From: an uncultured Flavobacteriaceae bacterium
GTDB taxonomy: Bacteria; Bacteroidota; Bacteroidia; Flavobacteriales; Flavobacteriaceae
Assembly: GCA_947494825.1 (NCBI GenBank)
Contig: CANLWN010000005.1
Span: 62,001 to 126,000, forward strand
Reading direction: 5' to 3'
Length of the DNA stretch: 64,000 nucleotides
Shown: positions 1 to 64,000 of the stretch, in pieces
Position numbering within the stretch: the first letter of the stretch is position 1
Layout of the letters: each line of letters starts with the position of its first letter
Translations under genes and position numbers: made by a program
The notes under the pieces: generated by a model
What the model was told of the DNA's origin: nothing
What the model saw: only the letters and a program-made list of their open reading frames with translations
Database searches by the model: none

Positions 1-233
1 AGCTTGTTTTCCTTTTTGGCGGTTTCCAACGCTTCCTCACTCCAGGGTCTCCAATTCACGGGATTATGGGCATGCTGTAACAAATACGGACTGGTTTCGT
101 CGATCAGCGCATTGGTATACTTATGCCCGCTGTCCTGTTTCCCTGTTTGTTTACAGGAAAAAAAGGCCATAAGGGACAAAAAAAGCAAGCTAATCTTAAA
201 ATCTTGTATGCTTCGCCGGGTGCTATGGGTCAT
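1..233 (-). CDS. DUF255 / thioredoxin-domain (YyaL, SPATA20-like) lipoprotein, partial
   Basis: This is the N-terminal part of a gene that runs off the left edge. From an ATG at 233 it reads about 77 residues. They begin with a signal peptide ending in a lipobox-like FFSC, then a stretch reading [19 protein letters not shown] followed by NWRPW. That second stretch is the diagnostic start of the DUF255 thioredoxin-like domain found in YyaL/SPATA20 proteins, which are normally about 680 residues with a C-terminal six-hairpin glycosidase-like domain. The function of the family is not well defined. Membrane anchoring is inferred from the lipobox. The family call rests on the N-terminus only. Confidence 0.85.
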
Positions 234-344
234 AGAAGTAAAATAAGGCCTAAAAGTACTATAAATATGGATAAAAGTCTGTTAAGAAAATGGCAACTAT
301 GCCCGTAAGGAAGTGTCTGCTTATTTTTATTTTTCGGTAGTTGC

Positions 345-2063
345 TCAGTATGATTCCTGTTCCAAAAATCCAAGGATATAGGTCAAGGGAGCGTTCCAGT
401 TGAGGCATATTTCGTTGCTGGCGAAACTGGGTTCCTGATCGACCCAGCTTTTCATGGGTGCCGGGTCTTCGGGATAGACCACACCGCTGGAGGCATCCTG
501 TAACCTGCTGTTGGGTCCGCGGGAAAGTAGGCCGGGTACCGGTTCCTCAACCGCGTCACCGGCACTTTGCCTGTGGTGGATGAACATGGGTGTTTTGCTG
601 CCGAAACCGGTAAGATAGCTATACCCCATGGCGTTGTTTCCCAAAACATAATCAACGGCCTGCTGTACGCCTTTTAAATAGACCTCCTTGGGTTCTAGCT
701 GATAGGCTTGCGCCATAATCATGGCCGTATTTAATACGTCGCTATTGGAACCCCACTGAAAATCGTCTATCGGTTGGAAATAATCCAGGGCTGCCGCTTT
801 TTTGACCAAGGCGTCGGCCGACCCCAAAATACCTGCTTTTAGTTCTTCATAGAACCCACCGGGCAAGGCATCTTTCTGCTTTACCAGCGAAAACATACCC
901 AAAAATCGCATATAACTCGCCCAGCCATCCCCGGGCTTGTAAGCGAAATTAAGATTGTCCTTTTTAAGATTGTCCAAGTAAGTGGTGTCCCTGGTGGACA
1001 GGTAGAGTTCGGCCCCTGCCCAAAAAAACTCATCATCAAAATTGGTGTCACCGTATTGTCCGGTAATAATACCCTCGGGATTTACAAAGGAAACTTCAGG
1101 ATTTGAAATGGCCCAGGCATAGGCCTTTTTTGCTGCGTCCAAACAGTTTTGGGCATAGGTAGCGTCCTGAGCTAAAAAAATGCGGTAGGCCTTGGCTGCG
1201 GCTGCCGCAAAATCCAGGGTAGCCGCAGTGCCTTTTCCAATGATGTAGCGCTGTTTTACCGACTTATGTGGCATGATCATATCTTCAAAACCAAAGGCCG
1301 TCAATTTATGGAACAGGCCCCCGTCTGTATCCTGCATGGTCAAGACCCAATCCATTTCGTATCGGAGTTCGTCCAGATAATCGCTCTGTCCGTTTCCGCT
1401 TTCCGGAATATTTAACTCGTTATCGCCAATGATTTCGGGATAATCTTCCTGTAGCTGGAAAAACTGTCCCAACGGAAAACTAGCGTTTAACACGTACTTT
1501 CCATAATCACCGGCGTCATACCAACCCTTGGGCGATGCCATATAACCGGTATCTTTGCCCGAAGAAGGGTGAAAAAGAATGCTGTCATCGGGGTGACCCA
1601 TGGGCCTGTGCCATTTTCCGGCGTATTGCTCCTCCAAAGCCATGCCCGCTCGCTGATAGTACAAGCCCTTTACAGAACCTAAAAAGGCTTTGCGCAGCAC
1701 CTTCTTCCCAATGGAAAAAGGATATGAATACCCTATGCCATCAACAAAAATATGGTATTCGCCCTCGGTATTTAGTTCAGAAAAATCAGCCACCTGCGCC
1801 TGTTCGCCGGCTAGTTCCCAGGTCATGGGTTTGGAAAGACTCCCCTGAAACACGACCTCCTTCGTAGTTGCATCCACCACACTGAATTTCCCTGCGTTCT
1901 TACTTTCCACGATTACCGCCTTTTTGGTGGCTTTGGGATAATAGCCAATTTGATTTAAACGGATCATATCACTATAGATACCGTCCATTGGAGGTACAGA
2001 TTTCCTGCAACTTGTCATCAGTAGCAGTATTGCCAAACTTATTACGCTTAAGAATTTGCCCAT
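345..2063 (-). CDS. Glycoside hydrolase family 9 endoglucanase-type lipoprotein
   Basis: The 572-residue protein has a lipoprotein signal (MTSC, Cys19), an N-terminal immunoglobulin-like CelD_N domain (about 33-118, starting IRLNQIGYYP) and an (alpha/alpha)6 GH9 domain. GH9 marks are GWYDAGDYGKYV with Asp183 and Asp186 (base and water-positioning residue), HHRQSAGD near the C-terminus, and NEICLNWNAPL with Glu551 as the expected general acid. All catalytic residues are present. GH9 enzymes hydrolyse beta-1,4-glucosidic bonds; some bacterial members act as exo-glucosidases or on mixed-linkage glucan, so the substrate is not fixed by sequence. The stop of the esterase gene upstream lies 8 bp before this start, so the two are probably co-transcribed and export a surface or periplasmic glucan-degrading pair. 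Confidence 0.92.
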   Translation of the reverse strand: MGKFLSVISLAILLLMTSCRKSVPPMDGIYSDMIRLNQIGYYPKATKKAVIVESKNAGKFSVVDATTKEVVFQGSLSKPMTWELAGEQAQVADFSELNTEGEYHIFVDGIGYSYPFSIGKKVLRKAFLGSVKGLYYQRAGMALEEQYAGKWHRPMGHPDDSILFHPSSGKDTGYMASPKGWYDAGDYGKYVLNASFPLGQFFQLQEDYPEIIGDNELNIPESGNGQSDYLDELRYEMDWVLTMQDTDGGLFHKLTAFGFEDMIMPHKSVKQRYIIGKGTAATLDFAAAAAKAYRIFLAQDATYAQNCLDAAKKAYAWAISNPEVSFVNPEGIITGQYGDTNFDDEFFWAGAELYLSTRDTTYLDNLKKDNLNFAYKPGDGWASYMRFLGMFSLVKQKDALPGGFYEELKAGILGSADALVKKAAALDYFQPIDDFQWGSNSDVLNTAMIMAQAYQLEPKEVYLKGVQQAVDYVLGNNAMGYSYLTGFGSKTPMFIHHRQSAGDAVEEPVPGLLSRGPNSRLQDASSGVVYPEDPAPMKSWVDQEPSFASNEICLNWNAPLTYILGFLEQESY

Positions 2064-2071
2064 CAGAGTTC

Positions 2072-2818
2072 CTATTTTTTTGGTTTAGTGTCTTCGTCCT
2101 TTCTTTTCTGTGCCGCAAACCAGTCGTACAATCCATCCGTGTTATACGCCCTTACCCACGAATTATGTCCAACCCCGGGATATCTGGTAAACTGCACCGG
2201 GTGCCCCAATTTTTGCAAGCGGGCCACCATTTCTTCCGATTCGGATATGGGAATGGACCTGTCTTCCTCCCCGTGAAACACCCAAATGGGCATCTCCTTG
2301 TCTATCCATTTGGCGTAGGGAGTGGGTGCCATACCACAAACTACGGCCATAGCGGCAAATTTTTTGGGATAGTGTACGGCCAACTCCCATGCCGCACTCC
2401 CTCCCCTACTTAATCCGGTAAGGTAGATCCTTTTTTTATCCACCCTGTTATGGGCAACAATGGTATCCAATAACTGCATCACCGATCGGGTGTTCCACCA
2501 TTGCTTTTCGTGGGGATGCTGCGGGGCCAGAATTAGAAAAGGGAACTGCTTGCCGTCTGCAATCAATTTGGGCGGACCACTGGATTTGATCCTCGAAAGG
2601 CTATCGCCCGCGTCGCCACCGCCATGAAGAAACAACAAGAGTCCAAACTCCTTGTCCTTATCCGTTTCATAATCCGGAGGAAAATAGAGATAGTACCGCA
2701 GTTTTTCCACATTAACGGTCTCTACTTCATCGGCAATCAATTGGGACTGTGCACCACAGGCCTGAAAAAAAAGCGCGTAAAGGACTAAGGATAAAAAAAT
2801 GGACAAGGGTCGTTTCAC
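2072..2818 (-). CDS. Alpha/beta-hydrolase (esterase/prolyl oligopeptidase-like) lipoprotein
   Basis: The 248-residue protein starts with a signal peptide ending FFQAC (Cys21). It carries an alpha/beta-hydrolase core: an oxyanion region LLFLHGGGDAGD (61-72), a nucleophile elbow GLSRGG with Ser137, an acid in HGEED (Asp186) and a catalytic histidine in VGHNSW (His218). This layout is typical of PHB-depolymerase/feruloyl-esterase-like and dienelactone-hydrolase-like proteins of polysaccharide loci. It is the first gene of a two-gene unit with the GH9 enzyme, 8 bp apart, so removing acyl substituents from plant or algal glucans is a reasonable inference. The exact ester substrate is unknown. Confidence 0.85.
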   Translation of the reverse strand: MKRPLSIFLSLVLYALFFQACGAQSQLIADEVETVNVEKLRYYLYFPPDYETDKDKEFGLLLFLHGGGDAGDSLSRIKSSGPPKLIADGKQFPFLILAPQHPHEKQWWNTRSVMQLLDTIVAHNRVDKKRIYLTGLSRGGSAAWELAVHYPKKFAAMAVVCGMAPTPYAKWIDKEMPIWVFHGEEDRSIPISESEEMVARLQKLGHPVQFTRYPGVGHNSWVRAYNTDGLYDWFAAQKRKDEDTKPKK

Positions 2819-2930
2819 AAGCTAGGATATGACTTACTCCTTAAAAGTATAAAAATTACCACAGACCTTACCATTTATGGGGGAATACGTGGCATGAAAA
2901 AAAATCCGATAAAAAAGAGCTACGGCCCGG

Positions 2931-3641
2931 TCAGTTATTTTCGTAAATGGGGTAGCTGTCCATATACCTTGTAATGGTTTCTGGGTTCATGTAACGTTGG
3001 TCAATGGCCGGGCCCTCTTCTGCCAACAGGTCTTCCGATGCACCCCGCCATTCACTAATGTTCAAAACCTCACGTACATAACTGCTCCAAGCGTAAAGTT
3101 GGTACCCCAATCCATGTTCAATACTGATGCGATCGGTATTAAATTCAAAGGCATCCGTGTTTTTCGATTTCAACAATTTAAAGGGCAGGCCTATCAATTG
3201 CAAAGTGTTCTTACTACTGTAGTAGCGTGTATGCCCCAATTCATGTCCTAGCACCCCGATCTGTGCATTATAGGGTAGTTTGGAAAATAAAATAGGCGTA
3301 AGCGCTTCGCTGGAACGGGTGCTGATCGTAATAATGTAGGTTCGGTTTTTCCTTTTCTTGAATACGCTCCAAACCTGTGGTCTGGAGGCGAGGGGGGTCT
3401 TACGTTTGCGCAAGCGAAAGATTATTTTTGTCTCCCGCAATTCGGGATAATGCGACAGGGCAATCAGCGCCTGCGGGCGGATTTCGCCGGGTATTTTTTT
3501 ATTCGTTTCAAAGGCCGCGTATTTTAAGGAATCAAAGGTATCCTTTTGGAAGTGTTTTACCGGCATCTGAGCGGTCAGATGGACGCATATGCATAGGAAA
3601 ATCCCAAAAATACAATATGTTCCAGCCTTGCGCCTTTGCAT
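2931..3641 (-). CDS. Secreted HExxH putative metallopeptidase, unnamed family
   Basis: The 236-residue protein has a signal peptide (hydrophobic stretch about 8-24, cleavage after LTAQ) and one clear catalytic-type motif, LGHELGHTRYYS, giving His133, Glu134 and His137 as a gluzincin-like zinc site. A downstream acidic residue could supply the third ligand (FEFNTDRISIEHGLGYQ) but I cannot assign it. The rest does not match a family I recognise. The stop of the beta-barrel gene upstream lies about 11 bp before its start, so the two are probably co-expressed. Periplasmic or outer-membrane protein turnover is only an inference. Confidence 0.6.
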   Translation of the reverse strand: MQRRKAGTYCIFGIFLCICVHLTAQMPVKHFQKDTFDSLKYAAFETNKKIPGEIRPQALIALSHYPELRETKIIFRLRKRKTPLASRPQVWSVFKKRKNRTYIITISTRSSEALTPILFSKLPYNAQIGVLGHELGHTRYYSSKNTLQLIGLPFKLLKSKNTDAFEFNTDRISIEHGLGYQLYAWSSYVREVLNISEWRGASEDLLAEEGPAIDQRYMNPETITRYMDSYPIYENN

Positions 3642-3652
3642 ACAAAACGGGC

Positions 3653-4222
3653 TTAAAGGGAAAAATAATACTGTAATGAAATACTGGCGATAAAATCCTG
3701 GGCCACGTCATCACCGTTGGTGACCACGTTTATTTCCCGTCCAAAGCCCGCGGTAATACCGATTCGTGAGGAGGCATTGAGGTCCAAAAAGTAACCGGCT
3801 TCCAACCAGGGTTGTAAAACCAGTATGTAGGTGGTCCCTGAACTTGGATTGGGCATATTGACGCCGTCGCGCCAATCGATCCATAAATTCCAGATATCTG
3901 TGTTAAACCCAGCGATTATCTTTCCCTTCCCTACTGGAAAATGTTTGCGATACCCGAAAGAACCGCCAAAGCCTGCCCCTTCCTCCTCGTCATTTTCATC
4001 GCTAAAATCCTGACGGTCCGTGATGTTGGCCCCCAGGCGAAATAAAAGGGAAGATTCCTCAGAAAGATAGTGTTCCGCATTTATGGTAGGGATTATTCCC
4101 GCAGGATAAGCCTGAACGGACAGGCCCAAATCCGTTCTTTTGCCCGGATCCGATTGTGCATAAAAGGGCAGTGTGCATAAAAAACAGAGGACAAAAAACC
4201 AAGTGGTGGGTAGATGGCGCAT
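3653..4222 (-). CDS. Small outer-membrane beta-barrel protein, unknown function
   Basis: The 189-residue protein has a clean signal peptide ending FYAQ (about 22). The mature part has alternating hydrophobic/polar strands and closes with an aromatic-terminated strand (ISLQYYFSL), the usual outer-membrane barrel signature. Mature length fits an 8-stranded barrel. No catalytic motif is visible. Its stop abuts the start of the ATP-grasp gene upstream (1 bp between them), so it probably belongs to the same transcript as the genes from LysE to ATP-grasp. Confidence 0.65.
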   Translation of the reverse strand: MRHLPTTWFFVLCFLCTLPFYAQSDPGKRTDLGLSVQAYPAGIIPTINAEHYLSEESSLLFRLGANITDRQDFSDENDEEEGAGFGGSFGYRKHFPVGKGKIIAGFNTDIWNLWIDWRDGVNMPNPSSGTTYILVLQPWLEAGYFLDLNASSRIGITAGFGREINVVTNGDDVAQDFIASISLQYYFSL

Positions 4223-4223
4223 A

Positions 4224-5267
4224 TCAAATCAATTTTAGATGTTCTTCCAATTCCTTATTTGCCCGCATCATGGCCCTGCCGTCCCTGTAACTAAGGTATC
4301 GGTGCCCCTTTCTATTGTTTATGGCACTGATCTCGTACATGAGCCTCCAATGCCTGGTAATTTCGCGCCAAGCAAAGAACAGGGAATGCTTGGGGTCATA
4401 AATATGTGTGGGCTCGCTACCCGCTCCGTTCACCTCTATTACACTAAAGTCCTTCCCTGCCGCCAAAGCGTCAAAGGAGGAATACAGAATGTCTAGGCGA
4501 CCAAAATAGAAATCGGGTATTTGCTTGCAAATGGTATCTATGGTATCCAAAAGCTGTTGGTTCTTCAAATGCGATTTGTCAATGAATTTGGCCCCCCTGG
4601 TATGGCTGCCATAAGGTACGAGAACAAATTGCTCACCCTTGGCCAAAACCCGATCCAAGGTAGCTCCATATCGTCGCATCAAAATTTTGAGCTGAAAATG
4701 GCTTCTTGGGGTTTGTTTGATTAGATCCTTTATACTGTGTTGCCCATCACCAATGACCGATAAAAACTCCTTGGAAACAATGCCCGTAATGACGCCTTTT
4801 TCAGCATCGGGTTTCCGTACGTAAAAAATACCTACCTCCTTGGGGTAATCCACAAATTCCTGTACCAAAAAATTGTCGGCTATCTTATCCAGATATCCTT
4901 TAAGTTCGCCCTCGTGGTTTATCTTATCCACCGCAAAGGCCTTTAACCCGATATCGGGTTTTGCGATCATGGGAAAATGGATTCCCGCTTGCACCACGGA
5001 TTTCATGGCCTCCTCCAGGGAAGCCCCTTTGTTTATAAGCACGGTTTTTGGAATATACTGGGGCGGGATGATATCATAAATCTCTTTTTTTGACTCCATG
5101 GCCATACCCCCATTTTTAATGGATGGGTTGGCAGCACTAAAAAAGAAAAAAGAGCGGGCCTTTATCGCATAATATAACCAAACGGGAAAAATAGGGTAAT
5201 AAATAGCCTCCATGGGCCAATACTCCCAATGGAATAACTTGTGCAATTTTAGCCTTAAATAGCTCAT
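4224..5267 (-). CDS. ATP-grasp protein (often labelled D-Ala-D-Ala ligase-like)
   Basis: The 347-residue protein has an N-terminal hydrophobic segment (about 15-45) and an ATP-grasp fold from about 60. Visible elements are FPMIAKPDIGLKAFAV (ATP-binding lysine strand), FLVQEFVDYPKEVGIFYVR (adenine-side strand) and a metal-site region DFSVIEVNGAGSEPTHIYDP. It lacks the rest of a true Ddl architecture, so it should not be read as the peptidoglycan ligase; the acceptor substrates are unknown. It overlaps the NRDE gene by 4 bp (stop/start overlap), which indicates translational coupling. Confidence 0.75.
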   Translation of the reverse strand: MSYLRLKLHKLFHWEYWPMEAIYYPIFPVWLYYAIKARSFFFFSAANPSIKNGGMAMESKKEIYDIIPPQYIPKTVLINKGASLEEAMKSVVQAGIHFPMIAKPDIGLKAFAVDKINHEGELKGYLDKIADNFLVQEFVDYPKEVGIFYVRKPDAEKGVITGIVSKEFLSVIGDGQHSIKDLIKQTPRSHFQLKILMRRYGATLDRVLAKGEQFVLVPYGSHTRGAKFIDKSHLKNQQLLDTIDTICKQIPDFYFGRLDILYSSFDALAAGKDFSVIEVNGAGSEPTHIYDPKHSLFFAWREITRHWRLMYEISAINNRKGHRYLSYRDGRAMMRANKELEEHLKLI

Positions 5268-5992
5268 TTTGAATGATTGGACATATGCCTCGTTGCCATC
5301 GAAATAAAATACTCCTTTTCGCGCAACAGATCCATATGGTTTAAGCCTATTTCATCTTCATCCACAATTGCTTGGGTAATACTGAGTGTTTTTAGGGAAT
5401 CGTTCCGGTTGATTACAAAACCATTTTCAAAATCATCATGGTTATTGGAATGAAACCCGATAATGTCCTCGGGCCGAACGACCGTGGTCCTCTTCAAAAA
5501 CCCGTCAAACAAAGTCTCGCGCTGCCTCCTCACCACTGCGTCGTACAGCGTGGCAGAAGACCAAATATACGCTTGTGCGCTGTCCAATTCCTTAAAATAC
5601 TTCCGATGGCCATCCCAACGAAACTCCAGCAATTCCCGATTTACAAAAAGGATAATGGTAAAAGGTTCTATCCGTTGTAGATCTATGGTCCTCAATTCAA
5701 AAACCGGTGTTGCCGCGCTTATCACCTTTAAGAGCACAAGGCCCCTGCTCATAGCATAGTTTCCTTGGGAAATATGCTTTTCAAAAGCACCGTTGAGCAA
5801 CACGCATACGTTTCCATTTTCATTGACCGCGAACCAGGTACCTCCCGCCTTTGGATCCTTGGGATAAATTAACCTGCAATTATGGGTCACTTCTTCGACG
5901 GGCTCAAAGGCTACGCTGCGCGAAGGCTGTTCATCCCGATTGGAGGTGATGAAAAACCGATCTTTACTAGGAAGAAAACTTACTGTGCACAT
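5264..5992 (-). CDS. NRDE (TANGO2 / DUF833) family protein
   Basis: The 242-residue protein begins MCTVSF and carries the family-defining NRDE motif in FFITSNRDEQPSR (17-21), with Cys2 as the candidate N-terminal nucleophile of an Ntn-hydrolase-like fold. A conserved second block (GGTWFAVNENGNVCVLLNG) follows. Family members are cytosolic; TANGO2 relatives have been linked to heme or lipid handling in eukaryotes, but no bacterial activity can be assigned from sequence. It overlaps the DinB-like gene by 13 bp upstream and the ATP-grasp gene by 4 bp downstream, so the group is a tight operon. Confidence 0.88.
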   Translation of the reverse strand: MCTVSFLPSKDRFFITSNRDEQPSRSVAFEPVEEVTHNCRLIYPKDPKAGGTWFAVNENGNVCVLLNGAFEKHISQGNYAMSRGLVLLKVISAATPVFELRTIDLQRIEPFTIILFVNRELLEFRWDGHRKYFKELDSAQAYIWSSATLYDAVVRRQRETLFDGFLKRTTVVRPEDIIGFHSNNHDDFENGFVINRNDSLKTLSITQAIVDEDEIGLNHMDLLREKEYFISMATRHMSNHSK

Positions 5993-6465
5993 TGCGTTCT
6001 AAATTGCATGGTTGATGGTGCAACCCCAAAGGATTCTGGTAAGGGCATATCCGTAAATTGCCGAATTCCGACCTTGATCAAGGCTTGATGATGTATGGTG
6101 TGTTCCAAATTGTACATGACCTCCCTAAAATAATTTGATGTAAGGGCTACCTCGCTATTATCCAGGTCATAATTGACCCGTAGTACTTTGTCCGGACGCT
6201 CCAAGGAATCCTGAATTTCCTGAAGTTGGTCCAAGGCAAAAGTTAGTTCCTGCTCAATTCGCCTATCCCTTTTTCTCTTATCGTAAGACACTTCGGCACA
6301 ATCATACCCCTGTAAGAGACATTGGTACAATTCAATGATGTGTCGGGTATGCTGGCCAATGCTTGCTTCTGACAACATTTGGCAAGGCCGGGTGTAACAA
6401 TCTTCCGGGAGCTGCGATAAGATCTCCTTGAATTGCTCGATTGTTTGAATGGAGGATTTGAACAT
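5980..6465 (-). CDS. DinB-like (DUF664-type) four-helix metal-binding protein
   Basis: The 161-residue protein is helical and carries histidines spaced as in DinB/YfiT proteins: GQHTRHIIELY (His39, His42) and YNLEHTIHHQALI near 130-140. DinB proteins bind a divalent metal in a four-helix bundle and often act as thiol-dependent transferases or have unknown roles; bacteria with low-molecular-weight thiols such as bacillithiol carry many. Its 3' end overlaps the NRDE gene, and its start lies 4 bp downstream of the LysE-family stop, so it is part of the same operon. Confidence 0.75.
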   Translation of the reverse strand: MFKSSIQTIEQFKEILSQLPEDCYTRPCQMLSEASIGQHTRHIIELYQCLLQGYDCAEVSYDKRKRDRRIEQELTFALDQLQEIQDSLERPDKVLRVNYDLDNSEVALTSNYFREVMYNLEHTIHHQALIKVGIRQFTDMPLPESFGVAPSTMQFRTQCAQ

Positions 6466-6469
6466 AAGC

Positions 6470-7162
6470 TTATGAAATTTTTAATTTTAGATGCTTCTTA
6501 TATAGTAGGAAAAGTAAATAAAACGAAAAGCCAAGATATAAGCAGCCCATAATCCAGGCGATTATGGAACTATATTGCTGGTAATTCTGAAAAATGTACT
6601 TTCCCAAAAAAATGAATATCAACAGGGCACCCAAGGTTCCAATGCCAATTCCGACCATATAGGAAGTATACGAACCTAGGCTATTGTGCAACAGTCTTTT
6701 TGAAATCAACAGACGATTCCATCCTATCCAGAAAGGAATGTGTAGGGGGTTCAAGCTACTGAGCAATACGCCCAACAGGATTGAAGATTGTATCATCGGG
6801 AAAACGGTAGCGCTTGTCACCAATTCTTGGGGTGCACTGGCCGACATAAAACTGGAAATGGCCAAATACAAAAGCAGCGCCACGGCAAATGGTAGTATGT
6901 AAAAGGAAAGCTTTCCGTTAAAATTTATTTTTTTGTCTCCCATCAAGGTAAACCGCACAATAATCAGCTCGACAAATACGGCGGCAAACGAAAACAACAA
7001 GGCTTCCCCAACATTTTGCGAGGCGGCTATGTTGAAGGCGGTAATGTTCAGGGTTCCCAAAGGCAACGCCCCCACAAAGCTGATCAAAAGGCCATATATG
7101 CCTATCAATCCAACCCTGGTTGTGCTGTTTTGCGCCCTAAGCGCAACTGCTAATTTCTCCAC
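6470..7162 (-). CDS. LysE/RhtB-family exporter
   Basis: The 230-residue protein has about six hydrophobic segments and the LysE-family N-terminal pattern (LLISFVGALPLGTLNITAF, proline-glycine after the first helix). Members export amino acids or related small molecules through the inner membrane. The substrate cannot be read from sequence. It is the first gene of the minus-strand operon LysE, DinB-like, NRDE, ATP-grasp and barrel; its promoter should lie in the divergent gap to its right. Confidence 0.75.
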   Translation of the reverse strand: MEKLAVALRAQNSTTRVGLIGIYGLLISFVGALPLGTLNITAFNIAASQNVGEALLFSFAAVFVELIIVRFTLMGDKKINFNGKLSFYILPFAVALLLYLAISSFMSASAPQELVTSATVFPMIQSSILLGVLLSSLNPLHIPFWIGWNRLLISKRLLHNSLGSYTSYMVGIGIGTLGALLIFIFLGKYIFQNYQQYSSIIAWIMGCLYLGFSFYLLFLLYKKHLKLKIS

Positions 7163-7470
7163 CTGCTCTGTTCTAGTAATTTTTTTGTGTGTGATCGTTA
7201 AGGTGTCCCATTTTTACAATAGTCTCCAAATTTTGAAAAACTAACAAAAATCGTTCCCGTTTCCACGATTTCCCCTATTTACGTTTTTCGGACAAACATA
7301 GTTTATTCCCTACCCTTTTAGACGTCGTTTTTCCGGGAAAAACCTTAAAACTATCCTAAGATTTATACAGGAAGCCATGGGATTACCTCTTTTTGGTTAC
7401 TTTTAGTAGTGCTGTAATGATTGGCATGATTGTAGTACTAATAGGGAAAGACTATAAAGAACAGCTTATT
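7163..7470. other. Divergent intergenic region between LysE and YHS genes
   Basis: About 308 bp without a convincing gene. It must hold the promoters for the leftward operon and the rightward YHS gene. It is AT-rich with T/A tracts. I found no perfect copy of the Bacteroidota -7 consensus (TAnnTTTG) and no strong hairpin. An upstream in-frame ATG for the YHS gene exists at 7393, but the residues from there to 7470 have no signal-peptide character. Confidence 0.5.
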
Positions 7471-7929
7471 ATGACACAAAAGTTTTTCATTAGGTTCCTC
7501 ATTTTGTTTATAACGATCAATGCCTTTGGACAAAACGCGGATTTCAACAAAAAAAATGGGTATGCAGCCGAAGGATATGATGTTGTGGCCTATTTTGACC
7601 AACAGGTACAGAAGGGCAAGGAAGATTTGGTGTATGTGTACCATGGAGCAAAATTCAGCTTTTCCACTACATCCAACCTGAACAAATTTAAATCGGCTCC
7701 CGATAAATATGTACCCCAATATGGAGGGTGGTGCGCCTATGCCATAGGCAAGAGTGGAAAAAAGGTGAAAATTGATCCGGAAACCTATGAGATCCGGGAC
7801 GGAAAACTGTATTTGTTCTATAATTTTCGGTCTACCAATACGCTGGAAAAATGGATTAGCGAGGGACCCGAGACACTCCGGGACCGAGCGGACAGGAATT
7901 GGACCAAAATTGTTGACAAAGGAAAATAA
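7471..7929 (+). CDS. YHS domain-containing exported protein
   Basis: Read from the ATG at 7471, the protein has 152 residues with a signal peptide ending INAFGQ (about 21). That is why this start is preferred over an upstream in-frame ATG at 7393. The mature protein has AAEGYDVVAYF, YHGAKFSFST and PQYGGWCAYAI, the pattern of exported YHS-domain proteins in Bacteroidota. YHS domains are thought to bind metal, often copper, through Cys and His residues; here Cys88 and His58 are candidates. It stands alone on the plus strand next to the nitrate reductase locus. Confidence 0.85.
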   Translation: MTQKFFIRFLILFITINAFGQNADFNKKNGYAAEGYDVVAYFDQQVQKGKEDLVYVYHGAKFSFSTTSNLNKFKSAPDKYVPQYGGWCAYAIGKSGKKVKIDPETYEIRDGKLYLFYNFRSTNTLEKWISEGPETLRDRADRNWTKIVDKGK

Positions 7930-8119
7930 AACGAAACACAGCTGCCTGCAGGAGGATGTGGCCTTCAGAACCCTCAAGAGGCCATAAAGAAAGAACTCCG
8001 ATATGGGCAGCTTGCTGTAAGTTTTGTGCTTGGGTTACGTCTATTCTTAAAAGAATATGCGTATATATCAGTATTAAGTCATAGCCCTCTCAATACATTT
8101 TTTCATAATCGTGTAAGCT

Positions 8120-8437
8120 ATGGAAAGAATTACGAGATCTCTGGTTTGTTTTTTAGGCCCCTTGGCGCTTCTTTTTATCTTTCCCCAGGTGGAGCAGGTC
8201 TCTGCCAACATTGTATATGGCATAGGGGGAATGACCTATGTAAGTCCTTTCTTTGTGTATCTCACCTGTTGGCTCATCTTTTTGTATTTGGCCAAAATGT
8301 CCCATCACTACATGGCAACCACAACAGGTATTCAAAAAGTCTATGTCCGCATTAGTACGGTACTGGCCATGTTCTTGCTGGCAACGTGCATCATAGCACT
8401 GATCGTTTCAACCATACTAGTAGTAGGTTCCTTTTAA
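8120..8437 (+). CDS. Small three-helix inner-membrane protein, unknown
   Basis: A 105-residue hydrophobic protein with three to four likely membrane helices (about 8-25, 37-57 and 78-103) and a short polar loop with HHYMATTTG. No family recognised. Codon use looks like its neighbours and no competing ORF occupies the same interval. It lies between the YHS gene and the convergent nitrate reductase operon. Confidence 0.55.
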   Translation: MERITRSLVCFLGPLALLFIFPQVEQVSANIVYGIGGMTYVSPFFVYLTCWLIFLYLAKMSHHYMATTTGIQKVYVRISTVLAMFLLATCIIALIVSTILVVGSF

Positions 8438-8515
8438 TGGCCTTACCATAAAACAAGCAGGCAAGCGCTCGATTTTGGGAACAGCATATTTATATAACCT
8501 GATATGCAGGCGCCC

Positions 8516-8884
8516 TTAGCATTCGGCCAGGGGATTGGGATAATTGTCGGACTGGTCTTCCATGGTATTGTCCAAACAAACAAAGTCTTTTTCTACTAAA
8601 AGAAATAATTCCTCGCCATTGTCCAGGAGTACCGTATGTTGAAAGCCCACGGTTTCATTCTCGGCCCAACCTTCACTTTTTTCAACGGAAAGGTGGAGTG
8701 TTATGGTATCACCGCTAAATTCCGCCGCAAGCTGCTCAATGGTGTCCGAAGCCTTTAGCGCATAGCTAAGGGTCCGGTCATTGAATTGTGTTTTTTCCTC
8801 GTAATACCCGGTTTCGCAGAACGTTTTTACCTCTGTTTTTGTAAGCCTATAGCGTACCGAATTTCCTCTTATTCTTATTTTCAT
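8516..8884 (-). CDS. DUF7009-like conserved hypothetical at end of nap operon
   Basis: The real start is the ATG at 8884, giving 122 residues that begin MKIRIRGNSVRYRLTKTEV. A longer in-frame reading overlaps the NrfD gene and is not credible. The opening matches a small conserved Bacteroidota protein that I recall as DUF7009, seen near molybdoenzyme or nitrate/nitrite genes; the family label is from memory. It has no signal peptide, so it is probably cytoplasmic. It follows the NrfD gene by 25 bp and may assist maturation of the nitrate reductase, which is an inference from position. Confidence 0.65.
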   Translation of the reverse strand: MKIRIRGNSVRYRLTKTEVKTFCETGYYEEKTQFNDRTLSYALKASDTIEQLAAEFSGDTITLHLSVEKSEGWAENETVGFQHTVLLDNGEELFLLVEKDFVCLDNTMEDQSDNYPNPLAEC

Positions 8885-8909
8885 CCTCCTATAGTATTCA
8901 AAATTTAAT

Positions 8910-10154
8910 TTAAGCGGCTTCCGTGTCCACCACTTTTTTCTTCTTGTACCGCAATTTTCCCAGCTCAATACCAATGGCGGTCTTGGCCAGCATGGTAAAG
9001 ATAAAGGCACCCATGGCCCAGATGCCGAGCGTTACCCCGATTTCTATCCCTGTAGGTGTGTATTCGGCTATTTTCCCATAAGGTCCGGGTATAAATCCGG
9101 GAACGATGAGGCCAAATCCTTTTTCGATCCAAATGGCCACAAACAGTAAAAAGCACGAAAAGTACAGGACTTTGGGGTTGTTTCGCAATTTGTTGATCGT
9201 CAGAAGCACGGTAGCTAAAACGTTCAGGGGAATTGCGGTCCATATCCAAGGCAGTAAGGCTGTTTTCCCCTCCAACCCGAAGAAGAGATAATAGGCACTT
9301 TCGCTATGATGGGTGGGCGCATAAAACTCTTTGAACAGTTCCGATACCAGCATAATGATATTTATTTGGGCCGCTACCACCACAATCATTGCAATTTTTT
9401 TAATCGTTTTGTCTTCGATTTTAAAAGGAGTGTGCACCCGGATTATTGCCAGGACAAGTATAATCAAAGCCGGACCGGCCGCAAAAGCCGATGCCAGAAA
9501 GCGTGGACCCAAAAGCGCGTTGTTCCAAAACGGACGTGCCTGAAGCCCTTCGTATAAAAAGGCCGTTACCAAATGAATGCCCACCGCCCATAAAACCGAT
9601 AAAATTGCTCCGGGAATATAGACCTTGGGGTTGGCATCCTTTCCTTGATAATGCCTAAAAAGAATATAAAATGGAATACTGATGTTGATAAACAGGTAGC
9701 CGTTTAGGACAATAACATCCCAGGCAAGCATGGAACTGGGAAAATTAAAGACGCCTATGCCTGGTATCATATGCCATAATACGGAAGGTCCTCCCATATC
9801 GGCAATAACAAAGGCAAGGCACATCAATAAGGCGGCAACGGCAAGGCCCTCGCCAATAAGTACGGCCTGTTTAAAATCAATGTCGTGCAACACATAGGTG
9901 GGCATCACTAGCATGACCGCAGCAGCAGCCACTCCTACCAGAAAAGTAAAGTTGGAAATATAAAGTCCCCAGCTCACCCTATCCGTCATTCCCGTGACGC
10001 TCAAACCCTCTTCTATCTGTATGGAATAGCAATACATGCCAATGAGCATTACAAAAGTCAGAAAGGCCATCCAAATGTGGTATTTCCTTGAACCATGGGT
10101 GATATGGTCCAAACTGTCCCTCACTAAACTTCCAAAAACCTTAAGTCTTTTCAT
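8910..10154 (-). CDS. nrfD: NrfD/PsrC-family quinol dehydrogenase membrane subunit
   Basis: The 414-residue polytopic protein has about ten hydrophobic helices and a short charged C-terminus (LRYKKKKVVD). Helices such as VSWGLYISNFTFLVGVAAAA and the GPRFLASAFAAGPALIILVL region fit NrfD/PsrC/ActC proteins, which carry a quinol-binding site and pass electrons to a 4Fe-4S partner. Here the partner is the ferredoxin-type protein encoded upstream, separated by a 501-bp repeat-filled gap. In this operon it likely replaces NapC or NapGH as the menaquinol oxidase feeding NapA. The symbol denotes family, not proof of a nitrite reductase role. Confidence 0.85.
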   Translation of the reverse strand: MKRLKVFGSLVRDSLDHITHGSRKYHIWMAFLTFVMLIGMYCYSIQIEEGLSVTGMTDRVSWGLYISNFTFLVGVAAAAVMLVMPTYVLHDIDFKQAVLIGEGLAVAALLMCLAFVIADMGGPSVLWHMIPGIGVFNFPSSMLAWDVIVLNGYLFINISIPFYILFRHYQGKDANPKVYIPGAILSVLWAVGIHLVTAFLYEGLQARPFWNNALLGPRFLASAFAAGPALIILVLAIIRVHTPFKIEDKTIKKIAMIVVVAAQINIIMLVSELFKEFYAPTHHSESAYYLFFGLEGKTALLPWIWTAIPLNVLATVLLTINKLRNNPKVLYFSCFLLFVAIWIEKGFGLIVPGFIPGPYGKIAEYTPTGIEIGVTLGIWAMGAFIFTMLAKTAIGIELGKLRYKKKKVVDTEAA

Positions 10155-10655
10155 ATCCCGTTCCTATAATTGCGCATTTAGAATTGTTCACTGTCCACTG
10201 CTTGAGATTCTTCGCTTCACTCCCTTTCATTCTGAATGACAACAGATATTGATTTGTCATTCCGAGCCTGCGAGGAATCTCCGGCCCCATCGCCCAATGA
10301 GCGAAGAGGGAATAGGCAATAGCGAATAGAATTTATAATTCATCAACTTATAACTCTTACCCCATCACCCAACACTGCCTTTTGCCAACTGCTTACTGTT
10401 CAAAGTTTCTCGTTTCTGGTAGTAGTTAATCGCTCATAACTTAACCCATCATTGCCCACCATCCGCCATCAACCCATTACTGCCCACTGCTAATTGTTTA
10501 TTGTTAATTGTTTACTGTTTATTGTTCAAGGTTTCTAGTTTCTGGTAGTAGTTAATCATTCATAACTTCTAACCCATCATTGCCCGCCATCCGCCATCAA
10601 CCCATTACTGCCCACTGCTAATTGTTCACTGCTTACTGCCCACTGTCTACTGTTC
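10155..10655. repeat. Repeat-filled gap inside nap operon: heptamer repeats plus 100-bp direct repeat
   Basis: No gene is visible in these 501 bp. From about 10370 to 10650 the sequence is dominated by degenerate 7-bp units such as ATTGTTT, ATTGTTA, ACTGTTT and ACTGCTA. Within it a stretch of about 100 bp is duplicated: 10398-10497 and 10524-10625, nearly identical, both containing GTTTCT, CTGGTAGTAGTTAAT and CCATCCGCCATCAACCC. The left part contains a palindromic dispersed element (10203-10284). The repeat reaches the stop codon of the 4Fe-4S gene. Confidence 0.85.
10203..10284. repeat. Dispersed palindromic (REP/MITE-like) element, copy 1
   Basis: The left arm starts GAGATTCTTCGC and the right arm ends GCGAGGAATCTC. 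Nearer the centre, AATGACA pairs with TGTCATT around a short loop. The element recurs at 27207-27286, and a half copy lies near 24957-25010. No ORF is inside, and the two full copies share the arms and the centre GATTTGTCATTCCGAGCC. Confidence 0.8.
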
Positions 10656-11735
10656 TTAATCCATATAATACCAGAACTTGGGCTCCGTACCCAGATCTTC
10701 CTTTAGGCGGAATACTTTTTTATTTTCCAGTACCCAACGGATGGTACTATCCGGGTCCAAGAGGTTTCCAAATACCCTGGCTCCTGTAGGGCAAGCTTCC
10801 ACACAGGCTGGATCCTTCCCCGATCTGGAACGTTGTACACAAAAGGTGCATTTTTCCATCACGCCTTTTTTACGCATCCGGTTGCCCAAATAGTGCTGAT
10901 TTTTGTTGACCTCCTCCTCCGGCACCTCGGGTTTGCTCCAGTTAAAACGCCGTCCATCGTAAGGACATGCGGCCATGCAATACCTACATCCAATGCACCA
11001 ATCGTAGTCAATGACCACCAGTCCGTCCTCCTCACGCCACGTAGCTTCCACAGGGCATACGTCAACGCAGGGTGGGTTATCGCAATGAAAACACTGCGTG
11101 CCCATGTAAAAATGACCTTCCGCAGGCACTTCATGGTAGTAATTATCATCGGCCTCATTAAACTTAAAGCCTTCCCCATCCTTCATTTCATGGATACGGA
11201 TGTACTGCATTTCCGAATTTCTATCCTGATTGTTCTCCTTGACACAGGCGCTTACGCAGTCCATATATCCCTGACATTTGGAAATATTGAAGGCATACCC
11301 GAAGAGTACATCCTCCGGGGCATCGGTGGTTGTCATGGTGATGTTCTTCTTCTTGCGCAATTGGTAGGACCGCACCAAACGATCAACGGTGGCCTTGCGC
11401 TCTTCCTTGGACATTAATTTATAATTCCCCTTAAACTGCTCTTCCCAATCAATCTGTGCTTTTTCCTTGGTTTCCTCTCCCGCAATCATACTACAGGAGG
11501 TACTTACCGCGCCCGCACCGATCATTAAACTGGCCGTCAATTGTTTAAAAGCAGACCTGCGGTCCATTTTAACATCAAACACCTGTTCGAAGCCGTCCTT
11601 TTTGGCCTCTTCGCCTATGCTCTTTTGGTGGGAGCCACATCCACCGGAGGTTTTTCCACACCCACAGCCAGAATGCGCAGTTTCTTTTTGGGAACTGCCA
11701 AGATTTAAGGAATACCATTTCTTTTTATCGCTCAT
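10656..11735 (-). CDS. 4Fe-4S ferredoxin-type electron transfer subunit (NrfC/PsrB/DmsB-like), Tat-exported
   Basis: The 359-residue protein has four Cys-rich cluster motifs: CQGYMDCVSACVKENN, CFHCDNPPCVDVCP, CIGCRYCMAACP and CTFCVQRSRSGKDPACVEACP, the arrangement of NrfC/PsrB/DmsB subunits with four [4Fe-4S] clusters. A Tat-like motif DRRSAFKQL (Arg59-Arg60) precedes a hydrophobic stretch and a lipobox-like STSC (Cys81). Unusually, about 58 residues rich in Cys and Gly (GCGCGKTSGGCGSH, 23-36) stand before the twin arginines. It should pass electrons from the NrfD subunit to the cytochromes and NapA. It lies between the tetraheme lipoprotein gene and the repeat gap. Confidence 0.88.
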   Translation of the reverse strand: MSDKKKWYSLNLGSSQKETAHSGCGCGKTSGGCGSHQKSIGEEAKKDGFEQVFDVKMDRRSAFKQLTASLMIGAGAVSTSCSMIAGEETKEKAQIDWEEQFKGNYKLMSKEERKATVDRLVRSYQLRKKKNITMTTTDAPEDVLFGYAFNISKCQGYMDCVSACVKENNQDRNSEMQYIRIHEMKDGEGFKFNEADDNYYHEVPAEGHFYMGTQCFHCDNPPCVDVCPVEATWREEDGLVVIDYDWCIGCRYCMAACPYDGRRFNWSKPEVPEEEVNKNQHYLGNRMRKKGVMEKCTFCVQRSRSGKDPACVEACPTGARVFGNLLDPDSTIRWVLENKKVFRLKEDLGTEPKFWYYMD

Positions 11736-11765
11736 GACCTTTTTTTTAAATCTAACGCCTGTTGT

Positions 11766-12380
11766 TCATTCTCTTTCCTGTACTTTCCGGGTGTTGAACC
11801 GCACAGGCCATTTGGATGCTATTTGTGGCTGATGCGGGTTATGACAGTTTACACAGGTCATGGCCGCCCTAGGCGGAGCCCAGCCTCCGATATTTTTCCC
11901 GTGGGCGCCCCCTTTCCAATCCTCGAACTGATTGTTATGGCATTGACTGCACAGTTGATAACTTTGGTTCAAATCGACCATCTTTCCCGTAAGGCTTTGT
12001 AAATTATTCATATTGCTCCCATCATGGCACGTAATACAGTTCATGGCATTTTCATTGGCATGCACCAATTTGATATCCCAATGCGCCTTTTTAATATCCT
12101 TTCCCTGCAATTCCTCCAAAGGTTTGATGTGACATTCCAGGCAGGGATAGGATTTGATCTGGCCTTTGCGTTCAGGTATCAGGAAGGTATGGCCTCCTTC
12201 GGTAATTTCAATCGTCTTGATATCGCCCAGATAATCCTCGGAGGAAATGGACGTCCCGTGGTACTTCTTGCTCTCTTCCTCTATTTTCTCTCCTAAGCTA
12301 TGATATTCGCTCTCTTTATGCTTGCAGGACAGCACGCCACACAATACTAGGAAACCCACCAAGATCTTTACGTTATTCAT
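11766..12380 (-). CDS. Tetraheme cytochrome c lipoprotein of nap operon
   Basis: The 204-residue protein has a lipobox (GVLSC, Cys19) and four CxxCH heme sites: CLECH, CITCH, CSQCH and CVNCH, the last in the context MTCVNCHNPHQPQ. It also has extra histidines able to serve as distal ligands. It does not look like NapC/NirT, which has an N-terminal membrane helix and a different spacing. Its start overlaps the end of the NapB-like gene by 8 bp, so the two cytochromes are translationally coupled. The likely role is electron relay between the Fe-S/NrfD pair and NapB/NapA in the periplasm. This role is inferred from position. Confidence 0.8.
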   Translation of the reverse strand: MNNVKILVGFLVLCGVLSCKHKESEYHSLGEKIEEESKKYHGTSISSEDYLGDIKTIEITEGGHTFLIPERKGQIKSYPCLECHIKPLEELQGKDIKKAHWDIKLVHANENAMNCITCHDGSNMNNLQSLTGKMVDLNQSYQLCSQCHNNQFEDWKGGAHGKNIGGWAPPRAAMTCVNCHNPHQPQIASKWPVRFNTRKVQERE

Positions 12381-13068
12381 TTACATCGGTATTAGCTCTT
12401 ATAAACGACATCGCAGCCCGTGTTTCCCCTGTTTTGGGCACATGGCATTGTCTGCAATTGATACGTTCCGGATGGTCAATCCGAAGTTCCTTCACCGCAC
12501 CGGGCCCCGCGTGGCAGGCAAGACAATTTTCCCGTAACTGCAGTGGATGCGGGACAACAGGCGGGCTGCCATCAAGCGCGTTGTTAACGCCCACTGCAGG
12601 AGCGGGTTTTTTATAGAAGGTGTTGGCCGCAAACGTTGATCGCGCCACCTGGGTCACATGACACTGCCTGCAATTAATCATCTCCGGGTGGGGCGTAACC
12701 GGGGCGTAGGCGTTGAATTTTTCCACAAAGCCCCCGTTTTGATGGCATTGCAGGCACACCTTGCCTCCCATACTGCGTTCCTCTTTGACCGGGTGTGGAA
12801 TACTGGGAGGTGCGCCGGTGTACGCCCTATTGCCGTAATACGTATCCAGGGTTCTTTGATGATTTTCATCAATGGGCATATTCAGATACTCCAAAGCAAA
12901 TTCCGATCGTTCAAAGACCGCACTTTCCGATGGGATAATAGGAACCTCCCTTTCTTCCGAAATAGGGATATAGGCCTCCTCAAGACCCTTTTCATAACTG
13001 TAGTTCCAAATGACCACAAAAGCCACGAACAAAATGGCAAACAGCGATAGGATTCCTAGTCTTTTCAT
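12373..13068 (-). CDS. napB: NapB-like nitrate reductase cytochrome c subunit with duplicated diheme module
   Basis: The 231-residue protein has an N-terminal membrane helix (5-22) that looks like an uncleaved anchor, and four heme sites: CLQCH (105-109), CRQCH (133-137), CLACH (182-186) and CRQCH (205-209). Two modules repeat the NapB pattern: PPSIPHP (87-93) leading to NCRQCHV (132-138), then PPVVPHP (169-175) leading to NCRQCHV (204-210). Canonical NapB has one such module and two hemes, so this is a tandem duplication in one chain. It should deliver electrons to NapA, encoded upstream. The gene overlaps the tetraheme lipoprotein gene by 8 bp. Confidence 0.85.
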   Translation of the reverse strand: MKRLGILSLFAILFVAFVVIWNYSYEKGLEEAYIPISEEREVPIIPSESAVFERSEFALEYLNMPIDENHQRTLDTYYGNRAYTGAPPSIPHPVKEERSMGGKVCLQCHQNGGFVEKFNAYAPVTPHPEMINCRQCHVTQVARSTFAANTFYKKPAPAVGVNNALDGSPPVVPHPLQLRENCLACHAGPGAVKELRIDHPERINCRQCHVPKTGETRAAMSFIRANTDVNE

Positions 13069-13152
13069 TTGCTTATATTACTTGGTTGAAAGTTCAAGTT
13101 CAAAAATTGATAATTGCTAATTGTTCATTGCTAATTGTTCATTGTTTATTGT
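13069..13152. repeat. Short heptamer-repeat array between napA and napB-like gene
   Basis: The gap carries ATTGATA, ATTGCTA, ATTGTTC, ATTGCTA, ATTGTTC, ATTGTTT and ATTGTTC in 7-bp phase, and the napA stop codon lies inside the last unit (ATTGTTCA). This is the clearest view of the 7-bp period. Confidence 0.8.
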
Positions 13153-15483
13153 TCAAGCTTTTTCCACTTTCACCGCGCATTTCTTGTAATCCGGTTCCTT
13201 TGAAATGGGGCAAAAAGAATCCAAGGTGATATCGTTGATCAACATATTTTCATCAAAAAAGGGCACAAAAACTTGCATGGGCGCCGGCACACCTCTTTGG
13301 TTTACCGAGGCGGGTAGGGTGATTTCGCCCCTTCGGGTCGTTAATTTCACCTTATCCCCCGTTCTGATCTGCATTCGTTTGGCATCCCCGGGATTTAACT
13401 CCACATAGGCATGCGGCATGGCCTGATGCAGTACCGGTATTCTACGTGTCATGGATCCCGTATGCCAGTGCTCCACTACACGGCCTGTACCCAACCAAAA
13501 GGGGTAGTCCGCATCTGGTTCTTCTGCGGCGGGTTCATATGGTCGCTGCCAAATAATGGCCTTCCCGTCCTTCTTGCCATAAAAATGAAAATCCTTGCCG
13601 TTGGAGCAGGCCGGATCATATTTGGCATTGAACCGCCATTTGGTCGATTTTCCATCCACATAGGGCCACATGGCCCCGGGTTGCGATTTTAAGACCTCAA
13701 GCGGTGCCATATTGTGTTTCTTCCCTTCATGGTGCCTTCTGTATTCGTTGTAGATTTCCTCAACATGTGTTTCTTCCTTGTAATAGAACTGTTTTTCGTA
13801 GCCCAAGCGCTTGGCGACCTCAATCAACTGCCAAGTATCGCTCATGGCCTCCCCGGGCGGTTCCAGCATTTGTTCAAAGTACTGTGTCCGCCGTTCCGAA
13901 TTACCGTACATGCCTTCGCGTTCGATCCACATCGCGGAAGGCAATATCACATCCGCAATATCGGTGGTGGGCGTGGGATAGATGTCGGAAACGACAATAA
14001 ACCGGCCTTCCTTTTTAGCCCCGTCCCTGTACCGCTTAAGTTTTGGCATGGTCACCATGGGATTGGTTACCTGAATCCACATGAAGCGGATATCGCCCCG
14101 ATCCAACGCCCGGAACATTTCAACGGTATGGTAGGTGGGCTTGGCCGGAATATTCTCTACGGGAACATCCCATATTTTTGCGGCAAATTCGCGATGTTCC
14201 TTGTTCATCACCACCCCATGGGGCAATTTATGGGTCAGTGTACCTACTTCCCGTACCGTGCCACATGCGCTGGGTTGTCCAGTGAGTGAAAACGGACTAT
14301 TGCCCGGTGTGGAAATTTTACCCGTAAGCAAGTGAATGTTGTATACGATATTGTTGATCCAGGTGCCACGGGAATGTTGGTTCATGCCCATACACCAAAA
14401 GGACATCACCTTTTTATTGGGATCGCCAAAATGTGCCGCCATATATTTGATGTCCTTTACGGATACCCCTGAAAGCTTCGCAACTTTTTCCGGGGAATAG
14501 TCTTCCAGGAAGGCCTTGTACTGCTCAAAGTTTATTTTTTCCGGCTTGTCGGTAAATTTATAGTGGTCCTCCAGACCGTACCCCATCTTGGTGAGTCCCT
14601 TGCTAAAATTGCAATGTTCTTCCACAAAGGCCTTGTTCATCCACCCGTTGCGAATAATCTCATAACAAATGGCATTGCCCACGGCCAAATCGGTTTGCGG
14701 ATTGAATAGAATGGATTTATCGGCCGCCATGCTGGTACGCGTTGTCCGTGTAGCAAAATCAATAATCTTAACTCCGCGTTTTAAACGTTGATCCAACAAT
14801 CTGGAGAACAATACCGGATGCATTTCGGCCATATTATTGCCCCACAGGAAAAAGGTATCGGCATAATCAATATCCTCGTAACATCCCATGGGCTCATCCA
14901 GCCCAAAAGAGGTTAAAAATCCGGTGACCGCCGTTGCCATGCAAAGTCGTGCATTGGCCTCTACGTTATTGGTGCCGATACAACCTTTGAACAGTTTGGA
15001 GGCCACATAACCATCCGGGATGGTCCATTGTCCCGAACCATAAATTGCTACCGCATCCTTGCCATGGTCGTTTACGGTCTCTTTCATTTTGGAAGCAACA
15101 AGGTCCAAGGCCTCTTGCATGGAAGTTTCAACGTAGGTACCGTTCTTTTTTACCAAGGGCTTTGTCAATCTATCTTTGCCATATAGCGCCATAATGGAAT
15201 GGTAGCCCTTTACACAGCATAGGCCTTTATTTACCGGAGAAGCCGGGTCTCCCTTTACGGCAACCGCCTTCCCGGCTTCCGTACCTATAAGGACACCGCA
15301 TCCTACGCCACAAAACCTACAAGGGGCTTTTTTCCAATCCAGATTGGCACCCTCGGGAATGCCCTTTTCCTGCTCCTCCGCAAATATGATTCCGGGAAAC
15401 ATGGCTGCTGCCGTGGTCATTGCCGATAAAACGGCCATTTTCTTTATAAAACTTCTCCTATCAGTGTATATAGATCGGTACAT
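13153..15483 (-). CDS. napA: Periplasmic nitrate reductase catalytic subunit NapA
   Basis: The 776-residue molybdoenzyme has a Tat signal (DRRSFIKKM, 8-16), a [4Fe-4S] motif with Cys55, Cys58, Cys62 and Cys90 (CRFCGVGCGV and LCCVKG), and a molybdenum-ligating Cys181 in NARLCMATAV, the Nap/Fdh-type context. A C-terminal molydopterin-dinucleotide-binding domain (from about 660: FWLGTGRVVEHWHTG) is complete. It binds Mo-bis-MGD and reduces nitrate to nitrite in the periplasm. It follows napD by 5 bp and is followed by cytochrome genes. Length is slightly below the E. coli protein (about 830), as is usual for the monomeric branch. Confidence 0.95.
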   Translation of the reverse strand: MYRSIYTDRRSFIKKMAVLSAMTTAAAMFPGIIFAEEQEKGIPEGANLDWKKAPCRFCGVGCGVLIGTEAGKAVAVKGDPASPVNKGLCCVKGYHSIMALYGKDRLTKPLVKKNGTYVETSMQEALDLVASKMKETVNDHGKDAVAIYGSGQWTIPDGYVASKLFKGCIGTNNVEANARLCMATAVTGFLTSFGLDEPMGCYEDIDYADTFFLWGNNMAEMHPVLFSRLLDQRLKRGVKIIDFATRTTRTSMAADKSILFNPQTDLAVGNAICYEIIRNGWMNKAFVEEHCNFSKGLTKMGYGLEDHYKFTDKPEKINFEQYKAFLEDYSPEKVAKLSGVSVKDIKYMAAHFGDPNKKVMSFWCMGMNQHSRGTWINNIVYNIHLLTGKISTPGNSPFSLTGQPSACGTVREVGTLTHKLPHGVVMNKEHREFAAKIWDVPVENIPAKPTYHTVEMFRALDRGDIRFMWIQVTNPMVTMPKLKRYRDGAKKEGRFIVVSDIYPTPTTDIADVILPSAMWIEREGMYGNSERRTQYFEQMLEPPGEAMSDTWQLIEVAKRLGYEKQFYYKEETHVEEIYNEYRRHHEGKKHNMAPLEVLKSQPGAMWPYVDGKSTKWRFNAKYDPACSNGKDFHFYGKKDGKAIIWQRPYEPAAEEPDADYPFWLGTGRVVEHWHTGSMTRRIPVLHQAMPHAYVELNPGDAKRMQIRTGDKVKLTTRRGEITLPASVNQRGVPAPMQVFVPFFDENMLINDITLDSFCPISKEPDYKKCAVKVEKA

Positions 15484-15488
15484 AGCGC

Positions 15489-15728
15489 CTATTCGTTTTT
15501 TGGAGTTTCAAATCCGGAAACCATCGCCAGTAATTTTAGGCTGGGAATCCTTTCCAATTTTTCCTTTAAAATATCTTCTTCCTGCTTGTTGTTCGTTTCA
15601 GTAACAAGAATTAGTACATCCTCATTATTCGCAGGTAGCACCTCGCAGGCCTCAATGTTGGACAAGGCCTCTATAAGGTACTCTTTTTTTCCTGTGTGCG
15701 GATGTGCTAAATAACTTTTGATCGGCAT
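15489..15728 (-). CDS. napD: NapD-like chaperone for NapA
   Basis: A 79-residue cytoplasmic protein with a ferredoxin-like beta-alpha-beta pattern and the NapD features: a short N-terminal strand, an ALSNIEACEVLPANNEDVLILV middle, and a C-terminal GFETP extension. NapD binds the Tat signal of NapA and holds export until the cofactor is inserted. Position directly upstream of napA (5 bp) and downstream of the porin gene (1 bp) supports the call despite the short sequence. Confidence 0.8.
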   Translation of the reverse strand: MPIKSYLAHPHTGKKEYLIEALSNIEACEVLPANNEDVLILVTETNNKQEEDILKEKLERIPSLKLLAMVSGFETPKNE

Positions 15729-15729
15729 T

Positions 15730-16995
15730 TTAATTTATTGGTGTTGTAAAGAGCGTAGGTTTTATGGTGATCATCGCCCACGCCCAATAGTTGGTATTAT
15801 CGTCAAAGTTGTTCTTTAGGATTTCCATCCCTTCGGACGCAAAAAGATGGGAGTATCCGAGCTTTATGTTGACGTATTTCACAAAGTCATACGAATACAC
15901 CAAATCCAACTCTGTGCCCAGTTGTTTGGAATCTCCAGCGGCCAAATCTGCTGCAGCAGAGAAATTGTGCAACCTAATGTTCAGGTTCGATTTTTCATTG
16001 GTCTTAACCACAGATCCCAAGTACAGATCAAACAGCCCCACATTATTGATATGGTTCCCCACAAAAAAGTAATCCATTAATCCATTGAATTTATGGTTGG
16101 TACCATAAAAAGGGGTAAAGGCATCGTTCTCACCACCGGATGGAGCTCCGTTATCATTGCCGCTTTGCCATTCCCCACCAGCTATCACCCGCCATTGTTC
16201 CGTAGCCTTGTAGCTTCCTTCAAGTCCCAAGAGATAGGCACCTATATCATTGTCATTTACGTCCTTTCCAAACTGATAATACAGGTTGGATACCAGACCC
16301 ATACGGTCCCGATTGTATTTTATATGGGTACCTACGGTTTGGCTATATCTGGTTTCATTGTTATCCGCATTGAGGTCATCTATAAATTGTAATCCATTGT
16401 TCAGGAAAAGGAGGCTCCCTGATAGGTTTTCCCAATCCTTGTGCAACCATGCAAATTGGATGCTCTTATAGGTCCTTGGTACGGTCAAGGTGGTTCCGGT
16501 GAGTGCCTCCCCATTCTGGTTAAAACCCGCCCCCAAATGGAATACTAAACCATCTTTAGTATACTTAAAGAGGGCCACATCATGGCTTCGTGCCTGTTGC
16601 GCCCAGGCAACACCACCAAAAATCCGTTGATCGTCATAGTTCAATACTTGTCGCCCCAATTTTAATGTGACCTCTGGACTGAAAAGCAATTCGCCCCAAG
16701 CCTGGTGCAGACTAAAACCGTTGTTATCTGTGGTATTCAGCTGTGGCACATCGCCCCATACCCTGATGTCCTGAACGCTGATATAGAAATTTAGTTTTTC
16801 AATGTTAAGACCGGTGTTCAATCGGGTCCTTTGGGAAACAAAAGTGGCAGCATCCACGTTATCTGGAAAAAGCGTTTGAAATCCATGCCTAAATTCGAAA
16901 CGGGGGCGTACCTCCGCATCAATTTTCAATTGCGCACTTGCAAAGTTTATCCAAAACAAAAAACATAACGTGCTATAAAGTATGGTTTTATACAT
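15730..16995 (-). CDS. Outer-membrane porin-like protein (alginate-export/AlgE-like family)
   Basis: Read from the ATG at 16995 (421 residues), the protein starts with a signal peptide ending NFASAQ; a start 15 codons upstream at 17040 is possible but spoils the signal. The mature part is a beta-barrel with aromatic-flanked strands (for example LKIDAEVRPRFEFRHGF and VTLKLGRQVLNYDDQR), matching proteins annotated as alginate-export family in Bacteroidota. In a nap locus it may be an outer-membrane channel for nitrate or other anions rather than alginate. It is the first gene of the operon, with its stop 1 bp from the napD start. Confidence 0.75.
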   Translation of the reverse strand: MYKTILYSTLCFLFWINFASAQLKIDAEVRPRFEFRHGFQTLFPDNVDAATFVSQRTRLNTGLNIEKLNFYISVQDIRVWGDVPQLNTTDNNGFSLHQAWGELLFSPEVTLKLGRQVLNYDDQRIFGGVAWAQQARSHDVALFKYTKDGLVFHLGAGFNQNGEALTGTTLTVPRTYKSIQFAWLHKDWENLSGSLLFLNNGLQFIDDLNADNNETRYSQTVGTHIKYNRDRMGLVSNLYYQFGKDVNDNDIGAYLLGLEGSYKATEQWRVIAGGEWQSGNDNGAPSGGENDAFTPFYGTNHKFNGLMDYFFVGNHINNVGLFDLYLGSVVKTNEKSNLNIRLHNFSAAADLAAGDSKQLGTELDLVYSYDFVKYVNIKLGYSHLFASEGMEILKNNFDDNTNYWAWAMITIKPTLFTTPIN

Positions 16996-17241
16996 GAACA
17001 GTGGGTTGGCCTTACACTCTCTTAAATTACAAAATTTCATTGGTTTATTTCTTTAAAGTTTGATGGATTAAAGTTCAGGTATCACGTCTTAAATTCCAGG
17101 TTTGGGGAGTAGCTTTGATTGTAAGGTATGGCTCACCGCTGACCACGAAGCGTCAAACTTCCTGTGTCCAAGCTGTAACCCCATAACCCATTTCCTCATT
17201 GCTATTCCCCAATCTCTCAAACCTAATTCATAAATGCCGAC

Positions 17242-18876
17242 TTAAATATTATGATCTATAATCTGATGGGCGTCGATCAAGGGTCCACCGTGCATAATTT
17301 CATCGGAAGCCTGATTGATAAACTTGTCAAAGTTCAAATGAAAGGAATGTGCGAGCTGAATAGACTTACTGATATAGACCCCTTTCTGAAGCCAGGTGTT
17401 CATGGGATCCAACATTTCTGAAGGAACGCCATGACAGTATTTGGGCATATACAGTCCAAAAATAGGGTGTTGCTCATAGTCCACATCGTCCAGTTTTCCA
17501 TTCATGGCCTCGGATATCATGGCCCTTGTATATTTAAGTTTGATACGGGAGCCCACGCCATAGGGACCTCCGCTCCAACCGGTATTGATCAACCAGACGT
17601 TTACCCCGGCCTCTGTCATTTTCTTGCTCAACATCTCGGCATATACCGTGGGATGCAGGGGCATAAAGGGTTCCCCAAAACAAGCGGAAAAGGAGGGTAC
17701 AGGCTCGTTTACCCCGGCTTCGGTACCTGCTACCTTGGCCGTATAACCCGAGATAAAATGGTAGGCGGCCTGGCCCGGTGTTAATTTTGATATGGGAGGA
17801 AGTACGCCGAAGGCGTCACAGGTAAGAAAGAAAATGTTCTTCGGATTGCCCGCATAAGAAGGTTCAACGATATTGTCGATATGATGTATGGGATAACTGA
17901 CCCTTGTGTTCTGGGTGATGGAGGTATCCTCATAATCCACTTCTTTGGTACCTTCCTTGAACACTACATTTTCCAACATGGCACCTGGACGAATGGCACG
18001 ATAGATATCGGGTTCATTCTCCTCGGACAAGTCCACCACCTTGGCATAACAACCGCCCTCAAAATTAAATATGATGTTTTCCGCGGTCCACCCATGCTCG
18101 TCATCCCCGATCAGTTTACGGTTGGGGTCTGCAGAAAGTGTTGTTTTGCCAGTGCCCGAAAGGCCAAAGAAAATAGCGGTTTCCCCATCTTCGCCTACAT
18201 TGGCAGAACAATGCATGGGCAGAACATTATGTTCTACCGGAAGTACTAGGTTCATCGCTGTAAAAACACCCTTCTTCATTTCACCGGCATAGGCAGATCC
18301 ACCCACCAGCGCTATCTTTCTTGTAAAATCCAGAATGGAGAAGTTTCCCTGTCGTATTCCAACAGCTTGGGGATCAGGCGCTTCATAGCCAGGAGCGCAG
18401 AGCACCAACCAATCCTCATTAAAATCCGCAATTTCCTCTTCCTCAAGGCGAAGGAACATACTATTGACAAAATAATTGGACCAAGGGTACTCCGTAATGG
18501 TGCGCACATTCATGCGGTACTTGGGTGCGGCGCCCACATAGCCATCGTGGACATAAATCTCTTTGTCCGATAGGTATTTGACCACCTCGTCGTACAACTT
18601 CTGAAAGTTATCGGGATCCAAGGGTTTGTTCGTCCGATTCCAAAAAATCTTATCGGCCGTGTAGGCATCCTTTACCAAAAATCGGTCCTTTGGCGAACGC
18701 CCGGTAAATTTTCCGGTATTGATGCACAAAGTACCATTTTCCGTTTCGGTTCCCATACCCTTGTCGACCGTAATGCGTTGTAGGGTTGCGGCATCCAGGT
18801 TCCAGTGTGCCGTTGCGTTTCGAATTCCGTACTTCTCCAAGTCCGTATTTTTAGGGGGGTTAGACATAATTTCCAT
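17242..18876 (-). CDS. pckA: ATP-dependent phosphoenolpyruvate carboxykinase
   Basis: From the ATG at 18876 the protein has 544 residues, close to the usual 530-540. A longer reading to 18915 would overlap the transporter gene and adds unconserved residues. Motifs are GRSPKDRF (substrate binding), GLSGTGKTTLSADP (kinase-1a P-loop) and GDDEHGW (kinase-2, metal binding), all intact. The enzyme converts oxaloacetate plus ATP to phosphoenolpyruvate, the entry to gluconeogenesis, in the cytoplasm. Transporter and USP genes lie directly upstream on the same strand. Confidence 0.97.
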   Translation of the reverse strand: MEIMSNPPKNTDLEKYGIRNATAHWNLDAATLQRITVDKGMGTETENGTLCINTGKFTGRSPKDRFLVKDAYTADKIFWNRTNKPLDPDNFQKLYDEVVKYLSDKEIYVHDGYVGAAPKYRMNVRTITEYPWSNYFVNSMFLRLEEEEIADFNEDWLVLCAPGYEAPDPQAVGIRQGNFSILDFTRKIALVGGSAYAGEMKKGVFTAMNLVLPVEHNVLPMHCSANVGEDGETAIFFGLSGTGKTTLSADPNRKLIGDDEHGWTAENIIFNFEGGCYAKVVDLSEENEPDIYRAIRPGAMLENVVFKEGTKEVDYEDTSITQNTRVSYPIHHIDNIVEPSYAGNPKNIFFLTCDAFGVLPPISKLTPGQAAYHFISGYTAKVAGTEAGVNEPVPSFSACFGEPFMPLHPTVYAEMLSKKMTEAGVNVWLINTGWSGGPYGVGSRIKLKYTRAMISEAMNGKLDDVDYEQHPIFGLYMPKYCHGVPSEMLDPMNTWLQKGVYISKSIQLAHSFHLNFDKFINQASDEIMHGGPLIDAHQIIDHNI

Positions 18877-18902
18877 GATGCTAGTTTTTAAATTGTTATT
18901 GT

Positions 18903-20741
18903 TCAGAAAGGCCAAATAATCGGCACGAGTATTAAAGTTGTTATGAAAAACAGGAGCAACAAAGGGGCCCCTACTCTTACATAATCGATAAATCTATAAT
19001 CGGCTGCAGCCATCACCATAGCGTTGGTGGTGGTCCCCACCGGGGTCAAAAAAGCAGTGGAAGCGCTAACGGCCACAGCTATCATATACGGTTTGGGAGA
19101 TACGCCCAAAGTGGCCGCTGCGGCCAGGGCTATGGGGGCCATCAACACGGCGGTTGCCGAGTTGTTAATGGTCTGGCTAAGGGCCGTGGTCAATAGAAAA
19201 ATCCCACCTAGCAGTACAATTGGGTGCAGGGATCCCAGGTAATCCACCAAGCTATTGGCCGTCCATTTGGCAATTCCCGTTTTTTGCAGGGCCAGGCCCA
19301 TGGGAATCATGGCGGCGATCATGACCACACTGGTCCAGCTGATTCGCTTGTAGGCCTTGGTAATGGGTACGCAGCCCGAAAGCATTAAAATTCCGGCGCA
19401 TAGCAAAGCGGCCACGGCTCCAGGCATGAGTTTAAACACCAGCAACACAATCATAAGCAAAAGTGTGCCCAAGGCAATGTATGACCTGGGTGTAAGCTTA
19501 TCCACATTCTTGGCCATAGCTTCCGGACTCCCTGAAATCACCAAATGCTCGTAGGCTTTTTGCAGATCTTCAATGGCCTTCCAGGAGCCGCGAATTATAA
19601 AGGCATCACCGGGTTTAATCGTAATAAAGGTATCCTTAAGGGCAGTATTATTTCGAGAACCGCCCAATAACTGTATGCCCGCCTGGTCCAGGTACATCCC
19701 CAAGGGTACGGTATTCCCCACGAAAGCCGAATTTGGGGTAATGATCATTTGGGACAGGCCCACTTCCTGGTTGATCAATTCTTCCTTGAGTTCGTCATTA
19801 GTAGGCTTTAAGGGGATAACCCCCAGTTTATAGGTCAACATCATTTGGTCCACATCTTCTGCTTTGCCCTTCACGGTGATAATATCATGATAGCGCATTT
19901 CGGTATCCGGGGTAGGGAACTCTACAAAAAGTGGGATTTTTTTCAGGGGATTGGGGTGTCTTCTTCGCAACCGCATAATTGATACCTTGTGCTTCTTCTC
20001 AAAATCCCAATCCCTTATCTTGGTATTGATCAAGGGCGACATAGATCGGATACGAAAACGATACACATTGTCCCCAATACTGTAGTCCTTTATCCATTTG
20101 TGCATTTCCGAATCCAGGTTTACCGGACGGTGCTTGCTCTTATTGGTAGGAAGTAACCTGTAGCCTAGATACCTAAAATAGAGTAGGGTGATGATCAGTA
20201 GCGGCAGACCTATGAGTCCAAACTCGAAAAACGAAAAACCTTCGACGCCCTGCTCCAACAACGCATTGCTCGCAATGATGTTGGGCGGGGTACCGGTAAG
20301 GGTCAACAATCCCCCCGTATTGGAACCAAAAGCGATGGGCATCAGCAATTTTGAGGGTACGGTCGCCGCGTTCCATGCTGCGGATACCGTTACCGGTAAT
20401 AAGGCGGCCACTGTACCGGTATTGCTTACAAAACCGGACAATAGGCTTGAGCCCAGTGTTACGATTACCAGCAGTTTGGGGATACTGCTCCCGGCCCAGG
20501 ATACGAATTTCTGCCCCGCCAGGGCGGTCCAACCTGTTCGGGAGAGTCCTTCACCTATGATAAAAAGGGCTGCAATCATGATTACGGTAGGATTGCTAAA
20601 ACCGCTAAGGGTCTCGGTAAGGTCCAAAGTGCCTACCAGGAAAAGGGCCAACATGGATATCAGGGCCACCACATCGGGTGGGAATTTGCCCCATATAAAC
20701 AATAGAATAGTGAACCCTAATATCAGCAATACTTCAAACAT
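18903..20741 (-). CDS. SLC13/DASS-family permease with two TrkA-C (RCK_C) domains
   Basis: The 612-residue protein has an N-terminal set of about five membrane helices, a cytosolic middle with two TrkA-C-like domains (about 205-300 and 310-400; second includes FIIRGSWKAIEDL), and a second helix set with the family signature-like SQTINNSATAVLMAPIALAA. SLC13-type proteins import di- and tricarboxylates or sulfate with sodium. The location between a universal stress protein and PckA suggests C4-dicarboxylate uptake feeding gluconeogenesis. That substrate is an inference; sulfate-type members share the TrkA-C layout. Confidence 0.85.
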   Translation of the reverse strand: MFEVLLILGFTILLFIWGKFPPDVVALISMLALFLVGTLDLTETLSGFSNPTVIMIAALFIIGEGLSRTGWTALAGQKFVSWAGSSIPKLLVIVTLGSSLLSGFVSNTGTVAALLPVTVSAAWNAATVPSKLLMPIAFGSNTGGLLTLTGTPPNIIASNALLEQGVEGFSFFEFGLIGLPLLIITLLYFRYLGYRLLPTNKSKHRPVNLDSEMHKWIKDYSIGDNVYRFRIRSMSPLINTKIRDWDFEKKHKVSIMRLRRRHPNPLKKIPLFVEFPTPDTEMRYHDIITVKGKAEDVDQMMLTYKLGVIPLKPTNDELKEELINQEVGLSQMIITPNSAFVGNTVPLGMYLDQAGIQLLGGSRNNTALKDTFITIKPGDAFIIRGSWKAIEDLQKAYEHLVISGSPEAMAKNVDKLTPRSYIALGTLLLMIVLLVFKLMPGAVAALLCAGILMLSGCVPITKAYKRISWTSVVMIAAMIPMGLALQKTGIAKWTANSLVDYLGSLHPIVLLGGIFLLTTALSQTINNSATAVLMAPIALAAAATLGVSPKPYMIAVAVSASTAFLTPVGTTTNAMVMAAADYRFIDYVRVGAPLLLLFFITTLILVPIIWPF

Positions 20742-20757
20742 ATGTTTGCGTGTTTTA

Positions 20758-21540
20758 TCAATCGATGGCCAATACGGGCACTTTGGAACGAACGGTAAGT
20801 TCCTTGGTCAAAAGGCCTTCGGAAGGTTCCGCTTTTTTACTGTGGTTCCTGGGCAGAATAGCGATCAGATCAATATCCTTCTCCTCGGCATAGTTAAAGA
20901 TGCCGGCCACCACATCAGGATTTTCCATAAACATATGGTGTGAATAAAAATTTTCCAGATAGTACTCCAGCACATTCTCATTACTTTCATCGGCTTTGGA
21001 ATACCCATAAACTCCCGGTTCGTTTTGTACGGTAAGCACGTGGACCATGGCATTGAACCTACGGGCCACTTCCAAGAGCGTTGCCAAGACTTCCACATCC
21101 TCAATCTTGTCCTTGCCAAGTACCAAGGCTATGTTCTTTAACTTAAACTCTTCTGCGCTCCCTTGTACCGTGAGAACGGGGCAATCTGCTTCCAATACTA
21201 GCTTTGAGGCATGGGTATTCTCTGTGCTACTACCAGCACTGCCCGAGGTACCCATAATGATCAAATCGATATTGTTAGTCTCGCGTATGTGCAGGATAGA
21301 GTCGGTCAAGGGCTCCTTGCCCACTACCCAACTCATGGGCGATCTAAAGTTGGGGCCATAAGAGGTGCGCGTACGCTCAAATTCCTGCTGTAGGCGTTCC
21401 ATATCCGGGTTATCGGACACGTAGCATAGTACGATTTCCATATCGTCGTGCCCTTCCACAAAATGTACGGCATAGTCCAAACCGGTTTTTGCGGTTTCGG
21501 AAAAATCAAAGGGGACCAAAATGCGTGAAATTTTTTCCAT
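20758..21540 (-). CDS. Universal stress protein with two tandem Usp domains
   Basis: The start is the ATG at 21540 (MEKISRILVPFDFSETA), giving 260 residues; the open frame runs further upstream but that part is not protein-like and crosses the divergent promoter region. Two Usp domains follow one another (about 1-140 and 145-260). The first has the ATP-binding-like MGTSGSAGSSTENTHASK, the second ends in VRSKVPVLAID. Such double Usp proteins bind nucleotides and modulate stress or transport. It is 16 bp upstream of the SLC13 gene and likely its operon mate. Confidence 0.88.
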   Translation of the reverse strand: MEKISRILVPFDFSETAKTGLDYAVHFVEGHDDMEIVLCYVSDNPDMERLQQEFERTRTSYGPNFRSPMSWVVGKEPLTDSILHIRETNNIDLIIMGTSGSAGSSTENTHASKLVLEADCPVLTVQGSAEEFKLKNIALVLGKDKIEDVEVLATLLEVARRFNAMVHVLTVQNEPGVYGYSKADESNENVLEYYLENFYSHHMFMENPDVVAGIFNYAEEKDIDLIAILPRNHSKKAEPSEGLLTKELTVRSKVPVLAID

Positions 21541-21784
21541 ATCTGCTCTCTTTAAAAGTTGTTTACCTGACGAATTCTGAGGTAAAATTAGTGGGTGGAC
21601 AAACGCGGAAATATGATATTTGTCATATAAGCCGGGTTTGCATTCCAAACCTCCTTCCCAAGGCAGCAAATTTTCCCTAATACCTTGCTTTGGGCCGATA
21701 GGTGATGCACTGTGCCCAATGAATGATATCTTATACGGATTTCCTTTTGAAATTGCCTTGCAAAACCGTATTTTAAACCTTGGT

Positions 21785-22744
21785 ATGGAAGCAGTAATCG
21801 GAATAGATATCGGAGGTACCAAAACCAAGATTGGCATCGTGAATCAAAAGGGCGAATGCCTGGAATCCATGTTCTTCAGAACACGGGAACACCAAGACCT
21901 GGAAGCCTATCTGGACAAGGTGAGGGACAGTGTGCATGAACTGGAGCAGCGGTTCCCCAAAGACCTAAAGCTTTTGGGCTGTGGTATAGGGGCACCCAAT
22001 GCTTCCAGTAGAAACGGGACCATTGAAAACGCTTCCAATTTGGCATGGAAGGGCCGCGTACCGATTCTGGCTAAATTAAAGGAGCGCATTCCGCTGCCCA
22101 TGAAGATTATGAACGATGCCAGTGCCGCGGCCCTAGGAGAAATGCTCTTTGGAAATGCCAGGGGCATGACCGATTTTATCGCCATTACCCTAGGTACCGG
22201 ATTTGGTGCCGGTATTGTAGCCAACGGAATGCTTATAGATGGCTATGATGGTTTTGCAGGCGAATTGGGACATGTAGACATGACCCTTGGTGATGGCCGG
22301 GAAACAGGCCTGGGGGTCAAGGGTGGCTTGGAGGCCTATGTGTCGGCCACCGGTCTTAAACGCACCATACTCTATATGCTCAGCAAGCACATGGATGAGA
22401 GCCGGTTTAGGTCGGTAGCCTATAACGATCTGCACGGAGAGGATATTACCAAGGCCGCAGAAGAGGGAGATCCCATTGCCCTTAGGGCCTTTGATTATAC
22501 CGCCGATATTTTAGGGCTGGCCCTGGCCAACTTTACTGCCTTTACCCAACCCGAGGCCTTTTTTCTTATGGGCGGTCTGATCAATAGCGGCAAATGGATC
22601 ATCGATCCGCTAAAAAAACATTTTGAGGGATACTTGCTGGATATCTACAAGGGGAAGGTAAAACTGCTCCTTTCTGGCCTACCTCCCAAGACCACGGCCA
22701 TATGTGGTGCTGCAGCGTTGATCTGGGAAGACCACGCCGCTTAA
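21785..22744 (+). CDS. ROK-family sugar kinase (glucokinase-like) without zinc cysteines
   Basis: From the ATG at 21785 the protein has 319 residues starting EAVIGIDIGGTKTKIGIV, the ROK phosphate-binding motif, followed by a GTGFGAGIV phosphate-2 segment and GELGHVD with the catalytic region. In most ROK kinases the following stretch has a Cys-Cys-Cys zinc motif; here it reads GRETGLGVKGGLEAY, so all three cysteines are replaced. An upstream in-frame start at 21620 is poor. The protein likely phosphorylates glucose or a related sugar in the cytoplasm. It is divergent to the USP gene. Confidence 0.85.
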   Translation: MEAVIGIDIGGTKTKIGIVNQKGECLESMFFRTREHQDLEAYLDKVRDSVHELEQRFPKDLKLLGCGIGAPNASSRNGTIENASNLAWKGRVPILAKLKERIPLPMKIMNDASAAALGEMLFGNARGMTDFIAITLGTGFGAGIVANGMLIDGYDGFAGELGHVDMTLGDGRETGLGVKGGLEAYVSATGLKRTILYMLSKHMDESRFRSVAYNDLHGEDITKAAEEGDPIALRAFDYTADILGLALANFTAFTQPEAFFLMGGLINSGKWIIDPLKKHFEGYLLDIYKGKVKLLLSGLPPKTTAICGAAALIWEDHAA

Positions 22745-22778
22745 AGCCCAGAGATCTACCATCAAGCTACAACAAAAA

Positions 22779-22800
22779 AAACCGATGTTTCCACCGGTTT
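22779..22800. terminator. Hairpin after ROK gene, likely terminator
   Basis: AAACCG (22779-22784) pairs with CGGTTT (22795-22800); the stem extends inward past one mismatch (TG with CA) to a TTTC loop. It lies about 35 bp after the stop. An A-run precedes the stem, so on the opposite strand it would be followed by a U-run. A second small hairpin, GTGCCT with AGGCAC, lies at 22835-22853. The gap to the next gene (22745-23023) shows nothing else clear. Confidence 0.5.
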
Positions 22801-23023
22801 CGCAAGACTAACTCAAACTAACTCCATTAAGAACGTGCCTCTATGAAAGGCACTCCAAAAATACAATCCCTTTGCCCAAGGGGGGGTTAAGAAGGCATGA
22901 GCAATTGGTTAATTTTATGTGAACCGGAAGGTGTACCGTATAGTGGTTAAAATGGCTATCTTTAGGGATACCATAAACCTTTAGATTCCAGCCTATGCAA
23001 TCCGGTAAATACCACGCCCCGAG

Positions 23024-23854
23024 ATGACGCTTGGCCTTGTCCTTTTATTATTCTTGTTGGGGATGGCCAATGGTTTTTACTCCGGACTTATGGGTACTGG
23101 AGGCAATGTTATCCTGATTCCGGTCTTGGACCTGGTGCTGGCCTCATTCGGTATCGAAGGACAGGAATTGGTAAAATATATTATTGCCCATTCGCTCTTC
23201 ATCACCGTTTTTAATGGGCTATCCGTAAGCTATAAGCAATATCGGGTCAAGAATTTTTATCCCCGGGAAGTGCTGCTCATTGGGATTCCGGCGATTATCG
23301 CCGGTTATGGCATGTCCGAAATCGTCAAAACTTCCCTTTGGTACGACAAAATTTATTTTGACATCCTTTTCTTGATTATGGTCTTCTTGGTCGCTGTCCG
23401 ATTTCTTTTTTACAAACATCCCGGCATAAGTCGGGACCGCCACGGACATCGGCCCAATAGCTTCGCCTTTGGCGGACTGGGTATTTTTACCGGTATTACC
23501 ACAGCACTATCTGGTTTTGGTGGAGGTATTGTGGTTATTCCGTCCCTGACCGATATTTTTCGCATTCCTATTAAAAGGGCAAGTTCCGTATCCATTGGGG
23601 TAGTGTTGCTCATCGCCATGGGGGTCAGTATCAGCTATCTGAACCTTGGGTCCCCTGCTGTAGTGTCCCAGGTACTTTCCCATCAATACGGCTATATTTC
23701 CCTTAGTCTGGTCCTTCCTATTTTGTTTGGGGTATTTGTCTCCGCACCTTTCGGTGTTCGGGTAGCCCATAGAACGTCACCGCCTATCCTCAGATATATC
23801 TTTGGGGTTGTCATGGTGGTCCTCTGCGCAAAGACGGTTATGGGTATGGTATAG
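23024..23854 (+). CDS. TauE/SafE-family sulfite exporter-like permease
   Basis: The 276-residue protein has about eight hydrophobic segments and the repeated family motif: GFYSGLMGTGGNVILIPVL near the N-terminus and GITTALSGFGGGIVVIP in the second half. TauE/SafE permeases move sulfonates, sulfite, sulfoacetate or related anions across the inner membrane. No sulfur metabolism genes flank it, so the substrate is open. The gene is convergent with the endonuclease-like gene downstream, with a 15-bp gap. Confidence 0.88.
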   Translation: MTLGLVLLLFLLGMANGFYSGLMGTGGNVILIPVLDLVLASFGIEGQELVKYIIAHSLFITVFNGLSVSYKQYRVKNFYPREVLLIGIPAIIAGYGMSEIVKTSLWYDKIYFDILFLIMVFLVAVRFLFYKHPGISRDRHGHRPNSFAFGGLGIFTGITTALSGFGGGIVVIPSLTDIFRIPIKRASSVSIGVVLLIAMGVSISYLNLGSPAVVSQVLSHQYGYISLSLVLPILFGVFVSAPFGVRVAHRTSPPILRYIFGVVMVVLCAKTVMGMV

Positions 23855-23869
23855 GTGGCCGCCTGTGCC

Positions 23870-24712
23870 CTATTTGTCTTTGAGGTGTAAACTTGTGAAT
23901 ACAGGAAAATGGTCAGAAGGGTAACGCTCCCCCTTTGCTTCGTTTATGATAGCGCTTTTGAGGACTACAAAATCGTTTTTGCTGATAAAGATAAAATCGA
24001 TCCTTCGTTCCACGGGTTTGTGAAAATCAAAGTCATTAAAGGTGCCCTCCGGTCCATGGGCATTAGCTCCTGCAGTGACATGGGTATCCAACATTTTGTT
24101 TTGAATCAAACGAATACCCCTGCTATTAGCCTCAAGGTTAAAATCTCCCATCAATACCACCGGAACCTTTTGGGTGTTCAACACATTGATCTGCGCTAAG
24201 ATCAGTTTTGAACTTTCTTCCCTGGCCCGTTGGCCGATGTGATCAAAATGGGTATTGAACACGTAGAATTCCTTACCATCGGTTTTTCTTTTAAAGCGCC
24301 CATAGGTACAGATTCTGGGTAATGCGGCATCCCATCCCTTGGACGGTTTTTCGGGAGTATTGGACAGCCAAAAGGTGTCTCCTTCCAAAAAATCGACCGT
24401 AGAACCGTTATAAAAAATAGCGGTAAACTCGCCCTTCTCGTTCCCTTGATCCCGCCCTACACCAAAAAACGAGTAGTCCTCGAGCCCCTTTTCGATATCT
24501 CTCAATTGATGTATCATGCCTTCCTGGGTTCCTAAAATGTCCGGAGCGTAGTCCTTGAGCTGGGAGATGAGGAAGGCCTTTCGACTCTCCCAGTTGTTCA
24601 AGGTGTCCCTGGGGTCGTCAAATTTGATGTTGTAGCTCATAAACCCAAGCTCTTGTGCAGCCGTTAGCTGAACTAGGCTCAGCGTCAAAAGAAATATCGT
24701 ATGTTTCATCAT
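23870..24712 (-). CDS. Exported endonuclease/exonuclease/phosphatase (EEP) family protein
   Basis: The 280-residue protein has a signal peptide ending LTAAQE and the EEP catalytic set: MSYNIKFDDPRD, GTQEGM (metal Glu), VFNTHFDHIG, VLMGDFNLEANS, RRIDFIFIS and YPSDHFPVF (catalytic His). Exported members in Bacteroidota act as nucleases, sphingomyelinase-like phosphodiesterases or inositol phosphatases. The sequence does not separate these. It is the last minus-strand gene before the TauE gene and is separated from the sulfatase by a repeat-filled gap. Confidence 0.88.
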   Translation of the reverse strand: MMKHTIFLLTLSLVQLTAAQELGFMSYNIKFDDPRDTLNNWESRKAFLISQLKDYAPDILGTQEGMIHQLRDIEKGLEDYSFFGVGRDQGNEKGEFTAIFYNGSTVDFLEGDTFWLSNTPEKPSKGWDAALPRICTYGRFKRKTDGKEFYVFNTHFDHIGQRAREESSKLILAQINVLNTQKVPVVLMGDFNLEANSRGIRLIQNKMLDTHVTAGANAHGPEGTFNDFDFHKPVERRIDFIFISKNDFVVLKSAIINEAKGERYPSDHFPVFTSLHLKDK

Positions 24713-25392
24713 GTTCCAATGGTTGAAGGTTGCTAGTTGGAAGTTCCGGTTAAGAATTATGAATTAAAAGTTATAAGTTAGGAATTGATAATTATTTATT
24801 GATAATTGTTTATTGATAATTGTTCATTGTTCATTGTTCACTGCTTGTCACCGCCTACTGCCGGATAAAATGCATCGCGCCATACGCCGAGCGCATTGCC
24901 AACTGCTTACTGCCGACTGTTTCAGGTTTTTGGTTGGTGCTTGATGGCGAAAGCTTTGAGATTCTTCGCCTCGCTTTGCTCAGCGCCTGCCTGCCTAGGA
25001 CATGTCATTCTTTCTTTACTACCCTTCCGCCCCCAACACTCGCTTTGCTTCGGTCGGGGCCACCTTCCCTTAACAAAGGGAAGGAGCTACTTGGAACTGG
25101 GAATAATGAATTTAGAATCACGAGGGTCGAACTTTAAATTTAACACGTAGAACTTATCATCAGTCCTTGAGCGAAGAGGGAATAGGAATTAGCGAAGAGA
25201 GCCCATCATTCCCTAATCCATCTCTTTAACTAATAACTCATAACTCAACACTGAGAACTGCCAACTGCGTACTGTGATTGTTCATTGTTAATTGTTAATT
25301 GTGCACTACCAACTGCCTACTGTTAACTGTTTACTGAATACTGAATACTGCCCACTGCTTACTGCCGATTGTTAATTGTTTACCGCTTGCCC
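24713..25392. repeat. 680-bp gap of heptamer repeats, half palindromic element and hairpin
   Basis: No gene is convincing. The ends carry 7-bp-phased units such as ATTGTTT, ATTGATA, ATTGTTC (24785-24845) and ATTGTTA, ACTGTTT, ACTGAAT (about 25270-25385). A half copy of the dispersed palindromic element starts at 24957 (GAGATTCTTCGC). A clean hairpin, CCTTCCCTT with AAGGGAAGG and an AACA loop, lies at 25063-25084. The repeat ends about 10 bp from the sulfatase stop. Confidence 0.8.
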
Positions 25393-27033
25393 TCACCTCT
25401 CTGAATCGCCCTGTGTTCCCCTTAATCGCTCAAAAGCTTTGTACGCCTTTTGTACCTTTTCTTTAGGGGAGGTCTCAAATTCGCGCTTCGTTACCTTGTA
25501 CCGTTTTTGGAGGCTATCCAGTTTTAAGTGCATCATGGCAATTTCCTCTATGTACTCCGTATCGTTGATGGCATTATACATTTCCCTGGGGTCTTTTTGC
25601 AAATCATAAAATTCCCAGGTGTCAATATCGTCATAAAAATGGATCAATTTATACCTTTTTGTCCGAATTCCGTACTGTTTTTTTACCATATGAAAGGCCG
25701 GATAGTCGTAGTAGTGGTAGTATATTGCTTCTTTAAAATCGGCCTCGTCCGAACCCTCCAATACCTTTCTAAAGGACGCGCCCTGCATAACCTTACTTTC
25801 TTCTTGCCCGCCTGCAAAATCGAGAAAAGTGGGAGCAAAATCCAAGTTCTGTACCATGGCTTCGATCTTTGTACCGGGGGCGATGACACTCGGCCACTGC
25901 ATAAGCAGCGGTATCCTCAGGGATTCCTCGTACATAAAGCGCTTGTCGAACCAACCGCGCTCCCCCAAGTAGAATCCTTGATCGGAGGTGTACACCACCA
26001 AGGTATTTTCTGCCAATCCGTGCTCCTCCAAATAGTCCAGAACTTCTCCGATACCCTCGTCCACCGCTGCGATGGTTGCCAGGTAATCCTGTAAATACCG
26101 CTGTCCTTTCCATACGGCAAGCTCCTCTCCCGATAAATTGGCGCTGTGCATCGCATTGTTTTTAGGTAGATAAGCCTTATCCCAGGCCTTGCGCTGCTGT
26201 GGGGTCATGCGGTCAAAATCCGTAGGCCAGGGATTATGGGCCAATGCCGTACTTCCATAGGCTTTCGTCATCTTTAAATCGTGCCCCTCGTACATATCGC
26301 TGTAGATGGTCTGCTGTTGTTCCGAGGCTGCCTGCTGGTCCACAAACTCGGGAAAAAAGGACTCCGGCAGAGGAAAAGTGACAGAATCGTATTTGTTCAC
26401 GTGCCGCAATGCCGGCATCCAGTTGCGGTGCGGGGCCTTATGGTGTACCATCAGGAAAAAGGGGGCATCGTCAGACTCCCTTTGTCGTAACCAATCCAAA
26501 CTTTTATCCGTAATGATGTCGGTAACATAGCCGTTTACCACGGCAGTATCCTTGCCCTGGATGAATTCTGGATTGTAGTAATTTCCCTGGTCGTTCACAA
26601 TGTCCCAATAATCGAAACCGGTGGGCTCCCCATGGAGGTGCCATTTACCCACAATGGCCGTTTGATAGCCCAATTTTTGCAAATGCTTGGGCAAGGTTGC
26701 CTGCCTACCGTCAAAGCGCTCCCCGTTCATCCGAAACCCGTTGATATGGCTGTGCTTTCCAGTCAGGATCACGGCCCTGCTGGGTCCACATATGGCATTG
26801 GTGCAAAAACTGTTTTGGAAAAGGGCCCCATTCTTGGCCAAGCGATCAATGTTGGGAGTAGGAGCCAATTTTGCCAAGGGATGACCATAGGCACCAATCG
26901 CTTGGGCGGCGTGGTCGTCGGACATGATAAAAATGATATTAGGAGGCCCCAACTCCGATTTCTTCGCAGGATGGGAATCCTTACAGGCCCAACCAAGAAG
27001 GAATACAAGGGCCCATGCTATTTTTCGGTACAT
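25393..27033 (-). CDS. Family S1 sulfatase, Cys-type, lipoprotein
   Basis: From the ATG at 27033 the protein has 546 residues with a lipobox (LLGWAC, Cys17). The formylglycine motif is CGPSRAVILTGK with Cys82 as the residue converted by FGE, and the metal site begins IIFIMSDDH (Asp39, Asp40). C-terminal features of the fold are present (YTSDQGFYLGERGWFDKR). It should remove sulfate esters from a carbohydrate at the cell surface or periplasm. It follows the GH3 gene on the same strand behind a repeat-filled gap; it may or may not belong to that PUL. Confidence 0.92.
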   Translation of the reverse strand: MYRKIAWALVFLLGWACKDSHPAKKSELGPPNIIFIMSDDHAAQAIGAYGHPLAKLAPTPNIDRLAKNGALFQNSFCTNAICGPSRAVILTGKHSHINGFRMNGERFDGRQATLPKHLQKLGYQTAIVGKWHLHGEPTGFDYWDIVNDQGNYYNPEFIQGKDTAVVNGYVTDIITDKSLDWLRQRESDDAPFFLMVHHKAPHRNWMPALRHVNKYDSVTFPLPESFFPEFVDQQAASEQQQTIYSDMYEGHDLKMTKAYGSTALAHNPWPTDFDRMTPQQRKAWDKAYLPKNNAMHSANLSGEELAVWKGQRYLQDYLATIAAVDEGIGEVLDYLEEHGLAENTLVVYTSDQGFYLGERGWFDKRFMYEESLRIPLLMQWPSVIAPGTKIEAMVQNLDFAPTFLDFAGGQEESKVMQGASFRKVLEGSDEADFKEAIYYHYYDYPAFHMVKKQYGIRTKRYKLIHFYDDIDTWEFYDLQKDPREMYNAINDTEYIEEIAMMHLKLDSLQKRYKVTKREFETSPKEKVQKAYKAFERLRGTQGDSER

Positions 27034-27615
27034 AATTATTTTTTCAAGTGTCAAGTTCAAGGGACAAATTCAAGGTTCAAGGTTTAAGAATCGGCCATAT
27101 TTTTTGATTGTTGCAAATTATTTGGCGTTCACTGCTGACAGTTTCATGTTTCTCGTTTACTGGGAATTGTTCATTGTTAATGGTTCACCACCTACTGCCC
27201 ACTGTTTGAGATTCTTCGCTCCACTGCGCTACGCTCTGAATGACAACACGCATTGATTTGTCATTCCGAGCCTGCGAGGAATCTCTGGCACCATTACCCA
27301 CTGTCTACTGCCCTCTGCTCACTGTTTACTGTTTACCGTTTAGGAACGGAACATTGTTTATTGCTAATTGTTTATTGTTCATTGTTTACTGCCTACTGCC
27401 TACTGTTCACTGTCTCTGGTTTCTGGTTTCTTGTTTACCGTTCACTGCTAAGTGTTCATTCTTTACCGCCTACCATCAATCCTTGGTGCCTACTGCTCAC
27501 TGTTTACTGTTTACTGTTTAGGAACGGAACATTGTTTATTGCTAATTGTTTATTGTTCATTGTTTACTGCCTACTGCCTACTGTTCATTGTCTCTGGTTT
27601 CAGGTTGGTCGTTGT
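27034..27615. repeat. 582-bp repeat gap: palindromic element copy 2, heptamers and 110-bp direct repeat
   Basis: The gap holds no credible gene; small plus-strand ORFs here are made of repeat translated as LLFIVYC-type peptides. It contains a full palindromic element (27207-27286), many 7-bp units (ATTGTTT, ACTGTTT, ATTGCTA) and a direct repeat of about 110 bp: 27313-27422 and 27491-27600, 178 bp apart, each with GTTTAGGAACGGAACATTG. The GH3 stop codon lies inside a repeat unit (TTTATTGTTTC). Confidence 0.85.
27207..27286. repeat. Dispersed palindromic (REP/MITE-like) element, copy 2
   Basis: Arms GAGATTCTTCGC and GCGAGGAATCTC enclose an inner pair, GCTCTGAATGACA with TGTCATTCCGAGC, which differ from perfect complement at one position. 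The whole can fold as one long hairpin. See copy 1 at 10203-10284. Confidence 0.8.
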
Positions 27616-29898
27616 TTATTGTTTCAGTACAAAGGAGGCTTTCAAAGAACTATCCGAATCTGTCCCAACGAACACTTCAAAGTCTCCAGGTTCCGCTACA
27701 AATTGCAATTCGCCATTGTAAAATTTCAGGTCCTCCGGGGATAGGGTCAAGGTCACCTGGACACTTTCACCCTTAGGTACAGATACCTTTTTAAATCCCT
27801 TAAGTTGTTTTACGGGCGGGGTGATACTGCGTTCCATATCCCGGAGGTAAAGTTGAACCACTTCCTCTCCGTCAAAATCCCCAGTATTGGTGAGGGTTAG
27901 CCCGATGATCAAGGATTCTTCCGGACCAATTTCAGTTTTGTCCAGATGCAGATCCGAATAGGTAAACGTAGTATAGCTAAGACCATAACCAAAGGGGAAA
28001 AGGGGTGTGTTGGGCGAATCTAAATAGTTAGACCGGAATTTTTTAAACTCCCCGGTCGCCGGGGGCCGTCCCGTATGTTTTACGCTGTGGTAGATCGGAA
28101 TCTGACCTACAGTCCTGGGCCAGGTAGCGGTAAGCTTCCCAGATGGATTGTAAGTGCCAAAGAGCACATCGGCCACAGCATTTCCGGCTTCTACGCCAGG
28201 ATGCCACACCTGTAAAATGCTCACGGGAAGTTCAAATTCCTCGGAAATGACCAAGGGCCGTCCACTCATCAGGACCAGGACTATAGGTTTTCCCGTCTCC
28301 ACTAGGGCCTGAATCATTTTTTTCTGGGCCTTAGGCAGGGATAGGTTGGTTCTGCTAGCCGCTTCCCCGCTCATTTCGGTCGCCTCACCCACCACGGCAA
28401 CCACTATGTCCGATTGTTTGGCGAGATCAATGGCCTCTTTTAATAGCACTTCCGGTGTTCGCTCATCGATAACCACCCGGGGGCCAAAAACGTTTACCCG
28501 TTTGGCCAGTTCAACGTCATCTGTGATATTGGCTCCTTTGGCATACCCTATGGAGCTGTTCGGAGCCGCTTTCTTGAGTCCTTCCAAAATGGTAACGGCC
28601 AAGTTGGGGTTTCCCGTGGGGGCCCAGGTGCCCAACATATTGTTACGGCTATCGGCCAAGGGCCCTACCAATGCTATTTTACCTTTTTTTCTTAAGGGGA
28701 GAACATCCTGATGGTTTTTAAGGAGCACAAAGGACCGAGAGGCAATTTCACGGGCCAGTTCGCGATGTTCCGCGGTGAGGATATCCTTTTTGGGCCGACT
28801 GTCGTCCAAATATCGAAAGGGGTCCTCAAAAAGTCCCAATTTATATTTGGCCTCCAAAATCCGAAGACATGCACGGGTAATTTCCTCCTCGGTGACCTTG
28901 CCCTCATCCACCGATTTTTTAAGGGTGGTCAGAAAACCTTCGCCCACCATGTCCATATCCAGACCGGCCTTTAGGGAAAGTGCGGATACGGTCTGTAGGT
29001 TCCCCAATCCGTGGGCCACCATTTCGTTGACCGAAGTATAGTCAGAGACCACGAATCCCTGGAACCCCCATGTATCACGGAGTAAGTTGGTAAGCAGCCA
29101 ACGGTTTCCCGTAGCCGGTACACCGTCCACATCATTGAAGGAAGTCATGACACTGGCTGCTCCCGCATCTATTGCGGCCTTGTAGGGTGGAAGGTATTGG
29201 TTAAACATCTTTACCCTACCCATGTCCACCGAGTGGTAATCCCTACCGGCTTGGGATGCTCCGTAGAGTGCAAAGTGTTTTACACAGGCCATCATAGTGG
29301 TGGAGTCCGAGAGGTCTTCTCCCTGATATCCCCGTACCATGGCTGCGGCAATGGCCGAACCCAAGTAAGGGTCCTCCCCTGCCCCTTCTGCGATACGCCC
29401 CCATCTGGGATCCCTTGCAATATCGACCATGGGCGAAAAATTCCAATTAATACCATCTGCGGTAGCCTCCCTTGCCGCCATGCGTGCGGCCCGTTCCAAA
29501 AGCTCCATGTCCCAGGAGGCGGACGAGCCCAAGGGAATGGGGAAAGTGGTCTTATATCCGTGTATCACATCGGAACCGATAAGTAACGGAATTTTTAGCC
29601 GTGTTTGCCGTATTGCAAGTTCCTGTACTATCCGGATCTTCGCCGGACCTGCAATACCAAACAATCCGCCTACCTGTCCCGCCTTTATTTTTTCTTCTAC
29701 GTTTTGGCTTATCACTGCTCCCGTGGCTACGCCGCCGCCGGGGGTAAGCAAGTTCAGCTGCCCAATTTTTTCTTCCAGGGTCATTTTCTGAAGCAGTTCC
29801 TGCACCAGGGGAATTTCACTTTTGGTCTGCCCAAGAAGTGGGTAAAGGATGGCAAGGTGAAACAGAAAAGGTAGAAAGGTCTTTTTAATAATGTTCAT
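27616..29898 (-). CDS. Glycoside hydrolase family 3 beta-glucosidase
   Basis: From the ATG at 29898 the protein has 760 residues with a signal peptide ending YPLLGQ; a further upstream start at 29946 adds 16 residues without a signal. Domains are the TIM-barrel (about 35-370) with CVKHFALYG and the nucleophile in FVVSDYTSVNEM, the alpha/beta sandwich with GEATEMSGEAASR, and a C-terminal fibronectin III-like domain (GDFDGEEVVQLYLRD). It is BglX-like. Next to a GH144 gene and a SusC/D pair, it probably cleaves beta-1,2-linked gluco-oligosaccharides to glucose, as known for the B. thetaiotaomicron homologue in such a locus. Substrate is inferred. Confidence 0.92.
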   Translation of the reverse strand: MNIIKKTFLPFLFHLAILYPLLGQTKSEIPLVQELLQKMTLEEKIGQLNLLTPGGGVATGAVISQNVEEKIKAGQVGGLFGIAGPAKIRIVQELAIRQTRLKIPLLIGSDVIHGYKTTFPIPLGSSASWDMELLERAARMAAREATADGINWNFSPMVDIARDPRWGRIAEGAGEDPYLGSAIAAAMVRGYQGEDLSDSTTMMACVKHFALYGASQAGRDYHSVDMGRVKMFNQYLPPYKAAIDAGAASVMTSFNDVDGVPATGNRWLLTNLLRDTWGFQGFVVSDYTSVNEMVAHGLGNLQTVSALSLKAGLDMDMVGEGFLTTLKKSVDEGKVTEEEITRACLRILEAKYKLGLFEDPFRYLDDSRPKKDILTAEHRELAREIASRSFVLLKNHQDVLPLRKKGKIALVGPLADSRNNMLGTWAPTGNPNLAVTILEGLKKAAPNSSIGYAKGANITDDVELAKRVNVFGPRVVIDERTPEVLLKEAIDLAKQSDIVVAVVGEATEMSGEAASRTNLSLPKAQKKMIQALVETGKPIVLVLMSGRPLVISEEFELPVSILQVWHPGVEAGNAVADVLFGTYNPSGKLTATWPRTVGQIPIYHSVKHTGRPPATGEFKKFRSNYLDSPNTPLFPFGYGLSYTTFTYSDLHLDKTEIGPEESLIIGLTLTNTGDFDGEEVVQLYLRDMERSITPPVKQLKGFKKVSVPKGESVQVTLTLSPEDLKFYNGELQFVAEPGDFEVFVGTDSDSSLKASFVLKQ

Positions 29899-29975
29899 CG
29901 GTAAGATTTTGGATTTATTATTGCGCTGTCCTTGTCCATGGGACATTTAGAAATTGTTTCGGCAAATACGAGTAA

Positions 29976-31364
29976 TCATAGGTCATATTGAAATCCCAAT
30001 TTCTCCAATCCCGCGCGGACTTCTTCATTTTGCATGAACAATTTCCAAAGCAGACCGCTCCTGTGGTTTTCGATCATCACGGGGATAGGGCCCTGATCAA
30101 TGGCCAAATATCGAGGTAAATACCAATTGTGGGTAAAGCTAAAAGCATCGTAAGGTCCGTATTTTCCAATGAGGCTGTCCTGCTCTTCGTACATATGCCT
30201 AAGGAACCTAAGGCTCTGTTCCGGCGTATAGGGCGTGGAGGAAAGGGCAGCCGTGGGCGATATAACCCCCAAATCCCTATCCGGACGATGGGCCGAATAT
30301 CCTTTCATGGAATAGCTAGAGGTAAATCCCCACATGTTTTCCCCATACCCTTGGTAGCCCATAGGATTCTCCAGGGCATGTTTGTAGTGGATAAGGGCGT
30401 GATTGGTGTTAAGTTTCCAATAATCCCCAAATTGATCGTTAAGTCCGTTGGGGTCCAGGCCCAAGTAGGAATAATGGGCCCAAAAGAGCGGGCCTACAGG
30501 GGAACTATCGTTTTCATAATGGTCCAATACGGTCCTCAAGCCATAAAGGTCCGTATCCTGTGTTATACTCCCGCTCCGGGCCCATCCTTTCTCGTACACT
30601 TCTTTTTCTATGGCATGCGTTGGTGATGCCGCTGCCAAAATGTACATAATGAGGGCTTCGTTGTACCCCCCTACGGGAAAATCCATCTCCCAGGCATAAT
30701 TGGGGCTCCAGTGCCAATACAGCACCTCTTCGCCCCCTTTGGTGTACCAGTCCCACTCTACTTCTTCCCAAAGTTTTTGAATGTTTTCCGTTAGTAGTTT
30801 TTCCCTGGCATTGCCTTCCTTAAAATATTCATGTACGGTGAGTAGTCCTTGAATCAAAAAGGCGGTTTCCACCAAATCCCCGCCATCGTCCTTGGTACTG
30901 AACGGTTTGGTCTTTCCGGTGGGGCCGTGCAACCAATGGGGCCACGCGCCATGGAACCGATCTGCCTTGGCCAGGTAATCCATGATTCGTTCATAGCGTT
31001 CCAGGGCCTGATCTCGCGTAATAAAGCCCCGTTCTACGCCTACCAAAATGGCCATAAGTCCAAAGCCCGAACCGCCGGTGGTTATGACATCCCTATCGTT
31101 AGAGGGGTAGATGTCATCCAGATGGATACGTTCTCGGGCCAAGCCCGATACGGGTTCTGCCCCGTCCCAAAAATAATCGAAGGTTTGCCGCTGTACTTTG
31201 TCCATAAGTTCCTCATCGGTAAGCGACATGGTATTGGGATCCGTGGTTTCCTCGGATACCACTGTATCTTCGGTCTTGGTAGTTTTAGGGCCATTGCACC
31301 CCGCTACTAAGGGTGCAACAGCCAACAAAACTAAACTCAAACCTAACTTAACTAACTCCTTCAT
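29976..31364 (-). CDS. GH144-type (PF10091 'glucoamylase') beta-1,2-glucanase lipoprotein
   Basis: The 462-residue lipoprotein (VAGC, Cys23) matches the PF10091 family long annotated as glucoamylase and now largely in CAZy GH144. Marks are QRQTFDYFWDGAEPVSGLARER near the start, TTGGSGFGLMAILVGVERG, and YNEALIMYILAAASPTH with an acidic residue on an (alpha/alpha)6 barrel. Characterised GH144 members from Chitinophaga and Parabacteroides degrade beta-1,2-glucan to sophoro-oligosaccharides. It is 8 bp downstream of susD and upstream of the GH3 gene, as in known beta-1,2-glucan loci. Family is confident; substrate is inferred. Confidence 0.87.
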   Translation of the reverse strand: MKELVKLGLSLVLLAVAPLVAGCNGPKTTKTEDTVVSEETTDPNTMSLTDEELMDKVQRQTFDYFWDGAEPVSGLARERIHLDDIYPSNDRDVITTGGSGFGLMAILVGVERGFITRDQALERYERIMDYLAKADRFHGAWPHWLHGPTGKTKPFSTKDDGGDLVETAFLIQGLLTVHEYFKEGNAREKLLTENIQKLWEEVEWDWYTKGGEEVLYWHWSPNYAWEMDFPVGGYNEALIMYILAAASPTHAIEKEVYEKGWARSGSITQDTDLYGLRTVLDHYENDSSPVGPLFWAHYSYLGLDPNGLNDQFGDYWKLNTNHALIHYKHALENPMGYQGYGENMWGFTSSYSMKGYSAHRPDRDLGVISPTAALSSTPYTPEQSLRFLRHMYEEQDSLIGKYGPYDAFSFTHNWYLPRYLAIDQGPIPVMIENHRSGLLWKLFMQNEEVRAGLEKLGFQYDL

Positions 31365-31372
31365 ATATCGTT

Positions 31373-32812
31373 TTAATATCCTGGATTTTGTTCTAGAACG
31401 CCGTTGCTCAATGAAATTTGGTTTGCAGGTATGGGAAACAGTTCGTGCACACCATCCGTAAACTGTGTACCATGGGCACGTAGCACTTCGCCGGCCCTAC
31501 CTTGCCGTACCAAATCCAAAAAACGATCGCCTTCCAAAGCGAGTTCCACACGTCTTTCCCTCCATATCTCCATGCGCAATGCGGCTTGATCCGTGGTGTT
31601 GGAATCTGCAAGTCCGGCTCGGGTTCTGATCCGATTAAGACTTTGCAGGGCAGCCGCAGCGTTGCCCAGTTCGTTGTTGGCTTCCGCATTCATCAATAAA
31701 ATATCGGCAAAACGTAAAATTTTCAAATTGGCATCCGCATTTTGCCTGCAGTTGTTTCTTCTATGGTCAACTTCAGGAATATAGGCTTTTTGATTATACC
31801 GAATAGGGTTGTCCGGATTGTTCCCGGCGGTGATCAAATCGCCTTCCGGGGTAGTTTCGCCCACAAAAAGTATGGTGGCGTCCATGCGAAGATCTCCAGG
31901 CTCGTAGGCATTGACCAAATCTTCGGAAGGTGAGTTGAAGCCCCAACCAAACTGTCCCCTTACCCCTTGATGTTGACCGTATTGGGAATCGGCCTGACAG
32001 TTTCCATCCGCGGTGGACTGCACTTCAAAGATGGATTCTACATTGTATTCGTTCTGGGGACGGAAAAATTGATAGTAATCCGGAAACAGATCATACCCAA
32101 GACCCTTTACTTCTTCGGTGAGCGACAATACCTGCGCCCAGTCGCCCCGATACATATAGGCCTTTGCCAAAAAGCCCTTTGCAGCTCCTTGTGTGGCCCT
32201 GCCGACATCCGCGCCACTATAGGACACGGGCAAACCTTCCGCAGCTTGCGTTAAGTCGGCTATGACCAGCGCATATACCTCATCGGCAGAATTTCTGGGA
32301 ATGTTGTAAATACCGTCCTCGGGCAAGGTCTCATAAAGGGGAACCCCACCGAAGGCTCTTACCAAATTAAAATAGTGATAACCCCTAAAGAATCTTGCTT
32401 CGGCCAACAACCTCGTTTTAAGGCTTTCATCCATGGAAATGTTAGGTACATTGGCCAGGACTTGATTGGCATAGTTGATGCCCCTAAACTGTCCGGTCCA
32501 GTAATTATCAAATAGGAAGGCGGAAGAATTAAAGGTAAAATTGTTAAAATCGTTCAGAAAGGCAGCATCTCCCGGGTTGCTTCCCTTGTCCGAATCATCA
32601 GAGGGAATTTGCAGCACCCCCGTGTATGGAAATCCTGAGGTAAACCATTCTATCTGATAGGCATACATCTGATTTACAGCCTCAAGGGCGTGTTCCTGGG
32701 TCACAAAAAACTCCTCTGCCGGCGTAGCATCCTCCAAAGGAATTTCCAAAAAATCTTCTTCGCAGGCCAAAAGGGCCACGCAAGAACATATTAGTGTGAT
32801 TACTTTTTTCAT
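31373..32812 (-). CDS. susD: SusD/RagB family surface glycan-binding lipoprotein
   Basis: From the ATG at 32812 the protein has 479 residues with a lipobox ALLAC (Cys17) followed at once by acidic residues (EEDF), the type of signal used for surface export of Bacteroidota lipoproteins. SusD features are LEIPLEDATPAEEFF, LLAEARFFRGYHYFNLVRAFGGVPL, and the C-terminal ILRFADILLMNAEANNELG with RRVELALEGDRFLDLVR. It forms the lid of the SusC transporter encoded directly upstream and binds the glycan outside the cell. Confidence 0.95.
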   Translation of the reverse strand: MKKVITLICSCVALLACEEDFLEIPLEDATPAEEFFVTQEHALEAVNQMYAYQIEWFTSGFPYTGVLQIPSDDSDKGSNPGDAAFLNDFNNFTFNSSAFLFDNYWTGQFRGINYANQVLANVPNISMDESLKTRLLAEARFFRGYHYFNLVRAFGGVPLYETLPEDGIYNIPRNSADEVYALVIADLTQAAEGLPVSYSGADVGRATQGAAKGFLAKAYMYRGDWAQVLSLTEEVKGLGYDLFPDYYQFFRPQNEYNVESIFEVQSTADGNCQADSQYGQHQGVRGQFGWGFNSPSEDLVNAYEPGDLRMDATILFVGETTPEGDLITAGNNPDNPIRYNQKAYIPEVDHRRNNCRQNADANLKILRFADILLMNAEANNELGNAAAALQSLNRIRTRAGLADSNTTDQAALRMEIWRERRVELALEGDRFLDLVRQGRAGEVLRAHGTQFTDGVHELFPIPANQISLSNGVLEQNPGY

Positions 32813-32855
32813 AGGTGTCATTTTATGCTCCTGTAAAACAAGAGCGAGTTAGGTT

Positions 32856-35800
32856 TTAAAATTTTAAGCTTACCCCTAAATTATAAGTGGCCGACAAGGG
32901 ATATACGTTATTATCGATACCCGCATTGACCACAATACGCTCGGGGTTGTTATTATCTCCGATGAAGCTATTTGCATCGCGGTTGAAACTAACACCACCG
33001 CCATTAATTTCGGGGGAAAAGCCATTGTAGCTAAAGATGGTCAATGGATTCTGTGCATTAAAATAAATGCGCAGGCTTTTCCAAAGGGCTTTATCACCAA
33101 AGATGGTATCAGGCAGGGTATAGCCCAATTGTATGTTCCGTATTCTAAAATAATCCCCTTTTTCCACATAGAAATTACTGGGTCTTGAGGAATTTTGATC
33201 CGAGTTGGGTGCCGGATAGTCGGTTACGTTGCTTCCCGGAGTCCATCGATTTTCATAAAAATCCAAATCCCAACTTTCATTTCCAAATCTGGAATTCCTG
33301 TTAAAATTGTAAATCTCATTTCCGGCTACTCCTTGGAAATCCATGGCGAAGTCCATGTTTTTATAATTGAGTCCAAATCCAAATCCGTACGTGAATTCGG
33401 GAATGGGGCTGCCAAGAAACGTCTTGTCATCCTCTCCGATAAGGCCATCACCGTTTCGATCTTGAAATCTGAAGGCTCCTACCCTGGATCCCAAGGCGGT
33501 TGCCTCGGCCTCTGTTTCTATTACCCCATCGGTAACAAAACCGTAGTATGAGCCTACCTCGGCGCCTTCCTCGAGACGAATGATCGGGTTGCCAAACAAA
33601 GCATCGCCGGTGTTCAGGAATGAGGCTCCCAGAATTTCGGTAATCTCGTTGCTGATGGTGGTCAAATTTCCATAGACGCTGTATTGAAAATCGTCGGAGA
33701 TATCATCGGCCCAATTAAGGGAAACCTCCACCCCGGTATTCTCAAAGCTACCTGAATTGGTCAGTAGTTGGGCATTGGTAGCCCCTGAAGATGCCAATTG
33801 GGAGATACGGAATACGGCATCTTGTGTTTCCCTGTTGTAATAATTGACCTCCCCAGTAAGCCTGTTATCGAGCAATCCAAACTCCAGCCCTACATCGTAC
33901 TCCTCCACAATTTCCCAGAAAATACTGGGATCCGAAAACTCGCTGATGGATCTGCTGGGTGCTGCCTGACCGCCAAAGAAGGTAACTGTCGGGTCTGTTG
34001 CGGTGACGTCAAAACCCCTAGGTACATTGGCATTCCCCAACTGGCCCCAACTGGCTTTTAACTTTAGCGTGGTAATGCCTGAATTTTCCATAAAGGTTTC
34101 GTTGTTTATTACCCAACCCACACCAACAGAGGGAAAGACTTCGGTATTGTTCTCCGATGGGAAGCTCGATGAGCCATCTCTCCTGATCGTTGCATTCAAT
34201 AGGTATTTGTTGTCAAACTTGTACTGTAACCTTCCAAAGAGCGATTGGAACCTAATTTTTGAGCCTTGATCATTGACCTCCTCGGTATCTGCATTTCCAA
34301 GGTCCAAAAACAAGACCGCATCATCCCCGTTGAAATCCACCTCGTTGGCAAACCCCTGCAATCTAAAGGAGATCCGCTCTTCTTGGGAGAAACCTCCTAG
34401 TAGGGTAATATCGTGCTTTCCAATGGCCTTTTGCCAGGTTACCGTATTTTCCCAAAGCCAGTTGTCATTTTCAAATTGATTTCTTTCCAACCTACTGACA
34501 GGAGATTGCTGCGCGTCGTTCACCCGAAATTCTGGCGTATATCTGAAATTTCTGCTCGAGGAAAAATCTCCGGAAAAACTAACACGGACCTTCAATTCCT
34601 CAATGGGGCTGATTTCCGTATAGATATTGGACAGCACCCTATTTCCTTTGGCCTTTCCCCGGAAGAAGTCGAGCGTGGCCCTTGGATTACCAAAATTTCC
34701 TACCGCCTCGGCTGAGCCGTACGAACCGTCCGCATTGAAAGCGTTGAACAAAGGAGGCGCTATAAAGGCCTGATAAAAGGGCTCATTGGCCAAGTTGTTT
34801 CGGGTATCCGTATAGGCCACCGAACCGCCTATGGTAACGTATTTACTCAGGTCGATGTCCAGACCTATCCTCCCCGTCAATCTTCTAAAATCGTCACCGG
34901 AGTTGATATTGTTTCCTGCATCCAAAATCCCTTCCTGTCCAAAGTAGCCCACACCAACATAATATCTTGTTTTCGCCGAAGACCCTGTTATGGATACATT
35001 GTGCGAAGTGGTCAGCGGTGCGCTCCGCAATATTTCGTCGAACCAATCCGTGTCCCCATCAAAATCGGCGACACTAATCCTGGTGTCAGAGCCCTCAAAG
35101 GCCTGTTTTTCATTGAAGAGTTCCACATACTGGCTGGCATTGACCAAATCGGGCACATTGGTAACCCGCTGAAAGCCGATAAAGCCATCGTAAGAAAAGG
35201 ATACTTCCTCTGTTCCTGCTTTGCCTTTTTTGGTCTTGATCACAATGACCCCGTTTGCCGCGCGTATCCCATAAATGGCAGAACTTGAGGCATCCTTCAA
35301 GACACTCATACTTTCAATATCCGCTGGGTTTAGGTACTGTATATCATTAGTAAGCACCCCATCCACCACATAAAGGATATCGGCGTTACTAACACTTCCT
35401 ATTCCTCTGATCCGTACGTTAGGTGCTTCTCCAGGGCGTCCGGAATTGTTGATGGTAACTCCTGCCACCCTACCCTGTACGGAGCTTAAGGGATTGGCAT
35501 TGGGTTGTCTGGAAATTTGTTCGCCGGTAACCACCTCGATGGAACCGGTAATGTCCTCCTTGCGTTGGGTACCATACCCTATAACGACCACCTCGGCCAA
35601 AGCCTGGGTATCCGTAGCCAGGGCCACCGTAATGGTACTTCTTCCGTTTATCTGTACCGTTTGCGTAACAAAACCGATATAGCTGATGACCAAAGTGCCA
35701 TTTCCGGGAACGTTCTCCAGGACAAAATTCCCATCAAAATCGGTCTGCGTACCTGTCGTAGTGCCTTCAATGATGACACTGGCCCCGGGTAAGGGTTGTC

Positions 35801-35906
35801 CTTGGTCATCGGAAACACTTCCCGATACCCTTATTGTATTTTGGGCCCAAGTGGTAAACCCGAACAATACCAATAAGATTAATACTAATGAAGTTCTAAT
35901 TTTCAT
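32856..35906 (-). CDS. susC: SusC/RagA TonB-linked outer-membrane receptor
   Basis: The 1016-residue protein has a signal peptide (ending FTTWAQ), an N-terminal carboxypeptidase-regulatory-like domain (about 25-100, GSVSDDQGQPLPGASVII), a plug domain with ALAEVVVIGYGTQRKEDITGS and SIYGIRAANGVIVIKTKKG, and a C-terminal barrel ending in an aromatic (SLKF). No STN anti-sigma domain is visible, so it is not itself part of a trans-envelope sigma-factor switch. It should import oligosaccharides with TonB energy. The SusD start follows by 43 bp. Confidence 0.95.
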   Translation of the reverse strand: MKIRTSLVLILLVLFGFTTWAQNTIRVSGSVSDDQGQPLPGASVIIEGTTTGTQTDFDGNFVLENVPGNGTLVISYIGFVTQTVQINGRSTITVALATDTQALAEVVVIGYGTQRKEDITGSIEVVTGEQISRQPNANPLSSVQGRVAGVTINNSGRPGEAPNVRIRGIGSVSNADILYVVDGVLTNDIQYLNPADIESMSVLKDASSSAIYGIRAANGVIVIKTKKGKAGTEEVSFSYDGFIGFQRVTNVPDLVNASQYVELFNEKQAFEGSDTRISVADFDGDTDWFDEILRSAPLTTSHNVSITGSSAKTRYYVGVGYFGQEGILDAGNNINSGDDFRRLTGRIGLDIDLSKYVTIGGSVAYTDTRNNLANEPFYQAFIAPPLFNAFNADGSYGSAEAVGNFGNPRATLDFFRGKAKGNRVLSNIYTEISPIEELKVRVSFSGDFSSSRNFRYTPEFRVNDAQQSPVSRLERNQFENDNWLWENTVTWQKAIGKHDITLLGGFSQEERISFRLQGFANEVDFNGDDAVLFLDLGNADTEEVNDQGSKIRFQSLFGRLQYKFDNKYLLNATIRRDGSSSFPSENNTEVFPSVGVGWVINNETFMENSGITTLKLKASWGQLGNANVPRGFDVTATDPTVTFFGGQAAPSRSISEFSDPSIFWEIVEEYDVGLEFGLLDNRLTGEVNYYNRETQDAVFRISQLASSGATNAQLLTNSGSFENTGVEVSLNWADDISDDFQYSVYGNLTTISNEITEILGASFLNTGDALFGNPIIRLEEGAEVGSYYGFVTDGVIETEAEATALGSRVGAFRFQDRNGDGLIGEDDKTFLGSPIPEFTYGFGFGLNYKNMDFAMDFQGVAGNEIYNFNRNSRFGNESWDLDFYENRWTPGSNVTDYPAPNSDQNSSRPSNFYVEKGDYFRIRNIQLGYTLPDTIFGDKALWKSLRIYFNAQNPLTIFSYNGFSPEINGGGVSFNRDANSFIGDNNNPERIVVNAGIDNNVYPLSATYNLGVSLKF

Positions 35907-36138
35907 AATAGTTTAATAATTGAGTTAGATTATTGCTAAATTACCAAAGTGGGCCCGCCATACCGGGTACAGCTGCTACATAAAAAATACATCAGCGAAA
36001 TATGCAGTGGTAAGCCATATGATTACGGGTTTTGCAGTAGCGAAGTCTGTAAAGAAATCTAAAAATTTAACATTGTGATGCGGTAATGATGTAGTCGATA
36101 AAGGGAAATCTTAAAGCTATCCTAAGGTATGGGACGTC
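35907..36138. other. Regulatory gap upstream of the SusC gene
   Basis: The 232 bp separate the end of the propeller/LuxR regulator gene from the susC start, both on the minus strand. The PUL promoter and a regulator-binding site should be here. I see an AT-rich leader but no perfect -7 consensus and no obvious long palindrome. Confidence 0.4.
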
Positions 36139-38889
36139 CTAAAAGGTTATTAGGAAATTGGAAAGGTTCTCGGAACTGTCTATCCTAAGTTTTTTTCGGA
36201 GCCTGTAGCGATGAATTTCCACGCCCCGTATCGTAATGGCCATCAAGGGGGCGATCTCTTTGGTGGAAAGGTTCATTTTAAGATAGGCGCACAGCTTTAG
36301 GTCCTTGGGGGTAAGTCTGGGATATTCCCTTAAGAGTCTTTCGAAAAAGTCTTCGTGCAGCTCCTTAAAATTGAGCTCGAACCTTTTCCAGTCCTCCTTG
36401 TCCTTAACCGAATTGTCCAATCTTTTGACAAAGGAGCGGTACCGCTGCGAATTGGAAAACTTGTCCTTGTTGAGTACGAGCATATTTTTGAGTTCGAGCA
36501 ACATCTCGTTCTTTTTTGCAATATTCAAGGTGGTTCCCGCCAGCTCTTTCTGTTTTTGTTTGATCTCCTTGGCCAATTTTTCCTTTTCCAGTTCTGCCAA
36601 TCTTTTTTCGTGCTCCTTTTCCATCTCCTCCATAAGCTCCTGTTCTTTTCTACCGAGCTTTCTCCTGTTGTATCCCCGAACCAGGGCAATTCCCCCTATA
36701 ACCATGGCCAAGTACAGGGCCATACTGGGTTTGGACAGATACCAAGGGCTGGCTATACTAAAGTTTATGGTATTTGGAACGGAAGTGTTGTTATCCATAC
36801 TCACCGTGGACACCTTGAGTTGGTAATCCCCATAGGGCAGGTTCTGAAAACTAATGGTCCCGCTGTCGACGTAAGAGGAATAGGTTTCGGACCCTATCAA
36901 TTCATAATAATAACGGGGCTCTATAAGTGCTGGTGAAGCAACTTTGATGGTTACTTCCTGTGCGTCCTTGAAAGGAATTTCTATGGAAGAGGCCTGTAAG
37001 GGATAAGGTTTCTTCTCATCCATGAAAGCACTGAGTTTTGGTGTTGGCAGAACAAAATGCTGCAGTTGCTTCCGCAGTTTATACAACTCTATTTTTCCAA
37101 AACCGTCGCCAAGGGTAAAGAAAAAGGTGGAATCATTGGATTTGATGATATTCTGCGATTCCGGAACCAAGCGCTGCCTCAACTGGGGATCTGCAATGAC
37201 CAGACTGTCGTTTTTAAAATCGGTATAGATGATTTCCTTGGTGCCTTCATTGTCCACAAACCAGAAATAATCGTCATGATAGATGAGCTGCATGTTTTTG
37301 TAGGGATCAAATTCCCTAAAGGGAAGGATACTATCCAAAATTGGATCATATTTATACCATACGCCCTCGCTGCAAAAAACGATCTGGTTCTTGATATTAA
37401 ATAGTTTAATATTATAATTATTGGGAATCACGGACTGATCAAACTCCTTGGTGTCCAGTATGTTGTTGTATCGACCATCGATTTTTATCCTATGGAATCC
37501 TTTGTATGGATGGGCCACCCAAATGGTAGAAGGGTCTTCAAAGCACAATTGCTTTACGGGGAAATCTATTCCACGCACCCGCTCCACGTTCCAGGACCCA
37601 TCCTTTTCCTTTTTGTATTTGGCCAGTCCGCTATACGTGCCCTGCACATGGGTCTCGCCCTGCTCCGGAACCTTGGCAATTTCATACCCCCCCGCTATCG
37701 TGGAGATTCTTTGTAATTCGCCCTCTTCTATCCTATAGGTCCCGGTATTATGCCCACATAACAGGTCGCCATCTACGACCTCCAGGTCCCATACATGGCC
37801 CTGGGAACCATTCACAAACCTTAACTCATCGTCCTCAAAATAATAAATACCGGTATTGCTGCCCAGGTACAAGAGTCCCTCGTGGAAGGCAATATCGTAG
37901 ACCGTTCCCAAGACTCCCGAAAAATCAGTGAAGTAGGTAATGGGATGGTTTAACTTGATCCTATCTATTCCATTGTCGAGTCCCACCCACAGCTGTTCCC
38001 TAAACTGCCCCATGGAAAGGACGGTGTTGTTTTGAAGTCCGGTTTTTTTGTTCAGGTTATCCACTTCCCCACTGGCCTCATCATAAAAGTAAACGCCATT
38101 TTTGATGGTTCCGAAAGCGATCTTGCCCGTATCGAGCTTAATCATTTTGTTAAGTTGCTGCTGCTTCAGTTCGGTATTGAGCTTCGTGTCCCAGGGAGAA
38201 AGTCGGTCCCCTTTAAAAATATAACAGCCGTTTAGTTTTGTACCAATAAGGAGGTCATTGCCCAGAAAAGTCATATCGGTAATAGTCTTACCACGCAGTA
38301 GGTCTTGGTTGTTAAGAGGTACCAGTTTTTTATCAATCAACTCAAACAGGCCATCGCTTCCGCCTCCAATGATCACCCTTTCGTCCTTGATGATGATATC
38401 TGTCATGATCGAATAAGGATCTACCACTGTTACCGTATTGTCCTCATAGATATAGATAGAGGAGAAGGTTCGAAGTAAAATGGAATTTTTAAAAGGTACA
38501 ATCTCCCAAAACTCCTCGCTGGTGAAGGTATGCCCGCTGATCAAATGGGTAAGCGAGGTATACTCCAACAATCCAAAATCGTTTTTTTTCCAAAACCCGA
38601 ACTCTTCGTAGGATCCAGTATATATTTTATCGCCTACGCAGGCCACGGAACGGATGATTGTTTTGTTGGGCAGTTTGTTCAGGCTCCATTGTTCCCCGTT
38701 AAAATAGAGCAGCCCCATATGGTTGGCCACAAAAAGTTCCCCCTCTGCGTTCACGGTCAGTCCCCAATTCTTACTGGCCCCTTTATACTCAAAAATCTTA
38801 TAGTTGTATACTGGGGGCACTACATTCTGGCCCATTGCGGTAAAGGGAAACAAAGAAAGAAAAAAAAGAAAGTACAGGGCCCTTTTCAT
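36139..38889 (-). CDS. Membrane-anchored propeller / Y_Y_Y / LuxR-type transcription regulator
   Basis: The 916-residue protein has a signal peptide (FPFTAMGQ), beta-propeller repeats (about 25-640), a Y_Y_Y domain (RYYYELIG ... NLPYGDYQLKVS, about 650-715), one membrane helix (722-740), a coiled coil rich in Lys and Glu (743-810) and a C-terminal LuxR/GerE-type helix-turn-helix (about 859-905: LTPKDLKLCAYL and STKEIAPLMAITIRGVEIHR). It has no histidine kinase or receiver, so it is not a classical hybrid two-component system. It probably senses a periplasmic glycan and controls the adjacent susCD genes directly. Confidence 0.88.
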   Translation of the reverse strand: MKRALYFLFFLSLFPFTAMGQNVVPPVYNYKIFEYKGASKNWGLTVNAEGELFVANHMGLLYFNGEQWSLNKLPNKTIIRSVACVGDKIYTGSYEEFGFWKKNDFGLLEYTSLTHLISGHTFTSEEFWEIVPFKNSILLRTFSSIYIYEDNTVTVVDPYSIMTDIIIKDERVIIGGGSDGLFELIDKKLVPLNNQDLLRGKTITDMTFLGNDLLIGTKLNGCYIFKGDRLSPWDTKLNTELKQQQLNKMIKLDTGKIAFGTIKNGVYFYDEASGEVDNLNKKTGLQNNTVLSMGQFREQLWVGLDNGIDRIKLNHPITYFTDFSGVLGTVYDIAFHEGLLYLGSNTGIYYFEDDELRFVNGSQGHVWDLEVVDGDLLCGHNTGTYRIEEGELQRISTIAGGYEIAKVPEQGETHVQGTYSGLAKYKKEKDGSWNVERVRGIDFPVKQLCFEDPSTIWVAHPYKGFHRIKIDGRYNNILDTKEFDQSVIPNNYNIKLFNIKNQIVFCSEGVWYKYDPILDSILPFREFDPYKNMQLIYHDDYFWFVDNEGTKEIIYTDFKNDSLVIADPQLRQRLVPESQNIIKSNDSTFFFTLGDGFGKIELYKLRKQLQHFVLPTPKLSAFMDEKKPYPLQASSIEIPFKDAQEVTIKVASPALIEPRYYYELIGSETYSSYVDSGTISFQNLPYGDYQLKVSTVSMDNNTSVPNTINFSIASPWYLSKPSMALYLAMVIGGIALVRGYNRRKLGRKEQELMEEMEKEHEKRLAELEKEKLAKEIKQKQKELAGTTLNIAKKNEMLLELKNMLVLNKDKFSNSQRYRSFVKRLDNSVKDKEDWKRFELNFKELHEDFFERLLREYPRLTPKDLKLCAYLKMNLSTKEIAPLMAITIRGVEIHRYRLRKKLRIDSSENLSNFLITF

Positions 38890-38954
38890 ACCGTTCCAGA
38901 TAAAATTTTCGGGAGTTTAACAAAGCATCCCTCCTTAACCGATTCACAAATAAA

Positions 38955-38966
38955 GTCCTTCGGGAC
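38955..38966 (-). terminator. Short hairpin with CGAA/UUCG loop, possible AGCS terminator
   Basis: On the minus strand, GTCC-CGAA-GGAC is followed by TTTATTTG about 140 bp after the AGCS stop. A second small hairpin, GTCCC/GGGAC, lies at 39063-39075. Either could end the AGCS transcript; both stems are short. Confidence 0.3.
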
Positions 38967-39106
38967 GTTTTATACAACAAGCCAAATTACTATTTATTGG
39001 GTTCATAACTGCAGTAGCACCCTACATCATTTATACATCATGCACTGTGGATCTCCGTAGAGGTCCCTTGGGGACTGCTTTCATCTTCTACGGGAATTGG
39101 ACGCTA

Positions 39107-40729
39107 CTAGGTCTTGGGAGCCCTTATGGCTTTGAGGTAGCGGTGCAATTCCTCCCGTACCTTGGGAAACAAAAAGAACAGGCCTATAATGTTCGGAAAG
39201 ACCAGGGCCAATATCATGGAATCGGAAAACTTGATGACAGCATCCAGGGTGATGGCCGCTCCAAGAATTGTAAAAAGCAAGAAAATACATTTATACGTGA
39301 GGTCCATGGACCTGCTCCTTCCAAATAAGTATTTCCACGACTGCAGTCCATAATAGGACCATGATAAAATGGTTGAAAAGGCGAAGAGTACCACGGCCAA
39401 AACCAAAACATAGGAGGAACCGGGAATGGCCCCGTCAAAAGCCAGGGAAGTTAAATTAACGCCCCCTACCCTGGTACCGTCTGCCATTAGCGCCTGGCCG
39501 TTGACTACGTCGCCATAGGCAAAAGCACCGTCCATATTGAACATAATGATAACAACCGCCGTCATGGTGCAGATTACCACGGTATCAATGAACGGCTCCA
39601 ATAAGCCTACCAAGCCTTCCGAGGCCGCAAATCTGGTATTGACGGCAGCATGTGCTATGGCGGCAGAGCCAGCCCCCGCTTCATTGGAGAATGCGGCACG
39701 TCGAAATCCTTGGATCATAACCCCTATAAATCCCCCGGTGATGGTGGCCCGCGGTGTAAAGGCTTCACTGAAAATCAAGGAAAAAGCATTGTCCACATAG
39801 CTGATATTCGAAAAGATAATGAAGAGGGCGGCAGCCACATATAGGGCAGCCATAAAGGGGACCACTTTTTCAGTGACTTTGGCAATGCGTTTAATACCTC
39901 CGATAATAACGATGCCCACGAAAATGGCAAACACAATACCCACAATGCTTCCGGAGGCTGCACCGTGTAAATCGAATCGCTCTATGATTTGGGCAGCGGC
40001 CTGATTGGTCTGGAACGCGTTTCCACCACCAAAGGAAGCCCCCACGCATAAAATGGCAAAAACCGCGGCCAACACCTTGCCCAGTTTTTGAAAGCCTCGC
40101 TCCTTTAGTCCTCGGGATAAATAGTACATAGGACCCCCATAAACGTTTCCCCCTTCGTCTATGTCCCTGTACTTCACCCCCAAGGTGCATTCCACGAATT
40201 TGGACGACATGCCCAAGAGGCCGGCCACAATCATCCAAAAAGTGGCCCCCGGCCCGCCAATGGAAATCGCCACGGCTACCATGGCAATATTGCCCAAGCC
40301 TACTGTACCCGAAACGGCAGTGGCAAGGGCCTGAAAGTGATTAACCTCCCCATGATGGCCTTCATCCCGTATGGTATCCACAATATCACCATCCACGGCA
40401 TGAACATGCTTTAGCCCGGGAGGTCCCAGGGTTTCCAATGCATCATATTTGCCCCTGACCACCTGGATGGCCGTGGGAAAATGCCGTAGGTTGACAAAAC
40501 CAAAATAGATCGTAAAAAAAAGTGCTCCCGAAAGCAGTAAGATCAGGACCAGGGGGATGCTAAAACCGAAGAGGGGAATTTCGGTGAAAATCAGTTTTTC
40601 CCACCAAATGGCAAAAGGCATAAAGGCATCATTTATACGTTCGTCCAATCCTTTGGTCTGTGCCTGGATCAAAAAAGGAAATAGGATAAAGCCCATAAGG
40701 GCCATCAATTGTTTTTGCCTCAAATTCAT
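39107..40729 (-). CDS. AGCS-family sodium:alanine/glycine symporter
   Basis: From the ATG at 40729 the protein has 540 residues. A signal-like or first membrane helix (LMALMGFILFPFLIQAQ) is followed by about ten helices. The family signature region is SNEAGAGSAAIAHAAV, and GNIAMVAVAISIGGPGATFWMIVAG matches the conserved AGCS core. It imports alanine, glycine or a related amino acid with sodium. An upstream start at 40756 adds nine polar residues and is less likely. It ends 217 bp before the regulator gene. Confidence 0.9.
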   Translation of the reverse strand: MNLRQKQLMALMGFILFPFLIQAQTKGLDERINDAFMPFAIWWEKLIFTEIPLFGFSIPLVLILLLSGALFFTIYFGFVNLRHFPTAIQVVRGKYDALETLGPPGLKHVHAVDGDIVDTIRDEGHHGEVNHFQALATAVSGTVGLGNIAMVAVAISIGGPGATFWMIVAGLLGMSSKFVECTLGVKYRDIDEGGNVYGGPMYYLSRGLKERGFQKLGKVLAAVFAILCVGASFGGGNAFQTNQAAAQIIERFDLHGAASGSIVGIVFAIFVGIVIIGGIKRIAKVTEKVVPFMAALYVAAALFIIFSNISYVDNAFSLIFSEAFTPRATITGGFIGVMIQGFRRAAFSNEAGAGSAAIAHAAVNTRFAASEGLVGLLEPFIDTVVICTMTAVVIIMFNMDGAFAYGDVVNGQALMADGTRVGGVNLTSLAFDGAIPGSSYVLVLAVVLFAFSTILSWSYYGLQSWKYLFGRSRSMDLTYKCIFLLFTILGAAITLDAVIKFSDSMILALVFPNIIGLFFLFPKVREELHRYLKAIRAPKT

Positions 40730-40851
40730 CGTGGTCGGTTTATGATTTGAGGGCAAATTGCAGTTAATAATCTTCCTTGGGGTTTGAAGTCAGAAAAAAG
40801 TTAAAAATGTCGGTAAACCCTATTCTGACAAAAACGATGGGGCGGCCTATT

Positions 40852-41967
40852 TTACAGGGAAATATTATGGGGTGGTACCGCCAAACGAATTTTTCGCTCG
40901 CGCTTTTCCGACATCTCAAAAAGGGTGTTTTTCAAGGGTTTTAGATGATGGTCCCTGGTCCAGTTCTCCTTTCCAAAAATTCCATCCAACAGGGCAATGA
41001 GCAAACGCTTTATCTCATTATAGTCATTGATGTCGAAATTTCTTCCCGAAAACATAGGGCCCTTTGGCTTGATCTCGAGCCAATCGTCCGAACCCTCCTT
41101 CCTACGTTGCGCAAATTTCAGCAGTAGTTCGTACAACGCCGGTGTAAGAGCCACTTTGCGGACCCTGTCGCCTGGAAATCCCCTTAACAATACAAGCTGC
41201 TCCCGTTTTCCCTTTGTGTTTTTTTGCTTTTGAAAACCGATGTGAAAATGTTGTGGTTTTGGAATTACGTTTTCGGCGAGCTCCTTTACCCAACTAAGTG
41301 CCAGGGCAAAAAACAACATGATGAGCGAAGTCTTAAAGATTGCCGAGAAGAGCGTAAGGTTAACAGATGAATCGGTCAGTTTGTAGCCTTGGGCGATCAA
41401 AGTAACCAAAATACAGCTCAGGGACAGCCACGCCAACGCCTTTAACCTGCGCTTTGCAAAGGATTCCCAGAGTACATAGCCCAAAAATCCCAGGGTGAGG
41501 ACGGCATAATAGACATCCAGTTCATTAATGATGCCCAAGACCCTTCCAGAAATCATTTTATTGATGGTGGGCAATAACGAAAATAGGAAGGGCAATCCTA
41601 CGATATAGATCCAATAGTTCGATTTAATGATATGTCCTATAGGTCGGGGCAAATACCGGAACCAGGGCAGTGCCAATAGGATAAATAGGCTGTTGAAAAG
41701 GGACAAAATGCTGCGCCAGCCATCTATCAGGATGCTCGTTTCCAGTTGAATATGTACAAAATACACCTCCAGCGCCCCCGATATGCTCCAGCATAGCACG
41801 GACAACGCCAACCATACCTGCCCAAAGTCGTTTTGCCGTTTTCCGATATGCCACCAGATGGCAATCAGCGCCAGAAAGCCGAACAAGCATACGGCGAACT
41901 GCCACCATCCATAAAAGGAGAGCACATCCTGGGTGGCATTGGTATGCAAAAGAAAACTAATAGACAT
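40852..41967 (-). CDS. Seven-helix-like membrane protein with unknown C-terminal domain
   Basis: From the ATG at 41967 the protein has 371 residues: about seven hydrophobic segments (about 15-240), then a soluble C-terminal part (about 255-371), rich in basic residues (KQKNTKGKREQLVLLRGF, LKPLKNTLFEMSEKRERKIR). The helix layout resembles membrane sensors fused to cytosolic output modules, but I recognise neither half. No kinase, GGDEF or DNA-binding motif is evident. It stands alone between the AGCS gene and the divergent oxidoreductase. Confidence 0.6.
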   Translation of the reverse strand: MSISFLLHTNATQDVLSFYGWWQFAVCLFGFLALIAIWWHIGKRQNDFGQVWLALSVLCWSISGALEVYFVHIQLETSILIDGWRSILSLFNSLFILLALPWFRYLPRPIGHIIKSNYWIYIVGLPFLFSLLPTINKMISGRVLGIINELDVYYAVLTLGFLGYVLWESFAKRRLKALAWLSLSCILVTLIAQGYKLTDSSVNLTLFSAIFKTSLIMLFFALALSWVKELAENVIPKPQHFHIGFQKQKNTKGKREQLVLLRGFPGDRVRKVALTPALYELLLKFAQRRKEGSDDWLEIKPKGPMFSGRNFDINDYNEIKRLLIALLDGIFGKENWTRDHHLKPLKNTLFEMSEKRERKIRLAVPPHNISL

Positions 41968-42184
41968 GACTTTGAAGTACCAAGGTAGTCCAAATATAGC
42001 CAAAATGGCCGGAGTACTTCCTGATCGTAAATGGTTTTGCCAGCGTAGGGCATGATTTGCGGAAGCATTGTTATACTTTTTGATCTTTTACTTATCCATT
42101 TTTTTCTACAGGGCGGGAATACTTGACCTAAGCTCCAAAAAAGAGTACATTACAAGAACGTTTCATCACAATCCACTGAACACC

Positions 42185-43588
42185 ATGAAAAATACCGACA
42201 AAGGCAAAAACAGACGATCTTTTATCAAAAAACTGACCATGGGCTCGGCCCTGGTGACCGCTGCACCCTATGTATTTTCCTCCCCATCACAAAAACAGCG
42301 GTTGTGGTTGGAGCGATCTTACGAAGTCGAAAAATTTAGTGCCAATGACCAGATCAACCTTGCTTTGATCGGTTCCGGTATCCAAGGCATATACGATACC
42401 ACCGCTGCCCTTAAAGTAGCCGGGGTACAACTGGTTGCTGCCTGTGATCTCTATACCGGGCGACTGGATCGGGCCAAGGAACTCTGGGGGGCACAGCTTT
42501 TTGTAACACGGGATTATCGCAAGATCCTGGAACGAAAGGACATTGATGCCGTAATCGTGGCTACTCCGGACCATTGGCATAAGAAAATCACTATTGAGGC
42601 CTTAAAAGCAGGGAAGGCCGTCTATTGTGAAAAACCCATGGTACAGCATTTTGATGAAGGCCATGAGATTATCAAAGTCCAGAAAGAGACCGGCAAAATC
42701 TGCCAAATTGGAAGCCAGGGGATGTCGTCCCTGGGCAATGAGAAGGCCAAACAATTATATGAGGAAGGGGCCATAGGAGAAATGGTGATGCTGGATATGT
42801 ACAACGATCGGTATTCCTCGGAAGGGGCCTGGCAGTATCCCATTCCCCCAGACGCCCATCCGGATACCGTAGATTTCGATACGTTTTTAGGAAATGCGCC
42901 CAAAGTGCCCTATGACGCCACGCGATTCTTTAGGTGGCGGAATTATAGGGACTATGGCACCGGTGTTGCGGGCGATTTGTTTGTACATGCGTTTTCTACC
43001 CTGAATTTTATTTTGAGCTCACAAGGACCCAATAGGGCCCTATCCACGGGTGGACTGCGTTATTGGAAGGATGGGCGCGACGTTCCCGATGTTACCCTCA
43101 CCTTTTACGATTATCCGGAATCCAAGACACATGCTGCCTTTAACGCGTCCTTTCGCGTGAATTTCATTGCCGGTTCAGGCGGTGGTGGCGGTTTTAGACT
43201 TATAGGTACGGAAGGGGAAATGCAGGTGAGTGCCAATTCGGTAACACTGAAGCGTTCCAAACTGGGGAAAACGCCTGGCGGGTATTCCCTGGTCGCCTAT
43301 ACCGAGGAAACCCAGCAAAAGATACGTGACGGTTATGCCGCCAAAAATTTGGAAAGCAGGGAGGAGATCCTCAAACTCGGGGAAACCACTTTTGAGGCCC
43401 CAAGGGGTTACAAAGGCGACCATTACGACCATTTTTATAATTTCTTTCAAGGCGTACGGGGAAAGAACACCGTAGTGCAAGATCCGACCTTTGGACTGCG
43501 GGCTGCGGGAGCCGCGCTATTGGCCAATGAAAGCTATTATCAGAGTAAGGCCGTTCAATGGGATCCAAAGGCGATGAAATTGATATAA
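42185..43588 (+). CDS. Gfo/Idh/MocA-family oxidoreductase, Tat-exported
   Basis: From the ATG at 42185 the protein has 467 residues and begins with a Tat signal (NRRSFIKKLTMGSALVTAAP). A Rossmann fold (INLALIGSGIQGIYDT) and the family motif YCEKPMVQHFDEGHEI follow. The C-terminal alpha/beta domain is intact. Exported Gfo/Idh/MocA proteins in Bacteroidota act on sugars or cyclitols, sometimes as NAD-dependent glycosidases (GH109-type), using a bound cofactor. Substrate is unknown. The ORF can be read from 42068, but that extension has no Tat logic. Confidence 0.9.
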   Translation: MKNTDKGKNRRSFIKKLTMGSALVTAAPYVFSSPSQKQRLWLERSYEVEKFSANDQINLALIGSGIQGIYDTTAALKVAGVQLVAACDLYTGRLDRAKELWGAQLFVTRDYRKILERKDIDAVIVATPDHWHKKITIEALKAGKAVYCEKPMVQHFDEGHEIIKVQKETGKICQIGSQGMSSLGNEKAKQLYEEGAIGEMVMLDMYNDRYSSEGAWQYPIPPDAHPDTVDFDTFLGNAPKVPYDATRFFRWRNYRDYGTGVAGDLFVHAFSTLNFILSSQGPNRALSTGGLRYWKDGRDVPDVTLTFYDYPESKTHAAFNASFRVNFIAGSGGGGGFRLIGTEGEMQVSANSVTLKRSKLGKTPGGYSLVAYTEETQQKIRDGYAAKNLESREEILKLGETTFEAPRGYKGDHYDHFYNFFQGVRGKNTVVQDPTFGLRAAGAALLANESYYQSKAVQWDPKAMKLI

Positions 43589-43933
43589 GCATTTGTAGGC
43601 CCCCGCACTGCACAATAATAACATGGCAAGTTAGGGCCTGATGTGAGATTTAATGGAGCCTTACTACACTTCATGTTAGCGGGGCATCAAAGCTCTGTGA
43701 TGCCAACCGCTCCACAATGGCCCTCATGGGCGTGTCTGCAAGTACGGGAAATAGCAAACTTGATTCTACGAGGATTTATTTGAAGTTCTAGCCTGGCATA
43801 TTTTGGCAACAAGACACGGTTTTGGTGTTTCATTTTAACATAAAATAACGTATTTTCCTACAAATATTTTATATATTTAGAAGTTTCTATTTATAAATTA
43901 TCCTATTAAAAATTGTTTCAATGCTTCAGAATT
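43589..43933. other. Gap before the VKOR-fusion gene
   Basis: About 345 bp without a convincing gene. A hairpin, GCATCA with TGATGC, sits near 43684-43703 and may end the oxidoreductase transcript. The final 130 bp are strongly AT-rich and should contain the promoter of the next gene. On the minus strand a 34-codon open stretch ends near 43675; it may be a decayed gene end, but support is too thin to name it. Confidence 0.4.
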
Positions 43934-45562
43934 ATGAACGATTCTGTATTCCATTTAGTTAGGGCCTATCTTAGAAAGGAAAACATTATCATCAATTTTG
44001 AAGAGCTAAAATTTCAACTTCTCAGTCATCCATCCTACCCAAGTCTCCATTCCATTACTGGTGTTTTAAGTCACTTTAACATTGATCATGGAGCTTTTGA
44101 AGTCCCGAAAGACCAGGAAACACTTCAACACCTCCCTGACAATTTTATTACCCTAACCTCGGACAGCGGACAATTCATATGGGTAACCAGGGATAAAAGG
44201 AAGAATCGGTTCAAAATAAACTACAGTAACAATCAAAGTAGAGTGGTAACAGACCAAGAGTTCCTTGATCAATGGGAATCCGTTGTCCTTGCATTGGACA
44301 CGGAGGGCACGGAACAGCTCCTCAGCAAGGAGACAACTACCAGAATTTTCAAATTGGTGTCCCTTATTTCACTGATATTGATAGTAGGCTCATTTTTTCC
44401 TACTAACGCCGGATTGTCCAAATTGGTTCATTTCATTCTATCTACTATTGGCATTTTGACAAGCATTTTAATATTGAATCATGAGTTTGGGTTTCATTCC
44501 GTTCTGGTTGACAAATTTTGCACCTCAACAAAATTCACAAACTGTCAAAGTATTTTAAATTCGAACGGTGCTATGGTCACAAAATTTCTGAAACTTAGTG
44601 ACCTATGCCTTATCTACTTTGTTGGCCTTAGCATATTAGGCCTCAATACGTCGCTGTTCATTGGAACTTATTCACCCTTGTTTTTAATCTCCTTTTTGGC
44701 ACTACCTGCCGTGGTATATTCTATTTACCATCAAGGTTTTGTGACAAAAAAATGGTGCCCCTTATGTTTAATTGTTGTATCCGTTCTATTGGCCCAAAGT
44801 GCGGTTTCCATTTTTAATATGGATGTAATCTTAACTGATGGTATTGCTTTAAAAGGCGTGTTGGCTATTTTCCTGGTCTTTATATGTATCACTTCTTTTT
44901 GGATTTCGGCCAAACCTTATCTCTTGGAGTGGTTCGATCTTAAGAAACAAAAGATAGAATATCATAGATTCAGAAGAAACTTTAATCTGTTCAGGGCACT
45001 TCTTCTTAAGGAAAGTCCAACCAACATGGCTCTTGAAAAGAAGGTCGAAAATGAAATTGTACTGGGCAATAGAAAAGCCTTTTTAAATATTGTTGTCGTG
45101 ACGAATCCGTCCTGTTATTATTGCGGATCTGCGCACAGGGAAATAGAAAAGATCTTGGAAAAAAATGCAAAAGAGGTAAGCGTTACCATTAGGTTTTGTT
45201 CTCTAAAAAAGAAGGACGGCTCCTATTTGGTCGCTGAAAGATTACTAGAAATGTATAATACGGAATTCTCCCCCGACCTTCTTAAGGAGTCACTACGTGA
45301 AGCTTACCATACCCATATGGAAATAGGAAAGTGGTTACTAAAATGGGGCAAACCTTCGTCCAAATCATACAGATCAATTTTATTAGAGCAAGAAAAATGG
45401 TGCAGCACCAACGGAATCAATTTTACCCCAGCGATTCTTATAAATGGTAGACTATACCCCAAAGAGTTTAAGAGGACAGATTTGTCCTATTTTATGGAAG
45501 AATGGGCAGAACTTGTTGAAAACAAGAATAAAGACCAGGTCGATCTTCAGTATACGGAGTAA
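43934..45562 (+). CDS. C39-like / VKOR / thioredoxin fusion, disulfide-forming membrane protein
   Basis: Read from the ATG at 43934 the protein has 542 residues; a TTG start 7 codons upstream is possible. N-terminal part (1-125) resembles a peptidase-C39 domain (HPSYPSLHSITGVLSHFNID, then FITLTSDSGQFIWVTRDK) but has no cysteine, so it cannot be an active protease. Residues 140-330 form a VKOR domain with loop Cys196 and Cys204 and the redox pair Cys275-Cys278 (WCPLC). Residues 380-525 are a DsbA/thioredoxin-like domain with Cys394-Cys397 (CYYC) and a cis-proline region FTPAILINGR. It should oxidise thiols outside the cytoplasm via quinone. The next gene encodes a Cys-rich double-glycine peptide. 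Confidence 0.88.
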   Translation: MNDSVFHLVRAYLRKENIIINFEELKFQLLSHPSYPSLHSITGVLSHFNIDHGAFEVPKDQETLQHLPDNFITLTSDSGQFIWVTRDKRKNRFKINYSNNQSRVVTDQEFLDQWESVVLALDTEGTEQLLSKETTTRIFKLVSLISLILIVGSFFPTNAGLSKLVHFILSTIGILTSILILNHEFGFHSVLVDKFCTSTKFTNCQSILNSNGAMVTKFLKLSDLCLIYFVGLSILGLNTSLFIGTYSPLFLISFLALPAVVYSIYHQGFVTKKWCPLCLIVVSVLLAQSAVSIFNMDVILTDGIALKGVLAIFLVFICITSFWISAKPYLLEWFDLKKQKIEYHRFRRNFNLFRALLLKESPTNMALEKKVENEIVLGNRKAFLNIVVVTNPSCYYCGSAHREIEKILEKNAKEVSVTIRFCSLKKKDGSYLVAERLLEMYNTEFSPDLLKESLREAYHTHMEIGKWLLKWGKPSSKSYRSILLEQEKWCSTNGINFTPAILINGRLYPKEFKRTDLSYFMEEWAELVENKNKDQVDLQYTE

Positions 45563-45574
45563 CCACCAATGCCA

Positions 45575-45603
45575 ATACTTTTCCGCATAATGCGGAAAAG
45601 TAT
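45575..45603. promoter_or_regulatory. Perfect 14-bp inverted repeat between VKOR-fusion and peptide genes
   Basis: ATACTTTTCCGCAT and its exact complement ATGCGGAAAAGTAT flank a single A, beginning 12 bp after the VKOR-fusion stop. It could be a terminator/attenuator setting peptide versus enzyme levels, or a protein-binding operator. It lacks a U-run directly after the stem. Confidence 0.7.
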
Positions 45604-45696
45604 AGCAAAGGGAACAATATCTTCTCGCGAAAGATGGACACAAACCTTGAGTGTCCTAAACTGTTCAGGGCTAATATAAATCTTAATTTAATCATT

Positions 45697-45891
45697 ATGA
45701 AAAAATTAGCAAATCTTAAAGGTGTCAAAGCCCTTAGCAAAAAGGAGCAAAAAACCATTTCTGGCGGCCTAGCTAGGGGACAAACCTGTCAAGAGCTTTT
45801 TGTATCGGCAGATTGTTGCGATCCATGCTGGACCAGTCCTTGCGGATTCATAGGTGCGGAATTTTGCTTTAATGGAATTTGTTATATATAA
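45697..45891 (+). CDS. Double-glycine-leader, cysteine-rich peptide precursor (bacteriocin/RiPP-like)
   Basis: A 64-residue precursor that I take to start at the ATG at 45697. It has a Bacteroidota-type leader (MKKLANLKGVKALSKKEQ, then KTISGG) ending in Gly23-Gly24, the cleavage site for C39 peptidase transporters. The 40-residue core holds seven cysteines (31, 40, 41, 44, 49, 57 and 62), including adjacent CC and a CDPCWTSPC stretch. It directly follows the VKOR/thioredoxin gene, so disulfide formation in the core is the simplest reading. No C39 ABC transporter is in the window. The target or role of the peptide is unknown. Confidence 0.85.
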   Translation: MKKLANLKGVKALSKKEQKTISGGLARGQTCQELFVSADCCDPCWTSPCGFIGAEFCFNGICYI

Positions 45892-45909
45892 CAGGTTGCA
45901 TTAACATGA

Positions 45910-45937
45910 ATGCACGGGGCCCTGCGGCCCTGTGCAT
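45910..45937 (+). terminator. Strong GC-rich hairpin downstream of peptide gene
   Basis: A 12-bp stem (ATGCACGGGGCC pairing with GGCCCTGTGCAT, one G-U pair) with a CTGC loop, 18 bp after the peptide stop. It is followed by ATATTCC rather than a long U-run. Likely transcript end or mRNA-stabilising 3' structure. The rest of the gap to 46128 holds nothing clear. Confidence 0.7.
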
Positions 45938-46128
45938 ATTCCAAGATTCGGAAAAATGTATCAATTATGTACGGTCTTCTTTTTTCACAGCCACTTCCAT
46001 TTTAAAGTGTTTTGATGAATGATAGATGGTAAGGGACCAAAATCCTATCCATGTTATAAACACTTAAATACTTTTTTCAAAAATGCTGCGTTACTGATTT
46101 GTAAGAAAATTCTTTAAATCATTATCCC

Positions 46129-47256
46129 ATGAAAATATACCAGCATAAGATCGTCGCACTTGATGACCTAGATCAAATTGAAATTCCGTTTGCCCCAGAA
46201 GTTTTTTTCCTTTTTGCTTCCCCTACCTTTCCAGACACCCAAGATTTCGTAAAAAGACTAAATGAAAAGTTTGAAAATACCATTTCCATAGGTTGTTCCA
46301 CCGCTGGTGAAATTATGGGAAACGAGGTGTTGGATTCTACCATTACCCTAACTGCTGTAAAGTTTGATAAAACCACTTTAAGAACAACGGACATTGACCT
46401 CACCACTTATGACCTGGATTGTTTTGGCGCAGGAAACGAGATTAGCGAGAATCTGATAGATAAGGACCTACGCCATATATTTATTTTGAGTGATGGTCTT
46501 AATGTAAACGGTGCCGAACTGGTGAAGGGCCTCCACTCCAAAATCGACAAATCCATAAGCATTACAGGCGGTTTGGCAGGAGATGGAGCGAATTTTGAAA
46601 ATACTTTTGTCATCCATAATGGTGAAGTGCAATCCAAAAAAATTGTCGCCCTGGGGCTTTATGGTCCGGATTTAAAGATTGGGTTCGGATCTAAGGGAGG
46701 ATGGGACAGTTTTGGTATTGAGCGCTTGGTGACCAAGTCCCATAACAATGTGCTTTACGAATTGGACGGTCAGCCCGCATTGGAACTTTATAAATCCTTT
46801 TTGGGCGATAAGGCCAAGGACTTGCCCAGCTCAGGACTGCTATTTCCATTGAGCATGCGGGACGAAAACAACAAGATTCCCGTAGTAAGAACCATCCTTT
46901 CGGTCGATGAGGCCGAAAACAGCCTGACATTTGCCGGGAATATTCCCCAGGGATCCTATGTTAGACTAATGAAAGCCAACATTGATAGAATCATCGATGG
47001 GGCGGGACAATCGGCCCTGGTTACTACGGACAAAACCGAATATCAGCATCAATTGGCCTTCTTGATCAGTTGTGTGGGCCGACGCTTGGTGATGAAACAA
47101 CTGGTGGAGGAAGAAGTGGAAGCCGTTAACGAGGTGCTCGGGGACGGGGTCCATACCACGGGCTTCTATTCCTACGGGGAAATTGCCCCTTTTGACAAGT
47201 TCTCCCCTTGTTCCCTGCATAACCAGACCATGACCATTACAACTTTTTCAGAATGA
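46129..47256 (+). CDS. FIST-domain sensory protein (FIST-N and FIST-C)
   Basis: The 375-residue cytoplasmic protein has a FIST-N domain (about 25-210, with VFFLFASPTFPDTQDF and GCSTAGEIMG) and a FIST-C domain (about 220-360, ending ... GFYSYGEIAPF). FIST domains are thought to bind small ligands, possibly amino acids, and usually work with signalling proteins. Its stop overlaps the start of the hybrid kinase by 4 bp, a strong sign that it is the input partner of that kinase. Confidence 0.92.
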   Translation: MKIYQHKIVALDDLDQIEIPFAPEVFFLFASPTFPDTQDFVKRLNEKFENTISIGCSTAGEIMGNEVLDSTITLTAVKFDKTTLRTTDIDLTTYDLDCFGAGNEISENLIDKDLRHIFILSDGLNVNGAELVKGLHSKIDKSISITGGLAGDGANFENTFVIHNGEVQSKKIVALGLYGPDLKIGFGSKGGWDSFGIERLVTKSHNNVLYELDGQPALELYKSFLGDKAKDLPSSGLLFPLSMRDENNKIPVVRTILSVDEAENSLTFAGNIPQGSYVRLMKANIDRIIDGAGQSALVTTDKTEYQHQLAFLISCVGRRLVMKQLVEEEVEAVNEVLGDGVHTTGFYSYGEIAPFDKFSPCSLHNQTMTITTFSE

Positions 47257-49019
47257 ACAAATTGCACAGGCTTTTAAAGAGGCAACTTAAAAAAGTAGAC
47301 ATCGATCCGGGGACCCGGCTTCAGTTGGAACCTTTTTTGGAGCAGGTAAACCAGGCCTATACCGCCTTTGATAACGACCTGTCCCATATGGAGACCATTT
47401 TGGAAAAAAGCTCGGTGGAATTATATGAAGCCAACCAGCAATTGAAGAACAATGTGGAGTTGATCACGGGTCAACTGTCAAAGATTGCCGGGAATATCAA
47501 AGATGTTATTTTCGAAATGGACCTGGGCGGAAAATGGTCCTATCTGAACCCTGCCTGGGAAACACTTACGGGCCTTAAGGTGGCAGATAACCTGGGAAGA
47601 CCCTACTATGAATTCCTTAGGGATGAACATGGTAAGCCACTAAAGAAACTGATCAACCTGAACGACCCCAATTTTAAGCCCTTCAGCAAGCGCGTTAAAT
47701 GTTTAATGCCCGATCGCCAGATCAAGTGGTTCGATTTTTCCTTGAAGGCCGTTAAATCGGACAAGGGCAAAGCGGAGGGCTATATTGGTACCTTGGTGGA
47801 CATCTCCGATTTAAAGGAGACCGAATACGCCCTGATCCAAGCAAAAGAAAAGGAGACCAAGGCCAATAGGGCCAAGGACGATTTTTTATCCACCATGTCC
47901 CACGAAATAAGGACGCCCTTAAATGCCGTAATTGGCGTAAGCCACCTCTTGCTTATGGAAGATCCCAAAAAGGAGCAATTGGAGAACCTTCAGGCCCTTA
48001 AATATTCATCGGAACACCTTTTGGGCCTGGTGAACGATATTTTGGATTTCAACAAAATAGCTTCCGGTTCCCTTCAATTGGAGGAGGCCGACTTTAGCCT
48101 GGAGCAGGTACTCAACGGACTACAAAGTATTTTCCACAACAAGGCAAAGAAAAAAGACATCACCTTCGTCATAAAGAAGGACAATTCCATACCAAAAATA
48201 TTGGTCGGGGACAGTACCCGGATCTCCCAAATACTGACCAACCTTATCAACAATGCCATAAAATTTACGGAAGAAGGACGTGTAATATTGGACATTGAAA
48301 TGGCCGATGAAACCGATGACACCCATCTTTTACGATTTGAGGTGAAGGATACCGGAATTGGTATCCCAGCGGACAAGCAGGGGCAGATTTTCCAATCTTT
48401 TGCCCAGGCCAATACCGATACCACGAGAAAATATGGCGGTACCGGATTGGGATTGGCCATTTGCAAACAGCTGTTGGAAATCATGGGCAGTGCTATAAGT
48501 TTGGAGAGCGAAATTGGAAAGGGATCCAGTTTTACCTTTTATCTGAATTTGCAAAAGAGCCATTTAACCGATTTTCAGGAAGAAGAGGAAGATATTGTCA
48601 ATTATTCCAATATTCAGGACCAAAAAGGTCTCGGGGGCATTAAAATCCTTGTGGTAGAGGACAACAAATTGAATATCATGGTCATCAAAAAACTGTTCAC
48701 CAGATGGAAAATTGATTTTGAAATTGCGGAAAACGGCTTAATTGGCCTAAAAATGGCGACGGCCAACTGCTATGACATGATTTTGATGGACCTGCAGATG
48801 CCGGTCATGAACGGATTTGAGTCCTGTAAATCGATCAGGGATTCCCACAATCCCTTGAACAAGGTGGTCCCCATATATGCCTTGTCCGCCTCTACAGGTG
48901 TAGACATCAAAGATGAGATCAAGGAATACGGAATGGACGGTCTTATCTGTAAACCCTTTGATCCGGCAGGACTTTATAAGACCCTGGCCAAAATAGCCCA
49001 GCAAGAACGGGTAGCGTAG
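47253..49019 (+). CDS. Hybrid sensor histidine kinase (coiled coil-PAS-HisKA-HATPase-REC)
   Basis: The 588-residue protein has no membrane helix. It has an N-terminal coiled-coil region (1-75), a PAS domain (about 75-190), HisKA with phospho-His217 (FLSTMSHEIRTPLNAVIG), HATPase_c (N-box NLINNAIKF, GTGLGLAICKQLL) and a C-terminal receiver with Asp513 (DMILMDLQMPVMNGF) and the Lys in LICKPFDP. All catalytic residues are intact. It is translationally coupled to the FIST gene. No DNA-binding output is encoded next to it, so the phosphate may pass to a histidine phosphotransfer protein encoded elsewhere. Confidence 0.95.
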   Translation: MNKLHRLLKRQLKKVDIDPGTRLQLEPFLEQVNQAYTAFDNDLSHMETILEKSSVELYEANQQLKNNVELITGQLSKIAGNIKDVIFEMDLGGKWSYLNPAWETLTGLKVADNLGRPYYEFLRDEHGKPLKKLINLNDPNFKPFSKRVKCLMPDRQIKWFDFSLKAVKSDKGKAEGYIGTLVDISDLKETEYALIQAKEKETKANRAKDDFLSTMSHEIRTPLNAVIGVSHLLLMEDPKKEQLENLQALKYSSEHLLGLVNDILDFNKIASGSLQLEEADFSLEQVLNGLQSIFHNKAKKKDITFVIKKDNSIPKILVGDSTRISQILTNLINNAIKFTEEGRVILDIEMADETDDTHLLRFEVKDTGIGIPADKQGQIFQSFAQANTDTTRKYGGTGLGLAICKQLLEIMGSAISLESEIGKGSSFTFYLNLQKSHLTDFQEEEEDIVNYSNIQDQKGLGGIKILVVEDNKLNIMVIKKLFTRWKIDFEIAENGLIGLKMATANCYDMILMDLQMPVMNGFESCKSIRDSHNPLNKVVPIYALSASTGVDIKDEIKEYGMDGLICKPFDPAGLYKTLAKIAQQERVA

Positions 49020-49293
49020 GACTTCATTTATACCACCAGATTCACCAGCTCCTCGCTCCCCATACCGGGAAAGATAAAGTCTCCTGTTGTTTATTAATAG
49101 ATAGGCAGTATCATCATCAATCGCGTTGGAGGATTGGCGCATACTTTAAGGAATGGAGGCCGAAGAAACATCCTTGTGGCCACAAATACTTTTATAACCA
49201 TCAAAAATCCATTAGTTTAGAGGTGTGAACAACATAATAATTGATTGCAAGGGATTTTTCCAATGGAATCATAGCCGTAACCTTTACGCTAAC

Positions 49294-50040
49294 ATGAAAA
49301 AAATCTTTCTTCTTACAGTGATTTTGTTTATCAATTTATCCGTTTTAAGTTGTTCTTCGGGGGATGATACGGAAAATGGAGGTGCCGAAACTGGGATAGC
49401 GCTACCCTTCGAAAGCCGTCTCTTCTTTGAAGACAATGGCGAGCTCGACCCCGAAAGAAATGCCATCGAAACGGTAATCCGGGAAACTATTTCATTGGTC
49501 AACCAAAAAATGTCGGTCGAGAATCTGAACATACGGATAAAGGCTTCACCATCTGATGCAATTCCAGAAATTGGGATCGGTGGATTTAATCCAAACGCAG
49601 GGGAGGTCATACTATCAATTGATCCAAACTTTACCAATCTGGCGCAGTCCATTGCAACTGAACTCGGTCCGCTATTGGCTCACGAAATGCATCACGCAAA
49701 ACGTAGGCGTACGGTCGGCTATGGTTCAACTTTGCTCGAAGCCAGTGTTTCGGAAGGTTTGGCCGATTGTTTCGCAATGGAAATTACAGGTATCGATCCA
49801 CCTATCTGGTCCGTAGCGCTTACAGGAAGTACGTTGGAGGAATGGATTGACATCGCTGGGGAAAGTTGGAACGTTAGCGCTTACAATCATGCGAGATGGT
49901 TTTTCGGTACAAGTCCTGATGTTCCACGATGGACGGGATACTCCATCGGTTTTAAATTAGTAAAAGATTATATTGCTGCCAATCCGACGAGGAAACCTTC
50001 AGATCTTTTCAACGAATCGGCGAGTTCGTTTGACCAATAA
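49294..50040 (+). CDS. Putative zinc protease lipoprotein (DUF2268-like)
   Basis: From the ATG at 49294 the protein has 248 residues with a lipobox SVLSC (Cys20). The motif LLAHEMHHAKRRR gives a HExxH zinc site, and downstream EASVSEGLADCFAMEITG supplies a likely third ligand, as in DUF2268 putative Zn-dependent proteases. The neighbourhood is mixed (signalling before, SnoaL-like after), so its substrate is unclear. The in-frame start at 49225 lies upstream of the signal peptide and is less likely. Confidence 0.8.
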   Translation: MKKIFLLTVILFINLSVLSCSSGDDTENGGAETGIALPFESRLFFEDNGELDPERNAIETVIRETISLVNQKMSVENLNIRIKASPSDAIPEIGIGGFNPNAGEVILSIDPNFTNLAQSIATELGPLLAHEMHHAKRRRTVGYGSTLLEASVSEGLADCFAMEITGIDPPIWSVALTGSTLEEWIDIAGESWNVSAYNHARWFFGTSPDVPRWTGYSIGFKLVKDYIAANPTRKPSDLFNESASSFDQ

Positions 50041-50287
50041 AAAATTAACCTAACAACCAGTGCCAATTACAGCTACAACCCGCTTGTCCTCCAAGGGCGG
50101 ATACAAATTTACATTGCGGCACCAAATGTAAATAGAAGGCTGAACGACTGGCTCCAACAGTTTTATTTTCTTCCACTATCAAATGATGTCCTTTTCCAAA
50201 ACAAAATAGGTCTTCCCCTATAGGATTGGTCGATTCGCTTCTTTTGACAGGCTAGATTTGTATCCCAATAATTCAAAAAGTAGCATC

Positions 50288-51028
50288 ATGAAAAACAAAG
50301 GGATAGTGGCTGTTTTAATACTATCGTTAGTGACATCAACAGGATATGGCCAATCCAAACTGGACAAACACCGCGCACAAGCCAAAAAAGAACTGGAAAA
50401 AAGAATTGAAACCTTTGTCAAAGATTTCAACGCCGGAAATGGCGAAGGTTTTGCCGATATTTTTTCAAATAGGTTTTATGACGCCGCCCAGCGACAAGCG
50501 GTAGTGAAAAATGTGGAAGGCGTACACCAGTATTATGAGGTGCACTATGAATTGGAAATTGATACCTTGATCGTTGACCACCACATGGCATACGATAAAG
50601 GGAAGATCGTTACGACCCTAACACCAAAAGGAGCAGGTGAAAAAATCACCGAAACCAACGCCTATATGGAAATTTGGGAAAAGGAAGCGGATGGTAAATG
50701 GCGTATTGTCGATGCCATAAAGCACAAAATAAACAAAGCTCCAAACGCTACCTCGGACACCACCGATGTGCCCAAAGAATGGGTAAAATACCTCGGTGAT
50801 TACTACACCGGTGGCACTGTATTTAAAATATTGGTATCGGAGGATAAAAAACGGCTAATGATCTTTCTCGAGGGCCAGTTAAACCATACCCTTACCGAAA
50901 GCGCTAAAAACGTTTATTCCATTGACAGCGCACCGGGTATCTCGGTAAAGTTCAAAGAAGAAAATGGCAAGATTGCCCTACTCGAGTTTGTACAACCCAC
51001 AGGTACCATCATTGCCAATAGAAAGTAG
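50288..51028 (+). CDS. Exported SnoaL/DUF4440-like protein with C-terminal barrel-like domain
   Basis: From the ATG at 50288 the protein has 246 residues with a signal peptide ending STGYGQ. The first half (about 30-155) has the NTF2/SnoaL pattern (ETFVKDFNAGNGEGFADIF ... YMEIWEKEADGKWRIVDAI), which can bind small molecules. The second half (about 165-246, LGDYYTGGTVFKILVSEDKK) resembles the beta-rich domain seen after beta-lactamase-like or DUF4440 proteins. No catalytic residue set is evident. The gap upstream (50041-50287) holds no clear gene. Confidence 0.65.
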   Translation: MKNKGIVAVLILSLVTSTGYGQSKLDKHRAQAKKELEKRIETFVKDFNAGNGEGFADIFSNRFYDAAQRQAVVKNVEGVHQYYEVHYELEIDTLIVDHHMAYDKGKIVTTLTPKGAGEKITETNAYMEIWEKEADGKWRIVDAIKHKINKAPNATSDTTDVPKEWVKYLGDYYTGGTVFKILVSEDKKRLMIFLEGQLNHTLTESAKNVYSIDSAPGISVKFKEENGKIALLEFVQPTGTIIANRK

Positions 51029-51203
51029 TGATATCGTACTATGCTATTCGTTCCTATGTCTTCGATTTGGAAGTGGCTTTTTCGAACCCGGCATGCAATT
51101 GTCCCATAGAAAAATGACCGGTCGTACAATATATGAACTGGTAAGCGTATTACAGGCACGCTTCATTTACTCACTTTAACACCCTTCAAAAAATATCAAA
51201 ATC

Positions 51204-51701
51204 ATGGAAAAAAGCGCAAGACAGATCGCCCTGAGGTACGGACTGTATTTAGGATTATTTTTATTTGTTTATGGCCTATTTTACCGATTGGCCGAGGTGT
51301 CGCACAGTTCACCACTTGGTTATATTTTTTATATCGCCCTGCCGATAGGTGTCTTTTTGGCCATACGGCAGTTCAAAAGAAGGAACAGCATGGCCAACTT
51401 TAAGAACGGCTTCATCATTAGTGCCATTGTGGTGATCATAGGCAGTGCTATCTATTCCCTATTTGTATATGTCTATAATAAATTTATCGATGATGGGCTC
51501 CTAAAAACCATAAGGGAAGAGAACATGGAAAAAATAGGCAACAATGGTACCTTAACGGAAGATCAGGTGGAACAATCGTTAAAACTGGTCGATATTTTGT
51601 CACAACCGGGGGCATTTTCAATAACCATATTTATACAACTAGTGGTTTTTGGTATCATAACAGCGCTGTTACTGGTATGGTTTATGACCAGAAAAAGGTA
51701 A
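51204..51701 (+). CDS. DUF4199 family membrane protein
   Basis: The 165-residue protein has four membrane helices (about 8-25, 33-52, 64-86 and 140-160), with the DUF4199 pattern: N-terminal LRYGLYLGLFLFVYGL, RRNSMANFKNGFIISAIVV, and a loop rich in acidic residues. The family is common in Bacteroidota and has no known function. It lies 38 bp before the AraC-type regulator on the same strand and may share its transcript. Confidence 0.85.
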   Translation: MEKSARQIALRYGLYLGLFLFVYGLFYRLAEVSHSSPLGYIFYIALPIGVFLAIRQFKRRNSMANFKNGFIISAIVVIIGSAIYSLFVYVYNKFIDDGLLKTIREENMEKIGNNGTLTEDQVEQSLKLVDILSQPGAFSITIFIQLVVFGIITALLLVWFMTRKR

Positions 51702-51739
51702 CTTAGATACCTGGTTTTATGGTTTAAAAGCTACGGTCC

Positions 51740-52888
51740 ATGCACTTGATATTCATAGTCGCCTCATCGGTTTGTTTGCTTTTGGCGGTATTGATCCTAA
51801 GCAAACGGCACAACAACATTCCCAATACCCTTTTAGGCATTTGGCTGTTGTTAACGGCAATCGAATTTACCTTTCAATACGGAATGAAAATAGAAATTTA
51901 CCTGATCTATCCCCATATCCTGGGGGTTTTGGATTTCTTTCCCTTACTACATACCTCGCTACTCTATATCTATGTATTGGCCATAGTTAACGACCCTTTT
52001 AAAAAAACCTATTTTCTGTTTTTAATTCCTTTTTTTATTGGCCTCATAGCCTCCATTCCTTTCTTTGTTTTGGGCGGTGATACCAAAATAGAACTCTATA
52101 CCGGTACCCGGGACCGTCAACTGGCCTTTCAAAATACAACCATTCTGATCTTGGCGATGGTCCATGCCCTTATTGTGGCATCCTACCTGGTTTTGAGTTT
52201 AATAAAACTCAACACCTACCTGATCAAATGGAGGTCACGGATACGGTCGCTAAAAAATAATGGCCTGTTTTGGTTAAGAAACCTGGTGTTGGGGTACTTG
52301 GTACTTTGGTCTATCGTTGCCGTATCGACCTTGACCAATATGGCCGACCTGCAAAATACGGGATTGTTGGTATTCGCAGTTTTCATGATAGCCCTTGGGT
52401 ATTTGGGTTTAAAGCGGACCCGTTTATTTGTGCAATCGACCCCTATATTGGATAGTGATACCACTGAGGTTTTTAAATATCAGGACTGGAACGTATTTAC
52501 CCCCTATGCCCATTCGGGTTTAAAGGAAGAAACGGCAAAGGTGTATTTAAATCGCCTTGAGGCCTATATGAAATCCGATACCCCCTATTTGAATCCAAAA
52601 TTGACGCTGACATCACTTTCGGATCAATTGGATATTTCCTCCAATCACTTGTCCCAGATCATCAATGAACGGTTACGGATGAATTTTTCCAATTACATCA
52701 ATTCGTATCGGGTCAAGGAATTTAAGGATAGGATTACTTCCGAGGATTCAAAAAAGTACACCGTATTGGGCTTGGCGTTGGAATGTGGCTTTAATTCCAA
52801 ATCTTCGTTTAATAATGTCTTTAAGAAGCTAACCGGTGAGACGCCCACTTCTTATATTAGTGCGACCCGTGGGGAAAAGGTCTCTTGA
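51740..52888 (+). CDS. Membrane-bound AraC-family transcription regulator
   Basis: The 382-residue protein has seven hydrophobic segments (about 1-225) followed by a C-terminal HTH_18 domain (about 275-378) with LTLTSLSDQLDISSNHLSQI and a second helix-turn-helix VLGLALECGFNSKSSFNNVF ending KKLTGETPTSY. This 7TM-plus-AraC layout is frequent in Flavobacteriia. It should sense a signal at the membrane and bind DNA directly; candidate targets are the DUF4199 gene or the convergent hydrolase. Confidence 0.9.
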   Translation: MHLIFIVASSVCLLLAVLILSKRHNNIPNTLLGIWLLLTAIEFTFQYGMKIEIYLIYPHILGVLDFFPLLHTSLLYIYVLAIVNDPFKKTYFLFLIPFFIGLIASIPFFVLGGDTKIELYTGTRDRQLAFQNTTILILAMVHALIVASYLVLSLIKLNTYLIKWRSRIRSLKNNGLFWLRNLVLGYLVLWSIVAVSTLTNMADLQNTGLLVFAVFMIALGYLGLKRTRLFVQSTPILDSDTTEVFKYQDWNVFTPYAHSGLKEETAKVYLNRLEAYMKSDTPYLNPKLTLTSLSDQLDISSNHLSQIINERLRMNFSNYINSYRVKEFKDRITSEDSKKYTVLGLALECGFNSKSSFNNVFKKLTGETPTSYISATRGEKVS

Positions 52889-52996
52889 GGAAAGATGTTT
52901 CGTGTAAATACGTTCGGTTTTCCCATACTTCCCATGGTATAAATAGAACCACTATTGATGCAGGTTTCATTGTATTCCGAGATTGGAGAAAATATG

Positions 52997-53028
52997 AAAA
53001 GGCTCAGCTTTAAAAACCGAGCCTTTTT
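52997..53028. terminator. Bidirectional terminator between convergent genes
   Basis: AAAAGGCTC (52997-53005) pairs with GAGCCTTTTT (53019-53028) around a 13-nt loop, with A-runs before and T-runs after. It lies between the AraC gene and the convergent hydrolase gene and can serve both. Confidence 0.85.
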
Positions 53029-53089
53029 CAAACACTAACCCCACTAACACTATATTCTTATCCTATTAAAGAATTTTCCACTATAATCT

Positions 53090-54706
53090 TCACTTGTGGT
53101 CGACCAACCAATTCCTGAGCGGTTCCCAAACCATTTGTGCAGCATCTTCTGCCATGAACATATCCGCATGGCCATAATCTATTGCACGTAGCTCATCAGG
53201 TTGTTTGCTGGCAATATGTATACTGACATCCTTACTACTTGTTACGCTGGTACTGTAAACGCCCTGTTCTCCAAAACCGCCAGCCGCACCAAGATAAAGG
53301 ATGGGTATTTTAATCCTATTCAGTTGTTTTTCAACAGTAGTTACGTTTTCTTCACAGAATTTACCAAATCCTTCGACCGCATTGTAGGTTGGTTGATGAG
53401 GCGCTAAGGAAACCAATAGTTTAAACCATCGTTCCGTATCGGTGTATAAAAGCCCTGTTGGGGCCTGTCCATCAAATTCGCCCCCTAAAAAGTGCCAGTT
53501 GGGTGCTTGCGGTGAAGGGCCGGGTACAGCGGCGGCGACTATGGCAAATTGATAATTTGTAAGGCCCGGTGCAAAGGGAGAATCCCCGGTTGGGTCCGAT
53601 AGGGCAGCCCCGCCAACCGCTGCAAAAGCAGCTCCATTGCTGGTTTGGTAAACCCCGTCCAAGTAGTTCGCTTCTGCCGCACGACCACCGTTACAAATAT
53701 TTTCGCGGTACGCATCGTCCTCAGGGCTATATAGCATCGCCCAATCCGCAGGAATAATCCCTTTGATATCCCTTAGAATTCGATGCTGGCGAGTTTCCTT
53801 ATAAGCAGCGTTATAGGTAAGGAATCCGCCGTAGCTAAAGCCCAATAAATTCATTCGCCCAAAACCCTGTCTGGTCAATCCCCTTACCAATCGGGCGATG
53901 GCCATCGATTTCATAACATGCCCGGTATCTTTGGTCGTGCCCCAGTCTTGAAAAGAAGAAAAGTCCGTGGTTTCCAAAGGTACCAGGGTCCAACCCAGAT
54001 CAATGCCCCAAACATCAATATTTTGCGAGGCCAAAAAATAGGGCGAGGAGTTTTGTTCATTGGGCGTATCCACTCCCGGGCGAAGAAAAATGTCATCAAA
54101 GTCTTGCGATGACCCGTGTACCATAAAAACATTGCCAGAAGTCCGTACAGGGCGATATTTTCTCGATTCCTTCACCACGCGATGGATCCGTACGATATCA
54201 TAGGGACCCTTCCCCATACGGACCAAAATTTGGTAATGGGCAATGTCCCCTGAAAGCACAGACCTTTTGATTTCAAGGATACGGCAACTTCTCCTATATT
54301 GACCTCTGTGTTTAAATTCAGTTTGGGAAGGTTTTTGCACAGCACCCTTATCGGATATAGCCTTGATGGTCATTTGTCCTTTATCAAGTCCCGATACGGC
54401 CAGTAAGGCCCCATTTGTGCTTTGGAGATCTTGGGTATCCCTGGTGTCCTTCTCTTCAAAAAAAACCAAATCTCCTTCGGATACTTGTTGTAGAGCCTCA
54501 CTTAGTTCATCTTGATCCTCCACCAAAACAAGGGATTCATAGGATAGGTCTTCCATAAAAGTTACCCATTCACCATCATCCGATGCCGGATCGATGGAGA
54601 TGTACTCTTGCTCATCGCTATTATCACAGCCTATAGCCACTAACAGGACCATACTTAGAAAAGATTTGGCCATAAAATTCCTGGAAAACATGTTTGCAGT
54701 TTTCAT
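53090..54706 (-). CDS. Alpha/beta-hydrolase lipoprotein, unknown substrate
   Basis: From the ATG at 54706 the protein has 538 residues with a lipobox VAIGC (Cys27). The second part (about 210-538) is an alpha/beta hydrolase with nucleophile elbow MNLLGFSYGGFLTYN, an acid region IPILYLGAAGGFGEQ and a C-terminal YGHADMFM providing the histidine. The first part (about 30-200, with RRSCRILEIKRSVLSGDIAH) has no domain I recognise. It resembles lipases or PHB depolymerase-like proteins by fold. It lies downstream of the HTH-TPR regulator on the same strand, which could control it. Confidence 0.75.
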   Translation of the reverse strand: MKTANMFSRNFMAKSFLSMVLLVAIGCDNSDEQEYISIDPASDDGEWVTFMEDLSYESLVLVEDQDELSEALQQVSEGDLVFFEEKDTRDTQDLQSTNGALLAVSGLDKGQMTIKAISDKGAVQKPSQTEFKHRGQYRRSCRILEIKRSVLSGDIAHYQILVRMGKGPYDIVRIHRVVKESRKYRPVRTSGNVFMVHGSSQDFDDIFLRPGVDTPNEQNSSPYFLASQNIDVWGIDLGWTLVPLETTDFSSFQDWGTTKDTGHVMKSMAIARLVRGLTRQGFGRMNLLGFSYGGFLTYNAAYKETRQHRILRDIKGIIPADWAMLYSPEDDAYRENICNGGRAAEANYLDGVYQTSNGAAFAAVGGAALSDPTGDSPFAPGLTNYQFAIVAAAVPGPSPQAPNWHFLGGEFDGQAPTGLLYTDTERWFKLLVSLAPHQPTYNAVEGFGKFCEENVTTVEKQLNRIKIPILYLGAAGGFGEQGVYSTSVTSSKDVSIHIASKQPDELRAIDYGHADMFMAEDAAQMVWEPLRNWLVDHK

Positions 54707-54871
54707 AATTAAAAGATTTTTTGGTCGTTGCGACCTGATTAAACATTGAGAATGATTGGCCAATCATACAGCGAACGCTTATCCCAAAGGTCTAAAAAAG
54801 CGTGTGAGGATAGTTTTGACTATGTAGTGATTCGTTTAAATTTTTAATCCCTTTATGTTGAATTATTTAAA

Positions 54872-56761
54872 CTATGTTGCAGAAACAGCGGTTGGAGGTA
54901 AATTTAAATCGATAAGAAATTCTTGAAACCTGGGGTCTTTTCTAAAAGAATCGATGCCTGGCCAAACCCTGAGCCAGGGCACATAAACGTCTGATGGCCT
55001 GTGAAGTAACCATTTAAAAGCTTCATTGTTTTTACCAAGTAAGGCGTAAATCGCAATAAGTCCGAAGGCGTTTCTGGAGGTCACTTGTCCCTTGCTCAAT
55101 TGACCCGCAATTTCAAGGGCTTTTTCATTATTTCCCATACTGGCATAGGCCGTACCCAAAGCCCATAAAGAAGCTGGGTTGATCTCAATGGCCTTTTGAT
55201 GGGCCGCAATACCCTTCTCATACCATCCTTTTGCAATATAGATATCACCCAAGGTTTTCCAAGCCGGGGCAAACTCCTTATCCATTTCCAGTGCCTCTTC
55301 CACTTCCTGGATTGCTTTGTCATAATTGCCCATCATGTAGTAAAGCAGTCCCATATCGGAACTGATCATTGGAGCCAAGGGGTCCAATTGCTTCGCCAGT
55401 TGATGTTCATGAATGGCTTCTTCCCATTTTCCCAAAAGAATCAGATACCAAGCATTGTGGTAGCGATTGTAGGGCAGATTGGGGTTCAATTGCTCGGCAG
55501 TTGCGAATGAGCGCTCTGCGGCTTTCCAATCCCGTTCGTAGTATAATTGGATCATGGCCAAAGCGGAATGGGCCTTTGCGGATTTAGGGTTTAGCTCCAG
55601 GGCTTTTAAGGCAGCGGCCTTACCTCTGTGCCAAGGCGAATTCATGGGATCTGGCCCATGTCCCAAAAGCGCGTAACCCTCTGCCAGTCCTGCATAAGCA
55701 ATGGGGTCTGCGGGGTCAATTTCCACGGCTTGGTGCAAGTATTCAAGACCCTTGCTAAAATCTTCAGCGTTGGATTTGGTAAGGTAGTGCATGCCCCTCA
55801 GATAGGCCTTATAGGTTTCGGGATTGGAGTTTTGATGTGAAATCAGTTGTTCTTTGTCTTCCTTGGTCAAACTAATCTTAATGGAGTTTGCTATGTCTTC
55901 GATAACCGTACTTTGCAAGGAAAGGATTTCATTGATGCTTCGATGATAATCCTCTGCCCATATATGCTTCTCCTCGGGATAGACATCTATCAACTGCAAT
56001 TGCAGTCTTAGACTATCGCCCTGGAATACGACCGAACCCTCAATAATGGCATCGACCCCAAGCTCATTTGCAATATCCTTCATTAGTCCATCCCGGTTTT
56101 GGTATTGCAAGGTGGATACTCTTGAAATTACCCTTAGCCCTTTAATGGTACCCAACTCCCCTATCAACGCGTCATGAATACCGGCCGTTAGGTATTCTTG
56201 TTCCGTATTGTCCGATAAATGATCCAACGGTAAAATTGCGATTGATTTTAGTGCCTTTGGGGAGGTACTTGTTTGTTTTGACCAATTGATGGTTAGAAAT
56301 ACCAAAAGAAGTACTGCGACCAGCGCGGTAGTCATTAACCATTGTCTTGTGGCCGAGGTTTTTTCCTTTGAGGTTATGGGCGTTTCGACCGAACCATTCT
56401 CTTCCACATCTATATGGTGTTTTGCCTTACCAGGTGAATAGCCATAGCGGTTGTGAAAACAGGTGTTGAAATAGGAAGTACTGCTAAAGCCTACCTTGTA
56501 AGCAATCTCAGAAACAGAGGCTTCATCGTTCTTAAGCATTTTCATTGCTTCATTGAGCCTTATTTCCCGAATAAATTGGCTTACGGACTGTCCGCTTATC
56601 CTTTTTAGCTTGCGGTGCAACTGCGAACGGCTAATGCCATAAACGAGGGCCAGGGTCTGGACACTGAAATCTTCATCGCCCAAGTTCTCTAGGACAATGT
56701 CACCAAGTTTTCTGAGTAAAACTTGATCCTGACCAAGATTTTCATCTCCAAACTTTTCCAT
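54872..56761 (-). CDS. AraC-type HTH / membrane helix / TolB-like / TPR regulator
   Basis: From the ATG at 56761 the protein has 629 residues: an AraC HTH domain (about 15-118, with VYGISRSQLHRKLKRISGQS and EIAYKVGFSSTSYFNTCFH), one membrane helix (142-158), a TolB/FlgO-like domain (about 171-300, KSIAILPLDHLSDN ... GVDAIIEGSVVFQGDSLRLQ) and about eight TPR units (310-620). The DNA-binding part is cytosolic and the TPR part outside. Relatives usually have an adenylate-cyclase or winged-helix domain before the TolB/TPR part, so the AraC fusion is distinctive. It may sense a periplasmic partner and bind promoter DNA at the membrane. Confidence 0.88.
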   Translation of the reverse strand: MEKFGDENLGQDQVLLRKLGDIVLENLGDEDFSVQTLALVYGISRSQLHRKLKRISGQSVSQFIREIRLNEAMKMLKNDEASVSEIAYKVGFSSTSYFNTCFHNRYGYSPGKAKHHIDVEENGSVETPITSKEKTSATRQWLMTTALVAVLLLVFLTINWSKQTSTSPKALKSIAILPLDHLSDNTEQEYLTAGIHDALIGELGTIKGLRVISRVSTLQYQNRDGLMKDIANELGVDAIIEGSVVFQGDSLRLQLQLIDVYPEEKHIWAEDYHRSINEILSLQSTVIEDIANSIKISLTKEDKEQLISHQNSNPETYKAYLRGMHYLTKSNAEDFSKGLEYLHQAVEIDPADPIAYAGLAEGYALLGHGPDPMNSPWHRGKAAALKALELNPKSAKAHSALAMIQLYYERDWKAAERSFATAEQLNPNLPYNRYHNAWYLILLGKWEEAIHEHQLAKQLDPLAPMISSDMGLLYYMMGNYDKAIQEVEEALEMDKEFAPAWKTLGDIYIAKGWYEKGIAAHQKAIEINPASLWALGTAYASMGNNEKALEIAGQLSKGQVTSRNAFGLIAIYALLGKNNEAFKWLLHRPSDVYVPWLRVWPGIDSFRKDPRFQEFLIDLNLPPTAVSAT

Positions 56762-56925
56762 GTACCTCACAAATTCATCAGGGGAGAACCTTCTTAAAGG
56801 TACTAAAATTTAACAACTAAAATCACTTCTACGACCTAGTAGGATGCATACATTGGTTTATCCACAATCCTTAGTGAATAATCCAGATAAGGCTGTTAAC
56901 CAACCTATGAAGTTGGTACAAGGCT

Positions 56926-57156
56926 TTAGGCAGGTCGGTTTTTCAGAATAAGCTCCAATAGCACTACCAAATTATGGGGTTGATCGCTCATCGAATAGTG
57001 GCCGCCTTCCATTTCATACACTTTCCACCCTCTTGCGATAGTTCTATTTGAACCCCATTCTTCAAAGGTCGCTTTGCCGTTCTCCAGCATCAGAACGAAC
57101 GAGCTTGGAATCTTCTTTGCAGGACCAAAATTAACATAACCTTTAAAAGCTTGCAT
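56926..57156 (-). pseudogene. C-terminal remnant of an alpha/beta-hydrolase
   Basis: The 76-residue ORF reads like the last part of an alpha/beta hydrolase: a strand (KKIPSSFVLMLENGKATF), then GWKVYEMEGGHYSMSDQPHN with the catalytic-histidine-like GGH and a final LLELILK helix. No nucleophile part is present in front of it on this strand, so it is likely a fragment left by deletion, or a small domain reused. It sits between two divergent genes, at the promoter side of both. Confidence 0.55.
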
Positions 57157-57202
57157 AAAAATTAATGCTATATTCGTCTATTAGCAATAAACGATCTATA
57201 CT

Positions 57203-58726
57203 ATGCCATCCCTCTTTAAACTCATACTTACCAGCAGCATGCTCCTCTTTTTAAGCGCCTGTGCTACGGACCAGATGTCAACAAATAAACAAAACGAAGA
57301 AGCTCCATCTATTTTTCAAGAGATCAGCTTGGGACGGATCGCCACAGATGGTGGTCTGTCTCGAGGTGTTGCCTGGGGCGACTATGATGCAGATGGTGAT
57401 CCCGACCTGTATGTTGCCAACTCCAACGGCCAATGGAATGCCCTCTACCGAAACAACGGAAACGGCAGCTTTAAAAAGATGACCGATGACACGGGCGATG
57501 TGAAAGTGATTGCCGAAGTAGTAAAGCATGGCGGGAACTCCCAGGGGGTGAATTGGGTGGATTATGATAACGACCATGATCTGGACCTCTATATCGTGTC
57601 CCGGGGAAGCGAGCCCAATTTTCTGTTCAACAACTACGACAATCTGGGGTTTACCAGAATTATGGATCACCCGCTTACCGCAGAAGGCATAAGTGCATCC
57701 ATGGCATGTTGGGCCGATATTGAGGGAGATGGTGATCTGGATGTTTTTGTGGTTTCCTCTGGACGTGGTAGCAATCTGGTCTTTAAAAATAAGGGGGACG
57801 GCCAGTTTGAACAGATGGAAGGCCATATGCTCAATAGTGGTACCGGTAGAGGTCGTGCCTGTGCTTGTGGCGATGCCAATGGAGACGGCTTACCGGAGTT
57901 CTACGTGGCCAATGCCCAAACTACCAATGAATATTATGTGAACCTTGGTAATTGGGATTTTCAAAAAGTAGAAAAGGGGCACTTGGTAGAGGATATAGGG
58001 TATTCTTATGGTGTGTCTTGGGCGGATTATGATGATGACGGTGATATGGATCTTTTCCTGGCAAATTTTGACAAAAAGAATTTTCTGTATACCAACGATG
58101 GTTTCGGAAACCTTGGGCCCGTAAAAAAAGGTGCGGTGGCCGAGCAGGTCGGGGGTGCCTCCAAAGGTCACTCATGGGGCGACTATGACAATGACGGGGA
58201 TCTTGATCTCTACGTAGCCAACGGTACCTATAGGCCAGAGATGTACAATTTCTTTTATCTGAATGATGGGAATGGCAACTTTCTGCAAGACTACAGCGGA
58301 CACTTAAAAAAACATGCCGATACTTCGGCCGGAGTTGCACATGCCGATTTTGATAGAGATGGCGATCTAGACCTTTTTGTAGCCAATTGGGGAAGTGGGG
58401 ATCAGGTCAATAGATTTTATGAAAATAAGACAGTGGGCAAGAACTGGATTGCCTTGAGACTAAAAGGGAAACAGAGCAATAGTTATGGGATTGGAGCCAA
58501 AGTCTTATTATTTTCAAATCAAAAGGTACAATATCGATGGATGTATCCGATAACAGGTTATGGAAGTCAAAACGATTACGAACTACATTTTGGTCTGGGA
58601 GAAGTTCCCCTTATAGATTCATTGAAGATTATTTGGCCGTCTGGCAGAACCGATACGCATCCAGATCCCAGACCAAATGTCCATTATATCGCTTTTGAAG
58701 AAGGGAAATTTTTATCCATAAAATAA
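57203..58726 (+). CDS. CRTAC1/UnbV-like VCBS (FG-GAP) beta-propeller lipoprotein
   Basis: The 507-residue protein has a lipobox FLSAC (Cys20). Seven blade motifs with calcium-loop character follow: DYDADGDPDLYVAN, DYDNDHDLDLYIV, DIEGDGDLDVFVVS, DANGDGLPEFYVAN, DYDDDGDMDLFLANF, DYDNDGDLDLYVANG and DFDRDGDLDLFVANW, consistent with a seven-bladed propeller. A C-terminal ASPIC/UnbV domain (about 410-500, WIALRLKGKQSNSYGIGAKV) closes it. Such proteins are surface or periplasmic binding scaffolds; no enzyme activity is known. The gene is divergent to the hydrolase remnant. Confidence 0.9.
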   Translation: MPSLFKLILTSSMLLFLSACATDQMSTNKQNEEAPSIFQEISLGRIATDGGLSRGVAWGDYDADGDPDLYVANSNGQWNALYRNNGNGSFKKMTDDTGDVKVIAEVVKHGGNSQGVNWVDYDNDHDLDLYIVSRGSEPNFLFNNYDNLGFTRIMDHPLTAEGISASMACWADIEGDGDLDVFVVSSGRGSNLVFKNKGDGQFEQMEGHMLNSGTGRGRACACGDANGDGLPEFYVANAQTTNEYYVNLGNWDFQKVEKGHLVEDIGYSYGVSWADYDDDGDMDLFLANFDKKNFLYTNDGFGNLGPVKKGAVAEQVGGASKGHSWGDYDNDGDLDLYVANGTYRPEMYNFFYLNDGNGNFLQDYSGHLKKHADTSAGVAHADFDRDGDLDLFVANWGSGDQVNRFYENKTVGKNWIALRLKGKQSNSYGIGAKVLLFSNQKVQYRWMYPITGYGSQNDYELHFGLGEVPLIDSLKIIWPSGRTDTHPDPRPNVHYIAFEEGKFLSIK

Positions 58727-59001
58727 AGTCGGTCAATCTGTGTTTTGGTTTTCCTTGCCCCCAGGTGAACATAGAACGTCCAACGGCTGGCGCCGCCGGT
58801 CTTGTTTTGTTCAAGATCGAATATTCTTGATGAATTGCTCGGTATTCCTTGGCTATTCCAATGTAGACAATTTGATCAGACCTTTCTTCAATGGTTCCTT
58901 TAGCAGTCCTGTTTTAAAATGGAGTTCCAGTTCCTTTCTAGCAAGTTCATCTATATTCATGTATACAGTTGTAGGTTTTTTTAACTTTGCTAAAAGTTCT
59001 A
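58727..59001. other. Left margin of the AT-rich array, with short or decayed ORF
   Basis: The 275 bp separate the propeller gene from the array. A degenerate copy of the 18-bp boundary sequence lies at 58971-58988 (three differences from consensus). It is followed on the minus strand by an ATG at 58960 and a 35-codon ORF (58853-58960) beginning MNIDELARKELELHF. A shifted frame then reads DQIVYIGIAKEYRA, so this may be a frameshifted gene remnant at the array's edge. Confidence 0.45.
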
Positions 59002-59805
59002 CTAGTTTTTTAAATATTTGATTTTTCGATTAATTACTTCTGTTGTTTTTTTGTTTTTACCGTCAATCTGTACTTTTTTCATTTTAATCCAATTGCCTTT
59101 GTCATCATATTTATAATCAACTATGTATTTAATGTCAGAACTTGAAGTAGGCCAGAAAAATTCTGTTAGGTCTCCGAATTCATTTCTTTTAATCTCATAG
59201 TCTTTTATGAAAGATTCCGTTTTATTCAAAACGATTGAACCATCTTCTCTATAAACTTTATAGGTGAAGCTATAATTTTTATAATCATACTCAGCTGTGG
59301 ATAATCCCAATAACTGGTTATCCGTGTTTAAGGTTCTTATTTCAATTGGATTATTGTTATCATTCAAGATAATTCTCATTGTATAATTTAAAGAACCATC
59401 TTGATTTAGGATTCTTAAATCCTTGATTTTTTCTTTGTAAACCGTTTCGTATTTTGAAGTTCTCCAACCTAAGGCCTTGTGTTTGAACCTTGTCGTGTTT
59501 TTTAAAACTCTATTCAATGAATCTACAGAAAATTCTCTTGTGGATTCAAGTTCAGAATCTTTAAAGTATGTTGTGCGGATTATCGATTTTTCTGGGAAAG
59601 TGTAAATGGTTTTGTCGGAATATGAATATTCCTGACCAGGATTGACTTTCCTAGTAACAATAATTTCTTTTGCCTCACCAACCTTTAAAACATAAGCCTC
59701 AGGTAAATCAATTCTAGTTATTTCGGTATGCATTGAAGTTTGTCCAACACAAAAAAAACTGAATAAAGGCAAAAACAATATCTGAAGTAAAAGCCTTTTT
59801 ATCAA
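59002..59805 (-). CDS. Exported hypothetical protein with YD/RHS-like beta repeats
   Basis: The 267-residue protein starts at a TTG codon (59805) and has a signal peptide (FFCVGQ). Its body shows beta-rich lines such as IEIRTLNTDNQLLGLSTAEYD and VDYKYDDKGNWIKMKKV, similar to YD-repeat or MORN-like sequences of Bacteroidota. No catalytic motif is visible. No ATG start exists before the signal, and an in-frame TGA lies just upstream. AT content is higher than in the genes to the left. It is the last intact gene of the boundary-sequence array. Confidence 0.6.
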   Translation of the reverse strand: MIKRLLLQILFLPLFSFFCVGQTSMHTEITRIDLPEAYVLKVGEAKEIIVTRKVNPGQEYSYSDKTIYTFPEKSIIRTTYFKDSELESTREFSVDSLNRVLKNTTRFKHKALGWRTSKYETVYKEKIKDLRILNQDGSLNYTMRIILNDNNNPIEIRTLNTDNQLLGLSTAEYDYKNYSFTYKVYREDGSIVLNKTESFIKDYEIKRNEFGDLTEFFWPTSSSDIKYIVDYKYDDKGNWIKMKKVQIDGKNKKTTEVINRKIKYLKN

Positions 59806-59837
59806 ATTAGCTGCAGTTTGTTTATATGGTTGTGGTC

Positions 59838-59855
59838 ATCCTTTTTTTGAACTTT
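59838..59855 (-). repeat. 18-bp array boundary sequence, copy 1
   Basis: Plus strand reads ATCCTTTTTTTGAACTTT. It lies in the 80-bp gap between two array genes, about 30 bp before the TTG start. Consensus of the copies is ATCSKTTWWTTGAACTTT (plus strand). Confidence 0.8.
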
Positions 59856-59885
59856 TATGTCTTTTCCCGTTATGATTTAATTCTG

Positions 59886-60542
59886 TTAGTCCCACCAAAG
59901 ATATAATTGGTTTGATTGTGCTAATTCGTTTTCAAGCGCATCTACAGTTCCGGTTCCTTGATCTACAATATCAGGGCAGAACTCGTACATCTTAGTGGCC
60001 AAGACAGTAAAATCTTTTGGTGGATTTAAAAATTGACCTTCTACCCAGTCGAAATCAGCGCCTAAAATTTCAATTTTATATTTTTCGTCCCATCTCTTAA
60101 GTACATTTATTACACTATCGGTATCAATATCATAGTTGCCTCCATTTGTGGCTTGATATCTCAAAATATCAAATTGGTCTTCCGTTTTAATCACTGCGAT
60201 TTTGTCTGTTGAATAACCAAAATTTTGTTCTGACCTAAAAACATAATACCCCATTGACTTTAGTTTACTTCTTAGTTTAAATATCAAATCCAAGGAGTCA
60301 TCCTCATCAATTTCAAATTCTATTGCATTTGGTTCAAGAACCTGTTTTTCTTCCTTGTCAGGGTAAACATTTATTATCTCAGTTCTTAATCTAGTAAATT
60401 CAGATTTGGTTTCCTCTCTTAGAAGTCCTATAACTTCTTCATCAAAATTGACCTCTTTAGCAAGTTTTTGGTCGTTTGGACTTTTCAGATTACAGCCTAA
60501 AAATAACGTGCTAAAAATTATGAGCATGAAGGGATTTTTCAT
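59886..60542 (-). CDS. DUF4253-domain lipoprotein
   Basis: The 218-residue protein has a lipobox FLGC (Cys17). The C-terminal half contains the DUF4253 signature: YEFCPDIVDQGTGTVDALEN and the terminal LYLWWD. DUF4253 has no known activity and is often seen in polymorphic-toxin immunity and other accessory settings, so an immunity-like role is possible but not shown. The ATG directly abuts boundary copy 2. Confidence 0.85.
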   Translation of the reverse strand: MKNPFMLIIFSTLFLGCNLKSPNDQKLAKEVNFDEEVIGLLREETKSEFTRLRTEIINVYPDKEEKQVLEPNAIEFEIDEDDSLDLIFKLRSKLKSMGYYVFRSEQNFGYSTDKIAVIKTEDQFDILRYQATNGGNYDIDTDSVINVLKRWDEKYKIEILGADFDWVEGQFLNPPKDFTVLATKMYEFCPDIVDQGTGTVDALENELAQSNQLYLWWD

Positions 60543-60558
60543 CGTTTCATTGAACTTT
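60541..60558 (-). repeat. 18-bp array boundary sequence, copy 2
   Basis: Plus strand reads ATCGTTTCATTGAACTTT; its ATC overlaps the start codon of the DUF4253 gene (minus strand GATG), so the gene begins right at the boundary. Confidence 0.85.
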
Positions 60559-60578
60559 GATGCTGTTTGTTTTTTGTA

Positions 60579-60884
60579 CTACGATTTGGAATGATGTAGA
60601 ACTTTGTAAACAAAAATGTCTGGAAGAGAAACATCATTTACTGGTTTGTCTTTATGAAAATGTGTTGTGTTCTTAAACTCAATTAATTCATTTGCAAAAG
60701 GATGTGGCATTTCACTTTTCAAAAAACATTCATTCAACGTGGTCATGCAATATGTTTTAACTTTTTCGTCGCAAAGGCTCGAAGTTAGTTTATAGCTATG
60801 AATTTTATCGCCATTTTCAAGTTGTTCAACAATCGGCAAATTCATCAAAAATATTTCCTTATGATTTGTTTTTATTAACCCCAT
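60579..60884 (-). CDS. Small hypothetical protein, array gene
   Basis: A 101-residue protein, probably cytoplasmic, with no recognised domain: no signal peptide, a central VKTYCMTTLNECFLKSEMP stretch and FHKDKPVNDVSLPDIFVYKV. A shorter start at Met14 (MNLPIVEQL) is possible. The first start overlaps boundary copy 3, as in the DUF4253 gene. Gap to the next gene is 36 bp. Confidence 0.6.
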   Translation of the reverse strand: MGLIKTNHKEIFLMNLPIVEQLENGDKIHSYKLTSSLCDEKVKTYCMTTLNECFLKSEMPHPFANELIEFKNTTHFHKDKPVNDVSLPDIFVYKVLHHSKS

Positions 60885-60900
60885 CGGTTATTTGAACTTT
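60883..60900 (-). repeat. 18-bp array boundary sequence, copy 3
   Basis: Plus strand reads ATCGGTTATTTGAACTTT; again the ATC shares bases with the start codon of the gene that follows on the minus strand. Confidence 0.85.
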
Positions 60901-60913
60901 TCAATGGAACTGA

Positions 60914-61597
60914 TTACTTATTTAGATCGCTCAATTCTTTTATGGCGTCTGTAATTCCGTAATATAATAAATTGTCAGCCACCCTAGCTTCTGGATGGGC
61001 ATATCTAATAAAGAATTTATTATTATCAAATTCATAATAATCCACTCCACGTGAGGTCTTTTCCCAGGATTTATCCTCAGCAAAAGGTACAATTGCATGA
61101 AAAATATTTGATGTTATGGTGCCACAGGCTATTATGAAATCAGGCCTCAATTTATGGTCATCATAGTAAAGATGAAACTGCCTCTTCAAAAATTCACCAT
61201 CTTCCTGAGCGTCTTTCCACAGTGCTTTTGACTTTGACGTGTGGCCCCCTGGGGTCTTTTTTATATTCATTACACAGATTAGTCTCAACCATTTTTTCCT
61301 ATTCTCAATGTCGCAAATATGTGACAAATCATTCCATTTGTAATCTATATTCCAGTTTTGAATTCCAACAGTCCATTTGGCAATATTATCCCAGGTTGGA
61401 GACCGACCTCCATCTTTTACAAAGCTTTTCAGGCTAAAGCCCACTTTGGAATTCACTTCTTTCAACAGAAACAGAATTTTTAGCTTACTATTTATGTAGA
61501 ACTTTTGGTCAACAATTCCATCCTCACTTAAATTAGGTCGAATTTGTCTCCATTCTTTGAATAAATTAATCTCAGCATTGGTGACATAATTTGTCAT
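60914..61597 (-). CDS. Uracil-DNA-glycosylase-like fold protein, tentative
   Basis: The 227-residue protein lacks a signal peptide. Features that suggest a UDG-superfamily fold are an early strand with KILFLLKEVNSK, a middle strand FIIACGTITSNIFHAIV and a C-terminal YAHPEARV that matches the HPS-type motif position. The active-site first motif is not clear, so activity on uracil is not claimed. It is one of the unrelated genes of the AT-rich array, 15 bp after boundary copy 4. Confidence 0.5.
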   Translation of the reverse strand: MTNYVTNAEINLFKEWRQIRPNLSEDGIVDQKFYINSKLKILFLLKEVNSKVGFSLKSFVKDGGRSPTWDNIAKWTVGIQNWNIDYKWNDLSHICDIENRKKWLRLICVMNIKKTPGGHTSKSKALWKDAQEDGEFLKRQFHLYYDDHKLRPDFIIACGTITSNIFHAIVPFAEDKSWEKTSRGVDYYEFDNNKFFIRYAHPEARVADNLLYYGITDAIKELSDLNK

Positions 61598-61610
61598 ATA
61601 ACAAGTAGTT

Positions 61611-61628
61611 ATCGTTTATTTGAACTTT
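61611..61628 (-). repeat. 18-bp array boundary sequence, copy 4
   Basis: Plus strand reads ATCGTTTATTTGAACTTT, the exact consensus. It precedes the UDG-like gene by 13 bp (minus strand). Confidence 0.85.
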
Positions 61629-61661
61629 AGTCTATACCTAGTTCTATGCGGTCCACTCGCT

Positions 61662-62273
61662 TTATTCGGTTAAAACAACAACATATTTGTAATGAACAAA
61701 TCCAATCGTTTTCGTTGATTTAACTTTTACCTTAACCCAATTCCCTGTCATTGCCATAAAAACCAGTTCTTGATATTGAGTTAATTTTTCTAAAACTACA
61801 TATTTCGTTCCTGGCCCCGCTCGTAGATTCAAACCCATTGTGTTAACCATCAAAGTTTTTAAATAATATTTTGAAAAAATATCATCTGGCAGATAATAAA
61901 TACCAGAATTTTTAACCGTTGTGGAGTTACTGCTTATTTCGGTTGAAAAAGTATTTGCTTTTTTACTTTTGTTTGATGACCTCCTAGAGGTTGACCTAGG
62001 GTATGAGTTGTTTTTTCTATCTGTATAGCTGTTCGTTGTCGCACGCTTTACTCCTCCTGAGCACACGCCGCAAGACCCACCGTTATTACAATGTTTACAA
62101 TAATTACATGTTTTACAAGCAGTACAATAAGCCGAGCCCGTACATCTTCCCATTTCTCCCTCACAACAAGATACAACAGCATTGATTTCTTGTCCGAAAG
62201 AAATCCCATTAACTATCAAAAGAAAAATAGGAATAAAAAGAAACAATGATTTTCTTGGTAGAATATGATTCAT
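61662..62273 (-). CDS. Exported cysteine-rich SH3b-domain protein
   Basis: The 203-residue protein has a signal peptide (GISFGQ, about 28), then ten cysteines within about 40 residues (SCCEGEMGRC, YCTACKTCNYCKHC, CGVC), then a Ser/Thr/Asn-rich linker and a C-terminal bacterial SH3 domain (about 135-203: GLNLRAGPGTKYVVLEKL and NWVKVKV). SH3b domains often bind peptidoglycan or peptides. The Cys block with its every-third-residue spacing may bind metal or form disulfides. Function is unknown. Confidence 0.75.
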   Translation of the reverse strand: MNHILPRKSLFLFIPIFLLIVNGISFGQEINAVVSCCEGEMGRCTGSAYCTACKTCNYCKHCNNGGSCGVCSGGVKRATTNSYTDRKNNSYPRSTSRRSSNKSKKANTFSTEISSNSTTVKNSGIYYLPDDIFSKYYLKTLMVNTMGLNLRAGPGTKYVVLEKLTQYQELVFMAMTGNWVKVKVKSTKTIGFVHYKYVVVLTE

Positions 62274-62435
62274 TTAAGTTTTGAGCTTGTCACTAACTAA
62301 TTATATAACAACTAAAAAAGACTTTTTTACAATATTGATAGCGTTCCAAAAATAAATACGTTCAAAGTGGAATTTTAACTGTAAATTCATAGACATGAAA
62401 ATGAGCTTTTAATGTCCGAATAATTTAGCAATAAG

Positions 62436-62459
62436 AAAATACCCATCAACGGGTATTTT
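62436..62459. terminator. Hairpin terminator in the array
   Basis: AAAATACCC (62436-62444) pairs with GGGTATTTT (62451-62459) with an ATCAAC loop, followed by T on the plus strand and TTTTC on the minus strand. On the minus strand it could end transcripts from the two small genes to its right. Confidence 0.8.
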
Positions 62460-62472
62460 TGGTTTAAAGGAG

Positions 62473-62490
62473 ATCCTTTATTTGAACTTT
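62473..62490 (-). repeat. 18-bp array boundary sequence, copy 5
   Basis: Plus strand reads ATCCTTTATTTGAACTTT. It adjoins the palindrome-rich element directly. Confidence 0.85.
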
Positions 62491-62690
62491 TGTAACGGTT
62501 GAGCTATGAACAGTACGGGAGCAAACTGGCGTTTGCTTTCCGCCACGCACATAGCGAAATCTTTTGGTTTTGTTTTTTCTTTTTTCCTGTCCAAAGCAAA
62601 ATCCCAAAGATTTTGCGGACTTTTTAAAAATACGCAAACCCTGCGATTAAGCCCGAAGCCCGAATTGTTTATAGGTTTTGTTGTACAACG
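62491..62690. repeat. Palindrome-rich, attC-like element
   Basis: Between the boundary sequence and the stop of the 89-aa gene. Outer parts are inverted: GTAACGGTTGAG and, on the other side, GTTGTACAACG; next in, CTATGAACA pairs with TGTTTATAG (one G-T). Inside are two more hairpins: GCAAAC/GTTTGC, and a stem with GCAAAATC/GATTTTGC. It starts 12 bp after a stop codon and could fold as single-stranded DNA, which is the logic of integron attC sites, but canonical core sites are not exact. Confidence 0.6.
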
Positions 62691-62702
62691 TTTTTTTACG
62701 TC

Positions 62703-62972
62703 CTATTTCTCAATTCCGATTTCAATTTGCTTTAGAATTTTTGCTAATTCCTCCTTTGCGACGGAATCATTCTCTATAAGCGCTTTCACTAATTTTTCTG
62801 CTCTAACCAAATATCCAGCGTTTCTGTCCGCCAGATTATTGTCCGTTAGTACTCCAGCAAAGAATTCATCGTTTGGTTGTTTGACAACTGCGTCAGATAT
62901 TGTGAGAACAATTTCTCCGATGCTTTTATATTTGAATCTATTACAAAATCTTGATAACTCTGAATTGTCCAT
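62703..62972 (-). CDS. Small helical protein, second of an abutting pair
   Basis: An 89-residue protein predicted mostly helical (SDAVVKQPNDEFFAGVL, RAEKLVKALIENDSVAKEEL). No family recognised, no signal peptide. Its ATG follows the stop of the 94-aa gene with no gap (62972/62973), so translation is coupled. The stop is followed within 12 bp by the palindrome-rich element. Confidence 0.6.
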   Translation of the reverse strand: MDNSELSRFCNRFKYKSIGEIVLTISDAVVKQPNDEFFAGVLTDNNLADRNAGYLVRAEKLVKALIENDSVAKEELAKILKQIEIGIEK

Positions 62973-63257
62973 TTATTTGGTAAAATTTTGAGGGTTTATT
63001 TCTATTTGCACCTCTTTCATTTGCTCAAAAATTGCGAGTAATCTATTTGCGTTAGATTCAGCTTCTTTCGCAATTGACAAATAAGTCTCTAATACTTTTT
63101 TAGTATAAATGCTGTCTTCTGTTTTGTTTTCCAATTCTCTCAATAAAGGCCCTAATTCTAGAGGAAAGCGTTCTATAAAATCGGCACTATCATTCATTAA
63201 ATTTGCAATTTGCATATAATGACTTGCCGTTTTTGTCTTTAATTTTTCTATTTCCAT
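62973..63257 (-). CDS. Small helical protein, first of an abutting pair
   Basis: A 94-residue helical protein (ASHYMQIANLMNDSADFIER, NRLLAIFEQMKEVQIEI), without signal peptide or known domain. The pair layout (two small, helical, gap-free genes inside a cassette-like array) is what toxin-antitoxin or two-part defence modules look like, but there is no sequence proof. Upstream is a short inverted run with two GTTGTAC words near 63281-63299. Confidence 0.6.
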   Translation of the reverse strand: MEIEKLKTKTASHYMQIANLMNDSADFIERFPLELGPLLRELENKTEDSIYTKKVLETYLSIAKEAESNANRLLAIFEQMKEVQIEINPQNFTK

Positions 63258-63384
63258 TTTAAGGCTAAATATTTTTTATAAATGTTGTACAACAGTTGTA
63301 CATAGATTATATGATCTATATACCTTTTATGTGCGTAACTAAATTAAGATAAATTGTAGGTCTTAGATAAAGTGATTCTTGGCA

Positions 63385-63402
63385 ATCGTTTAATTGAACT
63401 TT
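63385..63402 (-). repeat. 18-bp array boundary sequence, copy 6
   Basis: Plus strand reads ATCGTTTAATTGAACTTT; its last two bases overlap the stop codon of the gene to the right, so the boundary is tight against the upstream gene. Confidence 0.85.
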
Positions 63403-64000
63403 AATTTATAAATGGATCCAAGTCTTCCAGTTTGCCATCAAATGGTTCCTGTTCGGTCAAATTGTTCCAAAGTGCTGAATTTATTAGATTATCTGGCAGC
63501 TTACTTTTAAACACATGGTAAGGTTCAATGCTTTGACCATATTTAACAACTCGAGTATTGTAACCTCTTTTCTTGTCCGAATCCAGAAGATCTATATATT
63601 CAATCTTGTTCTTAAGTTTACGCACTCCATCGAAATCTTGTCCACCAATCATAATCAATTTATCTCCAAATTCAATGATATAGTGATCGCCTTCATCATT
63701 GTAACTCTTAATTTTGATGTATCTATCAATATTGATTTCCCGTACCCTAGCAATTCCTGTATTGATTATTGCCTCCTTTTCTTTGAGAAATTTAGGCAAG
63801 CGGATTAATTCATTAATATCTAATATTAAAATCCATATCATGAAAAAAGATATAATCGATAATGGAATTATTGACCATAGGGTTGGGAAATTGTAGATTA
63901 TAATCCCAAATCCTAATAGAGCTGCAATTTTAATCAGGACAGTTTTTTTTGTCTCAGGAAAATAGGATTGAGTTTCTTTTATTTCTTTCCTTATAAGATT
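63401..64000 (-). CDS. Membrane protein with two helices, N-terminus beyond window, unknown
   Basis: The reading frame stays open from the ATG at 63841 to the right edge, so the gene is larger than that start suggests: about 199 codons are visible here. The extension reads KTVLIKIAALLGFGIIIYNF and LWSIIPLSIISFFMIWILIL, two adjacent membrane helices, then a soluble C-terminal domain with strands such as YIIEFGDKLIMIGG and a final GKLEDLDPFIN. It resembles small PH-like membrane proteins in layout but I cannot name a family. It is the first visible gene of the array. Confidence 0.65.
   Translation of the reverse strand, partial: NLIRKEIKETQSYFPETKKTVLIKIAALLGFGIIIYNFPTLWSIIPLSIISFFMIWILILDINELIRLPKFLKEKEAIINTGIARVREINIDRYIKIKSYNDEGDHYIIEFGDKLIMIGGQDFDGVRKLKNKIEYIDLLDSDKKRGYNTRVVKYGQSIEPYHVFKSKLPDNLINSALWNNLTEQEPFDGKLEDLDPFIN

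Follow-up and report, generated by a model that had tools for sequence, protein, structure and literature searches.

The locus lies within a stretch of 64,000 nucleotides (the window) from an uncultured Flavobacteriaceae bacterium, the source genome of which comprises 4.54 Mb in 32 contigs. A gene for a protein that joins a C39-like domain to VKOR and thioredoxin domains is followed on the same strand by a structured RNA element and a short precursor peptide gene (Table 1). The sequence-only reading of this region had given coordinates, cysteine positions and a domain order, and all of these were right according to ORF calls and Pfam. VKOR matched over the cut-off at residues 166-292 (E 4.9e-11) and Thioredoxin_4 at residues 371-517 (E 2.7e-10). 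The Peptidase_C39 match was sub-threshold (E 4e-4; 20.7 vs 22 bits; profile positions 30-129), and Pfam matched no ABC transmembrane or ATPase domain in the protein, where VKOR and thioredoxin come after the C39-like domain. The loop Cys pair and the CxxC in a helix bundle that characterize VKOR (PF07884) are both present, and C196, C204, C275, C278, C394 and C397 are invariant in 45/45 aligned homologues. We take Thr-Pro 498-499 to be the cis-Pro of the thioredoxin domain. The alignment of the 45 homologues left out the fragments L109 and L110, the fusions of L068, L079, L100, L105 and L106, whose starts are not settled, and those of L073 and L075, which are near-identical to that of L072. 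As a domain arrangement, C39-VKOR fusions exist in public domain databases.

Table 1. Features of the locus; positions are counted from the first letter of the window
Feature	Position	Strand	Details	Basis
C39-like/VKOR/thioredoxin fusion gene	43934..45562	+	542 aa from ATG	Pfam and ORF
C39-like domain, protease-dead, putative leader-recognition type	43934..44308	+	residues 1-125	AF2, Foldseek/VIA, profile match, triad absent
Extra transmembrane helix TM0	44333..44389	+	residues 134-152; absent from the canonical VKORs compared	AF2 helix, hydropathy
VKOR domain	44414..44815	+	residues 161-294; Cys196/204 and Cys275/278	Pfam VKOR; Cys invariant in 45/45 aligned
DsbA-like thioredoxin domain	45044..45484	+	CxxC 394-397; Thr-Pro 498-499	Pfam Thioredoxin_4; Foldseek matches to DsbA-like proteins
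Hairpin (inverted repeat) just upstream of the RNA element	45575..45603	+		sequence and fold
Conserved structured RNA	45619..45670	+	model extent 45611-45682	covariation, genome search, no Rfam match
RNA stems	P1 45619-23/45631-35; P2 45636-41/45651-56; pseudoknot P3 45645-50/45665-70	+		
Double-glycine Cys-rich precursor peptide gene	45697..45891	+	64 aa; leader 45697-45768, core 45769-45888	
G+C-rich inverted repeat after the peptide gene, terminator-like	45910..45937	+		read by eye

The N-terminal domain has a C39-like fold that lacks the catalytic triad, and is protease-dead. An AlphaFold2 model built from 56 homologous N domains (the fusion alignment minus L086, with 12 of the 79 named loci added) reached a pLDDT of 88.6. 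Its best PDB match in Foldseek was the ComA peptidase domain (E 7.6e-6), followed by HlyB and PCAT1, with LahT slightly lower. In VIA-align, Z was 13.8 against both PCAT1 and leader-bound LahT (rmsd 3.0 and 2.9 over 124 and 122 residues), and 12.2 against the HlyB C39-like domain 3zua. Two other papain-like domains also scored high, the toxin 9l5u (Z 12.4) and CdiA-CT 8ssm (Z 11.5), so the fold by itself does not single out C39. C39 was singled out by the profile-profile match of the N domain to the C39 domain of PCATs, the C39-ABC exporters (probability 96.9%, E 2e-10). The earlier call of a C39-like domain without any Cys was therefore borne out: the best structural matches are the C39 domains of ComA, PCAT1, LahT and HlyB, the profiles agree, and residues 1-125 of the window fusion contain zero Cys.

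Cys is absent from the N domain in 36/56 rows. In five rows, the window not among them, a Cys adjoins the catalytic position, with a nearby His in only one of the five. The 11 aligned PCATs, a selection from those found, retain Cys15, His88 and Asp104. The N domain has its fold in common with the peptidase domains of PCAT1, ComA and LahT and with the C39-like domain of HlyB, with a degenerate triad as in HlyB; unlike in the PCATs and HlyB, it is found outside any ABC transporter and is joined to VKOR-thioredoxin. We also observed fusions starting with MDNC, MIDNC or MNNC (both fusions of L062, and those of L063, L064 and L065), in which a Cys occupies the catalytic position of C39 or lies close to it; four of the five have no His nearby. 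Such fusions are possible intermediates in the loss of catalysis.

The full-length model of the fusion (pLDDT 88.3) has six TM helices, as read from the model. Canonical VKOR-thioredoxin proteins have five, and owing to the one additional helix both ends of the fusion and its VKOR cysteines would lie on one side of the membrane. A strong TM0 (hydropathy > 1.6) was present in 38/45 aligned and 73/80 named fusions and in 0/9 controls. The controls were nine hand-picked VKORs without C39, with L276 trimmed to its last 190 aa. We counted K+R in the 10 aa before TM1, the Cys loop, the TM2-3 loop and the 8 aa before the CxxC. The means, in this order, were 0.47, 4.60, 0.31 and 1.84 for the 45 fusions, 0.47, 4.71, 0.26 and 1.96 for the 80 named fusions, and 2.11, 1.11, 2.78 and 0.11 for the controls. 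The comparison of loop charges read 'inverted' in 43/45 and 75/80 fusions, the remainder being tied and none canonical, and in 0/9 controls. In a wider control that overlaps with the nine, 14/16 VKOR frames without a recognisable C39-like start were canonical (12/30 loci gave no frame; the frames of L281 and L283 run from stop to stop, and their starts are unclear). The other two, L274 and L287, are short VKOR frames without C39 with Lys/Arg-rich Cys loops; they read 'inverted' and are possibly further cytoplasm-facing VKORs. Two C39 fusions within the wider set were both inverted.

The loop charges of the fusions predict the side opposite to that of the usual VKOR topology, in which the active site is periplasmic or lumenal. 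By the positive-inside rule, the reversed charges and the extra helix lead to a predicted cytoplasmic active site, so that the prediction puts the C39-like domain, the VKOR cysteines and the thioredoxin domain together on the cytoplasmic side. This is also where PCATs have their homologous C39 domains. The sequence-only reading had not decided whether oxidation precedes or follows export; the charge pattern favours the former. The canonical orientation keeps some weight as an alternative. It would place the VKOR cysteines and thioredoxin in the periplasm, where they would oxidise the peptide after cleavage and export by the PCAT, with the C39-like domain periplasmic or a docking relic. This arrangement is the family default, the charges fitting a periplasmic active site in all nine controls and in most of the overlapping wider set, and bacterial disulfides usually form in the periplasm. 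However, none of the fusions has canonical charges; with six TM helices, the 125-aa N domain would have to cross the membrane without a recognisable signal peptide (judged by eye); and by the time this domain met the peptide, the leader would already be lost. We consider the canonical orientation unlikely, but not negligible.

According to the accessible part of PMC6363468, the helix of the leader lies in a hydrophobic groove of the C39 domain that is ~20 A away from the active site, leader positions -4, -7 and -12 sit in this groove in LahT, and degenerate C39-like domains recruit substrate, that of HlyB doing so without proteolysis. A similar groove is described for the PCAT1 C39 domain in the accessible part of PMC6959990. 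As the groove lies away from the active site and degenerate domains recruit substrate, a domain may lose catalysis and still bind the leader. In 271 unique peptides downstream of an RNA element, positions -4 and -12 of the leader are hydrophobic in 97%; these are two of the three LahT groove positions (PMC6363468, same part), and we counted this for leader docking. Position -7, on the other hand, is Gln in 84% of the 271 and hydrophobic in the LahT substrate, which speaks against it. The C39-like domain probably grips the helical part of the double-glycine (GG) leader.

The C39-like domain might instead dock on the PCAT or pair with its peptidase domain; it would then serve to recruit the oxidase to the exporter and not to bind the leader. 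A PCAT is present in the fusion locus in 33/50 family and 55/78 named loci, and the recruitment by HlyB noted above (PMC6363468, same part) makes non-catalytic export roles possible. The contact is hypothetical, however, and would be compatible with leader binding, and as a replacement for leader docking we regard it as rather unlikely. No PCAT was found in 17/50 family and 23/78 named fusion loci, some of which are on contigs that end early.

The fusion was present in 39 of 299 Flavobacteriaceae genomes (the family set; this set and the named loci partly overlap, and their counts are not independent). Taking GG-type as G followed by G, A or S, an ORF of GG-type with >=3 Cys was found <=3 kb from the fusion in 45/50 family and 74/78 named loci. 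In 35/50 and 61/78, respectively, such a Cys-rich ORF is on the strand of the fusion and starts downstream of it by <=400 nt. Either a GG-type ORF or the RNA element was present at 47/50 and 76/78 fusion loci, and neither at three and two. In a stricter control for chance (GG, >=4 Cys), an ORF was present <=1.5 kb of the fusion in 101/130 loci. The density of these strict ORFs was 0.54 per kb <=1.5 kb of fusions vs 0.006 per kb in the parts of those loci far from fusion, PCAT and element, an enrichment of ~90-fold, and the other 63.5 kb of the 64-kb window had 0. The pairing of fusion and GG peptide is not due to chance, and the adjacency first seen at this one locus is general.

The source genome has three copies of the fusion (window, L007 and L008), diverged to 27 and 25% identity. 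Its one active PCAT is on another contig (L006) and does not adjoin a fusion, as expected by the sequence-only reading, which had placed the cleaving transporter elsewhere. A Cys-rich GG-like peptide with five Cys is also encoded at L006; its leader resembles that of the window peptide but ends in GYG instead of GG, and the same RNA element precedes it. A GG peptide with six Cys is located directly downstream of the L007 fusion, and another with six Cys is 1.6 kb from the L008 fusion on the other strand, where two ORFs (2796-4309) come between. The RNA element was not found at L008. The L008 peptide type also occurs near fusions in L061, L066 and L076. It is a distinct GG type with the core ...YCGAYYCANVNPSACCCP (L008:2571-2726 (+), L061:6341-6496, L066:11231-11386, L076:11244-11769), located on the strand opposite to the fusions of one class; the motif is doubled in the L076 member.

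No DsbB match was found in the source genome, and no VKOR there besides the three C39 fusions was over the cut-off. The fusion could accordingly be the general disulfide system of the cell, its place beside GG peptides being secondary. This is improbable, as a gene present in only 39/299 family genomes is accessory, GG/Cys ORFs are strongly enriched beside it, and three diverged copies, each with a nearby GG/Cys peptide, suit dedicated maturases.

In the window peptide, 24 aa of leader with Gly-Gly at the end come before a core of 40 aa, which contains seven Cys (31, 40, 41, 44, 49, 57 and 62). The sequence-only reading had described the next gene as such a precursor, with a 40-residue core and seven Cys. 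It matched PF14406 (Bacteroid_pep) weakly (21.2 vs 25 bits), with the GG leader present. A longer start at 45634 was rejected: its ATG is inside the RNA element, and homologues mostly start near MKKL, MKNL or MLKN. Among the 271 element-preceded peptides, the number of core Cys is even in 218 and odd in 47 (those with two or more Cys), and six have none or one. The named set gave 160 even vs 23 odd, and other residues in these cores are even in 51-68%. The mostly even numbers point to disulfides. The three element-marked peptides of the source genome, those of the window, L007 and L006, have 7, 6 and 5 Cys, respectively, 2/3 being odd, so this parity holds for the peptide class and not for the source genome. 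The only near relative of the window peptide among the 271 is that of L171. The two have in common the stretch CxxLFVSxxCCxPxWxSxC, and L171 has Trp where the window peptide has Cys44, leaving six Cys. The simplest reading, from this one homologue, is that the window peptide may be a six-Cys scaffold with one extra Cys (C44). Less simply, the seventh Cys could be a free thiol or form a dimer, as the sequence-only reading had suggested.

The window and L006 peptides are preceded by stretches that are 85% identical over 136 nt, and 68 nt of the window stretch recur at 87% before the L007 peptide. These stretches contain the RNA element, in which P3 pairs the loop of P2 with a downstream hexamer. 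P3 was paired in 98.2% of cells across 28 elements. In 69-71 elements (28 seeds included) that were aligned without P3 in the model, it was paired in 96.5% of cells, with both-side changes in 6/6 pairs. The whole structure was paired in 94.7% vs <=53% when slid (69-71 elements), and G-U pairs are used. The reading of the element as a duplication relic or a recombination site of peptide cassettes, to which the frequent occurrence of the peptide genes as neighbouring paralogues with similar leaders lends something, is very improbable in view of these both-side changes, of the loss of pairing on sliding and of the G-U pairs. An outer helix P0 (GAACA/TGTTC) closing the RNA can be drawn in the window; it was rejected, being paired in only 64% of cells of the 28 elements.

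In the source genome, the covariance model found three copies at E <= 0.01, before the window, L006 and L007 peptides. In the family genomes it found 124 copies in 41/299 (a search with tighter filters that scored few candidates in each genome; 10 of the 124 matches were without follow-up). Fusion and element were both present in 30 genomes, fusion only in 9, element only in 11 and neither in 249 (p 3e-24, kinship uncorrected). A short ORF starting 15-60 nt after P3 followed 107/116 elements, 105 with a GG-type leader and 96 with strict GG. The named loci gave 229 matches, of which the 30 weakest and one more at a contig end were set aside. In 187 of the remaining 198 the element precedes a GG-type ORF, and 167 of these start 27-32 nt after P3; the element is thus upstream of most of these peptide genes by ~26-32 nt. 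Elements were also found before GG peptides outside the 8-kb surroundings of the fusions in the family set, and in Bacteroidales records, e.g. L205 and L256. At L155:3090-3161 the element is followed by a 175-aa lipoprotein-like ORF with no GG peptide, and at L250:3163-3233 the model matches both strands (57.9 and 38.5 bits).

No Rfam match over the gathering cut-off was found for the window, L006, L007, L008 or seven named loci; the candidates for window positions 45540-45710 were far below the gathering scores. Compared with mononucleotide shuffles, the 45 nt preceding the elements have a better fold (mean z -2.3, with 40% of 297 below -2), and several have a hairpin whose end lies immediately upstream of the element. 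A promoter motif, TAnnTTTG, was discarded, as it had only 14 occurrences in the 297 upstream regions (raw count). The RNA element most likely acts in cis, controlling how much peptide is expressed in relation to the upstream enzyme gene. Under one reading, processing or attenuation between the enzyme and peptide cistrons would leave the substrate in excess. The RNA element, and the cytoplasmic-facing prediction from the extra TM helix and loop charges, go beyond the sequence-only reading.

The fusion profile matched the VKOR-thioredoxin fusions 4nv6 (E 2.6e-4) and 3kp9 (E 0.03) in the PDB; the VKOR part alone had no match to PDB sequences in phmmer. The VKOR four-Cys core and the thioredoxin domain are common to these proteins and ours, whereas the N-terminal C39-like domain and the additional TM helix are found here, and the loop charges are opposite to those of the canonical VKORs compared. 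The topology of Aeropyrum pernix VKOR reportedly promotes disulfides in two compartments (Hibender, 2017); to our knowledge, this protein has no C39 domain and no GG peptide. Our searches, with subscription journals mostly out of scope, found no literature on VKOR with C39 or with bacteriocin peptides of this kind, none on a pseudoknot with flavobacteria or bacteriocins, and, in a targeted search, none on Bacteroidetes double-glycine Cys-rich precursors.

The closest known system is that of the bacteroidetocins, and dedicated disulfide maturation of GG peptides is already known. In the accessible part of PMC6671954, their clusters in Bacteroides and Prevotella have four separate genes, for a GG-leader Cys peptide, a C39-ABC exporter, a thiol oxidoreductase and a five-TM protein; toxin activity drops when the oxidoreductase or the TM gene is deleted, and disulfides were inferred. 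The likeness lies in the GG/Cys peptide, the PCAT (at another locus in the source genome) and the oxidoreductase and TM parts, here fused in one protein. In contrast, the bacteroidetocin TM protein is of unknown identity, the leaders have 15 aa, and neither a C39-like domain on the oxidoreductase nor an RNA element is described in that part of PMC6671954. Likened by description only, the fusion looks like a one-protein counterpart of the bacteroidetocin oxidoreductase and TM genes with a built-in leader reader.

On balance, we lean towards the explanation that the fusion is an enzyme dedicated to forming disulfides in GG peptides under the guidance of their leaders, and that it oxidises them in the cytoplasm before PCAT cleavage and export, with the mRNA pseudoknot as a cis control. 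Fusion and peptide would be transcribed, the RNA control acting before the peptide. The leader would dock on the C39-like domain, a PCAT peptidase fold that has lost its catalytic residues, and the DsbA-like domain would oxidise the core cysteines. The VKOR domain would in turn re-oxidise the DsbA-like domain; VKOR passes electrons to quinone. With oxidation completed in the cytoplasm, the active PCAT encoded elsewhere in the source genome would cut the leader and export the peptide. Several observations go against this explanation. The PCAT1 cargo is unstructured in the published cavity (PMC6959990, accessible part), which makes export of an already oxidised peptide a proposal only. The two 'inverted' VKOR frames without C39 weaken the charge argument, as does the indirect nature of the positive-inside rule. 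The PCAT does not adjoin a fusion in the source genome, some loci are PCAT-less, three family and two named loci have neither a GG-type ORF nor the element, and L008 is without the element.

By analogy, the peptides would be bacteriocin-like. Stated in full, the proposal is of a leader-directed cytoplasmic oxidase, in which a VKOR turned inside-out by one added helix is guided by a dead GG protease domain and acts before export on peptides whose mRNAs are marked by a new pseudoknot family that sets their output relative to the enzyme; this we hold tentatively, at a little under an even chance. If true, the widespread flavobacterial Cys-rich peptides would be defined as a class of natural products that has its dedicated maturase, and the system would be a bacterial example of programmed cytoplasmic disulfide formation. 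Leader docking by a degenerate protease domain would be a simple answer to how an oxidase picks its substrate. The pseudoknot provides a sequence handle for the peptide genes, even outside the locus of enzyme or exporter, and is in its own right a structured RNA awaiting explanation.
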